Source: Acidimicrobiia bacterium (GTDB lineage: Bacteria; Actinomycetota; Acidimicrobiia; Spongiisociales; Spongiisociaceae). Taken from it: 61,163 bases of DNA. Under the pieces are notes generated by a model. It was not told where the DNA came from, made no database searches, and saw nothing but the letters and a program-made list of their open reading frames with translations. The DNA lies in NCBI GenBank assembly GCA_009841075.1, contig VXMP01000088.1, forward strand, positions 1 through 61,163, given 5' to 3'. Within the stretch, counting starts at the first letter, position 1. Every line of letters begins with the position of its first letter. A program made the position numbers and the translations under genes. Below, piece by piece: positions 1-61,163 of this stretch.

Positions 1-151
1 GCGAAAAAACGCTTCCCAAGCAGCTCAAAATCACCTCAAAGGGGAGTTCGTTGGGCTTCGGTTGGAGTGCCCCGAAAGGCCGATTCAAGAAGGTTTCTGA
101 TGGCAAAAGGGAGGCCGGTTTCCCAAACAATACTGGGGTTCGGCGTGCCTT
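1..151. other. Left edge, no gene recognised
   Basis: No convincing coding sequence or RNA is seen before the 3' end of gcvPB. The plus-strand frame that opens at 67 is rich in Arg and Pro, runs antisense into gcvPB and looks like a shadow. The stretch is probably the downstream untranslated region of the gcv operon; no clear terminator hairpin was identified. Confidence 0.5.
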
Positions 152-1630
152 CTAAACGTCTTCCTGCCACCTCAGTACGGGGCGGCGGGCGGCAGTGGTC
201 TCGTCAAGGCGGCCGATCGGAGCGGTCCAAGGTGCCTGATGCAACATGTCGGGATCCTGCTTTGCTTCCTCTGCCACCGCGATCATCGCTTCGGCGAGAG
301 CTTCGATCTCCTCAGGGGGTTCCGATTCGGTGGGTTCTATCATCAGCGCCTCCTCCACGATCAAGGGAAAGTAGACCGTGGGGGGATGGAAACCGTGGTC
401 GATCAGCCGTTTGGCTATGTCGTAGGTAGCCACCCCATGGTCTCGGCGCTGGCGTGACCCCGAAAAGACCACCTCGTGCAGCACCGGACGGTCATAGGGC
501 AGGTCGAAGTGGCCATGCAGCAGGGCTCGCATGTAGTTGGCGTTCAAAACCGCCTGCCCGGAGGCCGCCCGCAGACCCTCCAGACCCAAAGCCCGCAGAT
601 AGGTGTAGGCCCGGACCAAAACCCCGGCGTTACCGTGGAACTGCTGCATAGGGCCGATGGTTCGCTCCGGTTCGGCAAGCCGTACCAGACCGTCCGGGTC
701 TGCCTCCACGATCGGCGTGGGAAGGTAGGGTGCCAGCTCCGAGTTGCAGCAGACCGGTCCGGCACCCGGGCCGCCGCCTCCGTGGGGGGTGCTGAAGCTT
801 TTGTGCAGGTTGAGGTGGACTACGTCGAAGCCCAGGTCGCCGTAACGGATCCGGCCCATGATGGCGTTGAAGTTGGCACCGTCTCCGTACAGGTAGGCCC
901 CGGCCTCGTGGATCAGGTCGGCCACCTCTTCGATGTCTTGTTCCCACAGGCCCAAGGTGTTGGGGGCGGTAACCATCACCCCGGCCACCGTGTCGTCAAG
1001 CTCGCGTTCGATGGTTTTGCGGTCGAGCGACCCGTTCTCCGCGGTCGGGATCTGGGTGACCTGGTAGCCGACCATCGCGGCGGTGGCCGGATTGGTTCCG
1101 TGAGCCGAATCCGGTACCAGAATGCGCCGCCTCTGCTCGAACTCCCCTCGATCCTGAAGCGCCCGAGAGATCATGAGTACGCCGGCCAACTCCCCGTGCG
1201 CTCCCGCCGCCGGTGCCAGGCTGACCCCTTTCAATCCGGTTAGCTCGCCCAATCCTTGGCGCAGCTCCAGCATGAGGCGGAGGGTTCCCTGCGCATCCTC
1301 CGGCGCGCTCAAAGGATGCGCCTGGGCGAACCCCGGCAGGGAGGCCATCACATCATTGACCTTAGGGTTGTACTTCATGGTGCAGGAACCGAGCGGATAG
1401 GTACCGGAATCAATACCGAAGTTGCGGACCGACATCTCCGTGTAGTAGCGAACCAGCTCGCTCTGGCTCAGCTCGGGGAGTTTTACCGATTCTCGGAGCA
1501 GATGGGATTCGGGCAGCGGCGTGGTCGGACCTTCCCAGGCGGGAATCCCGACCGCCCGCCGTCCCGGTGCGCTGCGATCAAAGCTGAGGAGGGCACCGAA
1601 GTCGGCGGTACCGGGTCGGGGGGCGCTCAC
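152..1630 (-). CDS. gcvPB: Glycine dehydrogenase (decarboxylating) subunit 2, split P-protein
   Basis: This is the PLP-carrying half of the glycine cleavage P-protein, which decarboxylates glycine and passes the aminomethyl group to lipoyl GcvH. The 492-residue length fits subunit 2. Visible family motifs are YPLGSCTMKYNP near residue 80, HGTNPATAAM, and the PLP-lysine segment NLHKSFSTPHGGGGPG near residue 275. The start is a GTG that overlaps the gcvPA stop by 4 nt (GTGA), which implies translational coupling. It is the last gene of the gcvT-gcvH-gcvPA-gcvPB run. The split P-protein differs from the fused ~950-residue form of proteobacteria. The assignment is secure. Confidence 0.96.
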   Translation of the reverse strand: MSAPRPGTADFGALLSFDRSAPGRRAVGIPAWEGPTTPLPESHLLRESVKLPELSQSELVRYYTEMSVRNFGIDSGTYPLGSCTMKYNPKVNDVMASLPGFAQAHPLSAPEDAQGTLRLMLELRQGLGELTGLKGVSLAPAAGAHGELAGVLMISRALQDRGEFEQRRRILVPDSAHGTNPATAAMVGYQVTQIPTAENGSLDRKTIERELDDTVAGVMVTAPNTLGLWEQDIEEVADLIHEAGAYLYGDGANFNAIMGRIRYGDLGFDVVHLNLHKSFSTPHGGGGPGAGPVCCNSELAPYLPTPIVEADPDGLVRLAEPERTIGPMQQFHGNAGVLVRAYTYLRALGLEGLRAASGQAVLNANYMRALLHGHFDLPYDRPVLHEVVFSGSRQRRDHGVATYDIAKRLIDHGFHPPTVYFPLIVEEALMIEPTESEPPEEIEALAEAMIAVAEEAKQDPDMLHQAPWTAPIGRLDETTAARRPVLRWQEDV

Positions 1631-2997
1631 CTTGACCCTCCGATCTCGGCCAGAGCGTCGATCAGGACGTCCACATGGGCTTCGGGAGTGGTTTCGGTGA
1701 CGGCGAAAAGCAGGGCATCCCGAGCTTCCGGTTCGGCCCGTTCCGATACGTCCAGGCCGGCGACAATGCCTCGCTCGGAGAGCCGAGCCGCCAACTCGGG
1801 GGCCGGTATGGGGCCGCGCACCAGAAACTCCTGGAACCAGGGACCGCGCTCCGGTATCTCATACCCCGACAGGGCTTGGATGCGGGAAGCGGCATGATGG
1901 GCTTTCTGGTAGCACAGCTCGGCCGATTCGCGCAGCCCGACCGGCCCGAGCGTTTGCATGGTTATAGTGAAGGCCAGGGCGATCAGGGACTGGGCGGTGG
2001 ACACGTTTGAGGTAGCCCGTTCCCTCCGGATGAACTGCTCGCGGGCCTGGAGGGTGAGGACATAGCCGGTTCTTGGTCCCGATTCGCTGTGGGGTGGGGC
2101 AGACAGCTCCTTGGTTTGACCGACGATACGCCCAGGCATTTGGCGAAGATATTTTTTGCGCGCCGCGAACAATCCCACCGAAGGGCCTCCGAAGGCGGGA
2201 GTACCGGCCAGGTCACGGCCTTCGCCGGTAACGATGTCGGCACCGGCTTCTCCGGGTGATCTCAACATACCCAAGGCAAACGGGTCGGCCACCGCCACCA
2301 ATAAGGCACCCACCCGATGCGCGGCCTGCGCCATCGGCTCCAGGTCGACGATGGTGCCGAGAAAGTCGGGCTGCTGGGCGACCAGGCAGGCGTGTTCCTC
2401 TCCGATTTCATCGACACCTGCCACCAGGTCCACCTCGATCCCGGCACCATGTGCGTAGGTTCCTACCACCCCGGCGGTTCCGGGATGGATGGGCTCGAGC
2501 AGCGCCACCGTCTTTCGTTTGGTAACCCGGGTGGCCAGCAGGCAGGCTTCGGCGGTGGAGGTGGCCACGTCGTATAGACCGGCGTTTGACACGTCCATTC
2601 CGGTCAGCTCGCACACCACCGACTGGTATTCGAAGGTGGACTGCAGGGTTCCCTGGCTGATCTCGGGCTGGTAGGGGGTGTAGGAGGTGGCGTATTCCGA
2701 GCGGAAGACCAGACGATCGGTGATAGAGGGTATGTACCTCCGATAGGCACCCGCTCCGAGGAAATTGGGCTCGGTAGGGGCTCGGTTCTGGTCGGCCAGC
2801 CGCCCCAGCAGCGTGACCAATTCGGGCTCGGTTAAGGAGGGCAGCAGATCAATGGCCGGGTTTCGTAGGTCATCGGGTAGATCGGCGAACAGGTCTTCAA
2901 CCGAATCCACCCCCACCCGCGCCAACATCTTGGCTCGGTCGGCCGGGGTAGCCGGTATATAAGGATGGGGTGAGGCGGCGGGTTTGGTAGGAGACAC
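1627..2997 (-). CDS. gcvPA: Glycine dehydrogenase (decarboxylating) subunit 1, split P-protein
   Basis: This is the 456-residue N-terminal-type half of the P-protein, which pairs with GcvPB to form the decarboxylase. Family features seen include an N-terminal segment with PYIPATPADRAKML, the GAGAYRRYIPSI motif near residue 80, YTPYQPEISQGTLQ, and a C-terminal GIVAGLDV stretch. The start is GTG, 3 nt after the gcvH stop, and the 3' end overlaps gcvPB by 4 nt, so the gene sits in one transcription unit with gcvT and gcvH. Nothing appears truncated. Confidence 0.96.
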   Translation of the reverse strand: MSPTKPAASPHPYIPATPADRAKMLARVGVDSVEDLFADLPDDLRNPAIDLLPSLTEPELVTLLGRLADQNRAPTEPNFLGAGAYRRYIPSITDRLVFRSEYATSYTPYQPEISQGTLQSTFEYQSVVCELTGMDVSNAGLYDVATSTAEACLLATRVTKRKTVALLEPIHPGTAGVVGTYAHGAGIEVDLVAGVDEIGEEHACLVAQQPDFLGTIVDLEPMAQAAHRVGALLVAVADPFALGMLRSPGEAGADIVTGEGRDLAGTPAFGGPSVGLFAARKKYLRQMPGRIVGQTKELSAPPHSESGPRTGYVLTLQAREQFIRRERATSNVSTAQSLIALAFTITMQTLGPVGLRESAELCYQKAHHAASRIQALSGYEIPERGPWFQEFLVRGPIPAPELAARLSERGIVAGLDVSERAEPEARDALLFAVTETTPEAHVDVLIDALAEIGGSR

Positions 2998-3000
2998 CGT

Positions 3001-3405
3001 TCAGTTGGTTTCCAGAAACGAGAGGTAACCGGCGGCGTCCAGGAGTCCGTCCAGGTCCGACTCCTCGGCAACCTGCACCTGGACCATCCAACCTTCATCG
3101 TAGGGGGAGGTGTTCACCAAATCCGGCTGGTCTTCGAGGTTCCGGTTGACCGCCACCACCTCGCCTCTGACCGGGGTGTAGAGGTCGGCTACGGTTTTGG
3201 TCGACTCGATCTCGGCGCACACATCGCCGGCTTCTACCGTTTCGTCTTCCACCTGATAATCCAGGAACACCACATCGCCGACATGATCCTGGGCGTAGTC
3301 GGTGATGCCGATGGTTATCAGGTTCGGATTATCCGGGTCGCGGCGGATCCACTCGTGGGAGTCGGTGTACAAAAGGTGGTCGGGAGTCTCGTAGTCCATC
3401 TTCAT
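3001..3405 (-). CDS. gcvH: Glycine cleavage system H protein
   Basis: GcvH carries the lipoyl arm that shuttles the aminomethyl group between the P, T and L proteins. The 134-residue length is typical. The lipoylation segment ESTKTVADLYTPVRGEV contains the acceptor lysine near residue 71 within the expected ES-x-K context. The C-terminus has the usual DEGWMVQV segment. The ATG start overlaps the end of gcvT by 4 nt, and gcvPA follows after 3 nt. No lipoyl ligase or L-protein gene is in the window, so lipoylation and the E3 partner must be encoded elsewhere. Confidence 0.95.
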   Translation of the reverse strand: MKMDYETPDHLLYTDSHEWIRRDPDNPNLITIGITDYAQDHVGDVVFLDYQVEDETVEAGDVCAEIESTKTVADLYTPVRGEVVAVNRNLEDQPDLVNTSPYDEGWMVQVQVAEESDLDGLLDAAGYLSFLETN

Positions 3406-4508
3406 GAAGGTCTCGACTTTCGATAGAACGGGCGGTTTACGACCACAACCGGTAGGGCACGACCTCGTACATCCACCTCCAGCATCAATCCCGGCTTAGC
3501 ATACGCGACCGGAAGGTAGGCCATGGCGATTCCGTGCCGCAGACTGGGGCTGAAGGTACCGCTGGTGAGGTAGGCGATCGGTTCGGTCACCTCCGGCGCG
3601 TGTACCGGAAAGCCTGCTCTGGGAACCCCGCGGTCACGGGCCGCAAGATGGGTCAGTTTACGGATGGGCGAGGAGGTTTGGGCATCGATCAGGGCCGAGC
3701 GTCCGGTGAACGGGGCACCGTCTTGGAAGGTGACTGCAAAACCTAGACCGGCCTCAAACGGAAGAATGGTCGGGTCAAGTTCGTTGCCGTATAGAGGTAG
3801 GGCGGCTTCCAGGCGGAGGGTGTCTCGGGCGCCGAGACCGCACGGGGTGGCCCCGCCCGAAAGTAGGGCATCCCATAATGCTTCGGCATGCTCGGCCGGG
3901 ACCACGCATTCCCCGCCCTCTTCTCCGGTATAGCCGGTGCGGGCGAAAAAAGCTTTACCGCCTTTCCAGTCGATCTCACCACATTGGCGGGGTTTCCACC
4001 CACCGACGTCGATGTCGAAGACCTGGCTGAGCAGGGGGACGGCATCCGGACCTTGAATTGCCAGCATCACCGTCTCTGCGGTCACTTCGACCGCCTGGTC
4101 GGGTGCTACCGCTCGAAGGCGCTCAAAGTCGGAAACGGCATTGGAAGCGTTGTGAACTACCAGCCAGGACTCTTCGCCGACGTGGTAGACGATGACGTCG
4201 TCCTCGATTCCTCCGGATTCGTTGCAATACAGCGAATAGTATGCGGCACCGACCTTAATGGAGGTCACGTCGAAGGTGGTGACCGATCGAAGCCTCGATC
4301 CGGCCCCGGGTCCTTTGACCCAAGCCCTACCCAGGTGGGAAATATCGAAAACCCCGACACCCTCCCGCGCCGTCTGATGTTCGGCGATTATCCCCTGATA
4401 TTGGAGGGGCATTTCCCATCCGGCGAAGGGAGCAAAACGGGCACCGAGCGACTCATGTCGTTGGCGAAGCGGGAGGCGGATCAATCCCTTTCCGCCCTGT
4501 TGTGACAC
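3402..4508 (-). CDS. gcvT: Glycine cleavage system T protein (aminomethyltransferase)
   Basis: GcvT transfers the methylene unit from aminomethyl-GcvH to tetrahydrofolate and releases ammonia. The 368-residue length is normal. Recognisable features are the N-terminal HESLGARFAPFAGWEMPLQY, VFDISHLGRAWVKGPGA, the folate-site region with YTGEEGGECVVP, and the C-terminal GFPVHA. The start is GTG. It is the first gene of the gcv operon, and nitrobindin on the same strand ends 50 nt upstream. A T-protein paralogue such as YgfZ is less likely because it lies directly before gcvH and gcvPA. Confidence 0.95.
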   Translation of the reverse strand: MSQQGGKGLIRLPLRQRHESLGARFAPFAGWEMPLQYQGIIAEHQTAREGVGVFDISHLGRAWVKGPGAGSRLRSVTTFDVTSIKVGAAYYSLYCNESGGIEDDVIVYHVGEESWLVVHNASNAVSDFERLRAVAPDQAVEVTAETVMLAIQGPDAVPLLSQVFDIDVGGWKPRQCGEIDWKGGKAFFARTGYTGEEGGECVVPAEHAEALWDALLSGGATPCGLGARDTLRLEAALPLYGNELDPTILPFEAGLGFAVTFQDGAPFTGRSALIDAQTSSPIRKLTHLAARDRGVPRAGFPVHAPEVTEPIAYLTSGTFSPSLRHGIAMAYLPVAYAKPGLMLEVDVRGRALPVVVVNRPFYRKSRPS

Positions 4509-4558
4509 CGGGCGACTATATCACATTTCGGAACAAAATTAGAAAGGGGGCCTCTCGG
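4509..4558 (-). promoter_or_regulatory. Possible gcv operon promoter region
   Basis: This 50-nt gap separates nitrobindin from gcvT and is locally AT-richer than its surroundings. Read on the minus strand it contains a TATAGT hexamer about 18 nt after a weak TTCTAA, a plausible but poor sigma-A promoter. It is too short for a glycine riboswitch and none was seen. Read-through from msrA-nitrobindin is equally possible. Confidence 0.25.
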
Positions 4559-5050
4559 TTACAGCCGGATAAGTTCGGCTTCAAGATGGGTTTGAAGGGG
4601 TTGGCCGACCGCTGCCATCCCCAGTTGATATCGCATGGTATCGCCTGTCACTTCGATGCGACGCTCCACCCGGGATACCTCTATAGCGGTAGGACTTAAC
4701 CCCACCGACTCCGACCGGAACCGGATCCGAGAGCCGTCTATCTCTCCGGTATGAACCTCGACGATTCCGATCGGTTGGGCGATCACCAACTCGATCCGAT
4801 CAGGATCCGTAGTTCGGATATAACCCGTTTCGGAGTGGAGCGGCTCGCCGTTTCCCACCCGTCTGGTTCGTTGTCGGTAGGTGACGAACGGTTTACCGGG
4901 CCCGGGGTTAAACGAAGATTCCTCCAGATATTCGAACGGGCTGATGGTCGGGTATCGGCCGCTACCTTGGCCCTTCCAGGTTCCGAACAGAAAAGCCAGT
5001 CGGGCCAGATCCGGATGGGATGGGGTCACCTGGCTGCCGGAACCTGGCAT
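4559..5050 (-). CDS. Nitrobindin family heme-binding protein (former DUF1794)
   Basis: The 163-residue protein matches the bacterial nitrobindin/THAP4-like beta-barrel family, ferric heme proteins that bind or isomerise reactive nitrogen species. Diagnostic are [14 protein letters not shown] near residue 29, the F-x-Y-x-E-E segment that follows, GKPF-x-x-Y-R-Q, and a histidine (LQTHLEAEL) near the C-terminus where the heme ligand sits in the family. The ATG start lies inside the 3' end of msrA (25-nt overlap), so the true start could be slightly downstream. Pairing with MsrA suggests shared oxidative or nitrosative defence; that is inference. Confidence 0.88.
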
Positions 5051-5667
5051 GATACGCCGGTACCTTTCAACCCGCAGTAGCCGTTGGGGATCTTGGCCAG
5101 ATACTGCTGGTGATAGTCCTCGGCGTAGTAGAAGGGGGGAGCTTCTCTGATTTCGGTGGTGATCGGTCCGAAACCTCGGGCCTGCAGGTCATTTTCGTAG
5201 GTTTCCCTGGTTTGTTCGGCCAGCTTGGACTGGGCGTCGGACGTCCAGTAGATAGCCGACCGATATTGGGTACCTCGGTCGTTACCCTGCCGCATCCCCT
5301 GGGTGGGGTTGTGTTCCTCCCAGAATCGTTTCAGCAGATCGGCGTAGGAAACCTGGTTCGGATCGAACACCACCAGCACGGCTTCGGTGTGGCCGGTGGC
5401 ACCGCTGCAAACCTCCCGATAGGTGGGGTTGGGGGTGTATCCCCCCTGATATCCGGCGGCGGTGGTGTAGACGCCGGGGATTTGCCAGTAGATGCGCTCC
5501 ACCCCCCAGAAACAGCCCATCCCGAAATAGGCGGTCTCCATATCGGAAGGGAAGGGAGGTGCTATCGGCCGCCCGTGTACGAAATGGGGCAACGGCGACA
5601 GGATGGGGGTTTCCCGGCCTGTTAGGGCCTGCTCTGGGGTTACCGGCATACTCTTGGTACCAAACAT
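5026..5667 (-). CDS. msrA: Peptide methionine-S-sulfoxide reductase MsrA
   Basis: MsrA reduces the S epimer of methionine sulfoxide in proteins. The catalytic GCFWG motif (Cys near residue 51) is followed by [12 protein letters not shown], a [12 protein letters not shown] segment and [10 protein letters not shown], all canonical. Resolving-type cysteines occur near the C-terminus (GYCG and VSCQ). The length of 213 residues with a ~45-residue N-terminal extension is usual for actinobacterial MsrA. No signal peptide is seen, so it is probably cytoplasmic. It overlaps the following nitrobindin gene. The separate methionine-R-sulfoxide reductase is encoded near 48.1-48.5 kb. Confidence 0.96.
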
Positions 5668-5765
5668 TTTTCACCGCCTTTAGGTATCCAGGCGATTCTA
5701 CCGGCTACTCCCTCCTAACCTACCCTTTGAGATTCCGGTGCCAAGTTTTGGAGGTGCTAAAGAAA

Positions 5766-6617
5766 ATGCGGGTCGGGGTAAATATTTTTTTGACCGACTA
5801 CTCTATCGAGCCGGTTCATTTGGGCGAGGAGCTGGAGGCTCGGGGTTACGAGTCACTCTGGGTAGCAGAGCACAGCCACATTCCTACCAGCCGGATAACC
5901 CCGTGGGGAGGACGGAAGAACGCCCCTCCGCTGCCCAAGGAATACTGGCACACACATGACTCCTTCGTGTCGCTGTCGGCGATAGCGGCCACCACCGACC
6001 GGCTGAGGGTGGGGACGGGGATCGCATTGATAGCGCAGCGGGATCCGATCTGGCTGGCCAAGGAGGTGGTGTCGCTCGACCACATCTCCAAAGGAAGGTT
6101 CGATTTCGGGATCGGCTTCGGCTGGAACCGGGAAGAGATGGCTAGCCACGGCGTGGATGCGGGCACCCGGTTCGAGTTGGTCAGGGAGAAGGTCAGGTTG
6201 ATGAAGGCGCTCTGGACCCAGGAGCGGGCTTCCTTTCAGGGGGAGATGATCCAACTGGAAGAGAGCTGGGCGTGGCCGAAGCCTTACCAGAAGCCTCATC
6301 CTCCGATATATATGGGGGGAGGGGGAGGGCCCAAGGGGTTGGCGGCTATAGCCGAATACTGCGACGGCTGGGTTCCGGTTTATCCGCAGAACCTGGCCGA
6401 GAAGATCGCCACCTTGCATCGGATGATGGAGGAGCGAGGCCGGAGTCCTTCCGAGGTTGAAATCGGAATCTACGGGGCGAAATACGATCAGGATCAGTGG
6501 AGTAAATGGGAGGAGATGGGGGTGAAACAGGTGCTTCTCTTCCTTCCTCCGGCACCGGCGGAGGTGGTGGTCCCCATCCTTGAGGAGCATCGTTTTCTGG
6601 TTGAGCGCCGGCTCTGA
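5766..6617 (+). CDS. LLM-class F420-dependent oxidoreductase (Rv2161c-like)
   Basis: This is a luciferase-like TIM-barrel oxidoreductase expected to use coenzyme F420, of the TIGR03619/Rv2161c type; the substrate is unknown. Family signatures are LGEELEARGYESLWVAEHSH near the N-terminus, RLRVGTGIALIAQRDP, KGRFDFGIGFGWNREE, and KPHPPIYMGG. The frame opens at 5559, but ATG 5766 is chosen because GGAGG lies about 11 nt before it and the beta-1 strand (MRVGVNIFL) begins there, giving 283 residues. It is divergent from msrA with a ~98-nt intergenic region. F420 use supports an actinobacterial host. Confidence 0.9.
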   Translation: MRVGVNIFLTDYSIEPVHLGEELEARGYESLWVAEHSHIPTSRITPWGGRKNAPPLPKEYWHTHDSFVSLSAIAATTDRLRVGTGIALIAQRDPIWLAKEVVSLDHISKGRFDFGIGFGWNREEMASHGVDAGTRFELVREKVRLMKALWTQERASFQGEMIQLEESWAWPKPYQKPHPPIYMGGGGGPKGLAAIAEYCDGWVPVYPQNLAEKIATLHRMMEERGRSPSEVEIGIYGAKYDQDQWSKWEEMGVKQVLLFLPPAPAEVVVPILEEHRFLVERRL

Positions 6618-6659
6618 CCACCTCGCTTTAAACCATATATCCGGGCTAAAATTGGCCCG

Positions 6660-8054
6660 GTGAGCACTAAGTGGTCGGTCATCCTCGGGGTTCTGGCGAT
6701 TTGCCTGCTTCCTGCTGCCGTATTAGCCCAGGAGTCGGGGGAGGCCTGCCCTTCGTCTTTGGAGTCGGCCGGTTTCGCCGACCTGGACAATCTGAGCGCC
6801 GAGTCGATCTCTGCTATCGACTGTGTGGCTTTCTACGGGATAACCAGAGGGACCAGCCCTACCACCTTCTCGCCTGGTGAACAGCTGACCCGATCCCAGA
6901 TGGCCCGTTTCCTGGTCAGAACCGTCGAGGCGATGGGGATTACCCTTTCCTCCTTCCCTTCCGCACCTTTCGAAGACATAGGCGGTCTCAATTCTGATGG
7001 ACGGCGCTCGGTAGCCCGGCTCTACGAACTGGGTATCACCCAGGGACGCCAGGCCAATCTGTTTGATCCGACCGGCTTGGTAGACCGATGGCAGATGGCT
7101 CTCTTTCTATCCCGCACCTTGTCGGCGGCCGGCCTGGAGGAACCGACCGCGGCCGAACCCCCGCCCTACCAGGATCTGGAAGGAATGTCCCAAGAGGTGG
7201 TGAACGCTATCGGCAGGTTGGCCGGATGGGGGGTGGAATGGCCTGGAGTGGAGGAGGTTTTTGATCCGAACCGCCCGGTAAATCGAGAGGAGATGGCTTT
7301 GCTGTTGGCCGCCGCTCTCGAGGCAGGCGGGGCGCGGCCCCTGAAAATGCACCTGGAATTGTCGGCCGAAACCTCCATGCACAACGAAGGAATAGTGGCC
7401 ACCGTCACGGTAACCCGAGGCGATGGAACTCCCTATCGAGGGAAGTTGGTAGACGTTTTCGTAGCTTGGCGAGGCCAGGAACCGGACGGCACCTGCCGGT
7501 TGGATGTGGATGCAACCATCAACGGCGTCGATTCTGGCACGTCGGTCGACTGCATCATCGACAAGGCCGACCCGCGTACCAACTTCGAAGGGCAGGTTAA
7601 GGTGAGCATCACCCATCGACCCCGCGCCGAGACCGACCGGGTTTTCGCCTGGACAGGTGATCTGGGCCAGGAGTTTCAGGTCTATTACCCCCATCAGGCC
7701 TGGGCCGACATCAAATGGGTCGACAGTCCGGAGCGGCTGGAGATAGAAGGCCCGCTGGAGGAGGACTACGGAGACGCCGCCGAGATCTACGTGGAATTGA
7801 TCGGCTCCCAAAGGCTGGGTAAACGCCTGGTGCTGATGATCATCCGTGATGGGGTGGTGGTGCATCTGGACTCGCGTACCACTCCCCGCACCGGAAGGGT
7901 GAACTTCCGCTATTTCGGCCCGAAGGATCCTTCCGACAAAAATGACGACCCGATGGTGGAGACGATCCGGGCCTTCTGGGACAAAAACGAGAACTCCATT
8001 TACGACGGTCCGGCCGAGTTATCGGACGAGACCACTATCACCTGGGATGACTAA
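6660..8054 (+). CDS. Secreted S-layer homology (SLH) domain protein
   Basis: The 464-residue protein has a clear signal peptide ending near residue 24 (LPAAVLAQES). Three SLH-type repeats follow at roughly residues 37-95, 100-160 and 165-225, each with the F-x-D and (L/V)-x-R-x-(Q/E)-M-A hallmarks (LTRSQMARFL, VDRWQMALFL, VNREEMALLL). SLH repeats normally tether proteins to secondary cell-wall polymers. The C-terminal half (about 230-464) is acidic, beta-rich and not recognised. GTG start. Its TAA stop abuts the ATG of the next gene with no gap, so it is the first gene of an envelope operon that continues to 13018. Confidence 0.85.
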   Translation: MSTKWSVILGVLAICLLPAAVLAQESGEACPSSLESAGFADLDNLSAESISAIDCVAFYGITRGTSPTTFSPGEQLTRSQMARFLVRTVEAMGITLSSFPSAPFEDIGGLNSDGRRSVARLYELGITQGRQANLFDPTGLVDRWQMALFLSRTLSAAGLEEPTAAEPPPYQDLEGMSQEVVNAIGRLAGWGVEWPGVEEVFDPNRPVNREEMALLLAAALEAGGARPLKMHLELSAETSMHNEGIVATVTVTRGDGTPYRGKLVDVFVAWRGQEPDGTCRLDVDATINGVDSGTSVDCIIDKADPRTNFEGQVKVSITHRPRAETDRVFAWTGDLGQEFQVYYPHQAWADIKWVDSPERLEIEGPLEEDYGDAAEIYVELIGSQRLGKRLVLMIIRDGVVVHLDSRTTPRTGRVNFRYFGPKDPSDKNDDPMVETIRAFWDKNENSIYDGPAELSDETTITWDD

Positions 8055-9188
8055 ATGACCAAAAAATCAGCACGCTTCGGAATAAAACCGGCTTGGATAG
8101 CGCCCGGATTGGTGGTTGCTCTTCTGGCCGCTGCCTGTGGAGGGGGAGGGGACGAAGGTAATGGATCGACGGATACCGCCCCGGTCACCGAGAACGGTGA
8201 GGCCGCTTCGGTAGCGAATCAGATAGACAACGGAGAAGGTTCCGAGGAGGAAGAGGAAGAGCCCGACTCGTTGTCGGACTATATAGGGTTTGACTTCGAC
8301 GACCCGGACGCCAGCGCCGCCTTTGCCGCCGACCTGGAGCGACAGGTGCAGGAGTCGATTGTCTCGTGTATGGCGCAGGAAGGGTTCGAATACATCCCGG
8401 TCGCCACGCCCGGACTGGGTGCCAATTTCGCTTTCAACGAGGAGGAATTCGCCCGGGAAAGCGGTTTCGGTATCACCACCTGGTACGGGCAGGAACAGGA
8501 CGTCCTCACCGAAGAAGAGAACTTTGTTGATCCTAATCTCGAGATCACCGAATCTCTTTCCGAGTCAGAGTTGGAAGCCTACAACCAGGTGCTTCATGGC
8601 GGTTTTGACGAGGGGAGCCTGGGTAGTGAGAACGGTGAGGTCAATATCGTCGACAGCTTTACCGGACGGGGATGTTGGGGACAGGCCTTCGATGAGGTCT
8701 ACGGTGCCCAGTTCCGGGTGTTTGAGGAGCTTGCCCCCCAATTTGAGGATCTGACCCAACGGGTTGAAGCGGATCCGCGTTACCTGGAAGCCAACGAAGA
8801 CTGGTCGGAATGCATGGCCGATCGGGGGCATACATACAGCAGTCAGGACGCCATGTATGAGGAAATCTTCGACTATTTCCAAGGGCAGTTGGACGAGATA
8901 ACCGGCGACGGAGGGTTTGTCGACCCGTTTGTCGGGATGAGCGAAGAGGAGATAGAGACGCTCACCGTCGAAGAGATGGAAAACCTGTTCGATCAGGCCT
9001 CTCAGGAAGCCCGGGCCGACATAGATCAGGACGCCCTAGAGGCTCTTCAGCAGGAGGAGATAGACCTGGCGGTGGCGGCGTTTGAATGTGGCGAGGACCT
9101 AGACGATCTCCTCCAGGAGCTTTACCGGGAATATGAGGCCGATTTTGTCAGAGATAATCGAGACGTTCTTGAGCAGCTTCGGTCCTGA
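8055..9188 (+). CDS. Acidic lipoprotein of unknown function
   Basis: The N-terminus has basic residues, a hydrophobic stretch and a lipobox (LLAAAC, Cys near residue 28), so it should be a lipid-anchored extracytoplasmic protein. A Gly/Asp/Glu-rich linker follows, then a very acidic body with several conserved-looking Cys contexts (SCMAQEGFEY, GRGCWG, ECMADRGH, FECGEDL). It starts immediately after the SLH gene stop and precedes an efflux adaptor by 27 nt. No enzymatic motif is visible. The position suggests a partner of the SLH protein or the ABC system; this is inferred only from operon structure. Confidence 0.75.
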   Translation: MTKKSARFGIKPAWIAPGLVVALLAAACGGGGDEGNGSTDTAPVTENGEAASVANQIDNGEGSEEEEEEPDSLSDYIGFDFDDPDASAAFAADLERQVQESIVSCMAQEGFEYIPVATPGLGANFAFNEEEFARESGFGITTWYGQEQDVLTEEENFVDPNLEITESLSESELEAYNQVLHGGFDEGSLGSENGEVNIVDSFTGRGCWGQAFDEVYGAQFRVFEELAPQFEDLTQRVEADPRYLEANEDWSECMADRGHTYSSQDAMYEEIFDYFQGQLDEITGDGGFVDPFVGMSEEEIETLTVEEMENLFDQASQEARADIDQDALEALQQEEIDLAVAAFECGEDLDDLLQELYREYEADFVRDNRDVLEQLRS

Positions 9189-9215
9189 TCCCCTCTCGGG
9201 AACCGGGATCAAGGC

Positions 9216-11093
9216 ATGAAACGAGCCTGGTCGTTGGTCATCGTGCTGCTGGGGATCGCCCTGGCAGCCGGTCTGGGTTGGATGGCCGCGAGCAATATCC
9301 GCTCACCCACCCAGGTGGCTTTGGAAACCCAGCCCCCTCAGCCGTCTCTGATCACCGTGGAAGTGGAACGAACCGAGCTGGTGGCCGACGTCATAACCCG
9401 AGCCGACATCGGGTACGACGACCCGGTGTTCCTTTCGTTGAGTGGTTCCTTAGGAGGGGTTTCTACCTCCCCGATCGTTACCTCCGCCCGACAAAAAGGT
9501 GACGAAATAGTCGAAGGGGAGGTAGCGGTGGAAGTTTCCGGCCGGCCTGTCTTTCTGCTGGAAGGGGACATTCCGGTCTATAGGGACCTGCTCCCTCAGG
9601 CCGAAGGCCCCGACGTTCTGCAGTTCGAATCGGCCCTCCATCGGCTCGGCTACCTGTCGGAAGATCCGGATGAGGTGTGGACTCCGGCCACGGAAACGGC
9701 GGTGGAGGCCTGGTACGGGGCGGCCGGTTACCAGGCCAACGGCTTGAGCGAGGCCGAACAGCAACAGCTGGATGCAGCAGAGGAGGCGGTTACCCTCGCC
9801 GAGAAGGCGGTCGAATCCGCCCGGGATCGCCAATCCGATGCCGAGGATCGGCTGGATTTGGCCATCCGACAGGAAGAAAACGCCCGCTACGACCTGGCCG
9901 AAGCCGAAGACACCTTGAAGGAGGCCGGTGTCGGACCTGACCCGGATGACGTCCGCCGAGCCCGGGCCGCGCTGACCTCGGCGGAGGAAAGTGCGATGTT
10001 TGTCGAACTGGACGTGGACCGTACCCTGGCGGCGGCACGACGGGCGATAATCGACGCCGAAGCCCATCGCGAGCGAACCGCCGTTTCCTACACCCGTGCC
10101 GTCGGCAGATGGGAAAGCGCCCGAATGGGGGTCCACCCCGATACCGGATCTCCGCCCACCGGGGCCGATCTGGAAAGCCTTCGACAGGAAGCAGATATTG
10201 CCGAAGCGGAATTGGAAACCGCCGAGCGGCTGATAGTCGAGGCCTATCAAGACCTGGACCGGCGGGAGGTCGAAACCAACGCCACCCTTCGGGACGCCTC
10301 CGACGGCCTGGCCGACGCACAGTCGGCTTTAAACGACCTCTTGGAGCCGCCCGATCTGGACGCCCAGGAGCGGGCGGTGGAAGCGGCCGGACAGTCCTTG
10401 GATGACGCTTCGGCTGCTATAGAAACCGCCCGTTCTGCCATTGAAGATGCCCGAGCCGACCTGGAAGACGCTCGCGAGAACGTAAAAACCGCCCAGGAAG
10501 ACCTGGCGGAACTCGAAGCGGAGTTGGGAACCTGGGTTCCGGCCGGGGAGGTGATCTTCCTGGAACGGCTGCCGGTTCGGGTCGACCTGGTTACCGCCGA
10601 TACCGGCAGCATCGTGAGCGGCTCTTTTATGACCGTTACCGGTTCGAAGCTGGCCATCCGAGGTTCGGTATCCGACACCGATGTGGCGCTGGTAAGGGAG
10701 GAGGGCGTGGTCTTTATCGACGACCCGCTGCTGGTGGAGCCGCTGCCCGGAGAGATAAGGGAGGTGGCCGACCGTCCTGGCACCAACAACGTGGCCTCCA
10801 GTCGCTATTACCTGGAGATCATCGCCACCGATATTCCCGACGATCTGGTGGGCTCCAACGTCAAGGTGGTGATACCGGTGGGCGGAACCGCCGGAGAGGT
10901 GCTGGCGGTGCCTGCCGCCGCCCTGTCGGCCACCGCCGATGGTTCGTCCCGGGTGGAGGTTCAAAACCCGGACGAAACCACCCGATTCATTCGGGTAGAG
11001 CCGGGGCTGTCGGCGGACGGCCTGGTGGAGATCACCCCCTTGGACGGCGAAATCACCGAAGGCGACCTGGTAGTGGTGGGAGTGGCTTCTTGA
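9216..11093 (+). CDS. Efflux adaptor (HlyD/MacA-like) with peptidoglycan-binding domain
   Basis: The 625-residue protein has an N-terminal membrane anchor (residues 5-25) and a lipoyl/barrel-type region. A PG_binding_1-like module lies near residues 125-175 (LQFESALHRLGYL...TETAVEAWYGAAGY). A long Ala/Glu/Asp-rich coiled coil spans about 185-440, and beta-barrel segments follow to the C-terminus. This layout is common in Gram-positive peptidoglycan-binding adaptors of MacAB-like ABC systems. It overlaps the ATPase gene by 4 nt. It probably bridges the permease to the cell wall or positions it at peptidoglycan; the exported substrate is unknown. Confidence 0.85.
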   Translation: MKRAWSLVIVLLGIALAAGLGWMAASNIRSPTQVALETQPPQPSLITVEVERTELVADVITRADIGYDDPVFLSLSGSLGGVSTSPIVTSARQKGDEIVEGEVAVEVSGRPVFLLEGDIPVYRDLLPQAEGPDVLQFESALHRLGYLSEDPDEVWTPATETAVEAWYGAAGYQANGLSEAEQQQLDAAEEAVTLAEKAVESARDRQSDAEDRLDLAIRQEENARYDLAEAEDTLKEAGVGPDPDDVRRARAALTSAEESAMFVELDVDRTLAAARRAIIDAEAHRERTAVSYTRAVGRWESARMGVHPDTGSPPTGADLESLRQEADIAEAELETAERLIVEAYQDLDRREVETNATLRDASDGLADAQSALNDLLEPPDLDAQERAVEAAGQSLDDASAAIETARSAIEDARADLEDARENVKTAQEDLAELEAELGTWVPAGEVIFLERLPVRVDLVTADTGSIVSGSFMTVTGSKLAIRGSVSDTDVALVREEGVVFIDDPLLVEPLPGEIREVADRPGTNNVASSRYYLEIIATDIPDDLVGSNVKVVIPVGGTAGEVLAVPAAALSATADGSSRVEVQNPDETTRFIRVEPGLSADGLVEITPLDGEITEGDLVVVGVAS

Positions 11094-11773
11094 ACGCAGC
11101 TCCTCTCATCCGGCTGGAAGGAGTGGGCCGCCGGTTTCGGTCGGGCACCATCGAAGTGGAGGCCCTACGCGACGCCCACCTGGAGATCAAGCCGGGCGAG
11201 TACCTTTCTATCGTGGGGCCGTCCGGTAGCGGGAAATCGACCTTGCTCAACATTATCGCCCTGCTCGACCGGCAAACCTCGGGCGTTTACCGGTTCGAGG
11301 GGTCGGTGGTAACCGAACTTTCGGAAGGTTATCGGACCGGTCTACGAGCCCACCGGATCGGGTTCGTGTTCCAGTCGTTCCACCTGTTGGCGCATCGCAC
11401 CGTAACCGAGAACGTGATCTTGTCGATGCTCTACAACCGGCTGCCGCCCAAAGAGCGCAAACCCCGGGCCCGGGCTGCTTTGGAGCGGGTCGGGCTTTCC
11501 CATCGAGCCGATTTCCGGCCCGGCCGGCTTTCGGGTGGGGAGCGCCAGCGGGTGGCTATCGCCCGGGCTATTGCGACCGGTCCGGCCATTCTGATATGCG
11601 ACGAACCCACCGGCAACCTTGACTCGGCCAGTACCGAATCGGTGTTGGACCTGTTCGATGAGCTGCGCTCGGACGGACTCACCTTGCTGGTAGTGACCCA
11701 CGACCCGGCGGTGAGCGCCCGTGCGGAACGGACACTCCAAATGCATGACGGTCGCCTGTCCGAGCCGTCCTGA
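11090..11773 (+). CDS. ABC transporter ATP-binding protein (MacB/LolD class)
   Basis: A complete nucleotide-binding subunit of 227 residues with Walker A GPSGSGKST (near residue 44), Q-loop VFQSFHLL, signature LSGGERQRVAIARA (near 146), Walker B ILICDEPTGNLD and the H-loop histidine in VVTHDP. The TTG start overlaps the adaptor stop. It should energise the permease encoded 15 nt downstream. Such MacB/LolD-type ATPases drive mechanotransmission rather than classical import, which fits the adaptor and permease either side. Confidence 0.95.
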   Translation: MNAAPLIRLEGVGRRFRSGTIEVEALRDAHLEIKPGEYLSIVGPSGSGKSTLLNIIALLDRQTSGVYRFEGSVVTELSEGYRTGLRAHRIGFVFQSFHLLAHRTVTENVILSMLYNRLPPKERKPRARAALERVGLSHRADFRPGRLSGGERQRVAIARAIATGPAILICDEPTGNLDSASTESVLDLFDELRSDGLTLLVVTHDPAVSARAERTLQMHDGRLSEPS

Positions 11774-11788
11774 AACCCTTATAAGAGA

Positions 11789-13018
11789 TTGACCTCCGCC
11801 AGGTTCCGGGCCCGCTTCCGATTGAAGGACCTCCTCGCCGAGGCTTTGGCGGGTTTGTTTACCCGTCCGGGACGTTCTCTGCTGACCGCTCTCGGGGCGG
11901 TGCTGGGGATCGCCTCTCTGGTAGCCACCCTGGGTATCGCCGAAACCGCCGGTGCCCAGATCGTCACCGCCTTCGACGAGTTGGCGGCCACCTCGGTGGT
12001 AGTAACCAACGAACGAGGGTTCTTCGGCGGCGAAACCCGGGTGGCGCTTCCCTGGGATTCGGAGGAGCGCATCGCCCGGTTGAACGGGGTGATCGCGGCC
12101 GGCACAATGGCCGAAGTGAACCTGGCCGGCCGACTGACCTCCGCCGTGCCGGTGAACGACCCGCTCGGGCTGACCGAGTTCCAGGTACCGATGATCGCCG
12201 CTTCGCCCGGACTCCTGGCCGCCTCTCTCGGGGAGCTTTCGTCGGGAAGATGGTTCGACTCCGGCCATTCGGTGCGGGCCGATCGGGTGGCGGTGCTGGG
12301 CAACGGGGTAGCCCAACGCCTGAACGTGACCCGAGTAGATCAGCAGCCGGTCGTATTCGTCGGCGACGACAGTTATGTGGTGCTGGGAATCCTCGAAGAT
12401 GTGCGCCGCCAACCCGAGCTGCTCAATTCGATCATCGTCCCGGAAGGTACCGCCCGTGAGCTGTATGAGCTGGAGTCACCTACCACTGTTCAGATCCACA
12501 CCGAGATCGGTGCTGCCTCGCTCATATCCACCCAGGCCCCGATAGCGGTGTCTCCTGACGATCCCGGTGCCGTCCAGGTGCAGGCCCCCTTGGAGCCGGA
12601 GGAGGTACGAGCCGACGTAGAAGAAGACGTCAACGCCCTGTTCCTGATGCTGGGGGGAGTTTCGCTCCTGGTGGGGGCGATCGGGATCGCCAACGTCACC
12701 CTGGTCTCGGTTCTGGAGAGGGTGGGAGAGATCGGCCTGCGTCGGGCGCTTGGTGCTGGTAGGCGTCACATCGCCTACCAGTTCCTGCTTGAGTCCACCG
12801 GAGTAGGGTTTTTCGGCGGGGTAATCGGTGCCTCGCTGGGGGTGCTGGTAGTGGTTTCGGTGTCGGCGGTACGTACCTGGACGCCGGTGATGGACGCCCG
12901 AATCGCCCTGGCGGCACCGCTTCTAGGGGGACTGGTCGGGCTGGTGGCCGGCCTTTATCCGGCTTGGCGCGCCTCCCGTATGGCACCGGTGGACTCCCTT
13001 CGGGCCGGCATGGGATAG
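11789..13018 (+). CDS. ABC transporter permease, FtsX/MacB family
   Basis: The 409-residue protein has one N-terminal transmembrane helix (about residues 28-50, LLTALGAVLGIASLVATLG). A large extracytoplasmic MacB-like periplasmic core spans about 55-285, and three C-terminal helices form the FtsX domain, with GEIGLRRALGAGRRHI in the coupling region and PAWRASRMAPVDSLRAG at the end. These are diagnostic of MacB/FtsX permeases. The start is taken as TTG 11789; an alternative start a few codons on would not alter the domains. It is the last gene of the SLH-lipoprotein-adaptor-ATPase-permease operon. Confidence 0.92.
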   Translation: MTSARFRARFRLKDLLAEALAGLFTRPGRSLLTALGAVLGIASLVATLGIAETAGAQIVTAFDELAATSVVVTNERGFFGGETRVALPWDSEERIARLNGVIAAGTMAEVNLAGRLTSAVPVNDPLGLTEFQVPMIAASPGLLAASLGELSSGRWFDSGHSVRADRVAVLGNGVAQRLNVTRVDQQPVVFVGDDSYVVLGILEDVRRQPELLNSIIVPEGTARELYELESPTTVQIHTEIGAASLISTQAPIAVSPDDPGAVQVQAPLEPEEVRADVEEDVNALFLMLGGVSLLVGAIGIANVTLVSVLERVGEIGLRRALGAGRRHIAYQFLLESTGVGFFGGVIGASLGVLVVVSVSAVRTWTPVMDARIALAAPLLGGLVGLVAGLYPAWRASRMAPVDSLRAGMG

Positions 13019-13076
13019 ACGTGGGTTAGGCGATAGGGGTTGGTAGGATTTCCACACGCAAGGTAGGTATCAACCG

Positions 13077-13352
13077 GTGAGCTATCAAGGTTATGTAAGG
13101 GTCATAGGTGAGGGCGGCAACATCTTGGACGTGGCCGAAGCCTCGCTGGGAGAGATCAAAGAGCCCGGCCATCGCTGGGGTGGGACGTTGACGGTGTGGA
13201 GTGGGGGAGCGCTCGACGGCAAGACCATGATGGTCGAGCTGGAGGTTCCGGATTCCTTCCGAGCCGCCGCCCTGTTGGTACCTGGTCCGGTGGCGGGCAG
13301 GCAACGCCAGGTTTCCGTACTTGGCAGCGGAAACCCGCCTTTTACCGGTTGA
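13077..13352 (+). CDS. Small hypothetical protein
   Basis: A 91-residue frame with a GTG start. The predicted chain is soluble, mixed beta-like, with Gly- and Val-rich segments and no motif I can name. Codon composition resembles its neighbours. It is 58 nt downstream of the permease, followed by a convergent membrane-protein gene 15 nt away. Absence of overlap with other genes and the filled spacing argue that it is real, but there is no family support. Confidence 0.5.
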   Translation: MSYQGYVRVIGEGGNILDVAEASLGEIKEPGHRWGGTLTVWSGGALDGKTMMVELEVPDSFRAAALLVPGPVAGRQRQVSVLGSGNPPFTG

Positions 13353-13367
13353 TCCGCCTGACTTGAC

Positions 13368-13868
13368 TCAGGGCAGGGTCCAGCCATGTCTTCCCCTGCC
13401 CGACAAGGCTGTGGAAAGGTTTCTTACGGTGGTCGCCAGTGCACCCAACAAGGCCAGGATCAAGGCGGCGTGGATGACCAGTTTGGTGCCGACCGGCAGG
13501 GCGCTAACCAACACCGGTACCACAGTAGCGGCCAAATACAGTATGACCAGGATTGACCAGGTTATAAGGGCGGAAGCCACGAAGAAGACCGGTTTGGACG
13601 CACCATCCGCCGGGCCGATTCCTCGGTAGATGAGCGGGGTGAGCACCGCCAAGATTCCGAACGCGGCCAAATTGGCCTGCGAGCCCACCCCCAACAACAC
13701 CAGCACCAGGGCGAGCACCACGGCGATACTTGATGCCCAGCTTTCCGAAAAAGACCACCTCAAAGGCCCCACGGTTCCGTCCCAGCCCTCCTGCGAATCC
13801 CGTACCGCGGCGTATACGATCAGCACCGACACCAAGCCGATGGCCACGATCATGGCGTTAGGGTCCAT
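13368..13868 (-). CDS. Small integral membrane protein, unknown
   Basis: Predicted product of 166 residues with about five hydrophobic helices (MIVAIGLVSVLIVYAA, SIAVVLALVLVLLGVG, LAAFGILAVLTPLIY, LITWSILVILYLAATVVPVLVSAL, IHAALILALLGALATTV). The open frame extends upstream to 14051, but ATG 13868 is preferred because GGAGGAG lies about 6 nt before it and the upstream part is not protein-like. No catalytic motif is seen. It is convergent with 13077-13352 and divergent from the hydrolase gene. Confidence 0.7.
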   Translation of the reverse strand: MDPNAMIVAIGLVSVLIVYAAVRDSQEGWDGTVGPLRWSFSESWASSIAVVLALVLVLLGVGSQANLAAFGILAVLTPLIYRGIGPADGASKPVFFVASALITWSILVILYLAATVVPVLVSALPVGTKLVIHAALILALLGALATTVRNLSTALSGRGRHGWTLP

Positions 13869-13949
13869 TTGCCTGCTCCTCCCGTTCCCGAATCCAAGAC
13901 CAGAATAGCTATTTATGGGCACTTCTAAAGGCTTATTGGCAGGCCGGCG

Positions 13950-14972
13950 GTGGCTATGGTGAACCGCTACATGACAGAGCACAGCCACCAGGAAGAGGTA
14001 CGGACCGTCCCGGTCTCGGCAGGAGCGGAGCTGGCCGGTTCCTTTACCCATCCGCTTTCCTCAGGTCCGTGGCCGGTGGTGTTGCTGCTGGGCGGAACCT
14101 TCGGCGATTTACGGGACGGCGACGTGGATCCTCGGGTTTCCCCGAACGCCCCGAAGCGGGGAATGTACGCCCTTTTGGCCCGAGCCCTGGCCGACAACGG
14201 GATTGCTTCCTATCGTTTCGACCGGAGAGGGGCGGGGGAGAGCACCGGCGAGTTCGCCCTGGGCCGAGCACAGGAAGTGGCTGATGCCGGGGAGGTCTGG
14301 CAGTGGGTTAAAGCTTTACCGGAGGTTGAAGGCTGCCTCAAGGCCATGCTGGGGCACAGCGCCGGATCCTATGTGCTGTGCCGGGTGGCGGACGCGTTCG
14401 GACAACCAGACGTGGCCGTGCTCCAAGGGGCACTCTATCGTTCGATCGCCGCCCTACTCGACTACAACCTGCGTCCGGTGATCGAATACATGGCAAGTTC
14501 CCCTGATCGGAAGAGATGGGTGGCCGATCACGCCCCCAGGTACTACCGAGAGGCGCTCCTTCTGGAGGAGACCCTGGCGATAATGGAAAACGGGACGACA
14601 GTTGCTCGGGTAGATGTGGAAGAATCCATAATCGAACGGGATATTTCCGGCTTCCTCTACGATCTGGAATACCCACCCGAGGGCCAGTTCCGGCACCTGA
14701 CCGCCCCCACCCTGATCCTGCACGGAGGCGACGATCAGAACGTTCCGGTAGTTGATGCCTTCGAGACTTTCAAGACGCTGAGAGCGGCCGGTAACCATGA
14801 TGTCGAGCTGCGGATCATTGCCGGCTGCAACCATTCCTTCCAGATCGACTCCTCCGATCCGGAACAACGAATCAGGGAGAAGATGACCGCCCAGAACTTC
14901 GGGCGTCCCTTCCACCCTCTTTACCCGGCGTTAGTGGTCGGCTATCTGGCGCGCCGACTTCTCGCCGGGTGA
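13950..14972 (+). CDS. Alpha/beta hydrolase, serine nucleophile
   Basis: An alpha/beta hydrolase-fold protein of up to 340 residues. The oxyanion region PVVLLLGGTFGD is near residue 45, a YRFDRRGAGESTG stretch follows, the nucleophile elbow GHSAGSYV is near residue 134, the acid region LILHGGDDQNVPV near 255 and a C-terminal GCNHSFQ histidine near 291. This matches acylaminoacyl-peptidase/dienelactone-hydrolase-like esterases with unknown substrate. The start is uncertain: GTG 13950, ATG 13956 or ATG 13971 are all possible and none has a strong ribosome-binding site. No signal peptide, so probably cytoplasmic. Confidence 0.85.
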   Translation: MAMVNRYMTEHSHQEEVRTVPVSAGAELAGSFTHPLSSGPWPVVLLLGGTFGDLRDGDVDPRVSPNAPKRGMYALLARALADNGIASYRFDRRGAGESTGEFALGRAQEVADAGEVWQWVKALPEVEGCLKAMLGHSAGSYVLCRVADAFGQPDVAVLQGALYRSIAALLDYNLRPVIEYMASSPDRKRWVADHAPRYYREALLLEETLAIMENGTTVARVDVEESIIERDISGFLYDLEYPPEGQFRHLTAPTLILHGGDDQNVPVVDAFETFKTLRAAGNHDVELRIIAGCNHSFQIDSSDPEQRIREKMTAQNFGRPFHPLYPALVVGYLARRLLAG

Positions 14973-15006
14973 ACCTTCCTTTGAACTATCCCCTGGAGAA
15001 ACCGAT

Positions 15007-16524
15007 TTGAGGCTGGCGGCGGTAGTTTCAACCTCCCTGGAGATCGCCGCCACCAGGTCGCGGCGGGTCAAGGTGGACGGTCTGGCCCATATTCTCAGCG
15101 AGACCGAACCCGGCGACATAGCCATCCTGGTGGGGTTCCTGACCGGACGACCCCGCCAAGGACGCATCGGGATCGGCCCCAAGGCGCTGTGGTCGTCGGA
15201 AATCGCCCCCGCCCCGGCACCCACGCTTCAGGTCCAAGAAGTCGACCGGGTTCTAGAGCGGATCGCCGCCACCACCGGGCCCGGTTCCCAGGCCGTCCGC
15301 CAGGACCTGCTGGAAGCCCTGCTATCCAAAGCCACCGCAGAAGAGCAGGAATTCGTCCGCCGGTTGCTGATGGGAGAGCTCCGGCAAGGGGCTCTGGAGG
15401 GCCTGATGATGGACGCGGTCGCCCAGGCCGCCGGTATAGAGGCGGCCGTGGTAAGAAGGGCGGCAATGCTCGGTGGCGATATCGGTTCCATAGCGGTACC
15501 GGCCCTGACCCAAGGTGAGAGCGCCCTGGCCGAGATGCGCATCGTCCCTCTGAGGCCGATTCAGCCCATGCTGGCTTCTACGTCCGGCTCCACCGCCGAG
15601 GCGATGGAAACCATCGGGACCGCCTCGGTGGAGTGGAAGCTGGACGGGGTGCGCATCCAGGCCCATAGGAACGGCCAGGAGGTGGCCGTTTTCAGCCGCC
15701 GGCTCAACGACGTTACCGCTCGGCTTCCGCTGGTCCGAGAAGTGCTGTCGGCCCTTCCGGTCTCCAACGTGGTGTTGGACGGAGAGGCGCTGGCCCATGA
15801 CCTACAAGGACATCCGCAACGTTTCCAACAGATAATGAGCCGATTCGGGCGACACCAAACCGATGAACAGGATTCGCTTCTGCCCTACTTTTTTGACATC
15901 CTCCATCTCGACGGAGAAGACCTGATCGATAGACCGCTCGTAGAACGGATCGAAATCCTGGCCCGATTGGTTTCCTCCGAATGGCTGGTCCCCCGGCTGG
16001 TGACCGACCGGTCCGAAGAGGCCGAGGCGACCCTGGCCGAGGCCCGCCAAAACCATCATGAGGGGGTGATGGTCAAACAGATCGACTCCACCTACGATGC
16101 AGGCCGGAGAGGATCGGCCTGGCTGAAAGTGAAACCCGCCTACCACCTCGATCTGGTGGTTCTGGCCGCCGAATGGGGCCACGGACGCCGCACCGGATGG
16201 CTCTCCAACCTGCATCTCGGTGCCCGTGACGAAGAAGCGGAAGGTTTCGTAATGGTGGGGAAAACCTTCAAAGGCCTGACCGACCGGATGCTGACCTGGC
16301 AAACCGAACGGTTCCTCGGGTTGGAGTCGCATCGGGAAGGTCGGGTGGTTTACCTTCAACCTGAGGTAGTGGTTGAAGTAGCCATCGACGGTGTTCAGGC
16401 CAGCCAGGTATATCCGGGGGGAGTAGCCTTGCGGTTCGCCAGGGTAAAACAATATCGCCCCGACAAGCCGCCCTCCCAGGCCGACACCATCCAACGGGTT
16501 ATCGACATCTTCGAACGGCACTGA
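15007..16524 (+). CDS. ligB: ATP-dependent DNA ligase (LigB-like)
   Basis: A 505-residue ATP-dependent DNA ligase of the archaeal/eukaryal type I architecture. It has an N-terminal DNA-binding domain (about 1-185), an adenylation domain with nucleophilic lysine 211 in motif I (EWKLDGVRIQ), motif III around LPYFFDILHLDGED, motif IV EGVMVKQ, motif V SAWLKVKP, and a C-terminal OB fold. Length and layout match mycobacterial LigB. The TTG start lies 34 nt after the hydrolase. It is an accessory ligase beside the NAD-dependent LigA; a repair role is inferred from the family. Confidence 0.93.
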   Translation: MRLAAVVSTSLEIAATRSRRVKVDGLAHILSETEPGDIAILVGFLTGRPRQGRIGIGPKALWSSEIAPAPAPTLQVQEVDRVLERIAATTGPGSQAVRQDLLEALLSKATAEEQEFVRRLLMGELRQGALEGLMMDAVAQAAGIEAAVVRRAAMLGGDIGSIAVPALTQGESALAEMRIVPLRPIQPMLASTSGSTAEAMETIGTASVEWKLDGVRIQAHRNGQEVAVFSRRLNDVTARLPLVREVLSALPVSNVVLDGEALAHDLQGHPQRFQQIMSRFGRHQTDEQDSLLPYFFDILHLDGEDLIDRPLVERIEILARLVSSEWLVPRLVTDRSEEAEATLAEARQNHHEGVMVKQIDSTYDAGRRGSAWLKVKPAYHLDLVVLAAEWGHGRRTGWLSNLHLGARDEEAEGFVMVGKTFKGLTDRMLTWQTERFLGLESHREGRVVYLQPEVVVEVAIDGVQASQVYPGGVALRFARVKQYRPDKPPSQADTIQRVIDIFERH

Positions 16525-16539
16525 GCTCTACGTCCGGTT

Positions 16540-17835
16540 TCAAGCCGGTTTGGTGAGGGAGATCAGCAGGGTGCTTATCAGTACCACCTGGGCCAACAGC
16601 GCCACGCATCCGGCCAAAATCAGACCAAGCGTGGTGGGGATGGTAAGCAACACCGGAATCACCGCTCCGACCACCCAGGCCAGCTGGAACAGGGTTTCCG
16701 AATAGGCGAAGGTTCGGGCTCGTGCCGAGGAGCTTTTGACGCCGGCATGGAGGAGGCCGTCGTACCCGAATTTGGCGGTACCCCAGGCCAGACCGGCGAA
16801 TAAGGACACGGCGGCCGCCGACCAAACTCCGAACGCATGGGAGCTGATAAACGCGGCTGCCGCCTCCAGGGCCAGGGCCGCCGCCACCATTGGTTCTTCC
16901 CGCAGGTGTCTGGCCAGGAACCGGGCCAGGAAGGACGAGATGGCGTATCCGGCACCTGCCGCCGCCATCAAAGCCCCGAATCCGGCTATTCCTTGCTCCC
17001 CCTCCCTAAAGGCGAACGCCACCAGTACCAGTAGATAGCCGTTCAGGAGGCGGACGATGGCGGTAGCGATCCTGGCCGGCCCGATCGACCTGGGCCGGGC
17101 GGGGGAGCGGGTTGAAGGGGCGGCTCGTCCGATGTCTTCCTTCGGGTCAACCGGAGTTGGAACGGTCTTTATTTGCATCAATCTCAGCGCCGCCACCCCC
17201 GACCAGGCATAGACCAGCGCCGCCAAAACCAAATCAGCCTGATTGCCAAGCAGATTGAGAACACCCCAGCCGATCGGTAGGAACGCTCCGCCGGCGAAGA
17301 TGCCGAGTCGGGCCAGACGGGCGTTGGCCTCTACCAGCTCGGCCGATCCGGGTAGCAGAGCGGGCAGAAGGGAGCTACGACCTATCCCGTAGGTACGGGA
17401 AAGCACCAGCACCCCGAACACCAACGACAGCATGACCAGGTCGCTTTGGGCTCGTAGGATGGCGATCACCAGTACCACCCGACCCAGCGACCCGAAGACC
17501 AACCCCGCCCGATGGCTGCCCGGCTTCCGGTGGGCCAGCGATCCCAGCAGCGGGCCTATCAGGGCGAACGGGGCCAGGGTGAGTAACAGGAAGGCCACCA
17601 TGTTGCCTCGGGCCTCGGCGGTAGGCACCGAAAAGAACAGTGTGTCGGCCAGGGCCAGGGCTACCAGAAGATCGCCCGCCACGTTGGTGGTGTGGGAAAC
17701 GGCCAGCAGTTTGAAGGCAGGCCCATGTCCGGAAAACTGCAGGTCGATTTTTGTCAACACGAAGTGCCCGACCGTCCCCGTCATCCGTCTCAACCGGGAG
17801 AGAGTGGTGCCTGGTGTAGAAGAATGGTCTTCCAT
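16540..17835 (-). CDS. Major facilitator superfamily transporter
   Basis: About 431 residues when started at ATG 17835 (an in-frame start at 17886 would add 17). Roughly 12 hydrophobic helices are visible. Short loops include LLGSLAHRKPGSHRAGLVFGSLGRVV after helix 2, close to the MFS motif-A position, and a mid-protein basic, Pro/Ser-rich cytoplasmic loop (TRSPARPRS). Substrate cannot be inferred. It is convergent with the DNA ligase, 15 nt apart, and divergent from the aldolase gene. Confidence 0.85.
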   Translation of the reverse strand: MEDHSSTPGTTLSRLRRMTGTVGHFVLTKIDLQFSGHGPAFKLLAVSHTTNVAGDLLVALALADTLFFSVPTAEARGNMVAFLLLTLAPFALIGPLLGSLAHRKPGSHRAGLVFGSLGRVVLVIAILRAQSDLVMLSLVFGVLVLSRTYGIGRSSLLPALLPGSAELVEANARLARLGIFAGGAFLPIGWGVLNLLGNQADLVLAALVYAWSGVAALRLMQIKTVPTPVDPKEDIGRAAPSTRSPARPRSIGPARIATAIVRLLNGYLLVLVAFAFREGEQGIAGFGALMAAAGAGYAISSFLARFLARHLREEPMVAAALALEAAAAFISSHAFGVWSAAAVSLFAGLAWGTAKFGYDGLLHAGVKSSSARARTFAYSETLFQLAWVVGAVIPVLLTIPTTLGLILAGCVALLAQVVLISTLLISLTKPA

Positions 17836-17972
17836 GCAATCTAAAGTAGTGGATGCCGGACGGCGACCGGAGACTTTTCGGGGCACTTAAATCGGCGGTC
17901 GCTATGGTACGACGCTTCCTTTGATCGTCCCGCTCGGGGCCGGATATTTGGAGAGGATCAGGTAGAACAAAC

Positions 17973-18857
17973 ATGAACCAGGAACAGCTGCAAAAAGTCC
18001 AGCAAGCCGGCGGTTTCATCGCCGCTCTCGACCAGAGCGGAGGTAGCTCGCCGAAGGCCCTGGCCGGATACGGGGTGCCGGAGAGCGCCTATTCCACCGA
18101 TGAAGAAATGTTCGGCCTGATCCACGAGATGCGGACCAGGATCATCACCAGCGACAGCTTCGGCGGGGATCGGTTGATCGGTGCCATTCTGTTCGCCGAC
18201 ACCATCCGACGGCAGATAGAAGGGGTGTCCTCGGTCGAATACCTTTGGAAGGTGAAAGGGGTGGTGCCCTTCCTGAAGGCCGACGAAGGTCTGGCTTCGG
18301 AACAGAACAGCGTCCAGCTTATGAAGCCGATGGCCGGTTTGGATCAGCTCTTGGAAGAAGGTCGGGAGCAGGGCGTTTTCGGCACCAAGATGCGTTCGGT
18401 GATCAAGATGGCCGACCCGAAGGGGATAGAAGCCATTGTGGAACAGCAGTTCGAGGTGGGGGAGAGGATATTGTCAGCCGGTTTGGTCCCCATCCTGGAG
18501 CCCGAGGTTGACATCAACAGCCCGGAAAAGTCGGAGGCGGAGGATATGCTGCTGGCCGCCATCATGGATCGGATAGGCGGCCTTGACGAACCCGGTGTCA
18601 TGTTCAAGCTGACCATTCCCGACCAGGACAATCTGTATGGGCCGTTGGTAGAGCATCCCAAAGTGGTGCGGGTGGCGGCGCTGTCGGGCGGCTACTCCCA
18701 TACCGAGGCCTGCGAACGACTGGCCCGCCAACCCGGAATGGTGGCCAGCTTCAGCCGGGCCCTGCTGGAGGGTCTGACCGTAAGCCAGTCCAAAGAAGAT
18801 TTCGACGAGGTACTGGGCCAGCTGATCGGCAACGTGTACGCCGCCTCCACTACCTGA
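17973..18857 (+). CDS. fda: Fructose-bisphosphate aldolase class I
   Basis: A 294-residue class I (Schiff-base) aldolase of the bacterial/staphylococcal type. Signatures are FIAALDQSGGSSPKAL at residues 12-27, RTRIITSDSFGGDRLIGAIL, KVKGVVPFLKADEGL, TKMRSVIK (lysine in the active-site region), VPILEPEVDI and MFKLTIP, the last holding the likely Schiff-base lysine. It acts in glycolysis or gluconeogenesis in the cytoplasm. ATG start after an AGGTAG-like site. The CoA-transferase gene follows after 16 nt and may be co-transcribed. Confidence 0.95.
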   Translation: MNQEQLQKVQQAGGFIAALDQSGGSSPKALAGYGVPESAYSTDEEMFGLIHEMRTRIITSDSFGGDRLIGAILFADTIRRQIEGVSSVEYLWKVKGVVPFLKADEGLASEQNSVQLMKPMAGLDQLLEEGREQGVFGTKMRSVIKMADPKGIEAIVEQQFEVGERILSAGLVPILEPEVDINSPEKSEAEDMLLAAIMDRIGGLDEPGVMFKLTIPDQDNLYGPLVEHPKVVRVAALSGGYSHTEACERLARQPGMVASFSRALLEGLTVSQSKEDFDEVLGQLIGNVYAASTT

Positions 18858-18873
18858 GTCCGGGGGGCTGGTT

Positions 18874-20085
18874 TTGAAGCCTCTGGCCGGAGTGCGGGTG
18901 GTCGAGTTGGCCAACTGGATTGCCGCCCCGGCCGCCGGTGCGGTGCTGGCCGATCTGGGTGCCGACGTGATCAAGGTGGAGCCACCGGGTGGCGATCCGG
19001 TGCGGGGATTTCTTCGTCCCGCCCAGGTATCCGGCCCGGCCGCCGAGGTGGACTATCCCTTCACGGTCAGCAATCGGGGCAAGCGGTCTGTTGAGCTGGC
19101 GATCAACGTAGAGGCAGGCCGGGCCGCCCTTTTGGAGCTGGTGTCCTCCGCCGATGTGTTTCTGACCAACATGCTGGCCTACCGGTTGAGTAGATACGGT
19201 CTGGAGGCTTCCAATCTGCAGGCGGTGAACCCGAGGCTGGTGGTAGCGCAGGTGAGCGGTTACGGCTCGCGAGGACCGGACGCCCATCGGCCCGGCTACG
19301 ACATCACCGCCTTTTTCGCCCGGGGAGGGATGATCCACACCATGACCCCGCCGGATGGGGACGCTCCCAAACCTCCCACCGGGCCCGGCGATCATGCCAC
19401 TGGTATGGCGCTGGTGGCGGCCATCCTGCTGGGTTTACGGGCTGTCGATAAAACCGGCCAGGGTCAGGTGGTGGACACCAGCCTGCTGTCGATGGGTATA
19501 TGGACGATGGGAACCATGCTGGCCGCCACCCTGGTGGACGGACGAGACAGCGGCAGGCGGTCCAGGTCTACCGAGATCACCGCCTTGAACAACCGTTACC
19601 GTACAGCCGACGATCGGTGGCTATACCTGACCATGCCTGGTGGGGAGAAATGGCCCAAGCTGTGCGAGGTGCTAGGGGTGGAGGATATGGTCACGGACGA
19701 GCGCTTCCGGGACGCCCGGGCCCGCTATCGGAATATGGGTTTGGTGGTGGAACGTCTCGATAAGGCCTTCGCCTCCAAGACCCGGGCGGAATGGGGCCGG
19801 ATCCTGGATGATGCCGGGCTGGTGTGGGGGCCGGTTTACAGCCTGACCGAGGTGGTAGCCGACCCGCAAGCCGACGCGTTGGGCCTCTTCCCCGAGATCG
19901 AGCACCCGACCGCGGGCCGGTTTCGCACGGTGGGTATTCCCTTCGAGATGGAGGGTGCCGACATAGGTCCAAGTGGTCCGGCCCCGTCGGTGGGAGAACA
20001 TTCCGAAGAGGTGTTTCGAGAGTTGGGCTGGGACGAAACCCGACTAGAAGAGGCCCGCCTGTCCGGTGCCTTCGGCCGACCTTGA
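18874..20085 (+). CDS. CaiB/BaiF family (family III) CoA-transferase
   Basis: A 403-residue family III CoA-transferase. The N-terminus has RVVELANWIAAPAAGAVLADLGADVIKVE. Later come NRGKRSVEL, VNPRLVVAQVSGYG, and PGYDITAFFARGG, where the family's catalytic aspartate occurs (near residue 148). The C-terminus holds GPVYSLTEVVADPQ. These proteins move CoA between carboxylic acids such as oxalate, carnitine, or (R)-2-methylacyl substrates; alpha-methylacyl-CoA racemase homologues look similar, so substrate and even reaction type are open. TTG start. Its 3' end overlaps the convergent gene at 20044 by 42 nt. Confidence 0.9.
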   Translation: MKPLAGVRVVELANWIAAPAAGAVLADLGADVIKVEPPGGDPVRGFLRPAQVSGPAAEVDYPFTVSNRGKRSVELAINVEAGRAALLELVSSADVFLTNMLAYRLSRYGLEASNLQAVNPRLVVAQVSGYGSRGPDAHRPGYDITAFFARGGMIHTMTPPDGDAPKPPTGPGDHATGMALVAAILLGLRAVDKTGQGQVVDTSLLSMGIWTMGTMLAATLVDGRDSGRRSRSTEITALNNRYRTADDRWLYLTMPGGEKWPKLCEVLGVEDMVTDERFRDARARYRNMGLVVERLDKAFASKTRAEWGRILDDAGLVWGPVYSLTEVVADPQADALGLFPEIEHPTAGRFRTVGIPFEMEGADIGPSGPAPSVGEHSEEVFRELGWDETRLEEARLSGAFGRP

Positions 20086-20487
20086 TATGACTGACCAGAC
20101 GATCAGAACGGTGAGAACCACCGCTCCGTGAAACAGTAAAACCGTCCGTGACACCACAGTCCGTCTCCACTTATGGCGGGAAGTGAGGTTGGGTAGCGAC
20201 CGGGTGTCCATCCCGTAGTCCAACTCGGTTTCCGGAAGGGTACGCACCTGGTCATAAAGGGCACGGTACATCCGCTCCTGCCAGAGAAAGTAGCCGTCCA
20301 GCCCCCAAAAGGTGAGGGCGGGAAGCAACGCCACCGCCACCAGCAAGGCCTCGTCCTGCCCGGCAGCCAACGCCAGAAGAGCGGACACCAAAACCACACT
20401 CCACCCTTTGAGCAGGAAGGAGCTCTGCGCCAAGCGGTTGATCACTCCCTGGATCATGGCCAGATGAGCCTGCCTTCGATCAGCCAT
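20044..20487 (-). CDS. Small membrane protein (FWGLDGYFL-type)
   Basis: A 147-residue protein with two adjacent hydrophobic helices (SFLLKGWSVVLVSALLALAAGQ and LLVAVALLPALTFWGLDGYFL), a conserved-looking cytoplasmic segment Q-E-R-M-Y-R-A-L-Y-D-x-V-R, and a third helix (HGAVVLTVLIVWSVI). I recognise this as a widespread bacterial small membrane protein type without a settled function. It overlaps the caiB-like gene by 42 nt in convergent orientation; the overlapping codons fall at both C-termini. It marks the last conserved-looking gene before the accessory island. Confidence 0.75.
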   Translation of the reverse strand: MADRRQAHLAMIQGVINRLAQSSFLLKGWSVVLVSALLALAAGQDEALLVAVALLPALTFWGLDGYFLWQERMYRALYDQVRTLPETELDYGMDTRSLPNLTSRHKWRRTVVSRTVLLFHGAVVLTVLIVWSVISRSAEGTGQAGLF

Positions 20488-20584
20488 ACCCCAAGCCTAC
20501 CGACTGAGCCCGTGTCCCAAGCGGCAACGCCCTATTGGCAATATTTATACTGATAGGCTGTAGTAAAAGGACGAATGCAGAAAT

Positions 20585-20997
20585 ATGACAACAAACAATA
20601 ATCCAATGTCTAGGATCGTCACGGCCTCTGATTTTCGGGCCAGGTGCCTAAAGCTAATGGACAAGGTGTCGGAAAGCGGCCAAGAGATTGTCATGACCAA
20701 ACACGGTCGGCCCGTGGCCAGGCTGGTCCCATACCAAGCAACAGCCGCTGATGAAGAAACCCGAGACACTGTTCGGGATAGAGAGAACGGTTGGAGATCA
20801 AAGGCGAGATAGGTGACCCCATAGACGTGGAATGGGAAGCCGAATCCGGTGACCTAAAGGGGGTGGATTTGATTCAGCGTTCCTACTTTCTGACCGACGT
20901 ATCCCTTGAACCAGTTCTGGGCCGCTCAACCGATCGAAAGGTCAATCCACAGGTCTTGGCTCTTCCACCGGACGGCCCACATCCTAACTTTACATAA
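20585..20997 (+). pseudogene. Phd/YefM-type antitoxin, frameshifted, no toxin partner
   Basis: The first frame (20585-20812) begins like a prevent-host-death antitoxin: SRIVTASDFRARCLKLMDKVSESG then IVMTKHGRPVARLVPY. After about VRDRE the homology continues in the -1 frame (from about 20782) as RLEIKGEIGDPIDVEWEAE, the usual Phd C-terminal module. A single missing base near 20776-20790 would join them. The second frame then runs on to 20997 with no recognisable sequence. No PIN/VapC or RelE-like toxin follows. It is either a decaying orphan antitoxin or a one-base sequence error. Confidence 0.72.
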
Positions 20998-21560
20998 CGG
21001 GTATTATGGGACATTCCTCCCAGGCCCCCCTGCCCAGCGGAGCAACCTCCGAGGGAACCCGGAAAGCAGAGACTCCTTCGGTAATTGACCCTCCCCCTTT
21101 TGTCTATAAACCTGCCTTGAAAAGGTGGAAAGGGCTTTACTGGTGGTGCTATGGGCCTTGAGTTCATGGAGAATGTCAAAAGCAGTCGAAACTTTGGTCT
21201 GAGAACGCGAAAAACGCCGCACGCGGGCTTCGCCCGTTGGGCCCGCCCCCACCTCCACCACCTTGGGTCGGGACGCGCGCCGCCAAGGTCTGAGCGGATT
21301 GGCGTCCCGAGAATTACCGGCAGTCGGGCGACGTCTATGACTCGAACTGCGTGGTTTTTGGTAGAGGTCAACGTATAACGACCCTGGGACAAAAACCGGA
21401 GGATTTGGACGAGAACCGCGAAAGTTCTTGATTTCCTTGGTGAGAGACCCTTCCGACCTTCCCAGGCCATGAGAGTTATCCGCCCCTGAAAAAACTGTCA
21501 CGCCCGATTTCTAGCCTTACCACCATCCCTAGAAGCGTAAGAAAGGGTGGGCCACCATCT
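20998..21560. other. 563-nt gene-free block with inverted repeats
   Basis: No supported gene is seen. Minus-strand frames here (for example 20883-21470) are Arg/Pro/Gly-rich and not protein-like. The block does contain secondary-structure potential. There is a perfect 9-bp inverted repeat TCGGGACGC (21268-21276) / GCGTCCCGA (21302-21310) enclosing a CCGC/GCGG inner stem. A CGGGC-TTC-GCCCG hairpin lies at 21224-21236 and a CGGAG-CAAC-CTCCG hairpin near 21040. It could hold a structured RNA or be remnant DNA of the lost toxin region. It matches no RNA family I know (not tmRNA, RNase P, SRP or tRNA). Confidence 0.35.
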
Positions 21561-21803
21561 ATGCGTGATCACTCCGAAGCAAACAGTCGAACAATGAGAG
21601 GACTAACGCCTCCGGTGAAACATATGCCGACCGCCGAAATAGCCGAACGGGTCGATTACCTACGGAAATGGTTAGACAGCCCAGAATTCCCCGAACACGG
21701 GATGATCGATTGGCGAGACTACGGACGTATGAAACGCGAGTACGAAATGCTGAGTCGGATACTCAACACCCGTACCCGGGGCGGTAACCCAAACCCTGAC
21801 TAG
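21561..21803 (+). CDS. Small hypothetical protein
   Basis: An 80-residue frame beginning at ATG 21561. The protein is charged, probably helical, with a segment AEIAERVDYLRKWLDSPEFPEHGMIDWRDYGRMKREYEML (described here only in part: two amphipathic helices around a Pro-rich turn). It has no cysteine, signal peptide or membrane helix, and no family is recognised. The sequence is protein-like in composition, unlike the flanking noncoding block. It sits between the antitoxin remnant and another small broken gene. Confidence 0.5.
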   Translation: MRDHSEANSRTMRGLTPPVKHMPTAEIAERVDYLRKWLDSPEFPEHGMIDWRDYGRMKREYEMLSRILNTRTRGGNPNPD

Positions 21804-21871
21804 AAAGGAATCCAACATTGACCATCGCTCTCACGACCGAGGGATAATCTCCGCAAAGAGAGGAGAGATTT

Positions 21872-22032
21872 ATGGAATTTGGATTGTTTGCACCGTTCGT
21901 CTTCGGAGCCGTCACCGCCTGGATTGCTTCCAGAAGGGCCATAGCGTCGTGATAGGGTTCCTTCTAGGGTTTTTCCTGGGACCGATCGGCCTGATCATCG
22001 CCCTGGTCAGACGCCGTAGACTTGGGGCTTGA
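21872..22032 (+). pseudogene. Frameshifted two-helix small membrane protein
   Basis: ATG 21872 has a good AGGAGAG site. The first frame reads APFVFGAVTAWIASR and then hits TGA at 21950. The -1 frame from 21934 reads KGHSVVIGFLLGFFLGPIGL, then IIALVRRRR to a stop at 22030-22032. Joined, this is the familiar small two-TM protein with a G-F-x-L-G-x-x-x-G-P-I-G-L helix and a basic tail. One missing A in the AGAAGGG run would explain the break. An independent GTG start at 21949 for the second half is possible but less likely. Confidence 0.6.
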
Positions 22033-22082
22033 ATAAATTATCGTGAAAGACTGTTGCTCCGGAAACCCGAAATAGACGACTA

Positions 22083-26519
<4,437 letters not shown>

Positions 26520-26523
<4 letters not shown>

Positions 26524-29500
26524 CCGTCACCGACTACACGGGTTCTGTAGCCAAGCCGGAGTTTGTTGCCAATCGGGACGGGCAAACGGTGGCCGAGGCG
26601 GTGAACGGTTTTGTTTCCTCTGCGGCCCGAGGTCTGGTGGGTGGGATCCGCCTGGACATCGCCACCGCCTACTTCAACCTGGGTGGCTATCAGCTGCTGG
26701 CCGACTCGCTCGACCAAGCCCATTCCGTCCGGCTTTTGATCGGTGCCGAGCCCCACCGGTCGGAAACCCGTCCCCGCCGACTGGCCAACGAATCCGCCGA
26801 TCCCGAACGAGCCGTCCAAGACCGCCTCCGAACCGCCCTCGAACAACATCAGCAAGGCCTGACCGCCGAGCGTGACCTGTTGGGCTTCGCCCGAGAGATC
26901 GACTCCGACACCAGGCGGCTGGTGAAATGGCTACGGTCCGAAGAGGTGGAGGTACGCCGCCTGGCCGATAATTTCCTGCACGGCAAGGCCTTTCTGGTGG
27001 CCGACCAGGCTCGCGGGGTTATAGCCGGTTCGTCCAACTTCACCCGGGCGGGACTGGCCCACAACGTGGAGCTCAACCTGGGCAACTACACCCCCCATGT
27101 GGTGAAGCAGGTGAACGAATGGTTCGACGAGCTCTGGACGGAGGCTAAAGAGTTCGACCTGGCCGCCCTGTATGAGGCCCGCTTCGAGCCCCACTCCCCC
27201 TATCTGATCTACCTGCGGATGCTGTGGGAACGCTACCGAGACGAATTGGAGGACGAGGCCGAAGAAGACGGGCTGGAAATCCAATTAGCCGGCTTCCAGA
27301 CCCACGGCGTGTGGCGGGCCAAGCGAATCCTGGCCAAAAGGAACGGGGTACTGATCGCCGATGAGGTGGGCCTGGGCAAGACCTTCCTGGCGGGGGCGCT
27401 GATCAAAGAGGCGGCCCTGGACAATCGCCAACGGGTCTTGGTGGTGGCACCCGCCACCCTGAAAGACGGCCCCTGGCGAGCGTTTCGATCCCAGTTCATG
27501 CTGCCCATGGAGCTGGTCTCCTACGAAGACCTTTGGCTGGACAGGCGGCTTCACCCCAATGCCACCGACATCCGACTGGATGCGGACCCCAACGAATATG
27601 CCATGGTGGTGGTGGACGAGGCCCATAACCTGCGCAACCCGGGCACCAAGCGCTCCGAGGCGCTGCGGCGTCTGCTGCAGGGCTCCCCACCCAAGAAGCT
27701 GGTGCTGCTGACCGCCACCCCGGTCAACAACAGCCTCATGGATCTGTATCACCAGCTGGGCTTCTTCCTGCGCAACGATGCCGCCTTCGCCGATGAGGGA
27801 ATACCTTCGATGCGGAACCATTTCGCCCAGGCCATGGCCAAGAAACCGGAGGACCTGTCGCCGGAACATCTGTTCGACGTGTTGGATGCGGTGGCGGTGC
27901 GGCGTACCCGTTCGTTCGTCCGGCGCTACTACCCAAACAGTCGAGTGCCGATCAGAGGGAAGGAGACCGACATCATCTTCCCCACTCCGAAGGTGCGGCG
28001 GGTGACCTACCGGTTCGACCAGGTGCTGCCCGGCTTCTTCGAAGAGTTCGCCTGGGCGCTTGATCCCGACTCCGACCTTGATGCCTCCCCTATCGACTCA
28101 GAGAGTGTCAAGCCGCTCACCCTGGCCCGCTACGCCCCCTCCCAATATCGACTCAAACAGGACATCGAAACCCACGAGGTGCAGCTGGCCGGCTTGCTGC
28201 GTTCGGGATTGCTGAAACGGTTCGAGTCGTCCCCCTATGCGTTCGCCCGCACCTGCGAGGGCATGGCCGCCAAGCACGACGATTTCCTGGAGCTGTTGGA
28301 TCACGGCAAGGTGGCTACCGGGGAGGCGCTGGCCGACTGGATAGCTACCGACTCGGACGACGTGGACTCCTACCTGGAAGAACACGAAGACCGGATAGAC
28401 GACGCCGAGGAATACGACCTCGATCGACTGCGGCGTCATGCGGCACAGGATCGGGAAACGCTCCTCTACTTTGCACGCCGTGCTCGGGAGGTCACCCGTG
28501 ACAAAGACCCCAACCTGGCGGTGCTGGTCGAGGAGCTGGCCAAGATCGCACAAGAAGCCAAGAGCCACGGGATTGGTCCGGAAGATGCCAGGAACCGGCG
28601 CAAGGTGCTCATCTTCAGCTACTACGCCGACACGGTGGACTGGATTGTCAAACATCTGAAAGCCCGGGCCGAAACCGATCCCAGGCTGGCGGACTACCGA
28701 GGCCGGATCGCCTCTTTGTCGGGCTCGACCGGAGTACCGAACAAGCGGGAAGTGGTGTGGGGTTTCGCTCCCAAGACCGCCGACGCCCCCGCAGGCGAGG
28801 ACGAGGACCGCTACGACATCGTGGTCTCCACCGACGTGCTGGCCGAGGGCGTCAACCTGCAGCAGGCGGGCCAGATCATCAACTACGACCTGCCTTGGAA
28901 CCCGATGCGCCTGGTCCAGAGGCATGGCCGGATCGACCGGATCGGGTCGTATCACTCTCAGGTGGTGATCCGCTGCGTGTTCCCCAACCAAAAGCTGGAC
29001 GATCTACTCCAACTGGAGGAGCGTCTCAACCGCAAGATCGGTCAGGCGGCGGCTGCGGTCGGGGTGGGCGAGGTGCTACCCGGGCAGGAACGCCGCGAGG
29101 TGGTCTTCTCCGAAACCCGCGAGGAGATCGAAAATCTTCGTAAAGAGGACTCCACTCTGTTCGAGCAGGGCGGGAGCCGGAGAGGCACCATTTCGGGCGA
29201 GGAATATCGCCAAGCGCTTCGTCAAGCCGTTGATCAAGGCCTGAGGGAGCAGATTGAACAGCTTCCCTGGGGTTCGGGATCGGGGATGGCGCTCACCTCT
29301 ACCGAGGCTGCGGAGCCCGGCTATGTGTTCTGTCTGCGGGTGGCCGACTCGGAAAAGCCGCTGTTCCGATATGTGGGTCCCGATGACGGTGGGACACCGA
29401 TAGCCGACACCCTGGCCTGCCTGGACCGGGCCCGCCCTCTCGCCGGGGCAGACACCCCTCTGGTGGACATGGACGACGAAACCTATGGCGGGGCGTTCGA

Positions 29501-29933
29501 CGCCTGGGATGTCGCCCGGACCGACGTGGTAGAAAAATGGAACTTCCAGGCCGATCCGCTCAACCTCGCCCCCGAAATTCGTCCCGCCCTGACCAAAGCC
29601 GCCCAGATCGTGCGGAAGCACCATCCCCCAGACCTCGCCCAGGATGAAATCGACGATGCGATAGACACCATCCAAGCCCCCTACCCCGAGCGCACCATCC
29701 GCACCATCAGCGCAGCCTGGAGAAAGTCGGAAGACCCAAAAGAACAGGCGGCCAACATCCTGGCAGTCATTAAAGACCTAGGCCTAGAGCGCTACCAACC
29801 ACCCCGCCCCCTCCCCCAAATAACCGAAGAAGACGTCCACCTGATCTGCTGGATAGCCCTAATCCCCGAAAAGCAGCCCAACCGCCCGGACAATGAAGAC
29901 CGACAGAGAAAAGAGACAACTGATGAAAATTGA
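26520..29933 (+). CDS. PLD-like nuclease / SNF2-type helicase fusion
   Basis: A 1137-residue protein. The N-terminal phospholipase D-like domain (about 1-230) has an HGKAFLVAD...AGSSNFTRAGL motif (H-x-K and N). A superfamily 2 helicase follows, with motif I DEVGLGKT near residue 282, DEAH near 366, motif III LLTATPVNN near 399, and the helicase C-domain with VLIFSYYADTVDW, STDVLAEGVNLQ and QRHGRIDRIG (about 700-815). The C-terminal ~300 residues are not recognised. The TTG start overlaps the methyltransferase stop. Helicase-plus-adenine-methylase pairs occur in DISARM (drmD/drmMI), but no drmA, drmB or drmC is here. It is probably the translocase/nuclease arm of a restriction-like system. Confidence 0.9.
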
Positions 29934-31911
29934 TGCAATTCTCACCCAAGTCGAACTGGGAAAGATTGATCTCCCCAGATTCCAGCGCGGGTACGTGTGG
30001 AAACGCAGACAGGTGCGGGTGCTCTTCGACTCGCTCTACAGGAAGCACCCGGTGGGGAGTCTCCTGACCTGGTTGACCGAGCTTGACGACGGAACGGTCA
30101 AAGAACTCCTGCTGGATGGCCAGCAAAGGGTAAGCTCGCTTTACGGCGTGATCAGAGGCCAGGCACCAGAATTCTTCCGCGGAGATTCCCATGCATTCAC
30201 CGGGCTAAGGTTTCACGCCGAAAACGAGAGGTTCGAGTTCTACCAGCCGATCAAGATGAGGGACGACCCGCTCTGGTTTGATGTGACGGAGGTAATGCAG
30301 GCCGGTGTCGGCGGACTTGCGGGGTTGTTAGAGGAAAAGCTGGGCAAACCTGATGACCAAATCGACGCTACCAGATACATCGAGGTAGGAAGTCGTTTGC
30401 TCCAACTCCTCGGTGTCAAGGATAGGGATATCCATATAGAACAGGTCACAGACACTACGAAGAGTATCGACACAGTGGTAGATATCTTCAACCGCCTTAA
30501 TAGTGCAGGTACGACGCTATCGAGCGGCGACTTGGCACTGGCGCGAATCGCCGCGAAGTGGCCGGAGGCTCGCAAGGAGATGGGCCGGTACGTAGAAAAG
30601 TGGCGAACGCACGGCTTCAACTTCGCTTATGACTGGCTGCTGCGGTGCGTGAACGCGGTAGTGAACGGCGAAGCAGCGTTTCAGCATTTGCACGACACCC
30701 CGCGTGACGAGGTAAGGGACGGCTTGCAACGCACTGTCAAACATGTCGATGCAGTGTTGAACCAAATCTCAAAGAAGCTGGGGCTAGACCACGACCGCGT
30801 TCTTTTCGGACGCTTCTCGATTCCAGTCCTAGTCCGACATCTGGAATTGCACCCACCTGGAGTGATGAGCGCCGAGGAGTGGAATCGGCTTCTCTACTGG
30901 TTTCTTCAGGCGGGGATGCAGGGTCGCTTCTCCGGGACGACCGAGACCAAGATCAGACAGGATCTCGTAACGGTTGACGGCACGGTGGCGGGGATTGAGC
31001 GGTTGATTGCGGACATCGGAACGAAGTGGGGGCGACAACGAGTGTATGCCTCCGACTTCGACGCCTGGTCCCTCGGAGCCCGGCTCTACCCGGTGCTCTA
31101 CTGGCTGACCCGCGTGGGCGGTGCCAAGAACTTTTGCGATGGCATTGAACTCCAGGATGACCTACTGGGCAAAGGGGCGAATCTGGAGGTACATCACATC
31201 TTTCCGAAGGCAGTTCTCTATGACGCCGGGTATGAGAGACCTCAGGTCAACGCACTCGGCAACCTCTGCTTCCTCACTTCCGAATGCAACAAGTGGATCG
31301 GGGCAGCCTGCCCCGCAGAGCCATCTCCCTTCGTGAAGGGCAAGCACGACGCTTGTCTTCGCCGTATCGGCCGCGAGGGCTATTTCGTCTTAGACCAAAA
31401 AAACCCCGGCGTTTTGGAGTCCCAGTGGATTCCCATGGACAAGGAGTTGTGGAAGGTCGAAAATTATCTGTCGTTCCTTGAGGCCCGTCGACATCTCCTC
31501 GCCGACGCCGCTAATTTTCACCTGGCTGCTCTGTATCCGGCGCATGCCGAACTGCTGTCTGCTGTTGACCCCGTTCCGCAGACTTCGCAGCCGCAGGTCT
31601 CCGTTGAGGACGAAGAAGAAATGTTGGAGGAGCTTCAGGGCTGGATATCCGAACGCGGGTTGGCCTCTGGCAAGTTGGGTTATGAGCTTCGCGACCCTGC
31701 CACCGACCAAATCCAGGCGACGATTGATCTGGCTTGGCCGAACGGCCTCCCGGAGGGTCAGGGGCGACCAGTAGCACTCCTCCTTAACGAATCTGCGGAG
31801 ACTTATCGGACAGTCAGCCAAGCCGGATTCGACTGCCACACGAGCGTTGAAGCGTTCAAGCAATATGTAAACGCCGAGATACTTGGAGAGTTCGCCGACT
31901 CGGTTGCTTGA
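29923..31911 (+). CDS. DUF262 / HNH nuclease (GmrSD-like)
   Basis: The N-terminal DUF262 ParB-like domain has LPRFQRGYVWKRRQVRVLFD, HPVGSLL and the nucleotide-handling LLLDGQQRVSSLYG (near residue 66). A helical middle follows, then an HNH-type domain with EVHHIFPKAVLYD near residue 422 and NLCFLTSECNKWIG, the HNH/DUF1524-like signature of GmrD. The C-terminal part (about 550-662) is variable. Start ATG 29923 is preferred because MKIDAILTQVELGKI is the family start; an ATG at 29893 would add 10 residues. It overlaps the helicase by 11 nt, so it is probably coupled. Known relatives are modification-dependent (type IV) restriction enzymes. Confidence 0.88.
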   Translation: MKIDAILTQVELGKIDLPRFQRGYVWKRRQVRVLFDSLYRKHPVGSLLTWLTELDDGTVKELLLDGQQRVSSLYGVIRGQAPEFFRGDSHAFTGLRFHAENERFEFYQPIKMRDDPLWFDVTEVMQAGVGGLAGLLEEKLGKPDDQIDATRYIEVGSRLLQLLGVKDRDIHIEQVTDTTKSIDTVVDIFNRLNSAGTTLSSGDLALARIAAKWPEARKEMGRYVEKWRTHGFNFAYDWLLRCVNAVVNGEAAFQHLHDTPRDEVRDGLQRTVKHVDAVLNQISKKLGLDHDRVLFGRFSIPVLVRHLELHPPGVMSAEEWNRLLYWFLQAGMQGRFSGTTETKIRQDLVTVDGTVAGIERLIADIGTKWGRQRVYASDFDAWSLGARLYPVLYWLTRVGGAKNFCDGIELQDDLLGKGANLEVHHIFPKAVLYDAGYERPQVNALGNLCFLTSECNKWIGAACPAEPSPFVKGKHDACLRRIGREGYFVLDQKNPGVLESQWIPMDKELWKVENYLSFLEARRHLLADAANFHLAALYPAHAELLSAVDPVPQTSQPQVSVEDEEEMLEELQGWISERGLASGKLGYELRDPATDQIQATIDLAWPNGLPEGQGRPVALLLNESAETYRTVSQAGFDCHTSVEAFKQYVNAEILGEFADSVA

Positions 31912-32011
31912 CGTTCGTGGCCTCTGGGTCTCCTTAGTCGGCTCCGACAAGGAGAGTGCTAGAAGGTTCAATTTGTTACGCTTATATCATGGACAATGTT
32001 AGGTGTCTTGA

Positions 32012-32809
32012 ATGGTGATCTTAATGCATCCGTCCCCTGGGCTTTATGCGGCGGTGCTCCACGTCTTTAACCGAGCGGCACCTCGTTCGCGCTCTCTGGC
32101 TTCTACGTGGACAGATCTAACCCAGGAACTCACAGAAGATCAGACTGAGAGCCTTCCCGCCGCAATCAAAGGGGTCCTTCCACTCCTACGAGGAGACGTT
32201 GAGCGGATGCGCTTCGCAGCCAAGATCGCCGCTCGATTCGATTTATATGAGACCGCCGACACCGTGGCGCATCTTGCCGATGACACAGAGGATCGTTATC
32301 TGCTGCTTATCGCCGCATCCCTATCGGGCAATCCCGCGGTCGATAGTTCACTCCGCGCCCGAATTAGGCAAACGGTAGGTGCAGATCCCGCCGTTCTTAT
32401 CCGACTTGACCACCACTACCCGCCTACCACGTCCGAAGAAAAGCTTCTTTACCAGCAATGCTGGCCCGGCGGCCCCACCGACCCGGCACCTTTCCCTCTA
32501 CCTCCGGTAGTGGTTCTAGATCAAGGCTTCGACGCCCGTAGCTTGTGGCGACTTGCTTCCAGATTGAACAAAGCCGGTGCCGTTATTAAGCGGCTGGCTC
32601 CGAATTCAGACCTCCCACCTTGGTTCGGGCCCCGTACCGTCCTGATATGTGAGCCCAAAACCGGAGTGCGGGTGAAGAGTAAATATCCGACCTTCCCTCA
32701 TAAACAAATCATCACCAAGCCACACCTGCCGGAACACGACCATCAACTCAACGGTTTGCTAATGGAGGTAAACGCTCAACTGCCCGACCAGAATAAGCTT
32801 CCTGGATGA
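32012..32809 (+). CDS. Hypothetical protein in defence island
   Basis: A 265-residue protein, no family recognised. It has an N-terminal helical region rich in Ala/Leu, a middle with LLYQQCWPGGPTDP, and a C-terminal alpha/beta stretch with PPVVVLDQGFDARSLWRLASRL and GPRTVLICEPKTG that resembles a small Rossmann or PIN-like strand-helix pattern without clear active-site residues. No signal peptide or membrane helix. It lies 100 nt after the DUF262 gene, so it may have its own promoter, and it is the last plus-strand gene before a bidirectional hairpin. Location suggests an island accessory protein; function unknown. Confidence 0.6.
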   Translation: MVILMHPSPGLYAAVLHVFNRAAPRSRSLASTWTDLTQELTEDQTESLPAAIKGVLPLLRGDVERMRFAAKIAARFDLYETADTVAHLADDTEDRYLLLIAASLSGNPAVDSSLRARIRQTVGADPAVLIRLDHHYPPTTSEEKLLYQQCWPGGPTDPAPFPLPPVVVLDQGFDARSLWRLASRLNKAGAVIKRLAPNSDLPPWFGPRTVLICEPKTGVRVKSKYPTFPHKQIITKPHLPEHDHQLNGLLMEVNAQLPDQNKLPG

Positions 32810-32842
32810 GGTACGAAACTAACCAGGAGAATAAGGGCCGGC

Positions 32843-32882
32843 CGCCCTCCCGCCAGAACGAAGAATATCGGGCAGGAGGGCG
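32843..32882. terminator. Probable bidirectional terminator hairpin
   Basis: CGCCCTCCCGCC (32843-32854) pairs with GGGCAGGAGGGCG (32870-32882), a GC-rich stem of about 12 bp with one mismatch and a 15-nt loop. It is located between the convergent genes at 32012-32809 and 32911-33225. No strong T-run follows, so it is called by position and stem strength only. Confidence 0.5.
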
Positions 32883-32910
32883 CTAGCGCTGCGGGGTCTA
32901 CCTGGTTGGG

Positions 32911-33225
32911 TTAAGAGCGCTGCTCGATCCGCTTCACTCGATTTTCCAAGTACTCAATTCTCCGTTCCATACGCGCCTCCAAGTACTCGGCATCTCGTTC
33001 CGTGCTCTCTTCCAAGTACCCGATTTTCCGTTCCATCCGTTCCTCCAAGTACTCGGCGTCTCGTCCAGTGCTCTCTTTCAGATATTTGATGTTCCTTTTC
33101 AAACGCTTCTCCAAATATTCTCTGGAGTCGCTGTTCATATTGTCTGTACTAAAAATTATAAACAGAGTTAATCCAAAAAAGAAATATATAGTAAAATAAA
33201 TAAGTAAAATACTTGCAGGACTCAT
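32911..33225 (-). CDS. Membrane-anchored coiled-coil protein with 22-residue repeats
   Basis: A 104-residue protein with one N-terminal transmembrane helix (ILLIYFTIYFFFGLTLFII) and a long charged coiled coil. The coiled coil is built of 22-residue units (pattern D-A-E-Y-L-E-x-R-M-E-R-x-I-x-Y-L-E-x-S-T-x-R), visible in the DNA as 66-nt direct repeats (AAGTACTCGG at 32981 and 33047). ATG with an AAGGGAAAA site. The 5' half and upstream DNA are very AT-rich, unlike neighbours, which suggests recent acquisition. The layout (short TM anchor plus coiled coil) recalls the array at 40724-42068 but the sequence is different. Function unknown. Confidence 0.7.
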   Translation of the reverse strand: MSPASILLIYFTIYFFFGLTLFIIFSTDNMNSDSREYLEKRLKRNIKYLKESTGRDAEYLEERMERKIGYLEESTERDAEYLEARMERRIEYLENRVKRIEQRS

Positions 33226-33383
33226 TTTTTCCCTTTCTGATGGAAAATAATTTAATTAATAACTTTACTAGAAATAGAACTCTATAGCAAGGAATTGTCA
33301 AAGGCATCTGAACCGATAGTCGGAAATATAGGGCTTTGTAGTAATGTAGTACCAAGGGCAAGCGCCGGCGGTGGAGGAGTCCT
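33226..33383. promoter_or_regulatory. AT-rich divergent intergenic region
   Basis: This 158-nt stretch has a low-GC core (about 33230-33310, e.g. AAAATAATTTAATTAATAAC) between the minus-strand coiled-coil gene and the plus-strand ATPase. It very likely contains both promoters. A GGAGGAG ribosome-binding site lies just before the ATPase GTG. No defined operator was recognised. Confidence 0.45.
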
Positions 33384-34451
33384 GTGTCATTGACCAATCC
33401 GTTTGTACCGACTTACGGGGCCACCCCTCCCCTGTTGGCGGGCAGGAATAGGGTCATCACCCGATTCGAAAGTGCCTTGCAGCACGGGCCGACCCATCCC
33501 GACTACACGTTATTGCTCACCGGACGGCAGGGCTACGGGAAAACCGTCCTCTTGAACTCGGTTGAGGCGATAGCAAGAGACAACGGGTGGAGCGTTGTGT
33601 CACTAAGCGCCTCTTCGGGTAGGTTTCGCAGCGAGTTGCTCAGCGGAGTGGGTGGATCGGTGGCGGAGCGTCAGCCTTCCCCTCCCGCCTCAATTCCGCC
33701 CCTCATTCGTACCGTGCTTACCGCCGCCGCCGATCACATGGCCGAGCAGGGGGCCGGGTTGCTGGTGACGGTCGATGAGCTCCAAGCCGTGGACCCTATG
33801 GAAATGCGGGAGTTTGCCAACGCCATCCAGCACATAACACGTCGCGAGTTGAGGCCGCTCGCGTTCGTCGGTGCCGCGCTCCCCGAGGTGGAGGATACGC
33901 TGCTCGCCGATCCCGGCATGACGTTCTTCCAGCGATGTGCGCGGGCTCCTCTCAGCGCTCTCTCAAAGGACGACACCCATCTGGCCATCGAATATCCGAT
34001 CCGGAACAGCGGCGGCCACATCGACGCAGACGCCTTGGCAGCAGCGGTGGAGCATACGGCAGGATTTCCTTTCATGGTGCAGCTGGTCGGTTTCCACAGT
34101 TGGGATATCTGTGTCGATCCGGCGGCAGGAATCGCCCTTAAGGATGTCGAAGCAGGCGTGGTTGAGTCCTTGGAGGTGCTCGTCGAGCAAATCATCCAAC
34201 CATTATGGAAGGCACTATCGCCGGTGGACAAGGCCTTCCTCTTCGCAATGGCGCAGGACGACACGGTGTCTCACATAGCTGATATCGCCGACCGTCTCGG
34301 CAGGGACGGCAACTACGTCAACTATTACCGGGCGCGGCTGATACAGACCGGAGTCGTGGTGCCGGAGGGCCGCGGGAGGCTCTGCTTCGCCCATCCTGTT
34401 ATGCGAACGTGGCTGCTCCATCCTTCCCGCCGGGATTACCCCCATCCTTGA
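33384..34451 (+). CDS. AAA/STAND-type ATPase (archaeal-type ATPase fold)
   Basis: A 355-residue ATPase that starts NPFVPTYGATPPLLAGR, the N-terminal signature of a common actinobacterial AAA family. It has Walker A TGRQGYGKT near residue 51, Walker B LLVTVDELQ near 130, and a sensor-like FVGAALPEVE. The C-terminal third is a winged-helix type region (IADIADRLGRDGNYVNYYRARL) ending with VVPEGRGRLCFAHPVMRTW. GTG start with GGAGGAG about 6 nt upstream. These proteins resemble ORC/STAND ATPases, and some are tied to toxin or defence loci. No effector domain is fused here, so the role is open. Confidence 0.82.
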   Translation: MSLTNPFVPTYGATPPLLAGRNRVITRFESALQHGPTHPDYTLLLTGRQGYGKTVLLNSVEAIARDNGWSVVSLSASSGRFRSELLSGVGGSVAERQPSPPASIPPLIRTVLTAAADHMAEQGAGLLVTVDELQAVDPMEMREFANAIQHITRRELRPLAFVGAALPEVEDTLLADPGMTFFQRCARAPLSALSKDDTHLAIEYPIRNSGGHIDADALAAAVEHTAGFPFMVQLVGFHSWDICVDPAAGIALKDVEAGVVESLEVLVEQIIQPLWKALSPVDKAFLFAMAQDDTVSHIADIADRLGRDGNYVNYYRARLIQTGVVVPEGRGRLCFAHPVMRTWLLHPSRRDYPHP

Positions 34452-34496
34452 AACGGAGGAGTTAATCCTTCATCAAAGGCGAGGAAGTTGATTGCC

Positions 34497-36743
34497 CTAA
34501 TGGGACGGTGCATACCTTGATACCAGGTCGGGTATCGCCACGATCACCATCGGGATGTCGGTGTTTTCGATGACGTGATACCTGTCGTACCCGAAGAAGG
34601 GTTGACGGCTTAAGGGCCGGTTCACCCCGCCCATAACCATCAGATCCCAGGTGCCGCTGTTGGCCATCGTCACCAGGTATTTGGACGGGTGGCTGGTTTC
34701 CTTGATCTTGACCTTGACTTCGGCTCCCAAACGCTCCCCGAAAGCGGTCGAAGCCTCCACCAGCTCCAAACCGGCCCGATAGTTCCTGTCGCCAACGGAA
34801 GGGTCGGGATAAAAACCGGCCTCGGAACCCAGGTCGATCAGATGGATGGCCATAACCGACCCCTTGGCGTGGGCGGCTAAGGAGTAGGCCACCTCTTCGG
34901 CTGCTCGGGAGGCCCGGTTCGACTCCACCGACAACAGGACGTTTCCCGCCGGAGCATCATCTAAGGTCTCCTCCCCTACCTCCGGGTTCGGGTCGGGAAT
35001 TTCCGATGCCGGATAGCGGAAAATGAGAGCGGACACATCCAATTTGGCGAGCACCCGGTCGATGACCGAAGAAAACATCAGTCTGTCGTCAGAGGGTTCG
35101 GTGGCACCCAGAACCACCAGGTCATATCCCAAGGCCGCTTCGTTTAGGATCGACTGCACCGGATCGGCCTGTCTCTTACGGATGATCCGACTCCGCTCCT
35201 GCCCTAAGGTCTCCATCACCTGGTCCGGTGCCGAATCCGACGGAGTGGTTGTCCCGAGCAGGCGCTTACGCCAGTTGGTGGGCTGGTCGTCAACCGTTAG
35301 GACGGTCACCTCGGCGTCCGGGAACAAGGCATTCAGATGATGGGCGGCGAACACGCTGTTGGAGCCCCCTCGGGTGGGTAGCAGGATTCGCTCCGCACCC
35401 AGCACCTGGGCATGTGATCGGATGGCCTCCGAATCAAGACGGGACTGCTCCTCTTGACCGGCCTCCATTCCTCTGACCGCCAGCCTCAGCATGATCGGGG
35501 CGATCAGCGAGGTCACGATGGCGGCCAGGACAATCACCGTGTATCCGGTGTCGCTTAAAACCCCCAGACTCAAGCCCACCAGCGCCACCACAATCCCCAT
35601 CGCCCCCAGCGCCGAAAGGCCTGACCCCAGGGCCAGGCCTTCTTTTTGGTTGAGACCGGAGCGGCGGGCACCTAAAACCGCTCCGAAGACCTTGGTGGCC
35701 ACCGCCAGGATGATCAGAACCACCGTCCAGATAATCGCGCCGGGGCTGGACAGCAGGGCGATATTCATCAGGAGTCCGCTAAAGGCGAAGAAGACCGGGG
35801 CGAAGAAAGAGTCGGTGACCGTCTCCAGCACATGTCGAACCTCGCCCACCTGGTAGCGGAGGGTGGCGAGGATGATGCCGATTATGAACGCCCCCAAGAT
35901 GGCTTCGAGGCCGAGGGCTTGGGTGGCGGCTCCGCCGGCAAGGGCGGCCACCAGACTCACGGTCAGGGCGGCGGTCAGGTTACGACCCTGACGGAGGGCG
36001 AGGCGCATCGACTGGTTGAGAATCCATCGTCCCACGGTTACCACCAGCACCAGGAACAGGACCAGACCCCCCAGAGAGGCCAGCAGGTCGACAAATTGGA
36101 ACCCCTCCCGGGCGATCCCGGCCAGACCGGCCAGGATGAGCCATCCCACCGAGTCCATGGTCATGCTTACCGCCAGGGTTATCTGACCGAAATTGCGCCG
36201 CAGCATTCCCAGGTCGAGCAGGATTTTGGCCACTACCGGCAGGGCGGCCACCGACAGGGCCAGGGCCATGAAAGCGGCATACAACCCTCGTCCGGAGTCA
36301 CCTATGAAGGAGGACGGGGTAAAGAGCGCTACCAACCCCACCACTACCAGCGGTACCAGCAGGGCACCGGCGGATACGGTGATGGCCGCCTGACGGAAAC
36401 GAAGGATGATCCCCAGGTCAGTTTCGTAGCCGATCACCACCAGCACCATGATTACCGCCAGCCAAGCCACCCCGTACACCACCGATCCCACCGTCGGGTC
36501 GGCGTAAAGCCAGTCGTAAAAGCTCGGATAGAGATTGCCCAGGACGCTGGGGCCGATCAGTACGCCCGCCACGATCTGGCCTACCACCGGCGGCTGGTTC
36601 AACCGGTTGGCTATCCCGCCCAGTAGTCGGGCCACACCTACCAGCAGGGCCAGCTGGATCAAGAACAACAGCACCTGGTGCTCGTCCAGGAGGGCGGAGG
36701 AACCCCCTCCGTTTCCGGTGGCGGCTAGAACGGCCTTAATCAT
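34497..36743 (-). CDS. CPA2-type cation/proton antiporter with UspA-like C-terminus
   Basis: A 748-residue protein. Residues about 20-430 hold around 12 transmembrane helices of the monovalent cation:proton antiporter-2 family (GQIVAGVLIGPSVLG near residue 56, VIGYETDLGIILRFRQAA, LGAFIIGIILATLRYQ). The C-terminal half has universal-stress-protein-like domains (RILLPTRGGSNSVFAAHHL near 445, YDLVVLGATEPSDD, and a second with DLMVMGGVNRPLSRQPFFGYDRYHVIENTDIPMVIV described in part). It is expected to exchange K+ or Na+ for H+ at the plasma membrane, gated by the cytosolic domains. It is convergent with the ATPase. Confidence 0.9.
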   Translation of the reverse strand: MIKAVLAATGNGGGSSALLDEHQVLLFLIQLALLVGVARLLGGIANRLNQPPVVGQIVAGVLIGPSVLGNLYPSFYDWLYADPTVGSVVYGVAWLAVIMVLVVIGYETDLGIILRFRQAAITVSAGALLVPLVVVGLVALFTPSSFIGDSGRGLYAAFMALALSVAALPVVAKILLDLGMLRRNFGQITLAVSMTMDSVGWLILAGLAGIAREGFQFVDLLASLGGLVLFLVLVVTVGRWILNQSMRLALRQGRNLTAALTVSLVAALAGGAATQALGLEAILGAFIIGIILATLRYQVGEVRHVLETVTDSFFAPVFFAFSGLLMNIALLSSPGAIIWTVVLIILAVATKVFGAVLGARRSGLNQKEGLALGSGLSALGAMGIVVALVGLSLGVLSDTGYTVIVLAAIVTSLIAPIMLRLAVRGMEAGQEEQSRLDSEAIRSHAQVLGAERILLPTRGGSNSVFAAHHLNALFPDAEVTVLTVDDQPTNWRKRLLGTTTPSDSAPDQVMETLGQERSRIIRKRQADPVQSILNEAALGYDLVVLGATEPSDDRLMFSSVIDRVLAKLDVSALIFRYPASEIPDPNPEVGEETLDDAPAGNVLLSVESNRASRAAEEVAYSLAAHAKGSVMAIHLIDLGSEAGFYPDPSVGDRNYRAGLELVEASTAFGERLGAEVKVKIKETSHPSKYLVTMANSGTWDLMVMGGVNRPLSRQPFFGYDRYHVIENTDIPMVIVAIPDLVSRYAPSH

Positions 36744-36841
36744 GTCGGGCGTTGGTCATCCCTGAAACAATACCGAGTTACGAGAGCCCCTTGTGGGGAT
36801 CTCCTTCCTGAGTCAGACAGTTTATTCAGACGGGGTTGGGT

Positions 36842-36876
36842 GCCACTCCTATGCGCCAATCGAGCGCATAGGTGGC
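36842..36876. promoter_or_regulatory. Perfect hairpin upstream of ThDP-enzyme gene
   Basis: CCTATGCGC (36848-36856) and GCGCATAGG (36864-36872) form a perfect 9-bp inverted repeat with a 7-nt loop. The outer GCCA/TGGC arms extend it to about 13 bp with a 2-nt bulge. It lies in the divergent region between the antiporter and the ThDP-dependent enzyme, about 65 nt before the latter's start. No T-run follows, so it is more likely an operator or leader hairpin than a terminator. Confidence 0.4.
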
Positions 36877-36939
36877 GTGGTCCTGCCAGAGGTGGTGGTC
36901 TATCCTTTGGGGCGAGACTGCCTTTGATCTGAGGGAAAG

Positions 36940-38646
36940 GTGAGTTGTGGTGTCCCGATGGTGAGCATGAGCGGCGGTGAAGCGCTGGCGAGATCCCTTG
37001 TCAACGAGGGTATAGAGGTCGTGTTCGGCGTACCGGGCATACAGGTCTACGGGATTGTCGCGGCGCTGAGGGATGAGCCGGGTATCAGGATGATCGCAAC
37101 CCGGCACGAGCAGGCCACCACCTTCATGGCAGACGGTTACGCCCGCGTTTCGGGCAGTCCGGGAGTGGCACTGGTGGTTCCGGGAGCGGGTCTGTACAAC
37201 GCGGCTTCCGGTTTGACCAACGCGTACGCGCGCTCCTCGCCGGTACTCCTCATCGCCGGCCAGATCCCTCGCCAGGCAATCGACAAGAACATCGGGGCCG
37301 TCCATGAGGTCTTGGACCAGCCGGGCACGGTTCGATCAATTACCAAGTGGCAGCGGCGGGTACTGCGACCTCGGGAGGTGCCGGATGCGGTATTCGAAGC
37401 GTTCAGGCAGATGAGGACCGGCCGTCCGCGCCCGGTACTGATCGAGATCCCGCCCTAAACCGGAGTGGAGCGGGAGGAGGTCCGGTTGCGGACCCCCGCC
37501 CGGATTCCCCGGATCGTGCCCGGCCCCGAAGACCTTCGAGAAGCCGCTCGGGTCATCACCGCGTCGCGGACGCCGCTGATATTCGCCGGTGGGGGTGTAG
37601 CACGCTCCAACGCAGAGAACAGTCTGATCGAGTTGGCTGAGGCCACCAACATACCCGTGGTGACGTCAAGCGGAGGCAAGGGAACCATTCCTGACAGCCA
37701 TGAGCTGTCTTATGGCTCGTGCTTCAGTCCCAGGGGAGAGCGACAGGAGATGAACCAGCTCTACGAGGTGATGCAGGCCGCGGATGTCGTCATAGGAATC
37801 GGCTCACGATTCTCGCTCGGCAATCCGGCCGGCGAATCGTCCATGCTGGTGAACATCAACATAGACGACGGTGACCTCACCAGGATCCAGTCCAACACAC
37901 TCCCCCTGCATGGCGATGCCAGAGCCACCATCGACGCGCTGCTTCCCCTCCTGGTCGCGGCCGGAGCGGGAGATCGCCCGTCACCTGCCGCGGCGGTAGC
38001 TGCGGCCCGCAGACTCATCGCCTACTACGACATCCGGCTCAAGGAACCTCAGTATGCCGTCCTGGAGGCTATGCAGCGCGGCATTCCGGAAGATACTTTC
38101 GTGGTCTGGGACGTCACTCAGTTCGGCTTCTACGCCCGTACCCACTACAAGGTGTATCGGCCCAAGACGTACATCAACTCCGGCTACTCCTTCAACCTCG
38201 GCTACGCGTTCCCTACTGTTCTGGGCGCTAAGGTTGCAAGGCCGAGCCGCCCCGTCGTGTGCGTAGCCGGAGACGGAGGCTTCATGTTCAACTCCTCGGA
38301 GCTTTCCACAGCGGTTCAGTACGGTCTAAATGTGGTGGTGGTTCTCTTCAGGAACGACTCATACGGCAACGTCGCTCGCGATCTGGACGAGTCGTTCGGC
38401 GGAACCTACGGAACCGACCTGCATAACCCGGATTTCGTCAAATTCGCGGAATCGTTCGGAGCAGTAGGGATGAGAGCGAACGACCCCCACGATCTTGAGA
38501 CGTTGATCCCGCGTGCACTGGAACGCGATGCGCCGGTAGTCATCGACGTGCCCTTTGGCACCATGCGAATTCCAGCGGCCCCGCTGCCCGCGTATGTCAA
38601 CACACTGCCCTGGACACAGCCTCAGGAGGGTCTGATCGAATCCTGA
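36940..38646 (+). pseudogene. Thiamine-diphosphate enzyme (acetolactate synthase-like), split by in-frame TAA
   Basis: Two frames in the same register make one IlvB/acetolactate-synthase-superfamily protein of about 568 codons. The N-part has GIEVVFGVPGIQVYG and the catalytic glutamate in RHEQATTFMADGYAR. It stops at TAA 37456-37458 right after PVLIEIPP. The second part resumes at once (TGVEREEV) with the central domain and the ThDP/Mg motif CVAGDGGFMFNSSEL...LFRNDSYG. GTG 36940 has a GAGGG site; GTG 37465 could restart translation. As written it is a nonsense-interrupted gene. The substrate cannot be set; benzoylformate decarboxylase-like and sulfoacetaldehyde acetyltransferase-like relatives exist. 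Confidence 0.82.
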
Positions 38647-38668
38647 GCCCGAACGCTCTGACTCCTTG

Positions 38669-39689
38669 TCAGACGACTCCGGAACGTACCGCGGCCAGCC
38701 ACGCATCGGCCTCTTCACGGCTCGTCTGGTCGGGCACGCCGGCCAGGACCAAGTATCCCTCATCGTCCACATAGGAGACATCCACGTCCTCGCGCAGCGC
38801 CCGGGTTGGGGGGCCATCTACCTGGCCGCTGACCGATTCTGACGGGTAGGAGCCGAGGAACTTGACGCTGGCCGCCCTCATTTGGAGGTTGCGCAGCGCA
38901 TCGCCCAAATCCTCGTCCATTACGTGGCCTTCGCAATCGATGAGGAAGCAATAGCTACCGAGGTCGGCCTTGGTGGGGCGGCTCTGCAGGCTGGTGATGT
39001 TGATGGACCGGGCCACGAATTCGCCCAGGATGCCCACCAGCGACCCCGGAGCGTCGGCCCGTTGGTAAACGACCAGGCTGGTCTTGTCCTGTCCGGTAGG
39101 TGGTGGAATGGTATCCCGGCCTACCAGTAGGAAGCGTGTCTTGTTGCCGGGTCGATCCTCTATACCCAACTCAATCACCTCCAGGCCATAGACATCGGCC
39201 GCTCTCTGCGGTGCGATGACCACCGTGTCCACGTCCTTTTTGTCTGCTAGATCGCGGGCCGCGCGGGCAGTCGAGTTGGCCGCAACTGTCACGACTTCGG
39301 GTAGTCGTCGGGCAAGGAACCGACTGCACTGAGCGGAAGCTACGGGGTAGGAAAGGACGTACTTGACATTCTGCAGTTCCGTTCCCGGAAGCGCCATCAG
39401 CGCGAGATTGACATCCATTATCACCTCGTCCTGGATGAGCAGTCCGGTTCCCGAAGGCCAGAGTGTCGATACTGGAGGTCACAGCCCCCTCAATCATGTT
39501 CTCGATCGGGACGAACCCGACATCCACCACGCCGAACTCCACGGCCTTCAGTACCTGCAACATCGAGTTGAACGGTTGCCTGCGCAACCCGGCCAGATCC
39601 TCGCGGGTAACCAGAGCCTCCTCCGTGAAGGTGCCAGCGGGTCCTAGGAAACCCAGGGAACGGGAACTTGTATCACGAGAATAGACCAC
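38669..39689 (-). pseudogene. pheA: Prephenate dehydratase with ACT domain, frameshifted
   Basis: The N-terminal frame (39689 down to about 39450) reads LGFLGPAGTFTEEAL, FVPIENMIEGAVTSSIDTL, the PDT start. After AFG the homology continues in another frame as TGLLIQDEVIMDVNLALMA, then ARDLADKKDVDTVVIAP, and an ACT domain with LVVYQRADAPGSLVGILGEF, NITSLQSRPTK and GSYCFLIDCEGH. One extra base in the run at 39448-39452 explains the break. About 55 extra residues follow the ACT domain. PDT converts prephenate to phenylpyruvate in phenylalanine synthesis with Phe feedback through ACT. It may be a true pseudogene or a sequence error. Confidence 0.85.
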
Positions 39690-39786
39690 GGTTCGCGAAC
39701 TCTACCCCGATTGGTGCTTGCAGACCGGACAAGGTGATGGCAACCCTTTGTAAAATGCTCGGGTCGGTGGAAGGGTACTGATCTAC

Positions 39787-40635
39787 ATGTCGGTGGCTGA
39801 TCGCATCAATAGGTTCCTGGCCGAGCATCCCGGCGTCCCGTTGACTGTTGCGGTCGGGTTTGCCAGTCCTGCCGGGATAGCGTGGCTAGCTCGTAGGACC
39901 AGGAACCGGCCCGTGCGGCTGCTGATAGGCGACTGCAAACCTCAGCGCTTTGAACGTTCTAGCCGTGAAGACCGCGACGAAATGTTGCGGTTCTTGGCCA
40001 GATCTGATGTGAAAGTCCGTAATTGGTACAGCCGGCAGGGGACGGGAGGGCAGGGGAAAGGGCCCGATGCCCACCTGAAGGTATGGGTGGCTCATGACTC
40101 TCCTCGTCCCGCCGCACTGAACGGATCGGCGAATCTGAGTAAACAGGGTCTCTATCACAACGTGGAAGTGGTCACTGCGGTTCCTGACTCAGAGACGAGA
40201 GCAGTTGTCCAGGTAGTGGAGGACCTCTTTAACAAGGGCTGGGATGTGAAGGACCGGCTGCGCGGATACATGGATAGCAGTACCTACTCGAAGTCGTCTT
40301 CGACAAGCACCGTTAGTAGACGAAACACCCGTAGGCGGAACGTTCCGAGGCGAAGCACCCGTAGGCGGAACGTTCCGAGGCGAAGCACCCGTAGGCGGCC
40401 CGTGCGTAGACGTCGAAGCCGGAAAAAGGGGTGCGCCCCGGTTGGGGTGGGGTGTCTGACCTTGGTGGTGGCTTACGTTGCGGTGTCTGTCTTGGTCGGG
40501 TTACTGGGCCAAGGATGCGAAAGCGGGTTTGAGACGTTTTCGCCGGCACCGACCCAAGCCACCTTTCCAACCACCCCCACAGCTCCTACCACCGAGGCGG
40601 TGGCAACGTTTCGCCAACCTCTCTCCTCCGGATAA
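39787..40635 (+). CDS. PLD-like protein with basic repeats and C-terminal membrane anchor
   Basis: A 282-residue protein. Residues 1-160 form a single phospholipase D-like domain (VAVGFASPAGIAWLARR, IGDCKPQRF, then HLKVWVAHD...ALNGSANLSKQGLYHNVEV with H-x-K and N-G-S-A-N). A Ser-rich linker and a strongly basic 10-residue repeat (R-R-S-T-R-R-R-N-V-P, about 178-208) lead to a transmembrane helix (GCLTLVVAYVAVSVLVGLLG) and a short Pro/Thr tail. It is thus a membrane-tethered PLD protein with a nucleic-acid-like basic spacer. It is convergent with the coiled-coil array. One PLD motif means a dimer would be needed for catalysis, as in BfiI or Nuc. Confidence 0.75.
   Translation: MSVADRINRFLAEHPGVPLTVAVGFASPAGIAWLARRTRNRPVRLLIGDCKPQRFERSSREDRDEMLRFLARSDVKVRNWYSRQGTGGQGKGPDAHLKVWVAHDSPRPAALNGSANLSKQGLYHNVEVVTAVPDSETRAVVQVVEDLFNKGWDVKDRLRGYMDSSTYSKSSSTSTVSRRNTRRRNVPRRSTRRRNVPRRSTRRRPVRRRRSRKKGCAPVGVGCLTLVVAYVAVSVLVGLLGQGCESGFETFSPAPTQATFPTTPTAPTTEAVATFRQPLSSG
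40321..40410 (+). repeat. Three tandem 30-nt repeats in PLD gene
   Basis: Units begin at 40321, 40351 and 40381, starting CGAARCACCCGTAGGCGG; the first two differ by one base and the third is degenerate at its end. They encode the basic 10-residue repeat, so unit gain or loss keeps the frame. This is an intragenic minisatellite, not a CRISPR array, because there are no spacers. Confidence 0.9.
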
Positions 40636-40723
40636 GCCGCGGGCCTCAATAGCTCCATTTTCGAGAGACCCGACTAGACGCACCACAAACGAACCATGGT
40701 GTCCGCTAAGCGGGGATACCGCG

Positions 40724-41017
40724 TCAGTCGGTACCGGTACGTAGTTCGGGTTCCGGTGCCGCTGACGGGGGTTCAGGGACAGCTCGGACGACCCCTGGGG
40801 TGGGTTGAGGTACCAAGTGAAGATACAAACTGTCGATACGCTGGTCTATCCGGTCGATACGTTGGCCCACTTTGTCGAGGCGCTTATTCATTTGCGCGAA
40901 GCCGTCGGTTATGTCTTTACGGCGGCCCTTGTCAAAGTAGATCAGGAGCGTGATTATGGCTCCAAAGAACACAGCAATAACCACGCCGAGTGTTTCAATG
41001 AGTGGTAAATCTGCCAT
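40724..41017 (-). CDS. Membrane coiled-coil array, paralogue 4 (distal)
   Basis: A 97-residue protein beginning MADLPLIETLGVVIAVFFGA: a short N-terminal segment, one transmembrane helix, a basic DKGRRKD stop-transfer, and a coiled coil with two 7-residue R-I-D-x-x-x-Q units plus RIDSL. It ends with the Pro-rich tail LVPQPTPGVVRAVPEP and PELRTGTD. An in-frame start at 41137 exists but would read back through the preceding gene; ATG 41017 matches the paralogues and lies 7 nt from the upstream gene's stop. It is convergent with the PLD gene. Function unknown. Confidence 0.75.
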   Translation of the reverse strand: MADLPLIETLGVVIAVFFGAIITLLIYFDKGRRKDITDGFAQMNKRLDKVGQRIDRIDQRIDSLYLHLVPQPTPGVVRAVPEPPSAAPEPELRTGTD

Positions 41018-41024
41018 TTCGATC

Positions 41025-41330
41025 TCAGTCGGTACCGGTACGTAGCTCGGGTTCCGGTGGTGTTGCAGGGGGTTCTGGGAGGGCTCGAACGACCCCCGGG
41101 GTGGGTTGAGGTACCAAGTGGAGATACAAGCTGTCAATGCGCTGGTTCACCTGGGAAAACCCGGCGTTCGTTGCTCCCTCCAGTTTGTTGATCTCCTTCT
41201 TCACTTCCTTGCGCAACCTGGTCATATCTTTACGCCGGGACTTATCGAAGTGGATCAGGAGCGTGATGATCGCTCCGAAGAACACGACGATGACCCCACC
41301 GAGTATTTCAATAATTGGTAAATCTGCCAT
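41025..41330 (-). CDS. Membrane coiled-coil array, paralogue 3
   Basis: A 101-residue paralogue beginning MADLPIIEILGGVIVVFFGA. After the transmembrane helix it has a basic segment DKSRRKDMTRLRKEVKKEIN shared with paralogue 2, then NAGFSQVNQRIDSLYLHL with no complete 7-residue R-I-D unit, and the common tail LVPQPTPGVVRALPEP and PELRTGTD. It thus has the shortest heptad block of the four. Spacing to both neighbours is 7 nt, consistent with one operon. Confidence 0.77.
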   Translation of the reverse strand: MADLPIIEILGGVIVVFFGAIITLLIHFDKSRRKDMTRLRKEVKKEINKLEGATNAGFSQVNQRIDSLYLHLVPQPTPGVVRALPEPPATPPEPELRTGTD

Positions 41331-41337
41331 TTCGATC

Positions 41338-41664
41338 TCAGTCGGTACCGGTACGCAATTCGGGTTCCGGTGGTGTTGCAGGGGGTTCTGGGAGGGCTTG
41401 GACGACCCCCGGGGTGGGTTTGGGTACCAAGTGGAGATACAGACTGCTGATGCGCTGGTCTACCCGGTCGATGCGCTGATCTACTAGGTCAATGCGTCGG
41501 TTTACCTGGGCGAATCCGGCGCTCATCTCTTTCTTTACCTCCTTGCGCAACCTGGTCATGTCCTTACGACGCGCCTTATCGAAGTAGATCAGGAGAGAGA
41601 TGATCGCTCCGAAGAAAACGGTGACGACCCCACCGAATATTTCAATGAGTGGTAAATCTGCCAT
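41338..41664 (-). CDS. Membrane coiled-coil array, paralogue 2
   Basis: A 108-residue paralogue beginning MADLPLIEIFGGVVTVFFGA, with the DKARRKDMTRLRKEVKKEM segment, then AGFAQVNRRIDLVDQ and RIDRVDQRISSLYLHL (two complete 7-residue units), and the shared tail LVPKPTPGVVQALPEP and PELRTGTD. The DNA of the tail is nearly identical to that of the neighbours, pointing to recent duplication or gene conversion. It lies 5 nt after paralogue 1. Confidence 0.77.
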   Translation of the reverse strand: MADLPLIEIFGGVVTVFFGAIISLLIYFDKARRKDMTRLRKEVKKEMSAGFAQVNRRIDLVDQRIDRVDQRISSLYLHLVPKPTPGVVQALPEPPATPPEPELRTGTD

Positions 41665-41669
41665 GGGTC

Positions 41670-42068
41670 TCAGTCGTTTCCGGTACGTAGTTCCGGTTCC
41701 GGTGCCGCCGCAGGGGGTTCAGGGACAGCTTGGACAACTCCTGGAGTGGGTTGAGGTACCAAATGGAGGAGAAGGCTGCTGATGCGCTGATCCACCCGGT
41801 CAATGCGTTGGTCTACCTTGTCGATTCGCTGGTCTACCTTGTCGATGCGTTGATTTACCCCGTCTATACGTCGGTCCACCTTGTCGATGCGCTTGTTCAC
41901 CTGCGCAAACCCGGCATTCATTTCTACACTAAGACCCTTTATTTTCTCGTCCATCTCGCTGACCTGGTCTTTTATCCCATTGGCAAAGTAGATCATCAGC
42001 GTGAGGATCCCTCCGGAGAACACGACGATGATCACGCCGAGTATTTCTATGAGGTTTGAATCTGCCAT
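41670..42068 (-). CDS. Membrane coiled-coil array, paralogue 1 (first gene)
   Basis: The longest member, 132 residues: MADSNLIEILGVIIVVFSGG, one transmembrane helix, an acidic-basic spacer, NAGFAQVNK, then five 7-residue R-I-D-x-V-x-Q/R units and RISSLLLHL, and the shared tail LVPQPTPGVVQAVPEP and PELRTGND. The regular R-I-D-x-V-D-Q repeat predicts a continuous amphipathic helix. ATG has a GAAGGGAG site about 7 nt upstream. Its promoter is probably the AT-rich region 42069-42239. It may act as a membrane scaffold or oligomerising anchor; that is inference from layout only. Confidence 0.78.
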   Translation of the reverse strand: MADSNLIEILGVIIVVFSGGILTLMIYFANGIKDQVSEMDEKIKGLSVEMNAGFAQVNKRIDKVDRRIDGVNQRIDKVDQRIDKVDQRIDRVDQRISSLLLHLVPQPTPGVVQAVPEPPAAAPEPELRTGND

Positions 42069-42239
42069 TTCGCTCCCTTCCAGTATAGTCGGGTGGTTTA
42101 ACAGAGGAAGTGTCTACCCGATCGCCTATATGCGCCTCGAATTAATCTTATTATATGTTAACTCTGAAACCAAGATGATGGAATTGGCGGAACTTTTTTA
42201 GCGTTCCAAAATTAACTTAGAGGATTTCAGTCCAGGTTT
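42069..42239 (-). promoter_or_regulatory. AT-rich promoter region of coiled-coil array
   Basis: The 171-nt gap is clearly AT-richer than the surroundings. On the minus strand it contains a perfect TATAAT (42155 to 42150), about 80 nt upstream of the first array gene, with no good -35 hexamer at standard spacing. The other end (about 42190-42239) is downstream of ubiE. No terminator hairpin was recognised. Confidence 0.4.
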
Positions 42240-42923
42240 TCAGCGGATCATCACCGCGCCATAAACGAAATCGAGCGGCCCCATACGCCAGATCTGAGCG
42301 ATGCGAAGTGGCTGGTTAAGGAACATTTGCTCGGGCGGAGGGAGCTTGTCCAAGGAGCGATGGAGATATCGGTACTCGTCCACTGCTCCGATCAAGGCAC
42401 CTGCCATAGGAGCGACTATTGCCGTACCAAGCCGGTGGACTCGGACGGCTGTCCGGCCTTTCGGTCGAGACAAACCGACCACTCCCAGCACCCCTCCAGG
42501 GCGGAGCACCCGGGCGATCTCGGACAAGGTGACGTCCACCGAGTCAAGGTTGCGGAAGACAAAAGCCGAGAAGACCGCGTCGAAGCCGGCATCGTCAAAC
42601 GGTAGGGCCTCCCCCACTCCGGTCACCCGATCCGGGGTACGGTTGAGCAAGAGCATTTGGTTGACCGGATCAAGCGCTACCACCTTCCGGTCACCGAACA
42701 GGTCTAGAGCCGCTCCGGTTCCGGCACCGAGATCGAGTACCCGACCCGGCGGTAGGTGTTCGATCACCGAACGCCGCCAGGCCTGATCCCGTCCCAGAGC
42801 CAGCAATCGGTTGATCCGGTCGTAGCGATGGGCAATCTTGGCGAAGATGGCGTCGGGTGAGGAGATCAACCTTCCCTGATCCTGGGCGAAAGGGTTTTCA
42901 TGGGCCGACGACCGGTCTTCCAT
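42240..42923 (-). CDS. UbiE/MenG-type methyltransferase
   Basis: A 227-residue class I SAM methyltransferase. The N-terminus YDRINRLLALGRDQAWRRSV matches the UbiE/MenG signature. SAM motif I is VLDLGAGTG (near residue 63), followed by GEALPFDDAGFDAVFSAFVFRNLDS, and RPGG in the post-motif. It lies on the hopanoid side of the island. The best guess is demethylmenaquinone C-methyltransferase, completing menaquinone; a related small-molecule methyltransferase cannot be excluded because some UbiE C-terminal residues differ. Confidence 0.82.
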   Translation of the reverse strand: MEDRSSAHENPFAQDQGRLISSPDAIFAKIAHRYDRINRLLALGRDQAWRRSVIEHLPPGRVLDLGAGTGAALDLFGDRKVVALDPVNQMLLLNRTPDRVTGVGEALPFDDAGFDAVFSAFVFRNLDSVDVTLSEIARVLRPGGVLGVVGLSRPKGRTAVRVHRLGTAIVAPMAGALIGAVDEYRYLHRSLDKLPPPEQMFLNQPLRIAQIWRMGPLDFVYGAVMIR

Positions 42924-43043
42924 GGAACTTAAGATAGATCATGTCCGCTCCCTCGGTGGCTAACCTGGGGCTTCCTCCACCCTTGCCGGCTCCTCAAATA
43001 CGGTTGAAGCAAGGGTAAAAAGCCGATTGGAAAGGGAACCGGA

Positions 43044-43781
43044 ATGAGAAGTGACGAGGTTGACTACCGGATTTCGGGTGACGATCTGCAGTTCGTAGAG
43101 GTGGATCTTGATCCGGGGGAAATAGTGATCGCAGAATCCGGTGCGATGATGTTTATGGAGGAAGGTATTTCCTTCGAGGTGAAACTGGGTGACGGTTCGG
43201 AACCCAACCAAAGCACCTGGGGTAAGCTCAAATCGGCCGGTAAGCGGGCAATATCCGGCGAATCGATATTCCTCGGTCATTACACCAACCAGGGGTCGGG
43301 CAGGCGGACGGTTGCCTTCGCGGCCTCATATCCGGGCAAGATTGTGGCGCTTGACCTCGGCCAACTCGGAGGACGAATCCGAGCCCAAAAGGAGGCCTTT
43401 CTCTGTGCCGCCCGAGGTACCAAACTGGATATCAGCTTGAACCGCAAGCTGGGTGCCGGGTTCTTTGGTGGGGAAGGTTTTATCCTCCAGGACATCTCCG
43501 GCGATGGAATGGCCTTCCTCCACGCCGGCGGAACCATTGTCGAAAAGCGGCTGGTCGGTGAGACGCTACGGATCGACACCGGATGCGTGGTGGCGTTCGA
43601 ACCGCAGGTTGAGTTCTCGATCGAGCGGGCGGGTAGAGCCTCCAGCATGCTGTTCGGCGGGGAAGGGCTGTTTCTGGCCACCCTATCCGGTACCGGTCGG
43701 GTCTGGCTGCAGTCGCTGCCGTTCAACAAACTGGTCGATCAGGTCATCAGCCGGATCCCGTCACCCACCGAAGGCGGATAG
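43044..43781 (+). CDS. AIM24 / TIGR00266 family protein
   Basis: A 245-residue protein of the bacterial AIM24 family, beta-rich proteins with pseudo-symmetric repeats and no known enzymatic role. Features seen are VEVDLDPGEIVIAESGAMMFME, LGHYTNQGSGRRTVAFAASYPGKI, KEAFLCAARGT, GEGFILQDISGDGMAFLHAGG, and VVAFEPQVEFSIE. ATG start with a GGGAACCGGA spacer upstream. It is divergent from ubiE and about 80 nt before hpnC; co-transcription with the hopanoid genes is possible. Confidence 0.9.
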   Translation: MRSDEVDYRISGDDLQFVEVDLDPGEIVIAESGAMMFMEEGISFEVKLGDGSEPNQSTWGKLKSAGKRAISGESIFLGHYTNQGSGRRTVAFAASYPGKIVALDLGQLGGRIRAQKEAFLCAARGTKLDISLNRKLGAGFFGGEGFILQDISGDGMAFLHAGGTIVEKRLVGETLRIDTGCVVAFEPQVEFSIERAGRASSMLFGGEGLFLATLSGTGRVWLQSLPFNKLVDQVISRIPSPTEGG

Positions 43782-43861
43782 CGCGGCAAGGTTCCGTTCC
43801 CACCAATATTTAGCCTTCCCGATAAGGGTTGAGCCGGTAACCTGAGCCTTTCATAAACGCA

Positions 43862-44785
43862 ATGGAAGATTCAGGTCCGATGGAACGATCCCAACACCGA
43901 TCCCAGGTCGGGGCCGAGTCGCGGCCTGGAGAGGATCAGATAGGCCTGGAGGCGATCATGTCCCGGGCCGGGAGCGAGAACTTTCCGGTAGCGCTGCGCC
44001 TGCTTCCATCTTCTATCCGGGGTCATCTTCAAGCTATCTACGGTTACGCCCGACTGGTCGACAACCTGGGCGACGAATACCGAGGTGATCGCGCTCAGGT
44101 CTTGGACTGGCTGGAAGGTCAGCTGGATCTTCTCTTTGCCGGTGCGCCGGATCATCCCATCTTTCGGCGGCTCTCCCCCGCAGTAGAAACCTTCGGTCTG
44201 TCAAGGACTTCCTTCGACCGTCTGCTGGAGGCCAACCGGATGGATCAGGTCAAAACCCGCTACTCCGACTGGGATGATCTGATGGGCTATTGCAAACTCT
44301 CTGCCAACCCGGTCGGACGGTTGGTGCTGGCGGTGTTTGAAGCAGATACCCCCCGGCGGGTCGCCGCCTCGGATTCGGTATGTAGCGGGCTTCAAGTTCT
44401 AGAACACCTTCAAGATATCGGTGAGGACGCCCGAGCCGGTCGGATATATATCCCCGCCTCCTATATGGACAGATACAGCTGCACCGTGGAGGATCTTCTG
44501 GCCCCTGAGGCCGGACCGGATCTGCGCCGGATGGTGGCTTCTCTGGCCGAACGAACCGTGGGCCTACTCGAACCTGGGAAGCCGTTGGTCAGATCGCTAA
44601 GCGGCTGGTACAGGGTGGCGATCGGCGGATACGTAGCGGGTGGTCTGGCCGGCCTTGACGCCCTGGCCGCCGCCAAATACGAAGTGTTGGGAGGTCTCCG
44701 GCAGGCGGGCCGGATCAGACAGATCAGACGCTTCCTTCCCTTGTATGTGGGCGGGATTATTAAGCGGGAAAGGTGGGAGGAATGA
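43862..44785 (+). CDS. hpnC: Hydroxysqualene synthase HpnC
   Basis: A 307-residue trans-isoprenyl diphosphate synthase-like protein of the HpnC type, which converts presqualene diphosphate to hydroxysqualene. The first Asp-rich motif is RLVDNLGDEYRGD (near residue 60), and the second is LQDIGEDARAGRIYIP (near 182). YCKLSANPVGRLVL is the third conserved block. The N-terminal ~40 residues are a polar extension, so a later start is possible. The gene overlaps hpnD by 4 nt, and hpnE follows. Confidence 0.92.
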   Translation: MEDSGPMERSQHRSQVGAESRPGEDQIGLEAIMSRAGSENFPVALRLLPSSIRGHLQAIYGYARLVDNLGDEYRGDRAQVLDWLEGQLDLLFAGAPDHPIFRRLSPAVETFGLSRTSFDRLLEANRMDQVKTRYSDWDDLMGYCKLSANPVGRLVLAVFEADTPRRVAASDSVCSGLQVLEHLQDIGEDARAGRIYIPASYMDRYSCTVEDLLAPEAGPDLRRMVASLAERTVGLLEPGKPLVRSLSGWYRVAIGGYVAGGLAGLDALAAAKYEVLGGLRQAGRIRQIRRFLPLYVGGIIKRERWEE

Positions 44786-45657
44786 TCTCTTCCGAGACCG
44801 CCTATCGTCACTGTGAACAGGTCACCTGGTCGGAAGCCCGCAACTTCGCATACGGTATTCGACTCCTTCCCCGGCCCAAGCGTCAGGCTATGGCGGCCCT
44901 CTACGCCATGGCCCGCCGCATCGACGATATCGGTGACGGCGGCTGGCCACAGGATCGGAAACTGGCCGCCCTGGACGATCTTCATTCGGTTATCGAAACG
45001 CTGTCCCAAGGGCGGGTAGCCGACCCGGAAGATCCGGTACTGATCGCCCTTGCCCACGCAGCCGAGACCTATCCGATTCCGGTATCTGCACTGCACGAGA
45101 TCGTGGAGGGCTGCGAACAGGACGTGGCCGGCACCACCTACCTGACCATGGAGGACACGGTGAACTATTGCCGTCTGGTAGCCGGATCGGTGGGCCGTCT
45201 CTCTTTAGGTATCTTCGGTGTCAAAACCGACCGCCCTGATCTTGATCGACCAACCGAAACCCCTCGCATGGCCGACGACCTGGGAGTGGCCCTACAGCTG
45301 ACCAACATGCTCCGTGACCTGGTGGAAGATCATCGGATGGGTCGCATCTATCTACCGGAGCAGATCCGAGACCGTTTCGGGATCGATAAAGGCCAATGGT
45401 CGCCGCCCGAGCAGGTGGGTGCGCTGGTCGAATATGTGGCGGAACAGGCTTTGGGTTGGTTCGGCCGGGGCTTGGAGTTACTGGGCTATCTGGATCATCG
45501 CAGCCGGGCCTGCACCGCCGCCATGGCCGGCATATATCGCCGGTTGCTTCGGCGGATTATCAGCCAACCCACCCGCCCGCTCACCGAACGGGTCAGCCTT
45601 CCGGTCTGGGAGAAAGGGCTGGTAGCGGTACGAAGCGTGTCCGGCCTGGGTCCGTGA
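44782..45657 (+). CDS. hpnD: Presqualene diphosphate synthase HpnD
   Basis: HpnD condenses two farnesyl diphosphates to presqualene diphosphate. The 291-residue product has NFAYGIRLLPRPKRQAMAALYAMARRIDDIGD (first Asp-rich motif near residue 50; shown only in outline), YCRLVAGSVGRLSLGIFG, and LTNMLRDLVEDHRMGRIYLP with the second Asp motif. ATG 44782 is preferred over GTG 44773 because GGGAGG lies just before it and it overlaps the hpnC stop (ATGA). The hpnE GTG overlaps its own stop in turn. Confidence 0.93.
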   Translation: MISSETAYRHCEQVTWSEARNFAYGIRLLPRPKRQAMAALYAMARRIDDIGDGGWPQDRKLAALDDLHSVIETLSQGRVADPEDPVLIALAHAAETYPIPVSALHEIVEGCEQDVAGTTYLTMEDTVNYCRLVAGSVGRLSLGIFGVKTDRPDLDRPTETPRMADDLGVALQLTNMLRDLVEDHRMGRIYLPEQIRDRFGIDKGQWSPPEQVGALVEYVAEQALGWFGRGLELLGYLDHRSRACTAAMAGIYRRLLRRIISQPTRPLTERVSLPVWEKGLVAVRSVSGLGP

Positions 45658-46991
45658 GCGACCGGGCCACCCGGGTGGTGGTGGTCGGCGGCGGTCTGGC
45701 CGGTTTGTCAGCCGGCCTAGAAGCCCTTGACCAGGGGGCAGCGGTAACTTTGCTGGAAAGGCGTCCTCGTCTGGGGGGTGCTACCTGGTCGTTTCGCCGT
45801 AAAGGGATCTGGTTCGACAACGGTCAGCACGTTTTCCTTCGATGCTGCACCGCCTACCTGAGGTTTCTGAAACGGATCGGTTCCTCCGACCAGGTTTACC
45901 TGCAACCTCGGTTGGACATTCCGGTACTAAGTCCGGACGGAAGGGCAGGCTCGATCCGCCGTACCCCCGGCCCGGCCCCCCTTCATCTGGCACCCTCTCT
46001 TCTTACCTACCCACATCTCAACTTATACCAGAGACTTAAGGTTTTGCGAGCGGGGTGGGCTTTGCAGCGCCTTGATCCGACCGACCCGGAACTGGATGAG
46101 ACCCGTTTCGGGGATTGGCTTTCTGAACACGGTCAGGGCCGGCGGGCGGTAGAGACATTCTGGAACCTGGTGGTACTACCTACCGTCAACGTCACCGCCG
46201 AGGAAGCCTCCCTGAAACTGGCTGCCAAGGTGTTCGTTACCGGCCTTTTGACCGAGGCTCCGGCTGCTGACGTGGGCTGGGCGACCGTCCCTTTATCCGT
46301 TCTGCACGGTGATGCGGCCAGGCGGGCTCTCGAAGCCGACGGTGCACGGGTGAGTACCGGTGTCCGGGTGACTGCGGTTCAACCCGATATAGAAGGAGGG
46401 TTTCAGGTTCGGCTAGAAGATGAAACCATCGGGGCGGACGCGGTGGTGATAGCGGTCCCCCATGATGCTGTGGGTTCACTTCTGCCCTCGGGAAGTGTCG
46501 AAGGCCAGGATCGGTTGGAGGAGCTGGGCGTTTCCCCGATCGTCAACGTCCATCTCGTATACGACCGTCCGGTAACCAACCTGAGGATGTTCGCCACCGT
46601 GGGAAGCGATGCCCAATATGTGTTCGACCGAACCGAAGGGGCGGACATACGGGACGGACGCCAGTGTCTGTCCGTCTCCCTGTCGGCGGCGGAACGCTTC
46701 ATCGGTTGGAGCCCGGTGGATTTGATCAGCCATTTCACCGCCGAGCTGGAACGACTGTTGCCTGCAGCCACCCAGGCCCGGATTACCGACTCGATAGTCA
46801 CCAGGGAGCCTTCGGCCACCTTCAACGGAGTACCCGGCACCCATCACCTACGGGCGGGAACCCGATGTGCTGTTCCGGGGGTGTACCTGGCCGGTGCCTG
46901 GTGCGACACAGGTTGGCCGGCCACGATGGAGGGAGCGGTGCGTAGCGGCACCGAGGCAGGGAGACAGGCGGCTCTGGTCGGCTACCGTTAA
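45654..46991 (+). CDS. hpnE: Hydroxysqualene dehydroxylase HpnE
   Basis: A 445-residue FAD-dependent amine-oxidase-fold enzyme that reduces hydroxysqualene to squalene. The dinucleotide motif VVVGGGLAGLSAGLEA lies at residues 8-23, ERRPRLGGATWSF follows, and GQHVFLRCC is a substrate-side block typical of HpnE. The C-terminus has GVYLAGAWCDTGWPATMEGAVRSG. The frame is open back to 45396, but GTG 45654, overlapping the hpnD stop, gives the flavin fold its normal start. With HpnC and HpnD it completes a three-enzyme squalene route. Confidence 0.93.
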   Translation: MSDRATRVVVVGGGLAGLSAGLEALDQGAAVTLLERRPRLGGATWSFRRKGIWFDNGQHVFLRCCTAYLRFLKRIGSSDQVYLQPRLDIPVLSPDGRAGSIRRTPGPAPLHLAPSLLTYPHLNLYQRLKVLRAGWALQRLDPTDPELDETRFGDWLSEHGQGRRAVETFWNLVVLPTVNVTAEEASLKLAAKVFVTGLLTEAPAADVGWATVPLSVLHGDAARRALEADGARVSTGVRVTAVQPDIEGGFQVRLEDETIGADAVVIAVPHDAVGSLLPSGSVEGQDRLEELGVSPIVNVHLVYDRPVTNLRMFATVGSDAQYVFDRTEGADIRDGRQCLSVSLSAAERFIGWSPVDLISHFTAELERLLPAATQARITDSIVTREPSATFNGVPGTHHLRAGTRCAVPGVYLAGAWCDTGWPATMEGAVRSGTEAGRQAALVGYR

Positions 46992-46995
46992 GCCA

Positions 46996-48012
46996 ATGAA
47001 TCCTCGGGTTCCGGCAGCGTTAGAGCGGACCCGGCTCCTGGTAGGGCCGGCTCTGGAAGCAGCGGTAAATCGGCTTTCGCCGCGCATCCGCCGTCCCGGG
47101 CGCTATCACTTCGGATGGGCGGACCAAAGGGGTGAAACCGTCCCCGGCGGCGGTCACGGCAAGGGGGTGCGTCCCACCTTGGCGCTGCTATCGGCAGAAG
47201 CGGTCGGAGCCCCTCCTGAAGTTGGTCTTCCAGGTGCTGTGGCGGTGGAGCTAGTGCACAATTTCTCGTTGGTGCACGATGACATCATCGACGATGACCC
47301 GGAACGAAGGCATCGAGCCACGGTGTGGAAGGTGTTCGGGACCGGTGACGCCATCGTGGTCGGGGACGCGCTGATGTTGCTGGCAATGGAGGTGCTGCTG
47401 GATGAAAGTACCCCGGAACGCACCTCTGCCGCCGCCGAGCTGGTAAGGGCAACCGCCGATATGATCGCCGGCCAATACCTGGACATGACCTTTGACCGTT
47501 CCGGCTCGGTAGATGTTGAACAATGCTGGGAGATGGTGTCGCTCAAGACCGGCGCTCTGCTCACCTACGCCTGCGGGGTGGGGGCAATGCTGGCCGGGGC
47601 TCCGACCGACACGGTGAGGTTACTGGGCCGATTCGGAGATCATCTGGGACGGGCCTTCCAGGCGGTAGACGACCTGCTGGGGATATGGGGTGATCCGGCG
47701 GTTACCGGCAAACCGGTCGGCAACGACCTGCGCAATAGGAAGCGTTCTATCCCGGTGATCGTAGCCCTACATTCCGGTACGCCGGCGGGTGACCGGTTGG
47801 AGAAACTGTATGCCCAGGACCGCCTGGACGATGCCGACCTCGCCCGAGCCGCAGACCTGGTTGAAGAAGCCGGAGGACGGGAAGCCTGCCTGTTTGCCGC
47901 CCGGGAGGATATGGATAAGGCTGCGGAGGCGCTTTCCCAAGCGGGGATCGAAGCCCGGGTCGAAGAGGAGCTGATGGATCTGGCCGAGTTCGTGGTGAAC
48001 CGGCAATACTGA
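46996..48012 (+). CDS. Polyprenyl (farnesyl/geranylgeranyl) diphosphate synthase
   Basis: A 338-residue trans-prenyltransferase. The first Asp-rich motif is in LVHDDIIDDDPERRHRATVW (near residue 95) and the second in FQAVDDLLGIWGDP (near 223). GGGHGKGVRPTLALLSAEA is the N-terminal diphosphate-binding region. The start is ATG 46996, 4 nt after hpnE; an upstream open extension overlaps hpnE and is rejected. In this operon it most likely supplies farnesyl diphosphate for HpnD, though chain length cannot be read with confidence. Confidence 0.9.
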   Translation: MNPRVPAALERTRLLVGPALEAAVNRLSPRIRRPGRYHFGWADQRGETVPGGGHGKGVRPTLALLSAEAVGAPPEVGLPGAVAVELVHNFSLVHDDIIDDDPERRHRATVWKVFGTGDAIVVGDALMLLAMEVLLDESTPERTSAAAELVRATADMIAGQYLDMTFDRSGSVDVEQCWEMVSLKTGALLTYACGVGAMLAGAPTDTVRLLGRFGDHLGRAFQAVDDLLGIWGDPAVTGKPVGNDLRNRKRSIPVIVALHSGTPAGDRLEKLYAQDRLDDADLARAADLVEEAGGREACLFAAREDMDKAAEALSQAGIEARVEEELMDLAEFVVNRQY

Positions 48013-48065
48013 ACTGCCAGGATTGGATTTAGCAGGGGCTTTATCGGCGAAGGGAGGTTCCCGAG

Positions 48066-48485
48066 CTAATCCTTTTCCAGGTCGAGCGAGGCCGAGTTCA
48101 TGCAGTAGCGCCTACCGGTGGGCTGGGGACCGTCCGGGAAGACGTGTCCCAGATGGGTGTCGCAGTTGCTGCAAACCACCTCGGTGCGAACCATTCCGTA
48201 GCTGTAATCCTCGTGTTCCTCGACCGGAGCCCCGTCGATCGCCTCGTAGAAGCTGGGCCATCCGGTTCCCGAGTCGTATTTGGTGTCGCTGGAGAACAGC
48301 GGAACCCCGCATCCAACGCACAGGTAAGTGCCGTCTTCCTTGGTATTCCAATACTCTCCGCTGAAGGGCCGCTCGGTGCCGGCTTCACGGGCTACGTAAT
48401 ACTGCATTGGGGTGAGCTTTTCCCGCCATTCTTCTTCGGTTTGCGGGACAGATGTCTTATGGTCTTCCTTAGAGCCGGTGGTCAT
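48066..48485 (-). CDS. msrB: Peptide methionine-R-sulfoxide reductase MsrB
   Basis: MsrB reduces the R epimer of methionine sulfoxide. The 139-residue product from ATG 48485 has the two zinc-binding CxxC pairs (CVGCGVPLF and [12 protein letters not shown]), [12 protein letters not shown], and the catalytic RYCMNSASL near the C-terminus. An upstream extension to 48569 is open, but its sequence is not MsrB-like. It is convergent with the polyprenyl synthase and divergent from the molybdopterin protein. It complements the msrA gene at the left end of the window. Confidence 0.96.
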
Positions 48486-48576
48486 TATGATTCCCGATCC
48501 TTCCCCTTCTGTCGGACGAGTATTCTTATGCCCGATCACCTGACATAACCGTCCCGACGATTCTAACATTTAACCT

Positions 48577-50352
48577 ATGGATACCGAACCCACTGAACAC
48601 ACAGAACCCGCCTCCGCCGACACCCCCTTGGGGGAAGGCTCACCGGACACGCCCGCGACTTCGGGCGGATCCACCTACTCTCGACGCTGGTATTTCGTCG
48701 CCGGATTGGTGGCCTCCGGGTTTTCGCTGGCCCTTACCGAGCTGATAGCCGGCCTCTACCTTTCGGCACCGTCCATGGTGGTGACCATCGGCCAAAGATT
48801 TATCGACATCACCCCCGCCGCCCTCAAGGATTGGGCGATAGCCGTTTTCGGCACCAACGATAAGGCGGCGCTGATCGGCGGGATCGTGGTGGTAACCATC
48901 CTGATCGGAGGCCTTTTAGGTGTGGTGTCTCAGGACCGGCTGCTCTGGGCTTCGGCCGGATTTGTCGCTTTCGGGGCACTCGGTTTCGTTCTTGGCCTCA
49001 CCGACCCGCTCGCTACCACCGGTGCCACCTTTATGGCGGCCGCCTCGGCACCTATATCGGGTATTGCGGTGCTGTCCTATCTCCGCTACCTGCTCCAACA
49101 GCCCGACTCCGCCTCTGATGCCGATCTACCCGAGCGCTTCGCCGAATCCCGGCGGGCGTTCGTGACCGCCTCGGGTGCGGCGGTGGCCCTATCCCTGGGA
49201 CAGGTCGTGGTCGGTCGACTCTCGGCCGGACGGACCCAGGAAGCGGTTGCCGCCCGCGACCAGGTCACCCTGCCTACGGTCGGTACCTCACCTTCGACCA
49301 CTACCTCGGCCACCACCACTCCTAACACTGTGGCTACCACCTCCGCCGCCCAGGAGCAAGCGGCCGCCTCTTCCACCACTACCACCTCCGAACCGGTTGC
49401 CTCTACGATGGCCGAAGAACCGGTGGTACGTGCCGTTGCCGATCCCACCTCGGCCCAGATTGCTCCGGTCGAAGGAGTTTCGGAGTTGGTCACCCCCAAT
49501 GACAGCTTCTACCGGATCGACACCGCCCTGACCATTCCCCGTGTGCAGCTGGATACCTGGCAGCTGCGGTTTACCGGGCTGGTGGATGCGCCGTTCTCTC
49601 TGACCTATGACGAGCTGCTGGCCTTGCCGATGGTGGAGAGGTTCATCACCATCTGCTGCGTTTCCAACCAGGTCGGAGGCGAGCTGATCGGCAACGCCAA
49701 ATGGCTGGGGGTTCCGCTTAAGGACCTGCTGGAACGGGCCGGGGTTCAGCCGGAAGGTACCCAACTCATCGGACGTTCGGTAGATGGTTTCACGGTGGGT
49801 TTCCCCACCAGCGCCGCCTTTGACGGAAGAGAGGCGTTGCTGGCGGTGGGGATGAACGGAGAACCGCTTCCTCTCAAGCACGGTTTTCCTGCCCGCCTGG
49901 TCGTTTCCGGCCTGTATGGGTTTGTTTCGGCGACCAAATGGCTGTCCGAAATCGAGTTCGCCCGCTGGGAGGACTTCAACGCCTATTGGATCCCCAGAGG
50001 CTGGTCCAAGGAGGCCCCGATCAAAACCCACTCCCGGATCGACACCCCTCGGCCGGGCGAAATCGCCGCCGGCCCGCAAGCCATCGCCGGGGTGGCCTGG
50101 TCGCAGAACCGAGGGATCGATCGGGTTGAGATTCAGGTAAACGAAGAACCTTGGATGGAGGCCACGCTGCCGGAAGAACTATCCATCGACACCTGGCGGC
50201 AATGGTATGTGGAGTATGACTTCGCTCCGGGGCCCTATGCCATTGCGGTTCGAGCCACCGACCGAACCGGTTACACCCAGACCTCCGAAATTGTCTCGCC
50301 TCGACCAGATGGTGCCACCGGCTACCACATCGTGGGCGTTAGAGCCGTTTAA
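48577..50352 (+). CDS. Membrane-bound molybdopterin-dependent oxidoreductase (sulfite oxidase-like)
   Basis: A 591-residue protein. About five N-terminal transmembrane helices (residues ~28-180) precede a Thr/Ser/Ala-rich linker (about 235-290). The sulfite-oxidase-fold molybdopterin domain (about 300-490) has LTYDELLALPMVERFITICCVSN, with the Mo-ligand cysteine in the ICC pair near residue 355, LIGNAKWLGVPLKDLLERAG and RLVVSGLYGFVSATKWL. A C-terminal Mo-co dimerisation Ig-like domain (GVAWSQNRGIDRVEIQVN) completes it. It probably acts on the outer face of the membrane. The electron acceptor and substrate are unknown. Confidence 0.88.
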   Translation: MDTEPTEHTEPASADTPLGEGSPDTPATSGGSTYSRRWYFVAGLVASGFSLALTELIAGLYLSAPSMVVTIGQRFIDITPAALKDWAIAVFGTNDKAALIGGIVVVTILIGGLLGVVSQDRLLWASAGFVAFGALGFVLGLTDPLATTGATFMAAASAPISGIAVLSYLRYLLQQPDSASDADLPERFAESRRAFVTASGAAVALSLGQVVVGRLSAGRTQEAVAARDQVTLPTVGTSPSTTTSATTTPNTVATTSAAQEQAAASSTTTTSEPVASTMAEEPVVRAVADPTSAQIAPVEGVSELVTPNDSFYRIDTALTIPRVQLDTWQLRFTGLVDAPFSLTYDELLALPMVERFITICCVSNQVGGELIGNAKWLGVPLKDLLERAGVQPEGTQLIGRSVDGFTVGFPTSAAFDGREALLAVGMNGEPLPLKHGFPARLVVSGLYGFVSATKWLSEIEFARWEDFNAYWIPRGWSKEAPIKTHSRIDTPRPGEIAAGPQAIAGVAWSQNRGIDRVEIQVNEEPWMEATLPEELSIDTWRQWYVEYDFAPGPYAIAVRATDRTGYTQTSEIVSPRPDGATGYHIVGVRAV

Positions 50353-50430
50353 ACCCTTCCTCAACCACCTCGCCTTCGAGCGGCCCCAAAAGTGGTGGGT
50401 TGGTGTATCGGCGGTGGTGAAAACGAAAGG

Positions 50431-51171
50431 TTAGCTGGTCAGGGAGGCCAGGTAGTCGTCCGGGATGTCGAAGTTGCCGTACACTCCCTGCACGTCGGCC
50501 AGGTCATCAAGCGTGTCAACCAGGCGCAGTACCTTGGAGGCACCGGAACGGTCCAAGATGATGGTGGATGAAGGAAGCTGGGTTACCTCGGCAGTTTGTA
50601 CCACCAGATCGGTGTCGGAGAAGGCTTCTTTAACACCTCTGAAGTCGGCAGGATCGGTTATCACCTCGAACTGGTCTCCGCTGGGTCGGACATCCTCGGC
50701 ACCCGACTCCAGGGCGATCGACCATATTTCATCTTCATCACCTTCGACTAGAAGGTAACCCTTCTGGTCGAACAGGTAGGCGACCGATCCTGGTTCTCCG
50801 AGGTTCCCTCCGTTACGGGTGAAGGCCGAACGTATGTCGGAGGCGGCCCGGTTCCGGTTGTCGGTGAGGGCCTGCACCAGCAGGGCCACCCCGCCGGGAG
50901 CGTACCCTTCGTAGACTACGGTGTCGAGGCGCTCGCCGACCAACTCTCCGGTGCCTCGTTTAATCGCCCTTTCGATGTTGTCCTTGGGGACAGAGGCGGA
51001 TTTGGCCTTGTCTATGGCGGTGGACAACACCGCATTGGCGGCCGGGTCTCCCCCACCCTGACGGGCGGCCGCCTCGATGGCCCTACATAGCTTGGCAAAC
51101 AGGTTGCTGCGGGCGGCGTCCTGACGGCCCTTGCGATGCTTGATGTTCGCCCATTTGGAATGCCCTGCCAT
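50431..51171 (-). CDS. yebC: YebC/PmpR family protein (TACO1-like)
   Basis: A 246-residue protein starting MAGHSKWANIKHRKGRQDA, the universal YebC start, with SVPKDNIERAIKRGTGE, YEGYAPGGVALLVQALTDNRNR and NLGEPGSVAYLFDQKG. The family was first called transcriptional regulators and is now also linked to relief of ribosome stalling at proline runs. It starts 1 nt after pdxT. In many actinobacteria ruvC-ruvA-ruvB follow yebC; here they do not, since the next gene is convergent. Confidence 0.96.
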   Translation of the reverse strand: MAGHSKWANIKHRKGRQDAARSNLFAKLCRAIEAAARQGGGDPAANAVLSTAIDKAKSASVPKDNIERAIKRGTGELVGERLDTVVYEGYAPGGVALLVQALTDNRNRAASDIRSAFTRNGGNLGEPGSVAYLFDQKGYLLVEGDEDEIWSIALESGAEDVRPSGDQFEVITDPADFRGVKEAFSDTDLVVQTAEVTQLPSSTIILDRSGASKVLRLVDTLDDLADVQGVYGNFDIPDDYLASLTS

Positions 51172-51172
51172 T

Positions 51173-51760
51173 TCACTGCTCCTGGATCAGGTTGATAAGC
51201 ATTTTATGAAGCCTTAGATCGTCGGTGAGCTCGGGATGGAAGGCGCAGGCCAGAATATGCTCCTTTCCGACCAGTACCGGCCGGCCGTTATGTCTCGCCA
51301 GAACCTCTATGTCGGGAGATATCTCGTCCACCAGAGGAGCCCGGATAAACACCGCCTGGAGAGGGCTATCCCAGCCTTGAACATCCAACCGGCATTCGAA
51401 GGATTCGTTCTGCCTGCCAAAGGCGTTACGTTCCACCACCATATCAAGGACTCCCAACAGAGGTTGGGTGCCTTCGGTTACGGCAGAGGCCAGGAAGATC
51501 ATCCCGGCGCAGGTTCCCAAGGCGGGAAGCCCGGATTCGATCCGGCTGCGTAGCGGTTCGATCAGGTCGTATAGGTCGGCCAGCCGCCCGATGGTGGTGG
51601 ACTCCCCTCCCGGGATGATCAGGGCTTCCACCGATTCCAGGTCGGTCCGGGTTCGTACCTCAGTCGGTTCGGCACCGGCGGCCTGGATCATCCGTGAGTG
51701 TTCCCGGAAGTCTCCTTGGAGGGCGAGCACCCCTACCCTGGGCGCAGCCCTTTCGGACAC
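51173..51760 (-). CDS. pdxT: Pyridoxal 5'-phosphate synthase glutaminase subunit
   Basis: A 195-residue class I glutamine amidotransferase that supplies ammonia to PdxS. Motifs are GVLALQGDFREHSRMI at the N-terminus, IIPGGESTTIGRL, the nucleophile in LGTCAGMIFLA (Cys near residue 83), and CAFHPEL with the catalytic His-x-Glu. GTG start, 3 nt after the pdxS stop, so translational coupling is likely. Confidence 0.96.
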   Translation of the reverse strand: MSERAAPRVGVLALQGDFREHSRMIQAAGAEPTEVRTRTDLESVEALIIPGGESTTIGRLADLYDLIEPLRSRIESGLPALGTCAGMIFLASAVTEGTQPLLGVLDMVVERNAFGRQNESFECRLDVQGWDSPLQAVFIRAPLVDEISPDIEVLARHNGRPVLVGKEHILACAFHPELTDDLRLHKMLINLIQEQ

Positions 51761-51763
51761 TTT

Positions 51764-52666
51764 TTACCAGCCCCGCTCCTGCATCCTCTGGCCGGCCGGG
51801 ATCTCGTCGATTTCGATTCCGACCATGGCCTCACCGAGGTTGCGGGACACTTTGGCCAGGATCTGCGGGTTTTCGTAGAAGGTGGTGGCTTCGACGATCG
51901 CCCGGGCCCGGGTGGCCGGGTCACCGCTTTTGAAGATTCCCGATCCGACGAAGATGCCGTCGCAACCCAGCTGCATCATCAGGGCGGCGTCGGCGGGGGT
52001 GGCGATACCTCCGGCGGCAAAGTTAACCACCGGAAGGTGACCTTTGGCGGCGATTTCCCGGAGCAGGTCGATCGGGGCCGCCCAGTCGCGGGCCAAAGCC
52101 ATGATCTGGTCTTCGCCCGCGCAGATGGTCTTGGCTATCTGATTGTTCATCTTGCGCATATGGGTTACCGCTTCGACCACGTTGCCGGTTCCAGGTTCGC
52201 CTTTGGTGCGGATCATGGCCGCCCCTTCTGCGATTCGGCGGAGGGCTTCACCCAGGTCACGAGCACCGCATACAAAGGGGGTGGTGAAGGCCCACTTGTC
52301 AATGTGGTGGTTGTTGTCGACCGGGGTGAGAACCTCGGATTCGTCTATGTAATCCACCCCGAGGCCTTGGAGCACCTGAGCCTCCACGAAATGGCCGATC
52401 CGGGCCTTGGCCATCACCGGAATCGACACCGCCTCAATGATTTCTTCCACCTTGGCGGGGTCGGCCATCCGGGCTACTCCCCCATGAGCACGGATGTCGG
52501 CCGGTACCCGTTCCAGCGCCATGACCGCCACCGCCCCGGCTTCCTGGGCAATAAGGGCTTGCTCGGCGTTGACCACGTCCATGATCACGCCCCCTTTGAG
52601 CATTTCGGCCAAACCCCTCTTCACCCGGGTGGTGCCGGTCGCTACTTTATTGGCACCCTGATTCAT
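51764..52666 (-). CDS. pdxS: Pyridoxal 5'-phosphate synthase lyase subunit
   Basis: A 300-residue TIM-barrel PLP synthase that builds pyridoxal phosphate from ribose 5-phosphate, glyceraldehyde 3-phosphate and ammonia from PdxT. Features are [22 protein letters not shown] (first active-site lysine near 28), [44 protein letters not shown] and [17 protein letters not shown] with GGGAGAAA upstream. It is the first gene of a pdxS-pdxT-yebC operon. Confidence 0.97.
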
Positions 52667-52836
52667 AGCTATTTCTCCCTTTCAACGGTACCAGATGTCT
52701 GCAAGATATTTTACCTGATAGAGGATCACAGCCGAGCCCCACCTGATCAAATAACCACCGGAAACGGATCTTCCCTCCATCAACCCACCGAACTCCCGTA
52801 GAATAAGCAAGGTATTTGACCATCTGACTGTAAGCC

Positions 52837-52968
52837 ATGATCGATCAGCCTTTGATTAAAAGTATCCGGCCCCAGGGCTTGCTTTCCTTCGGTCCTGAGA
52901 CACCCTCATTGGCGTCGGGCAAATTGAATGTACTGGTCGGACTCTCCCCCATTTCCGCCGCTTTATAG
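52837..52968 (+). pseudogene. Truncated 5' remnant of RecF/SMC-like AAA ATPase
   Basis: A 43-codon frame from ATG 52837 reads IKSIRPQGLLSFGPETPSLA then SGKLNVLVG, matching the start of RecF/DUF2813-like AAA ATPases, where the Walker A (G-P-N-G-S-G-K-S) would follow. Instead the sequence turns to LSPISAAL and stops at 52966-52968. It is therefore a deletion remnant of an ATPase gene rather than a functional protein. No downstream part of the gene is seen. Confidence 0.55.
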
Positions 52969-53169
52969 AGACGATGGAAGCCAGGCTGAAGGTACCCTGA
53001 TTCAGACCTCTCCCGATCTCAGTAGCTTCCAGGTCGGAACTGTGTTTGGCCCTCGACCGGTTTCAACACAGGTCTAGAAGAAGTTGCCTCGACACTAAAC
53101 AAGACCTCTCCCTCAAAAGCCCCTGCCCCTCCCACACACCTTTGATTATTCCTCCCCAACCTAAGGTTT
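52969..53169. other. Intergenic DNA, nothing recognised
   Basis: About 200 nt between the ATPase remnant and the Fur-like box. No coding frame or RNA was recognised; it may be residual DNA from the deleted ATPase gene plus the promoter of the lipoprotein gene. Confidence 0.4.
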
Positions 53170-53188
53170 GATAACGATTATCATTATC
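53170..53188. promoter_or_regulatory. Fur/Zur-like operator box
   Basis: The 19-mer GATAACGATTATCATTATC matches the classical Fur box GATAATGATAATCATTATC at 17 of 19 positions. It lies 22 nt before the GTG of the lipoprotein-protease pair. Its position over or near the promoter suggests repression by a Fur-family regulator (Fur or Zur). No regulator gene is in the window. Confidence 0.6.
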
Positions 53189-53210
53189 GTAGAAAAGGGA
53201 GGTCGAAAGG

Positions 53211-54185
53211 GTGCGAGAACAGCGATATTCGGATGACGGCTTTGTGGAGGGCGCATTTTCTATCCGCCGAACGCCCGGGGCGCTTCCGCCCACCTCGTTG
53301 GCAGTGGCCGCTTGGTTGGTGCTGGTCGGACTGCTCGTGGCGTGCGGGGGAATCGAGTCTGCCGAGATTGCTGTGAGCGAGGTCGAGGCTGTCGAAACCG
53401 CTGCACCGGTGCCTGAATCAACTGTTCCCCCGGTTACGAATCCTGATTCCTCCTCCGAGCCAGACCCCTTCTCCTCCGAGCCGGGTTCGTCAACTTCTAT
53501 CGGACCGGCCCGGACTACTACCGCGCACGATTTTTTCGCTCCCGTATCCGAGGCACAGCCCGAAAACGGGCCTGAAGTTTTACCGTTGCCTGCGGCGGTG
53601 CCGTTGGAGGATCGGTCCGATGGTGGCCCCGCGTCTGCGTTAAATAATGACCAGGATCCGCCCCGGCCGCAGGTACTGCATGCCCATTTGGATGGCGACA
53701 ATGCGGTGATCATCAGCGGCCTTGATGAAGCGGATACGGCTCAAGTTGACGCGGTTCAGCGTAATGAGGTCGTATCACCGGGCCCGACACCGTCAAAGGG
53801 AACCATGTTCACCTGGCATGACGGCGACCGCTTGGCTTCTATCTGGCAGGACACACAGCTGGTGGTGTCCGATGTCATTACGGAAGGTGGTTGGGATGAT
53901 CCATCCGGACCGGTTTTCTGGTCGGATTCGGACCAGCTGATGGCCCTTCCGGGAGGAGTGGTGCTGGTGCTCGACCCGACCTGGAACACGACAGCCGTAG
54001 AAGCGTTCCTGAGTTCCAACAACATCGATCCTTCCGATGCCGAGGCATTCGAAGGGCTCCCCAATTGGTTCTTGGTAGAGACCGCCCCCGGTTTCCCTTC
54101 GCTGCAGTTGGCGAACGCGCTGGCCGGCCAAGGCGGGGTGGTCATCTCCAGTCCTAATTGGTGGATAGAAGGGCTGATCGAATAG
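53211..54185 (+). CDS. Secreted lipoprotein, possible partner of the giant protease
   Basis: A 324-residue protein from a GTG start. An N-terminal polar stretch precedes a hydrophobic helix and a lipobox-like VGLLVACGG (Cys near 44), then a long Pro/Ser/Thr/Glu-rich linker to about 140. The C-terminal part (about 225-324) includes GGVVLVLDPTWNTTAVEAFL and ends PSLQLANALAGQGGVVISSP, reminiscent of subtilase prodomain/inhibitor-like folds where such text precedes the catalytic domain. It ends 31 nt before the giant protease, so they are probably co-transcribed under the Fur-like box. An inhibitor or chaperone role is inference. Confidence 0.65.
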   Translation: MREQRYSDDGFVEGAFSIRRTPGALPPTSLAVAAWLVLVGLLVACGGIESAEIAVSEVEAVETAAPVPESTVPPVTNPDSSSEPDPFSSEPGSSTSIGPARTTTAHDFFAPVSEAQPENGPEVLPLPAAVPLEDRSDGGPASALNNDQDPPRPQVLHAHLDGDNAVIISGLDEADTAQVDAVQRNEVVSPGPTPSKGTMFTWHDGDRLASIWQDTQLVVSDVITEGGWDDPSGPVFWSDSDQLMALPGGVVLVLDPTWNTTAVEAFLSSNNIDPSDAEAFEGLPNWFLVETAPGFPSLQLANALAGQGGVVISSPNWWIEGLIE

Positions 54186-54216
54186 GACAGTCAAGTTTTA
54201 GATCGCCGGGGAACAG

Positions 54217-57200
54217 ATGAATAGGTTCTCCCTTTGGTGGCGCGGCGGCCCGGCAGCGTTGTCGGCTATCGCCGTATGGTCCCTGGCGCTGACGTTAGGG
54301 TCACCGTCGGTTGCGCAGTCTCTCGGGGTACCGACGGTGCAGCAGGTGGTGGCGGGTGAGGGTTCGTTGACGATTGTCTGGGTGCCTCCTGCGAACGACG
54401 CGGGGATTGTGGGCTACGACGTTCGTTACATCAACTCGAATGTCACCGACAAGAGCGACGATACCGCCTGGACCGAGGTGGCCGATGTTTGGAAGGAGGG
54501 GAACCTGATCGCGGTTATAGAGGGATTGACCAACGGAACTTCATATGATGTGGCGATCCGGGCCCGCACCTCTTCTTTGACAAGTAATTGGTCGGCTGCC
54601 ATCTCAGGCACCCCGGCCGATCCCGGTTCTACGGTTTCCACCGCGTCGACGATTTACAGTGATATCCCTCTGCAAGCCGAGTTGAGCTCGGGGTCGGATG
54701 TCGATTTCTACACCTTCACAGTCGTTTCAGAGTCGGAGTACATCATCTGGACGACCGGAGAAACCGACACGTTCGGGGAATTGACCATGAGTGACGGGAC
54801 CAGCCATACCCCATTTCCGATTGCCAACAACGACCGAGGGTTTGAACCGGAATCCAACAACTTCATGATATTCGGAACTGTTACTCCCGGCACCTATTAC
54901 TTCAAGGTTACAAAAGGCCCTGATCGGCAGCAGGGTATCGGGCCTTATATCATACATCTTCATCTTTCGGAGGATACAACCGGTCGTTCTGATGCTATGC
55001 CTGTGACTTTAAACAGCAGGACCCCCGGGGTAGTGGATAGCGGCGTAGGTCTTTTATTGGGTCCGGATACTGATTTCTCACAGGATCGCGACTTTTATAG
55101 ACTAGATATTTCTACCGAAACTTCTATATCTGTGCATGTCGACACATATATTATAATGGTTGCTGAAATCCTCGATTCAAACGGAAAAGTAGTTGTACCG
55201 AACCAACCAGGCTATTTGCGACAACCTGGTAAATATTTACTACCCTCCGAAGACATCCACCAATTCGCACTTCATGCGTCGCTCTCTGCAGGAACCTACT
55301 ACATACGGCTCGCATCGGATTTTATCACGGTGAGTAATCCCTACGGCCCTGATTTAAGGATTCCACACGATGCGCCCTATTTCCTGCATGTAAATGAGTC
55401 ACCGGTGCCGGCTGCCACCCTGTCCAAAGCGGTAGACCTGCCTATAAATACTGTGGCGGGGGGAACCGCCGCTCAGGATTCGGACTCGATTTATCGCCTG
55501 ATACTGGCGGAGGGGATGCCGATTGAGCTGAGCGGTAGCAGCAGAACCGATGAGATGTCGGTCGAACTATTAGACCAGGCCGGTAACCCACTGGATATCG
55601 GCGTATACAAGGACCATCACGAAGAGGGCCTGACAACTGTACATAGCTTTTTGGTAAGAGAAGTGCTGGATGCCGGAACGTATTATCTCAACGTCAGGTT
55701 CAAAAATCCGGGTAGTAAGGGCCGGTTTTTGACCCTACTGCTCCCGAATTACCAATACCTCAGACAGCAGCAGGAGTGCCCACCGGGACAGCTCGGGGTG
55801 GATGATCACCTGCACGGTTGCCAGTGGCACCTACGCAATACCGGACAGCTGGGCGGTGTGTCAGGGGAGGACATCAATCTGGGCGACGCCTGGACAACCA
55901 CCCAGGGAGCCGGAATCAACGTGGTGGTTGTCGATGAGGGTATCGACTACCTCCACGTCGACCTGAGGGACAATTTTGACCCGGACACCAGCGGCAGCGC
56001 GTTCGGGGACCAGGCGGACCTCCTGGCGAGAGAACACTCCGGTCATGGCACCGCGGTGGCCGGGATCATCGGGGCTCGGGACAACGGGGTGGGTGTGGTT
56101 GGCGTGGCACCTCGGGCGACCATCTCCGCCTTTCAGATTTTCGATCAACGTAACCTACCGACCGACCTGGCCGGGCTGATCAAGGCGTTCTCGCTCAGTG
56201 ACACGGAGGTTTCAATCCGTAACCACAGTTGGGCACCGGATACGCTCGAACCTAATGGGGTTTTGGAAACGACATTAGAAATGGCGCTGGAGGACTCCAG
56301 AACCAACGGTGATGGGGGCAAAGGAACATTGCAGATTCAGGCGGCCGGGAACGAAGGCCAAGAGGGGGGCTATACCACCCACAACCGTTTTCTGAACAAT
56401 CGGGGTGTGGCGGCGGTATGCGGCGTTGACGACCAGGGCAATCATTACATCCACTCGACCCCGGGTTCGAATCTTTGGGTGTGCGCACCCACCTTTGGCG
56501 CGGGACGCCCGGGAATTGCCACTACCGAAGCCGAAAACCGCTACCGGATGGATTTCGGCGGCACCAGCGCTTCGGCACCGATGGTTTCGGGGGTGGCTGC
56601 TTTGGTGAGAGCCGCCAATCGGGAACTGACGTGGCGAGACACCAAGCTGATTCTGTCCGACTCGACGCGGGTGGTGAGCGACGGAGACAGCAGCTGGGCG
56701 GACGGTGCAGCGAAATACAGTGACCCGTCAGAGATATATCGTTACAGTCACCTGTTCGGGTTCGGGGTGGTGGACGCCGACCGGGCGGTGAAGTTAGCAC
56801 AAAACTGGACTCTCCTTCCGGACGAGATGTCGGTGTCGGCCACCCAGAGCACTGGGGTCATGGTGGTCGACTTCCAGCCCAACGCGGCGGAGAGTTCGGT
56901 TGATGTCCAAGGGGCGGTCTCGTTTATTGAGCATGTCGAGGTCACAATGGATGTCGCGACGGATGATTTCCGTGACCTGGACATCGAGCTGGTATCACCA
57001 TCCGGAAAGATTTCGAAACTGAGCGTCCCCCACCAATGCGACCCGTTCTACGGAGACAATTGTGACGTTGATGGACAAGTGGTGATGAGTTCCACCCGTC
57101 ATCTAGGCGAGAACTCAAAGGGCACCTGGACGCTTCGAATCATCTACGACGGCTTCCCTTTCGGCAGAACAACCATGGTGACCTCTTGGGGGTTGACGAT

Positions 57201-60200
57201 ATACGGTCACACCAAAGCTCAAGTAGTGGTACCGGCCGGGGTTTGGGTTCCAGAGGAGGAGGGGTCGGCAAGCATTGATTTGAAGGGTGATCCCCTGCTA
57301 GAGGTGTCGTTGACAGCCGCTTTCGCAGATGGCACGGCGGTGGGCGGATCAGATTGCTCAACGGATAGCCCCGACTTTGACAACGACTCACCGGCAACGC
57401 AAACGCTCACGGCGGGGACGAGCGCGCATTCGCTGAGCGTGATCTCGGTGTGTTCGGACACCTCCGGTGAAGGCGATGAGACCTTCACGGTGACTTTGAC
57501 CGCTTCTCCGGGGGTGTTCGACACCTCCGAACCTCATTGTTCTTCCCCGACTAGCTGCACCGTGACCGTGCACATAATCGACGATGATGAGGTGGTGCCG
57601 GTGCCGACCGATTGGGGGCTGGTCCCGTCGAATCTGAACGCCGGTGACAGGTTCCGGTTGCTGTTCAAGACCTCAACCACCCGGGACGCGACCGCGACGG
57701 GGATCGGCGTCTATGACAGTTTTGTGCGGGCGGCGGCTTCGGCATCGGGGGCGCATAACGATCTGAAGGCCTACGCCGATCGCTTCAAGGTATTCGGCTC
57801 CACCGAGGCGGTGTCGGCTCGGGTGCACAACGCGCTTTGGAACGGCACCGGATGGGTGGACAGGTCCACGAGCATTTCTTCCTCGGGTGTTCCCATCTAC
57901 TGGCCGACCGGCGAAAAATACGCGGACAACTACTACGAGCTGTGCGATTTCGGAAGCCTCTCCGACTCGGAGAAGACTGCATTGGAGAACGGGTTCCATT
58001 ATGGAAATATCCGCTCGGAGTCAGGTGCCTCGGAGACGACCGACCGGGAGCCGTTCACCGGAACCGGCCAGTCGTGCGAAACCCTCGACAACCTCTATCT
58101 GGGGGCGTCACCCGATGTTAGGCACGGAGCGGCCGGAGCGGCCACGGAGGGTGACAACGCCTGGGATGTCTCGCCCTGGTCCGAGGGAAGCAAACCGGGC
58201 AGTGAATCGGGGCCGTTCTACGCCCTGTCGCCGGTGTTCGAGGTGAGCTCCGCCCCCACGGTGGATCTAGTGGTGACGCCTACCGAAGTGGCCGAAGGTG
58301 GCTCGGTGACGCTCAGCGCCACCATCAGTACGACGCAGTCCGTCATGCTCTCCATCCCACTCAGCTATACCGATGGCACCGCAACGGAAGGCTCGGACTA
58401 TTCCCCGGGCGGAGGCGTCGGTTTCCTTCCTAACATGATGAATTCGTCAAACACCACTTTGAACACAACCGATGACAACGTGTACGAGAAGAACGAGACG
58501 TTCACTATCTCACTGGGTACGCTGCCGTCCACGCCCACGTTGCAGCCGGGCGCTACCTCGTCGGTGGAGGTGACGATCACGGACGAGGCGGACCGACCGC
58601 AGATGAGCATCGCCTGGACCAAGAGTGCTGTCACGGTCGAGGAGGGCAAGGAAGCGTCGTTTACCATCACCGCCGACCGAGCTTCTTCGTTCGATCAGGC
58701 CATCACGGTGAGCACCGGGGAAGCGAGCAGCCCTCCCAGCGCCGCAAGCGGCTTCGATTACACCGCCTTAAGCGGTACGACCATAACCTTGCCCGCCGGT
58801 GCCCTGACCGCGACGGGTGCGATCAGGGTCACCAAAGATCGCCTCGACGAGAGTACCCGCGAGAAGTTCCGGGTTGAGCTCGACGCCCCCTCCGCTACCG
58901 CCGACTACACCATCCACTCGGTCGACTACCGGTCCGCCGACCTAAGCATCATCGACCAGAACCCTACGAATATTTCTCTGTCGGTACAGGGAGGCGCGGC
59001 GGCCATCGCAGAGGAGGGCGGGACGAAGGAGTTCACCGTTGGAATCAGCCGAGCCCTGGAAGGGTCGGAGTCGCTGACCGTTACTCTTAATCTGGCAGGT
59101 ACGGCGGAGGCGGGTACGGACTATGCACTATCCGCCGCATGTACCGGGGGCGTGGTCTGCGATCTGACCACGAATCCGGCCAACCCGACCATTACCTTCA
59201 GTTCGGGGGGACCCACCGAGGTATCCGTCACCCTGACCGCCCTACAGGACACCATCGACGAAGGTACGCACGAGACGGTCATCGTGGGCTTGGCGACCCC
59301 GAGCGCCAGCGACTGGTCGAACCTGGACGGAGGTGCCGCGCACCTGGTTCGCCCCACCACCTTCGCTCTCACCGACGACGACGCGCCCCAATCCCTGGAG
59401 ATGCCGACGGTGCGACATGTAGTTGAGGGCGAGCAGTCGTTGACGGTCGCCTGGGACCCTCCATCGGGTGCTTCGGAAATTATCGGCTATGACGTCCGAT
59501 ACATCCTGTCGAGCTCCACGAGCAAGAACGACCCCGACTCCTGGACGGAGCTGGCCGACGTTTGGTCGTCGGAAAGGCGGGCCGCTCCCTTTCTGAGGGG
59601 AGGCCTGACTGCGGTAGTAGAGGAGTTGGAAAACGGGACTTCATATGATGTGGCGGTTCGGGCGCGTACTACCTCGTTGACCAGTGGTTGGTCTGCGGCG
59701 GTGGCGGGCACTCCTGCCGAACCCGGGTCTACGGTGACCACCGCCTCGACGGTTTACAGTGATGTGCCCGTGCAGGCCGAATTGAGTTCGACCAGGGACG
59801 TCGATTTCTACACGTTCACGGTTAATTCGACTTCGGATTACATCATCTGGTCCACCGGGGACACCGACACGGTAGGGGAAATAACTCTCAGTGACGGCAC
59901 CAGCCGCACACCCCCGTTACGACACAACAACGCGAATCTAATAGAAATCGGCCTCCACAACTTCGCCATGATCGGTACGTTCACACCTGGTACGTATTAT
60001 GTCAAGGTCACCTCGGGCACTTTCTCTCGTAGCCCCACCCATCTATGGCGGGGGACGGGCACCTACACCCTTCACATTCATCTGTCGGAAGACACGACCG
60101 GTCTTTCCGATGCCCCAACGGTTACGGTCGGCAGTAGGACCACCGCACTGATGAACTCGACCTTCGATTCCGTTATCCATCCTGATAGTGACTTCTTCAA

Positions 60201-61163
60201 GCTGGTTCTCCCCACAGCCACCACCATTTCCGCCCATGTTGAATTGCCCACGTCCGACATGGTCGGTCAGATACTTGATTCTTCGGGAAACCTGGTCACG
60301 CCCAGTCGACCCGGCTATCTGGAGCCTTTTGGAACGCAAGCTGTTTTCCATACCGCGTTAGATGCGGGAACGTACTACATCCAGATGGGAATGGGCGATC
60401 GGGTTCGGGATGAACCCTACTTCCTTTATGTGAATGAGTCACCAGGGGCGGCGGCTGCTACCCGTGCCGAGGCGGTGAATCTGCCGCAGCATACGGTGGC
60501 GGCCGGTACCGCCCAACAGGATGCTGACTCGCTCTATCGGGTCGTTCTGGCTGAGGAAACCATGATCGAGCTAAGGGGGAGCAGCATGGTCGACGAGATG
60601 GTGGTCGAGCTGCAGGACACAAACGGTAATCCGCTGGATATCGGCGTCTACAAGGGTGAGGTGGAAGAGCCGTTGGCAACGGTACACACCTTTATGATCA
60701 GGGAGTTTCTGCCCGCCGGAACGTACTATCTGAACGTCAAATTCAAGAACCCCGGCAGCATCGGATCGTTTCTTACCCTGCTGCACATCGAACCCCGATA
60801 CCTCCAACAGCAGCGGCTATGCCCGCCTGGACAACTCGGGGTAAGCGACCATTTGCACGGATGTCAGTGGTATTTGCACAACACCGGACAGCTGGGCGGC
60901 GTGTCAGGGGAGGATATCAATATCGGCAACGCCTGGGCCACCACCAAGGGTGACGGCATCAACGTGACCGTTGTCGACGAAGGCCTTGATTTCCGCCACA
61001 TTGATTTGATAGACAACTTCGACCTGGCCACCAGCGGCAGCGCCTTCGGGGATCCGGCGGACGTTTTGGCCAGAGAGCCCAACGAACACGGCACCTTGGT
61101 GGGCGGGGTAATCGGGGCTCGGGATAATGGGGTGGGTGTGGTTGGCGTGGCACCTCGGGCGAC
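54217..61163 (+). CDS. Giant secreted subtilisin-like (S8) modular protease, 3' truncated by window
   Basis: The frame is open for more than 2315 codons and leaves the window. Order: signal peptide (to about 34), FN3 (39-135), PPC-like beta domains (145-510), first S8 domain with Asp573 (VVDEGID), His610 (GHGTAVAG), Asn712 (AAGNEGQ) and Ser784 (GGTSASAPM), P/proprotein-convertase domain (about 890-1000), Calx-beta (1002-1125), an unnamed domain starting DWGLVPSNLNAGDRFRLLF (1129-1342), and three more Calx-beta (about 1345-1725). A second FN3, PPC set and S8 domain follow, with Asp2254 and His2291. Two S8 domains in one chain are unusual. Extracellular proteolysis or adhesion is inferred. Confidence 0.88.
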   Translation, partial: MNRFSLWWRGGPAALSAIAVWSLALTLGSPSVAQSLGVPTVQQVVAGEGSLTIVWVPPANDAGIVGYDVRYINSNVTDKSDDTAWTEVADVWKEGNLIAVIEGLTNGTSYDVAIRARTSSLTSNWSAAISGTPADPGSTVSTASTIYSDIPLQAELSSGSDVDFYTFTVVSESEYIIWTTGETDTFGELTMSDGTSHTPFPIANNDRGFEPESNNFMIFGTVTPGTYYFKVTKGPDRQQGIGPYIIHLHLSEDTTGRSDAMPVTLNSRTPGVVDSGVGLLLGPDTDFSQDRDFYRLDISTETSISVHVDTYIIMVAEILDSNGKVVVPNQPGYLRQPGKYLLPSEDIHQFALHASLSAGTYYIRLASDFITVSNPYGPDLRIPHDAPYFLHVNESPVPAATLSKAVDLPINTVAGGTAAQDSDSIYRLILAEGMPIELSGSSRTDEMSVELLDQAGNPLDIGVYKDHHEEGLTTVHSFLVREVLDAGTYYLNVRFKNPGSKGRFLTLLLPNYQYLRQQQECPPGQLGVDDHLHGCQWHLRNTGQLGGVSGEDINLGDAWTTTQGAGINVVVVDEGIDYLHVDLRDNFDPDTSGSAFGDQADLLAREHSGHGTAVAGIIGARDNGVGVVGVAPRATISAFQIFDQRNLPTDLAGLIKAFSLSDTEVSIRNHSWAPDTLEPNGVLETTLEMALEDSRTNGDGGKGTLQIQAAGNEGQEGGYTTHNRFLNNRGVAAVCGVDDQGNHYIHSTPGSNLWVCAPTFGAGRPGIATTEAENRYRMDFGGTSASAPMVSGVAALVRAANRELTWRDTKLILSDSTRVVSDGDSSWADGAAKYSDPSEIYRYSHLFGFGVVDADRAVKLAQNWTLLPDEMSVSATQSTGVMVVDFQPNAAESSVDVQGAVSFIEHVEVTMDVATDDFRDLDIELVSPSGKISKLSVPHQCDPFYGDNCDVDGQVVMSSTRHLGENSKGTWTLRIIYDGFPFGRTTMVTSWGLTIYGHTKAQVVVPAGVWVPEEEGSASIDLKGDPLLEVSLTAAFADGTAVGGSDCSTDSPDFDNDSPATQTLTAGTSAHSLSVISVCSDTSGEGDETFTVTLTASPGVFDTSEPHCSSPTSCTVTVHIIDDDEVVPVPTDWGLVPSNLNAGDRFRLLFKTSTTRDATATGIGVYDSFVRAAASASGAHNDLKAYADRFKVFGSTEAVSARVHNALWNGTGWVDRSTSISSSGVPIYWPTGEKYADNYYELCDFGSLSDSEKTALENGFHYGNIRSESGASETTDREPFTGTGQSCETLDNLYLGASPDVRHGAAGAATEGDNAWDVSPWSEGSKPGSESGPFYALSPVFEVSSAPTVDLVVTPTEVAEGGSVTLSATISTTQSVMLSIPLSYTDGTATEGSDYSPGGGVGFLPNMMNSSNTTLNTTDDNVYEKNETFTISLGTLPSTPTLQPGATSSVEVTITDEADRPQMSIAWTKSAVTVEEGKEASFTITADRASSFDQAITVSTGEASSPPSAASGFDYTALSGTTITLPAGALTATGAIRVTKDRLDESTREKFRVELDAPSATADYTIHSVDYRSADLSIIDQNPTNISLSVQGGAAAIAEEGGTKEFTVGISRALEGSESLTVTLNLAGTAEAGTDYALSAACTGGVVCDLTTNPANPTITFSSGGPTEVSVTLTALQDTIDEGTHETVIVGLATPSASDWSNLDGGAAHLVRPTTFALTDDDAPQSLEMPTVRHVVEGEQSLTVAWDPPSGASEIIGYDVRYILSSSTSKNDPDSWTELADVWSSERRAAPFLRGGLTAVVEELENGTSYDVAVRARTTSLTSGWSAAVAGTPAEPGSTVTTASTVYSDVPVQAELSSTRDVDFYTFTVNSTSDYIIWSTGDTDTVGEITLSDGTSRTPPLRHNNANLIEIGLHNFAMIGTFTPGTYYVKVTSGTFSRSPTHLWRGTGTYTLHIHLSEDTTGLSDAPTVTVGSRTTALMNSTFDSVIHPDSDFFKLVLPTATTISAHVELPTSDMVGQILDSSGNLVTPSRPGYLEPFGTQAVFHTALDAGTYYIQMGMGDRVRDEPYFLYVNESPGAAAATRAEAVNLPQHTVAAGTAQQDADSLYRVVLAEETMIELRGSSMVDEMVVELQDTNGNPLDIGVYKGEVEEPLATVHTFMIREFLPAGTYYLNVKFKNPGSIGSFLTLLHIEPRYLQQQRLCPPGQLGVSDHLHGCQWYLHNTGQLGGVSGEDINIGNAWATTKGDGINVTVVDEGLDFRHIDLIDNFDLATSGSAFGDPADVLAREPNEHGTLVGGVIGARDNGVGVVGVAPRA
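54331..56150 (+). repeat. First copy of FN3-PPC-S8 module (second at about 59400-61163)
   Basis: The two modules share extended near-identical protein blocks such as GTSYDVA, DVDFYTFTV, GTYY, and CQW-x-L-x-N-T-G-Q-L-G-G-V-S-G-E-D-I-N. In DNA, TCATATGATGTGGCG occurs at 54541 and 59641 (5100 nt apart), and the GTCAGGGGAGGA of the protease start at 55860 and 60903 (5043 nt apart). The blocks show a large in-frame duplication within one gene. Long identical stretches could also confuse assembly. Confidence 0.85.

Follow-up and report, generated by a model that had tools for sequence, protein, structure and literature searches.

A tandem array of four genes for predicted membrane-anchored coiled-coil proteins with conserved ends and variable rods in an Acidimicrobiia genome

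Introduction

The DUF16/RepMP1 proteins of M. pneumoniae form a multigene family in which a proximal part is shared and 21-nt units are gained or lost between strains (PMC3472980), and MPN010 (PDB 2BA2) has been placed among the coiled coils with beta-layers (PMC4786415). Two other groups that come close are the CCDC90/DUF1640 proteins (PF07798), which are heptad coiled coils anchored in the membrane and carried on stalks of variable length, and the XhlA proteins (PF10779). In XhlA, the transmembrane (TM) helix lies after the coil. As to coiled coils in general, those used as spacers tend to conserve their length (PMC5082667), and similarity among them can be convergent, weak profile matches to many such families being expected (PMC3695513).

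We analyzed a stretch of 61,163 nucleotides from an Acidimicrobiia bacterium, referred to here as the window, in which four successive genes encode small proteins with a single predicted membrane helix, a heptad rod and a common Pro-rich tail. We describe the architecture of these genes, the selection acting on them and their relation to similar genes in the same genome and in sister species, and compare them with the systems above.

Results

Organization of the array

Between positions 42068 and 40724 of the window, four successive minus-strand open reading frames (ORFs) encode proteins of 132, 108, 101 and 97 residues, and the gaps from each stop codon to the next start are 5, 7 and 7 nt. 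The genes, as given by the ORFs and their translations, are:

41670-42068, minus strand: gene 1, 132 residues; TM helix at about residues 9-27, acidic linker, five heptads R-I-D-x-V-[DN]-[QR], Pro-rich tail
41338-41664, minus strand: gene 2, 108 residues; TM helix, basic insert, two heptads, tail
41025-41330, minus strand: gene 3, 101 residues; TM helix, basic insert, zero complete heptads, tail
40724-41017, minus strand: gene 4, 97 residues; TM helix, no basic insert, two degenerate heptads (RLDKVGQ and RIDRIDQ), tail

A TTG codon upstream of gene 4 (41137), within gene 3, is not likely to be its start. All four proteins have in common a short acidic N-terminus (MAD-x-x-x-I-E), a single hydrophobic segment at residues ~6-28 with a mean hydropathy of 2.3-2.7, a charged helical middle between this segment and the tail, and a Pro-rich tail of 35 residues running from S-L-[YL]-L-H-L-V-P to PELRTG[NT]D; the basic insert shared by genes 2 and 3 is DMTRLRKEVKKE. 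ORFs, translations and hydropathy agree in these respects with the original prediction, which had described four minus-strand genes of 97-132 residues, 5-7 nt apart, starting MAD-x-x-x-I-E, with one TM helix, a coiled coil, a Pro-rich tail ending PELRTG-x-D and, in two members, a basic insert.

The array is flanked by prephenate dehydratase, methyltransferase and squalene-synthesis genes. The prephenate dehydratase gene (38669-39689, minus strand) is split over two frames, its N-terminal part at 39171-39689 and its C-terminal part at 38669-39424; the frame changes near codon 80, and either the gene is frameshifted or the assembly contains an indel. On the plus strand, a gene at 39787-40635 converges on the array and encodes a PLD-like domain followed by an Arg-rich repeat and then a TM helix. 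It contains a 30-nt tandem repeat at 40321-40398, and six other genomes of the family carry relatives of it.

Neither Lys nor Arg precedes the TM segment in any of the four proteins, and 3-9 of these residues are found in the 20 residues that follow it; nearly all relatives show the same distribution. Because the acidic N-terminus is free of Lys and Arg and the stretch after the TM segment is rich in them, the positive-inside rule would place the rod and the tail in the cytoplasm. This assignment is weaker for gene 1, since its juxtamembrane stretch is net negative.

The rod

The number of complete seven-residue units R-I-D-x-V-D-Q had been predicted to be 5, 2, 0 and 2 in genes 1-4. These counts hold for a relaxed form of the pattern; the strict form gives 3, 2, 0 and 0, the zero in gene 4 arising because its heptads read RLDKVGQ and RIDRIDQ. 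At the DNA level, 21-nt repeats were detected in genes 1 and 2 with TRF, and the five heptad units of gene 1 are identical to one another at 13-19 of 21 nt in pairwise comparisons. The repeated segment of gene 1 is:

41778-41891, minus strand: rod of gene 1, a 21-nt repeat array encoding five heptads plus RIS (TRF period 21, 5.4 copies, 41781-41893)

AlphaFold2, run as a monomer prediction on an alignment of the four copies, modelled the gene 1 protein as a single helix from residue 2 to residue 103, through the TM segment and the rod, and as a disordered tail from residue 104 to residue 132 (mean pLDDT 75.5). Searches of solved structures returned weak coil matches only; of the two best PDB sequence matches, both weak, one was reovirus sigma-1, a trimeric coiled coil. 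A parallel trimer would be the favoured state of the rod because the heptad resembles the trimerisation motif RhxxhE, which has R at position g, hydrophobic residues at a and d and Glu at e (PMC5940361): as read from the sequence, R(g)-I(a)-D-x-V(d)-D(e) fits the motif of parallel trimers, save that Asp replaces Glu. In gene 3, with zero complete heptads, a stable coil may be absent.

Selection on the tail and relation between the copies

The positions of the conserved tails are listed below, and substitution rates were calculated between copies:

41670-41777, minus strand: conserved tail of gene 1 (35 residues plus stop codon), with a tail dN/dS of 0.08-0.24 over six pairs
41338-41445, minus strand: conserved tail of gene 2
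41025-41132, minus strand: conserved tail of gene 3
40724-40831, minus strand: conserved tail of gene 4

Over whole genes, dN/dS between copies was 0.16-0.46 and dS was 0.39-1.0. Because whole-gene dN/dS takes these values, the four ORFs are real coding sequence, and the copies fit old duplicates under purifying selection. Tail dN/dS stayed at 0.08-0.24 in the six gene pairs, compared to 0.44-0.78 for the head of gene 1. Between genes 1 and 2, 24 replacement and 9 silent changes were counted in the head and 7 and 17, respectively, in the tail (Fisher p = 0.0014); the contrast between head and tail was also seen for gene 1 versus gene 3 (p = 0.013), and it is significant only for gene 1 against genes 2 and 3, not for the other pairs. 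To have called the tail DNA nearly identical was an overstatement, as it is 77-90% identical between copies and carries many silent changes; the tail protein is conserved because replacement changes have been removed by purifying selection. On account of this selection, the tail is most likely the working end of the array proteins. Conservation among four paralogues by itself says nothing of what the tail binds.

Gene conversion, which the near identity of the tails had suggested, finds no support. Informative sites among the array copies were not significantly clustered along the sequence (permutation p = 0.20), and the longest stretch of exact identity between junctions (40 nt) fell short of significance (permutation p = 0.06). 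In the tandem pairs of sister species, counts of concerted sites were neither significant nor decisive.

Similar genes in the same genome

The number of such genes in the genome was estimated from profile matches only. A profile built from several of them detected many comparable proteins in the genome and in its family. Contig C53 (L037) carries one such group, a second array of like design with four intact copies and one broken copy in tandem:

L037 286-672, 669-938 (with an in-frame TAG), 1132-1389, 1575-1883 and 3338-3718: copies of the C53 array, located by profile search

The C53 proteins have heads of the form MTMQE[IV] and a variable number of RIAANGE-type heptads, and a motif RIATLEGI closes the rod in all copies except the last; we take their I-x-x-N heptads to resemble the Asn-at-d type of trimeric coiled coils. 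Several ATPases, judged AAA/DUF4143-like by eye only, are located near coiled-coil genes of this genome (L037 6085-7203, L038 1-995 and 1263-2540). Single genes of a similar kind are present on contigs C86, C51, C73, C59 and others, those on C51 and C73 being the sole matches to PF07798, below cut-off. One gene of the same general design lies in the window:

32911-33225, minus strand: single gene, 104 residues, with an N-terminal TM helix and without the tail (ORF, TM and charge)

Its rod is built of 11/22-residue repeats, hendecads such as ERMERRIEYLE, encoded by a 33/66-nt tandem repeat. Convergence may account for part of the likeness between the various coiled-coil genes of the genome, and common descent of all of them is unproven.

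Relatives and an orthologous locus in sister species

The combination of head and tail was not found in nine congeners or in those further members of the family and order that were searched, and no relative with head plus tail was found in 14 other genomes of the family. A head/tail pattern scan of genome contigs and viral contigs, and tblastn searches in phages and plasmids, confirmed no relative. Among the 59 relatives searched, a single match, at the level of the coil, was obtained outside the genome itself. No conserved neighbour of the array was found and its surroundings differ in the congeners; a ubiE-like gene is present in 8 of them, with none of the other tested window genes beside it.

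As no orthologue of the window array was found, copy number and rod length were compared on a similar gene which, in five congeners, encodes a head MPPLDWIGIVTLFGIAVSINWWVVKSYSD and a tail LVxDVxLxxGAMGIYP. There is one copy of this gene in G002, G005 and G006 and there are two in tandem in G004 and G009. The locus is orthologous in the five congeners because its flanks align at ~83-90% identity. The proteins measure 84, 102, 106 and 113 residues, with constant ends and a variable rod, and the upstream copy in G004 contains an exact in-frame 33-nt duplication (LDKRFDQQDAR) that is absent from G009. The comparison of copy and repeat numbers among relatives that the original prediction had proposed thus reveals variation in both, and homologues found only as single genes of fixed length, which would have spoken against it, are not what the relatives display, as these occur singly or in tandem and differ in length. 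Combined, these results show that the family repeatedly gives rise to constant ends with variable rods and to tandem copies, and that these change between close species; the proposed tandem duplication of a gene for a membrane-anchored coiled coil whose ends are conserved and whose rod varies is upheld.

TM coiled-coil genes of sister species, characterized by 'RFDRQD' and 'WWVVKSYSD', resemble those of the array in their N-terminal TM segment, basic juxtamembrane stretch, variable 7/11-residue repeats, conserved ends and, in some cases, tandem arrangement, whereas their TM and tail sequences are unlike those of the array; homology with the array genes is suggested by the profile search, not proven. 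Matches to a congener protein were obtained at 68-100% identity, mostly in Acidimicrobiia metagenome-assembled genomes that are presumably of sponge origin, judging from the isolate names. Our search for literature on coiled coils in sponge-associated Acidimicrobiia found no paper. In other genera of the family, L119 1699-2451 and L121 2120-2740 encode TM proteins of 250 and 206 residues with long rods of 11-residue repeats, e.g. EMVQFRDEMRGEWAEFRGEM.

Discussion

The best explanation of the array, for which we see about an even chance, is that its products are membrane-tethered cytoplasmic coiled-coil oligomers that carry a docking tail, with drift in both the number of copies and the length of the rod. 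The N-terminus would be outside, a single helix would cross the membrane and the rod and tail would be in the cytoplasm, where the helical rod would associate with itself into a coiled coil, probably of three parallel chains, and lift the flexible Pro-rich C-terminal tail away from the membrane. The most likely role of the tail would then be to dock a single partner from the cytoplasm at the membrane, and the rod would serve mainly for oligomerisation and avidity, with a loosely constrained length. The array itself would have originated by local tandem duplication and the rods would change through the gain or loss of in-frame 21- or 33-nt units.

The chief rival, which is less probable and yet deserves serious consideration, is a family of rapid turnover and little functional specificity: a weakly constrained, lineage-specific set of genes with rapid birth, duplication and loss, a general or redundant role in the envelope and no specific partner. 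In favour of this reading, the family's 14 other genomes yielded no head-plus-tail relative, none was confirmed in genome contigs, viral contigs, phages or plasmids, no conserved neighbours were found and one copy of the C53 array is broken. However, the coding sequence is under purifying selection that is strongest on the tail, and the four copies have persisted for a long time (dS up to ~1).

The original prediction had likened the proteins to a ruler or an array of mixed oligomers. In a molecular ruler or graded set, one tail partner would be held at different heights, or hetero-oligomers of graded height would be formed. Constant ends and rods of 0, 2, 2 and 5 heptads in one operon-like unit are what such a device would look like, and other arrays and pairs also show differences in length between copies. 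We nevertheless regard a ruler as unlikely because rod length is not conserved between orthologues: at the sister-species locus the proteins vary from 84 to 113 residues and the copies from 1 to 2 while both ends are constant, whereas a ruler should hold its length (PMC5082667), and unequal rods on the same membrane would put the tails out of register. More speculative, and doubtful, is a membrane scaffold kit in which co-expressed rods of different length would mix and present one docking tail, heptad and copy number tuning the height and valency of the partner and being re-tuned in bacteria of this family by repeat gain and loss.

A phage or prophage origin, with the array encoding XhlA-like holin accessory proteins, is very improbable: it is suggested by weak matches to PF10779 (gene 1, E 8.5e-5, 23.1 bits, cut-off 34.7) and to the hemolysin phrog_1193 (E 9e-4), but the XhlA match spans the heptads only, the neighbours are metabolic with no phage genes seen nearby, there is no relative in phages or viral contigs and the TM segment precedes the coil, the reverse of XhlA. 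It is equally hard to credit that repeats were collapsed or duplicated during metagenome assembly or binning, even if the genome is split into 90 contigs and misassembly is common at tandem repeats; assembly duplicates, named at the outset as a possible refutation, are excluded by the divergence of the copies (head and tail DNA differ by 10-34%, many of the changes being silent, and dS is 0.39-1.0) and by the presence of the array once, inside a 61-kb contig, and tandem pairs with the same layout occur in separate assemblies of sister species.

The four copies in one unit, the second array and the five-species locus with 1-2 copies provide a natural series in which the rod varies and the ends are fixed, and which allows a test of whether coiled-coil length in small membrane proteins is under selection or neutral. 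The PEPPxxxPEPELRTGxD tail is a defined candidate docking peptide that can be used in a pull-down. Beyond the rod-length series and the tail peptide, this is an ordinary lineage-specific family.

Comparison with known coiled-coil families

Searches of Pfam, NCBIfam and PHROGs gave below-cut-off or uncurated matches only, mostly to the heptads, and the earlier statement that no family is recognised is right at curated cut-offs. PF07798 was not among the matches listed for genes 1-4 (the list for gene 1 gave its best 25 of 72 matches, the lowest of them far under the cut-off). The array proteins and CCDC90/DUF1640 are both membrane-anchored heptad coiled coils with variable stalks, and a CCDC90/DUF1640-like layout is also seen in proteins from other families of the order (L072-L074, L076, L077 and L080). 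However, CCDC90/DUF1640 proteins have a C-terminal TM helix and a head before the stalk, whereas in the array the TM segment is N-terminal (~6-28), the coil comes after it and the free end is the Pro-rich tail; membership was rejected for want of the C-terminal anchor. XhlA resembles the array proteins in its small size, single TM helix and heptads of the form RIDxVDxR, but the order of coil and TM helix is reversed and the match is restricted to the coil.

Among published systems, the DUF16/RepMP1 proteins come nearest. Membership of DUF16 (PF01519) is ruled out at the family cut-off, gene 1 scoring 18.4 bits (E 0.003) against a cut-off of 40 and genes 2-4 giving no match. Both systems contain direct 21-nt/7-residue coiled-coil repeats in variable number; the array differs in that every copy has an N-terminal TM segment and a conserved Pro-rich C-terminal tail and in that its four genes are close-packed in one unit. 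In conclusion, the array is a lineage-specific case of a kind of growth and length change already known for coiled-coil families.
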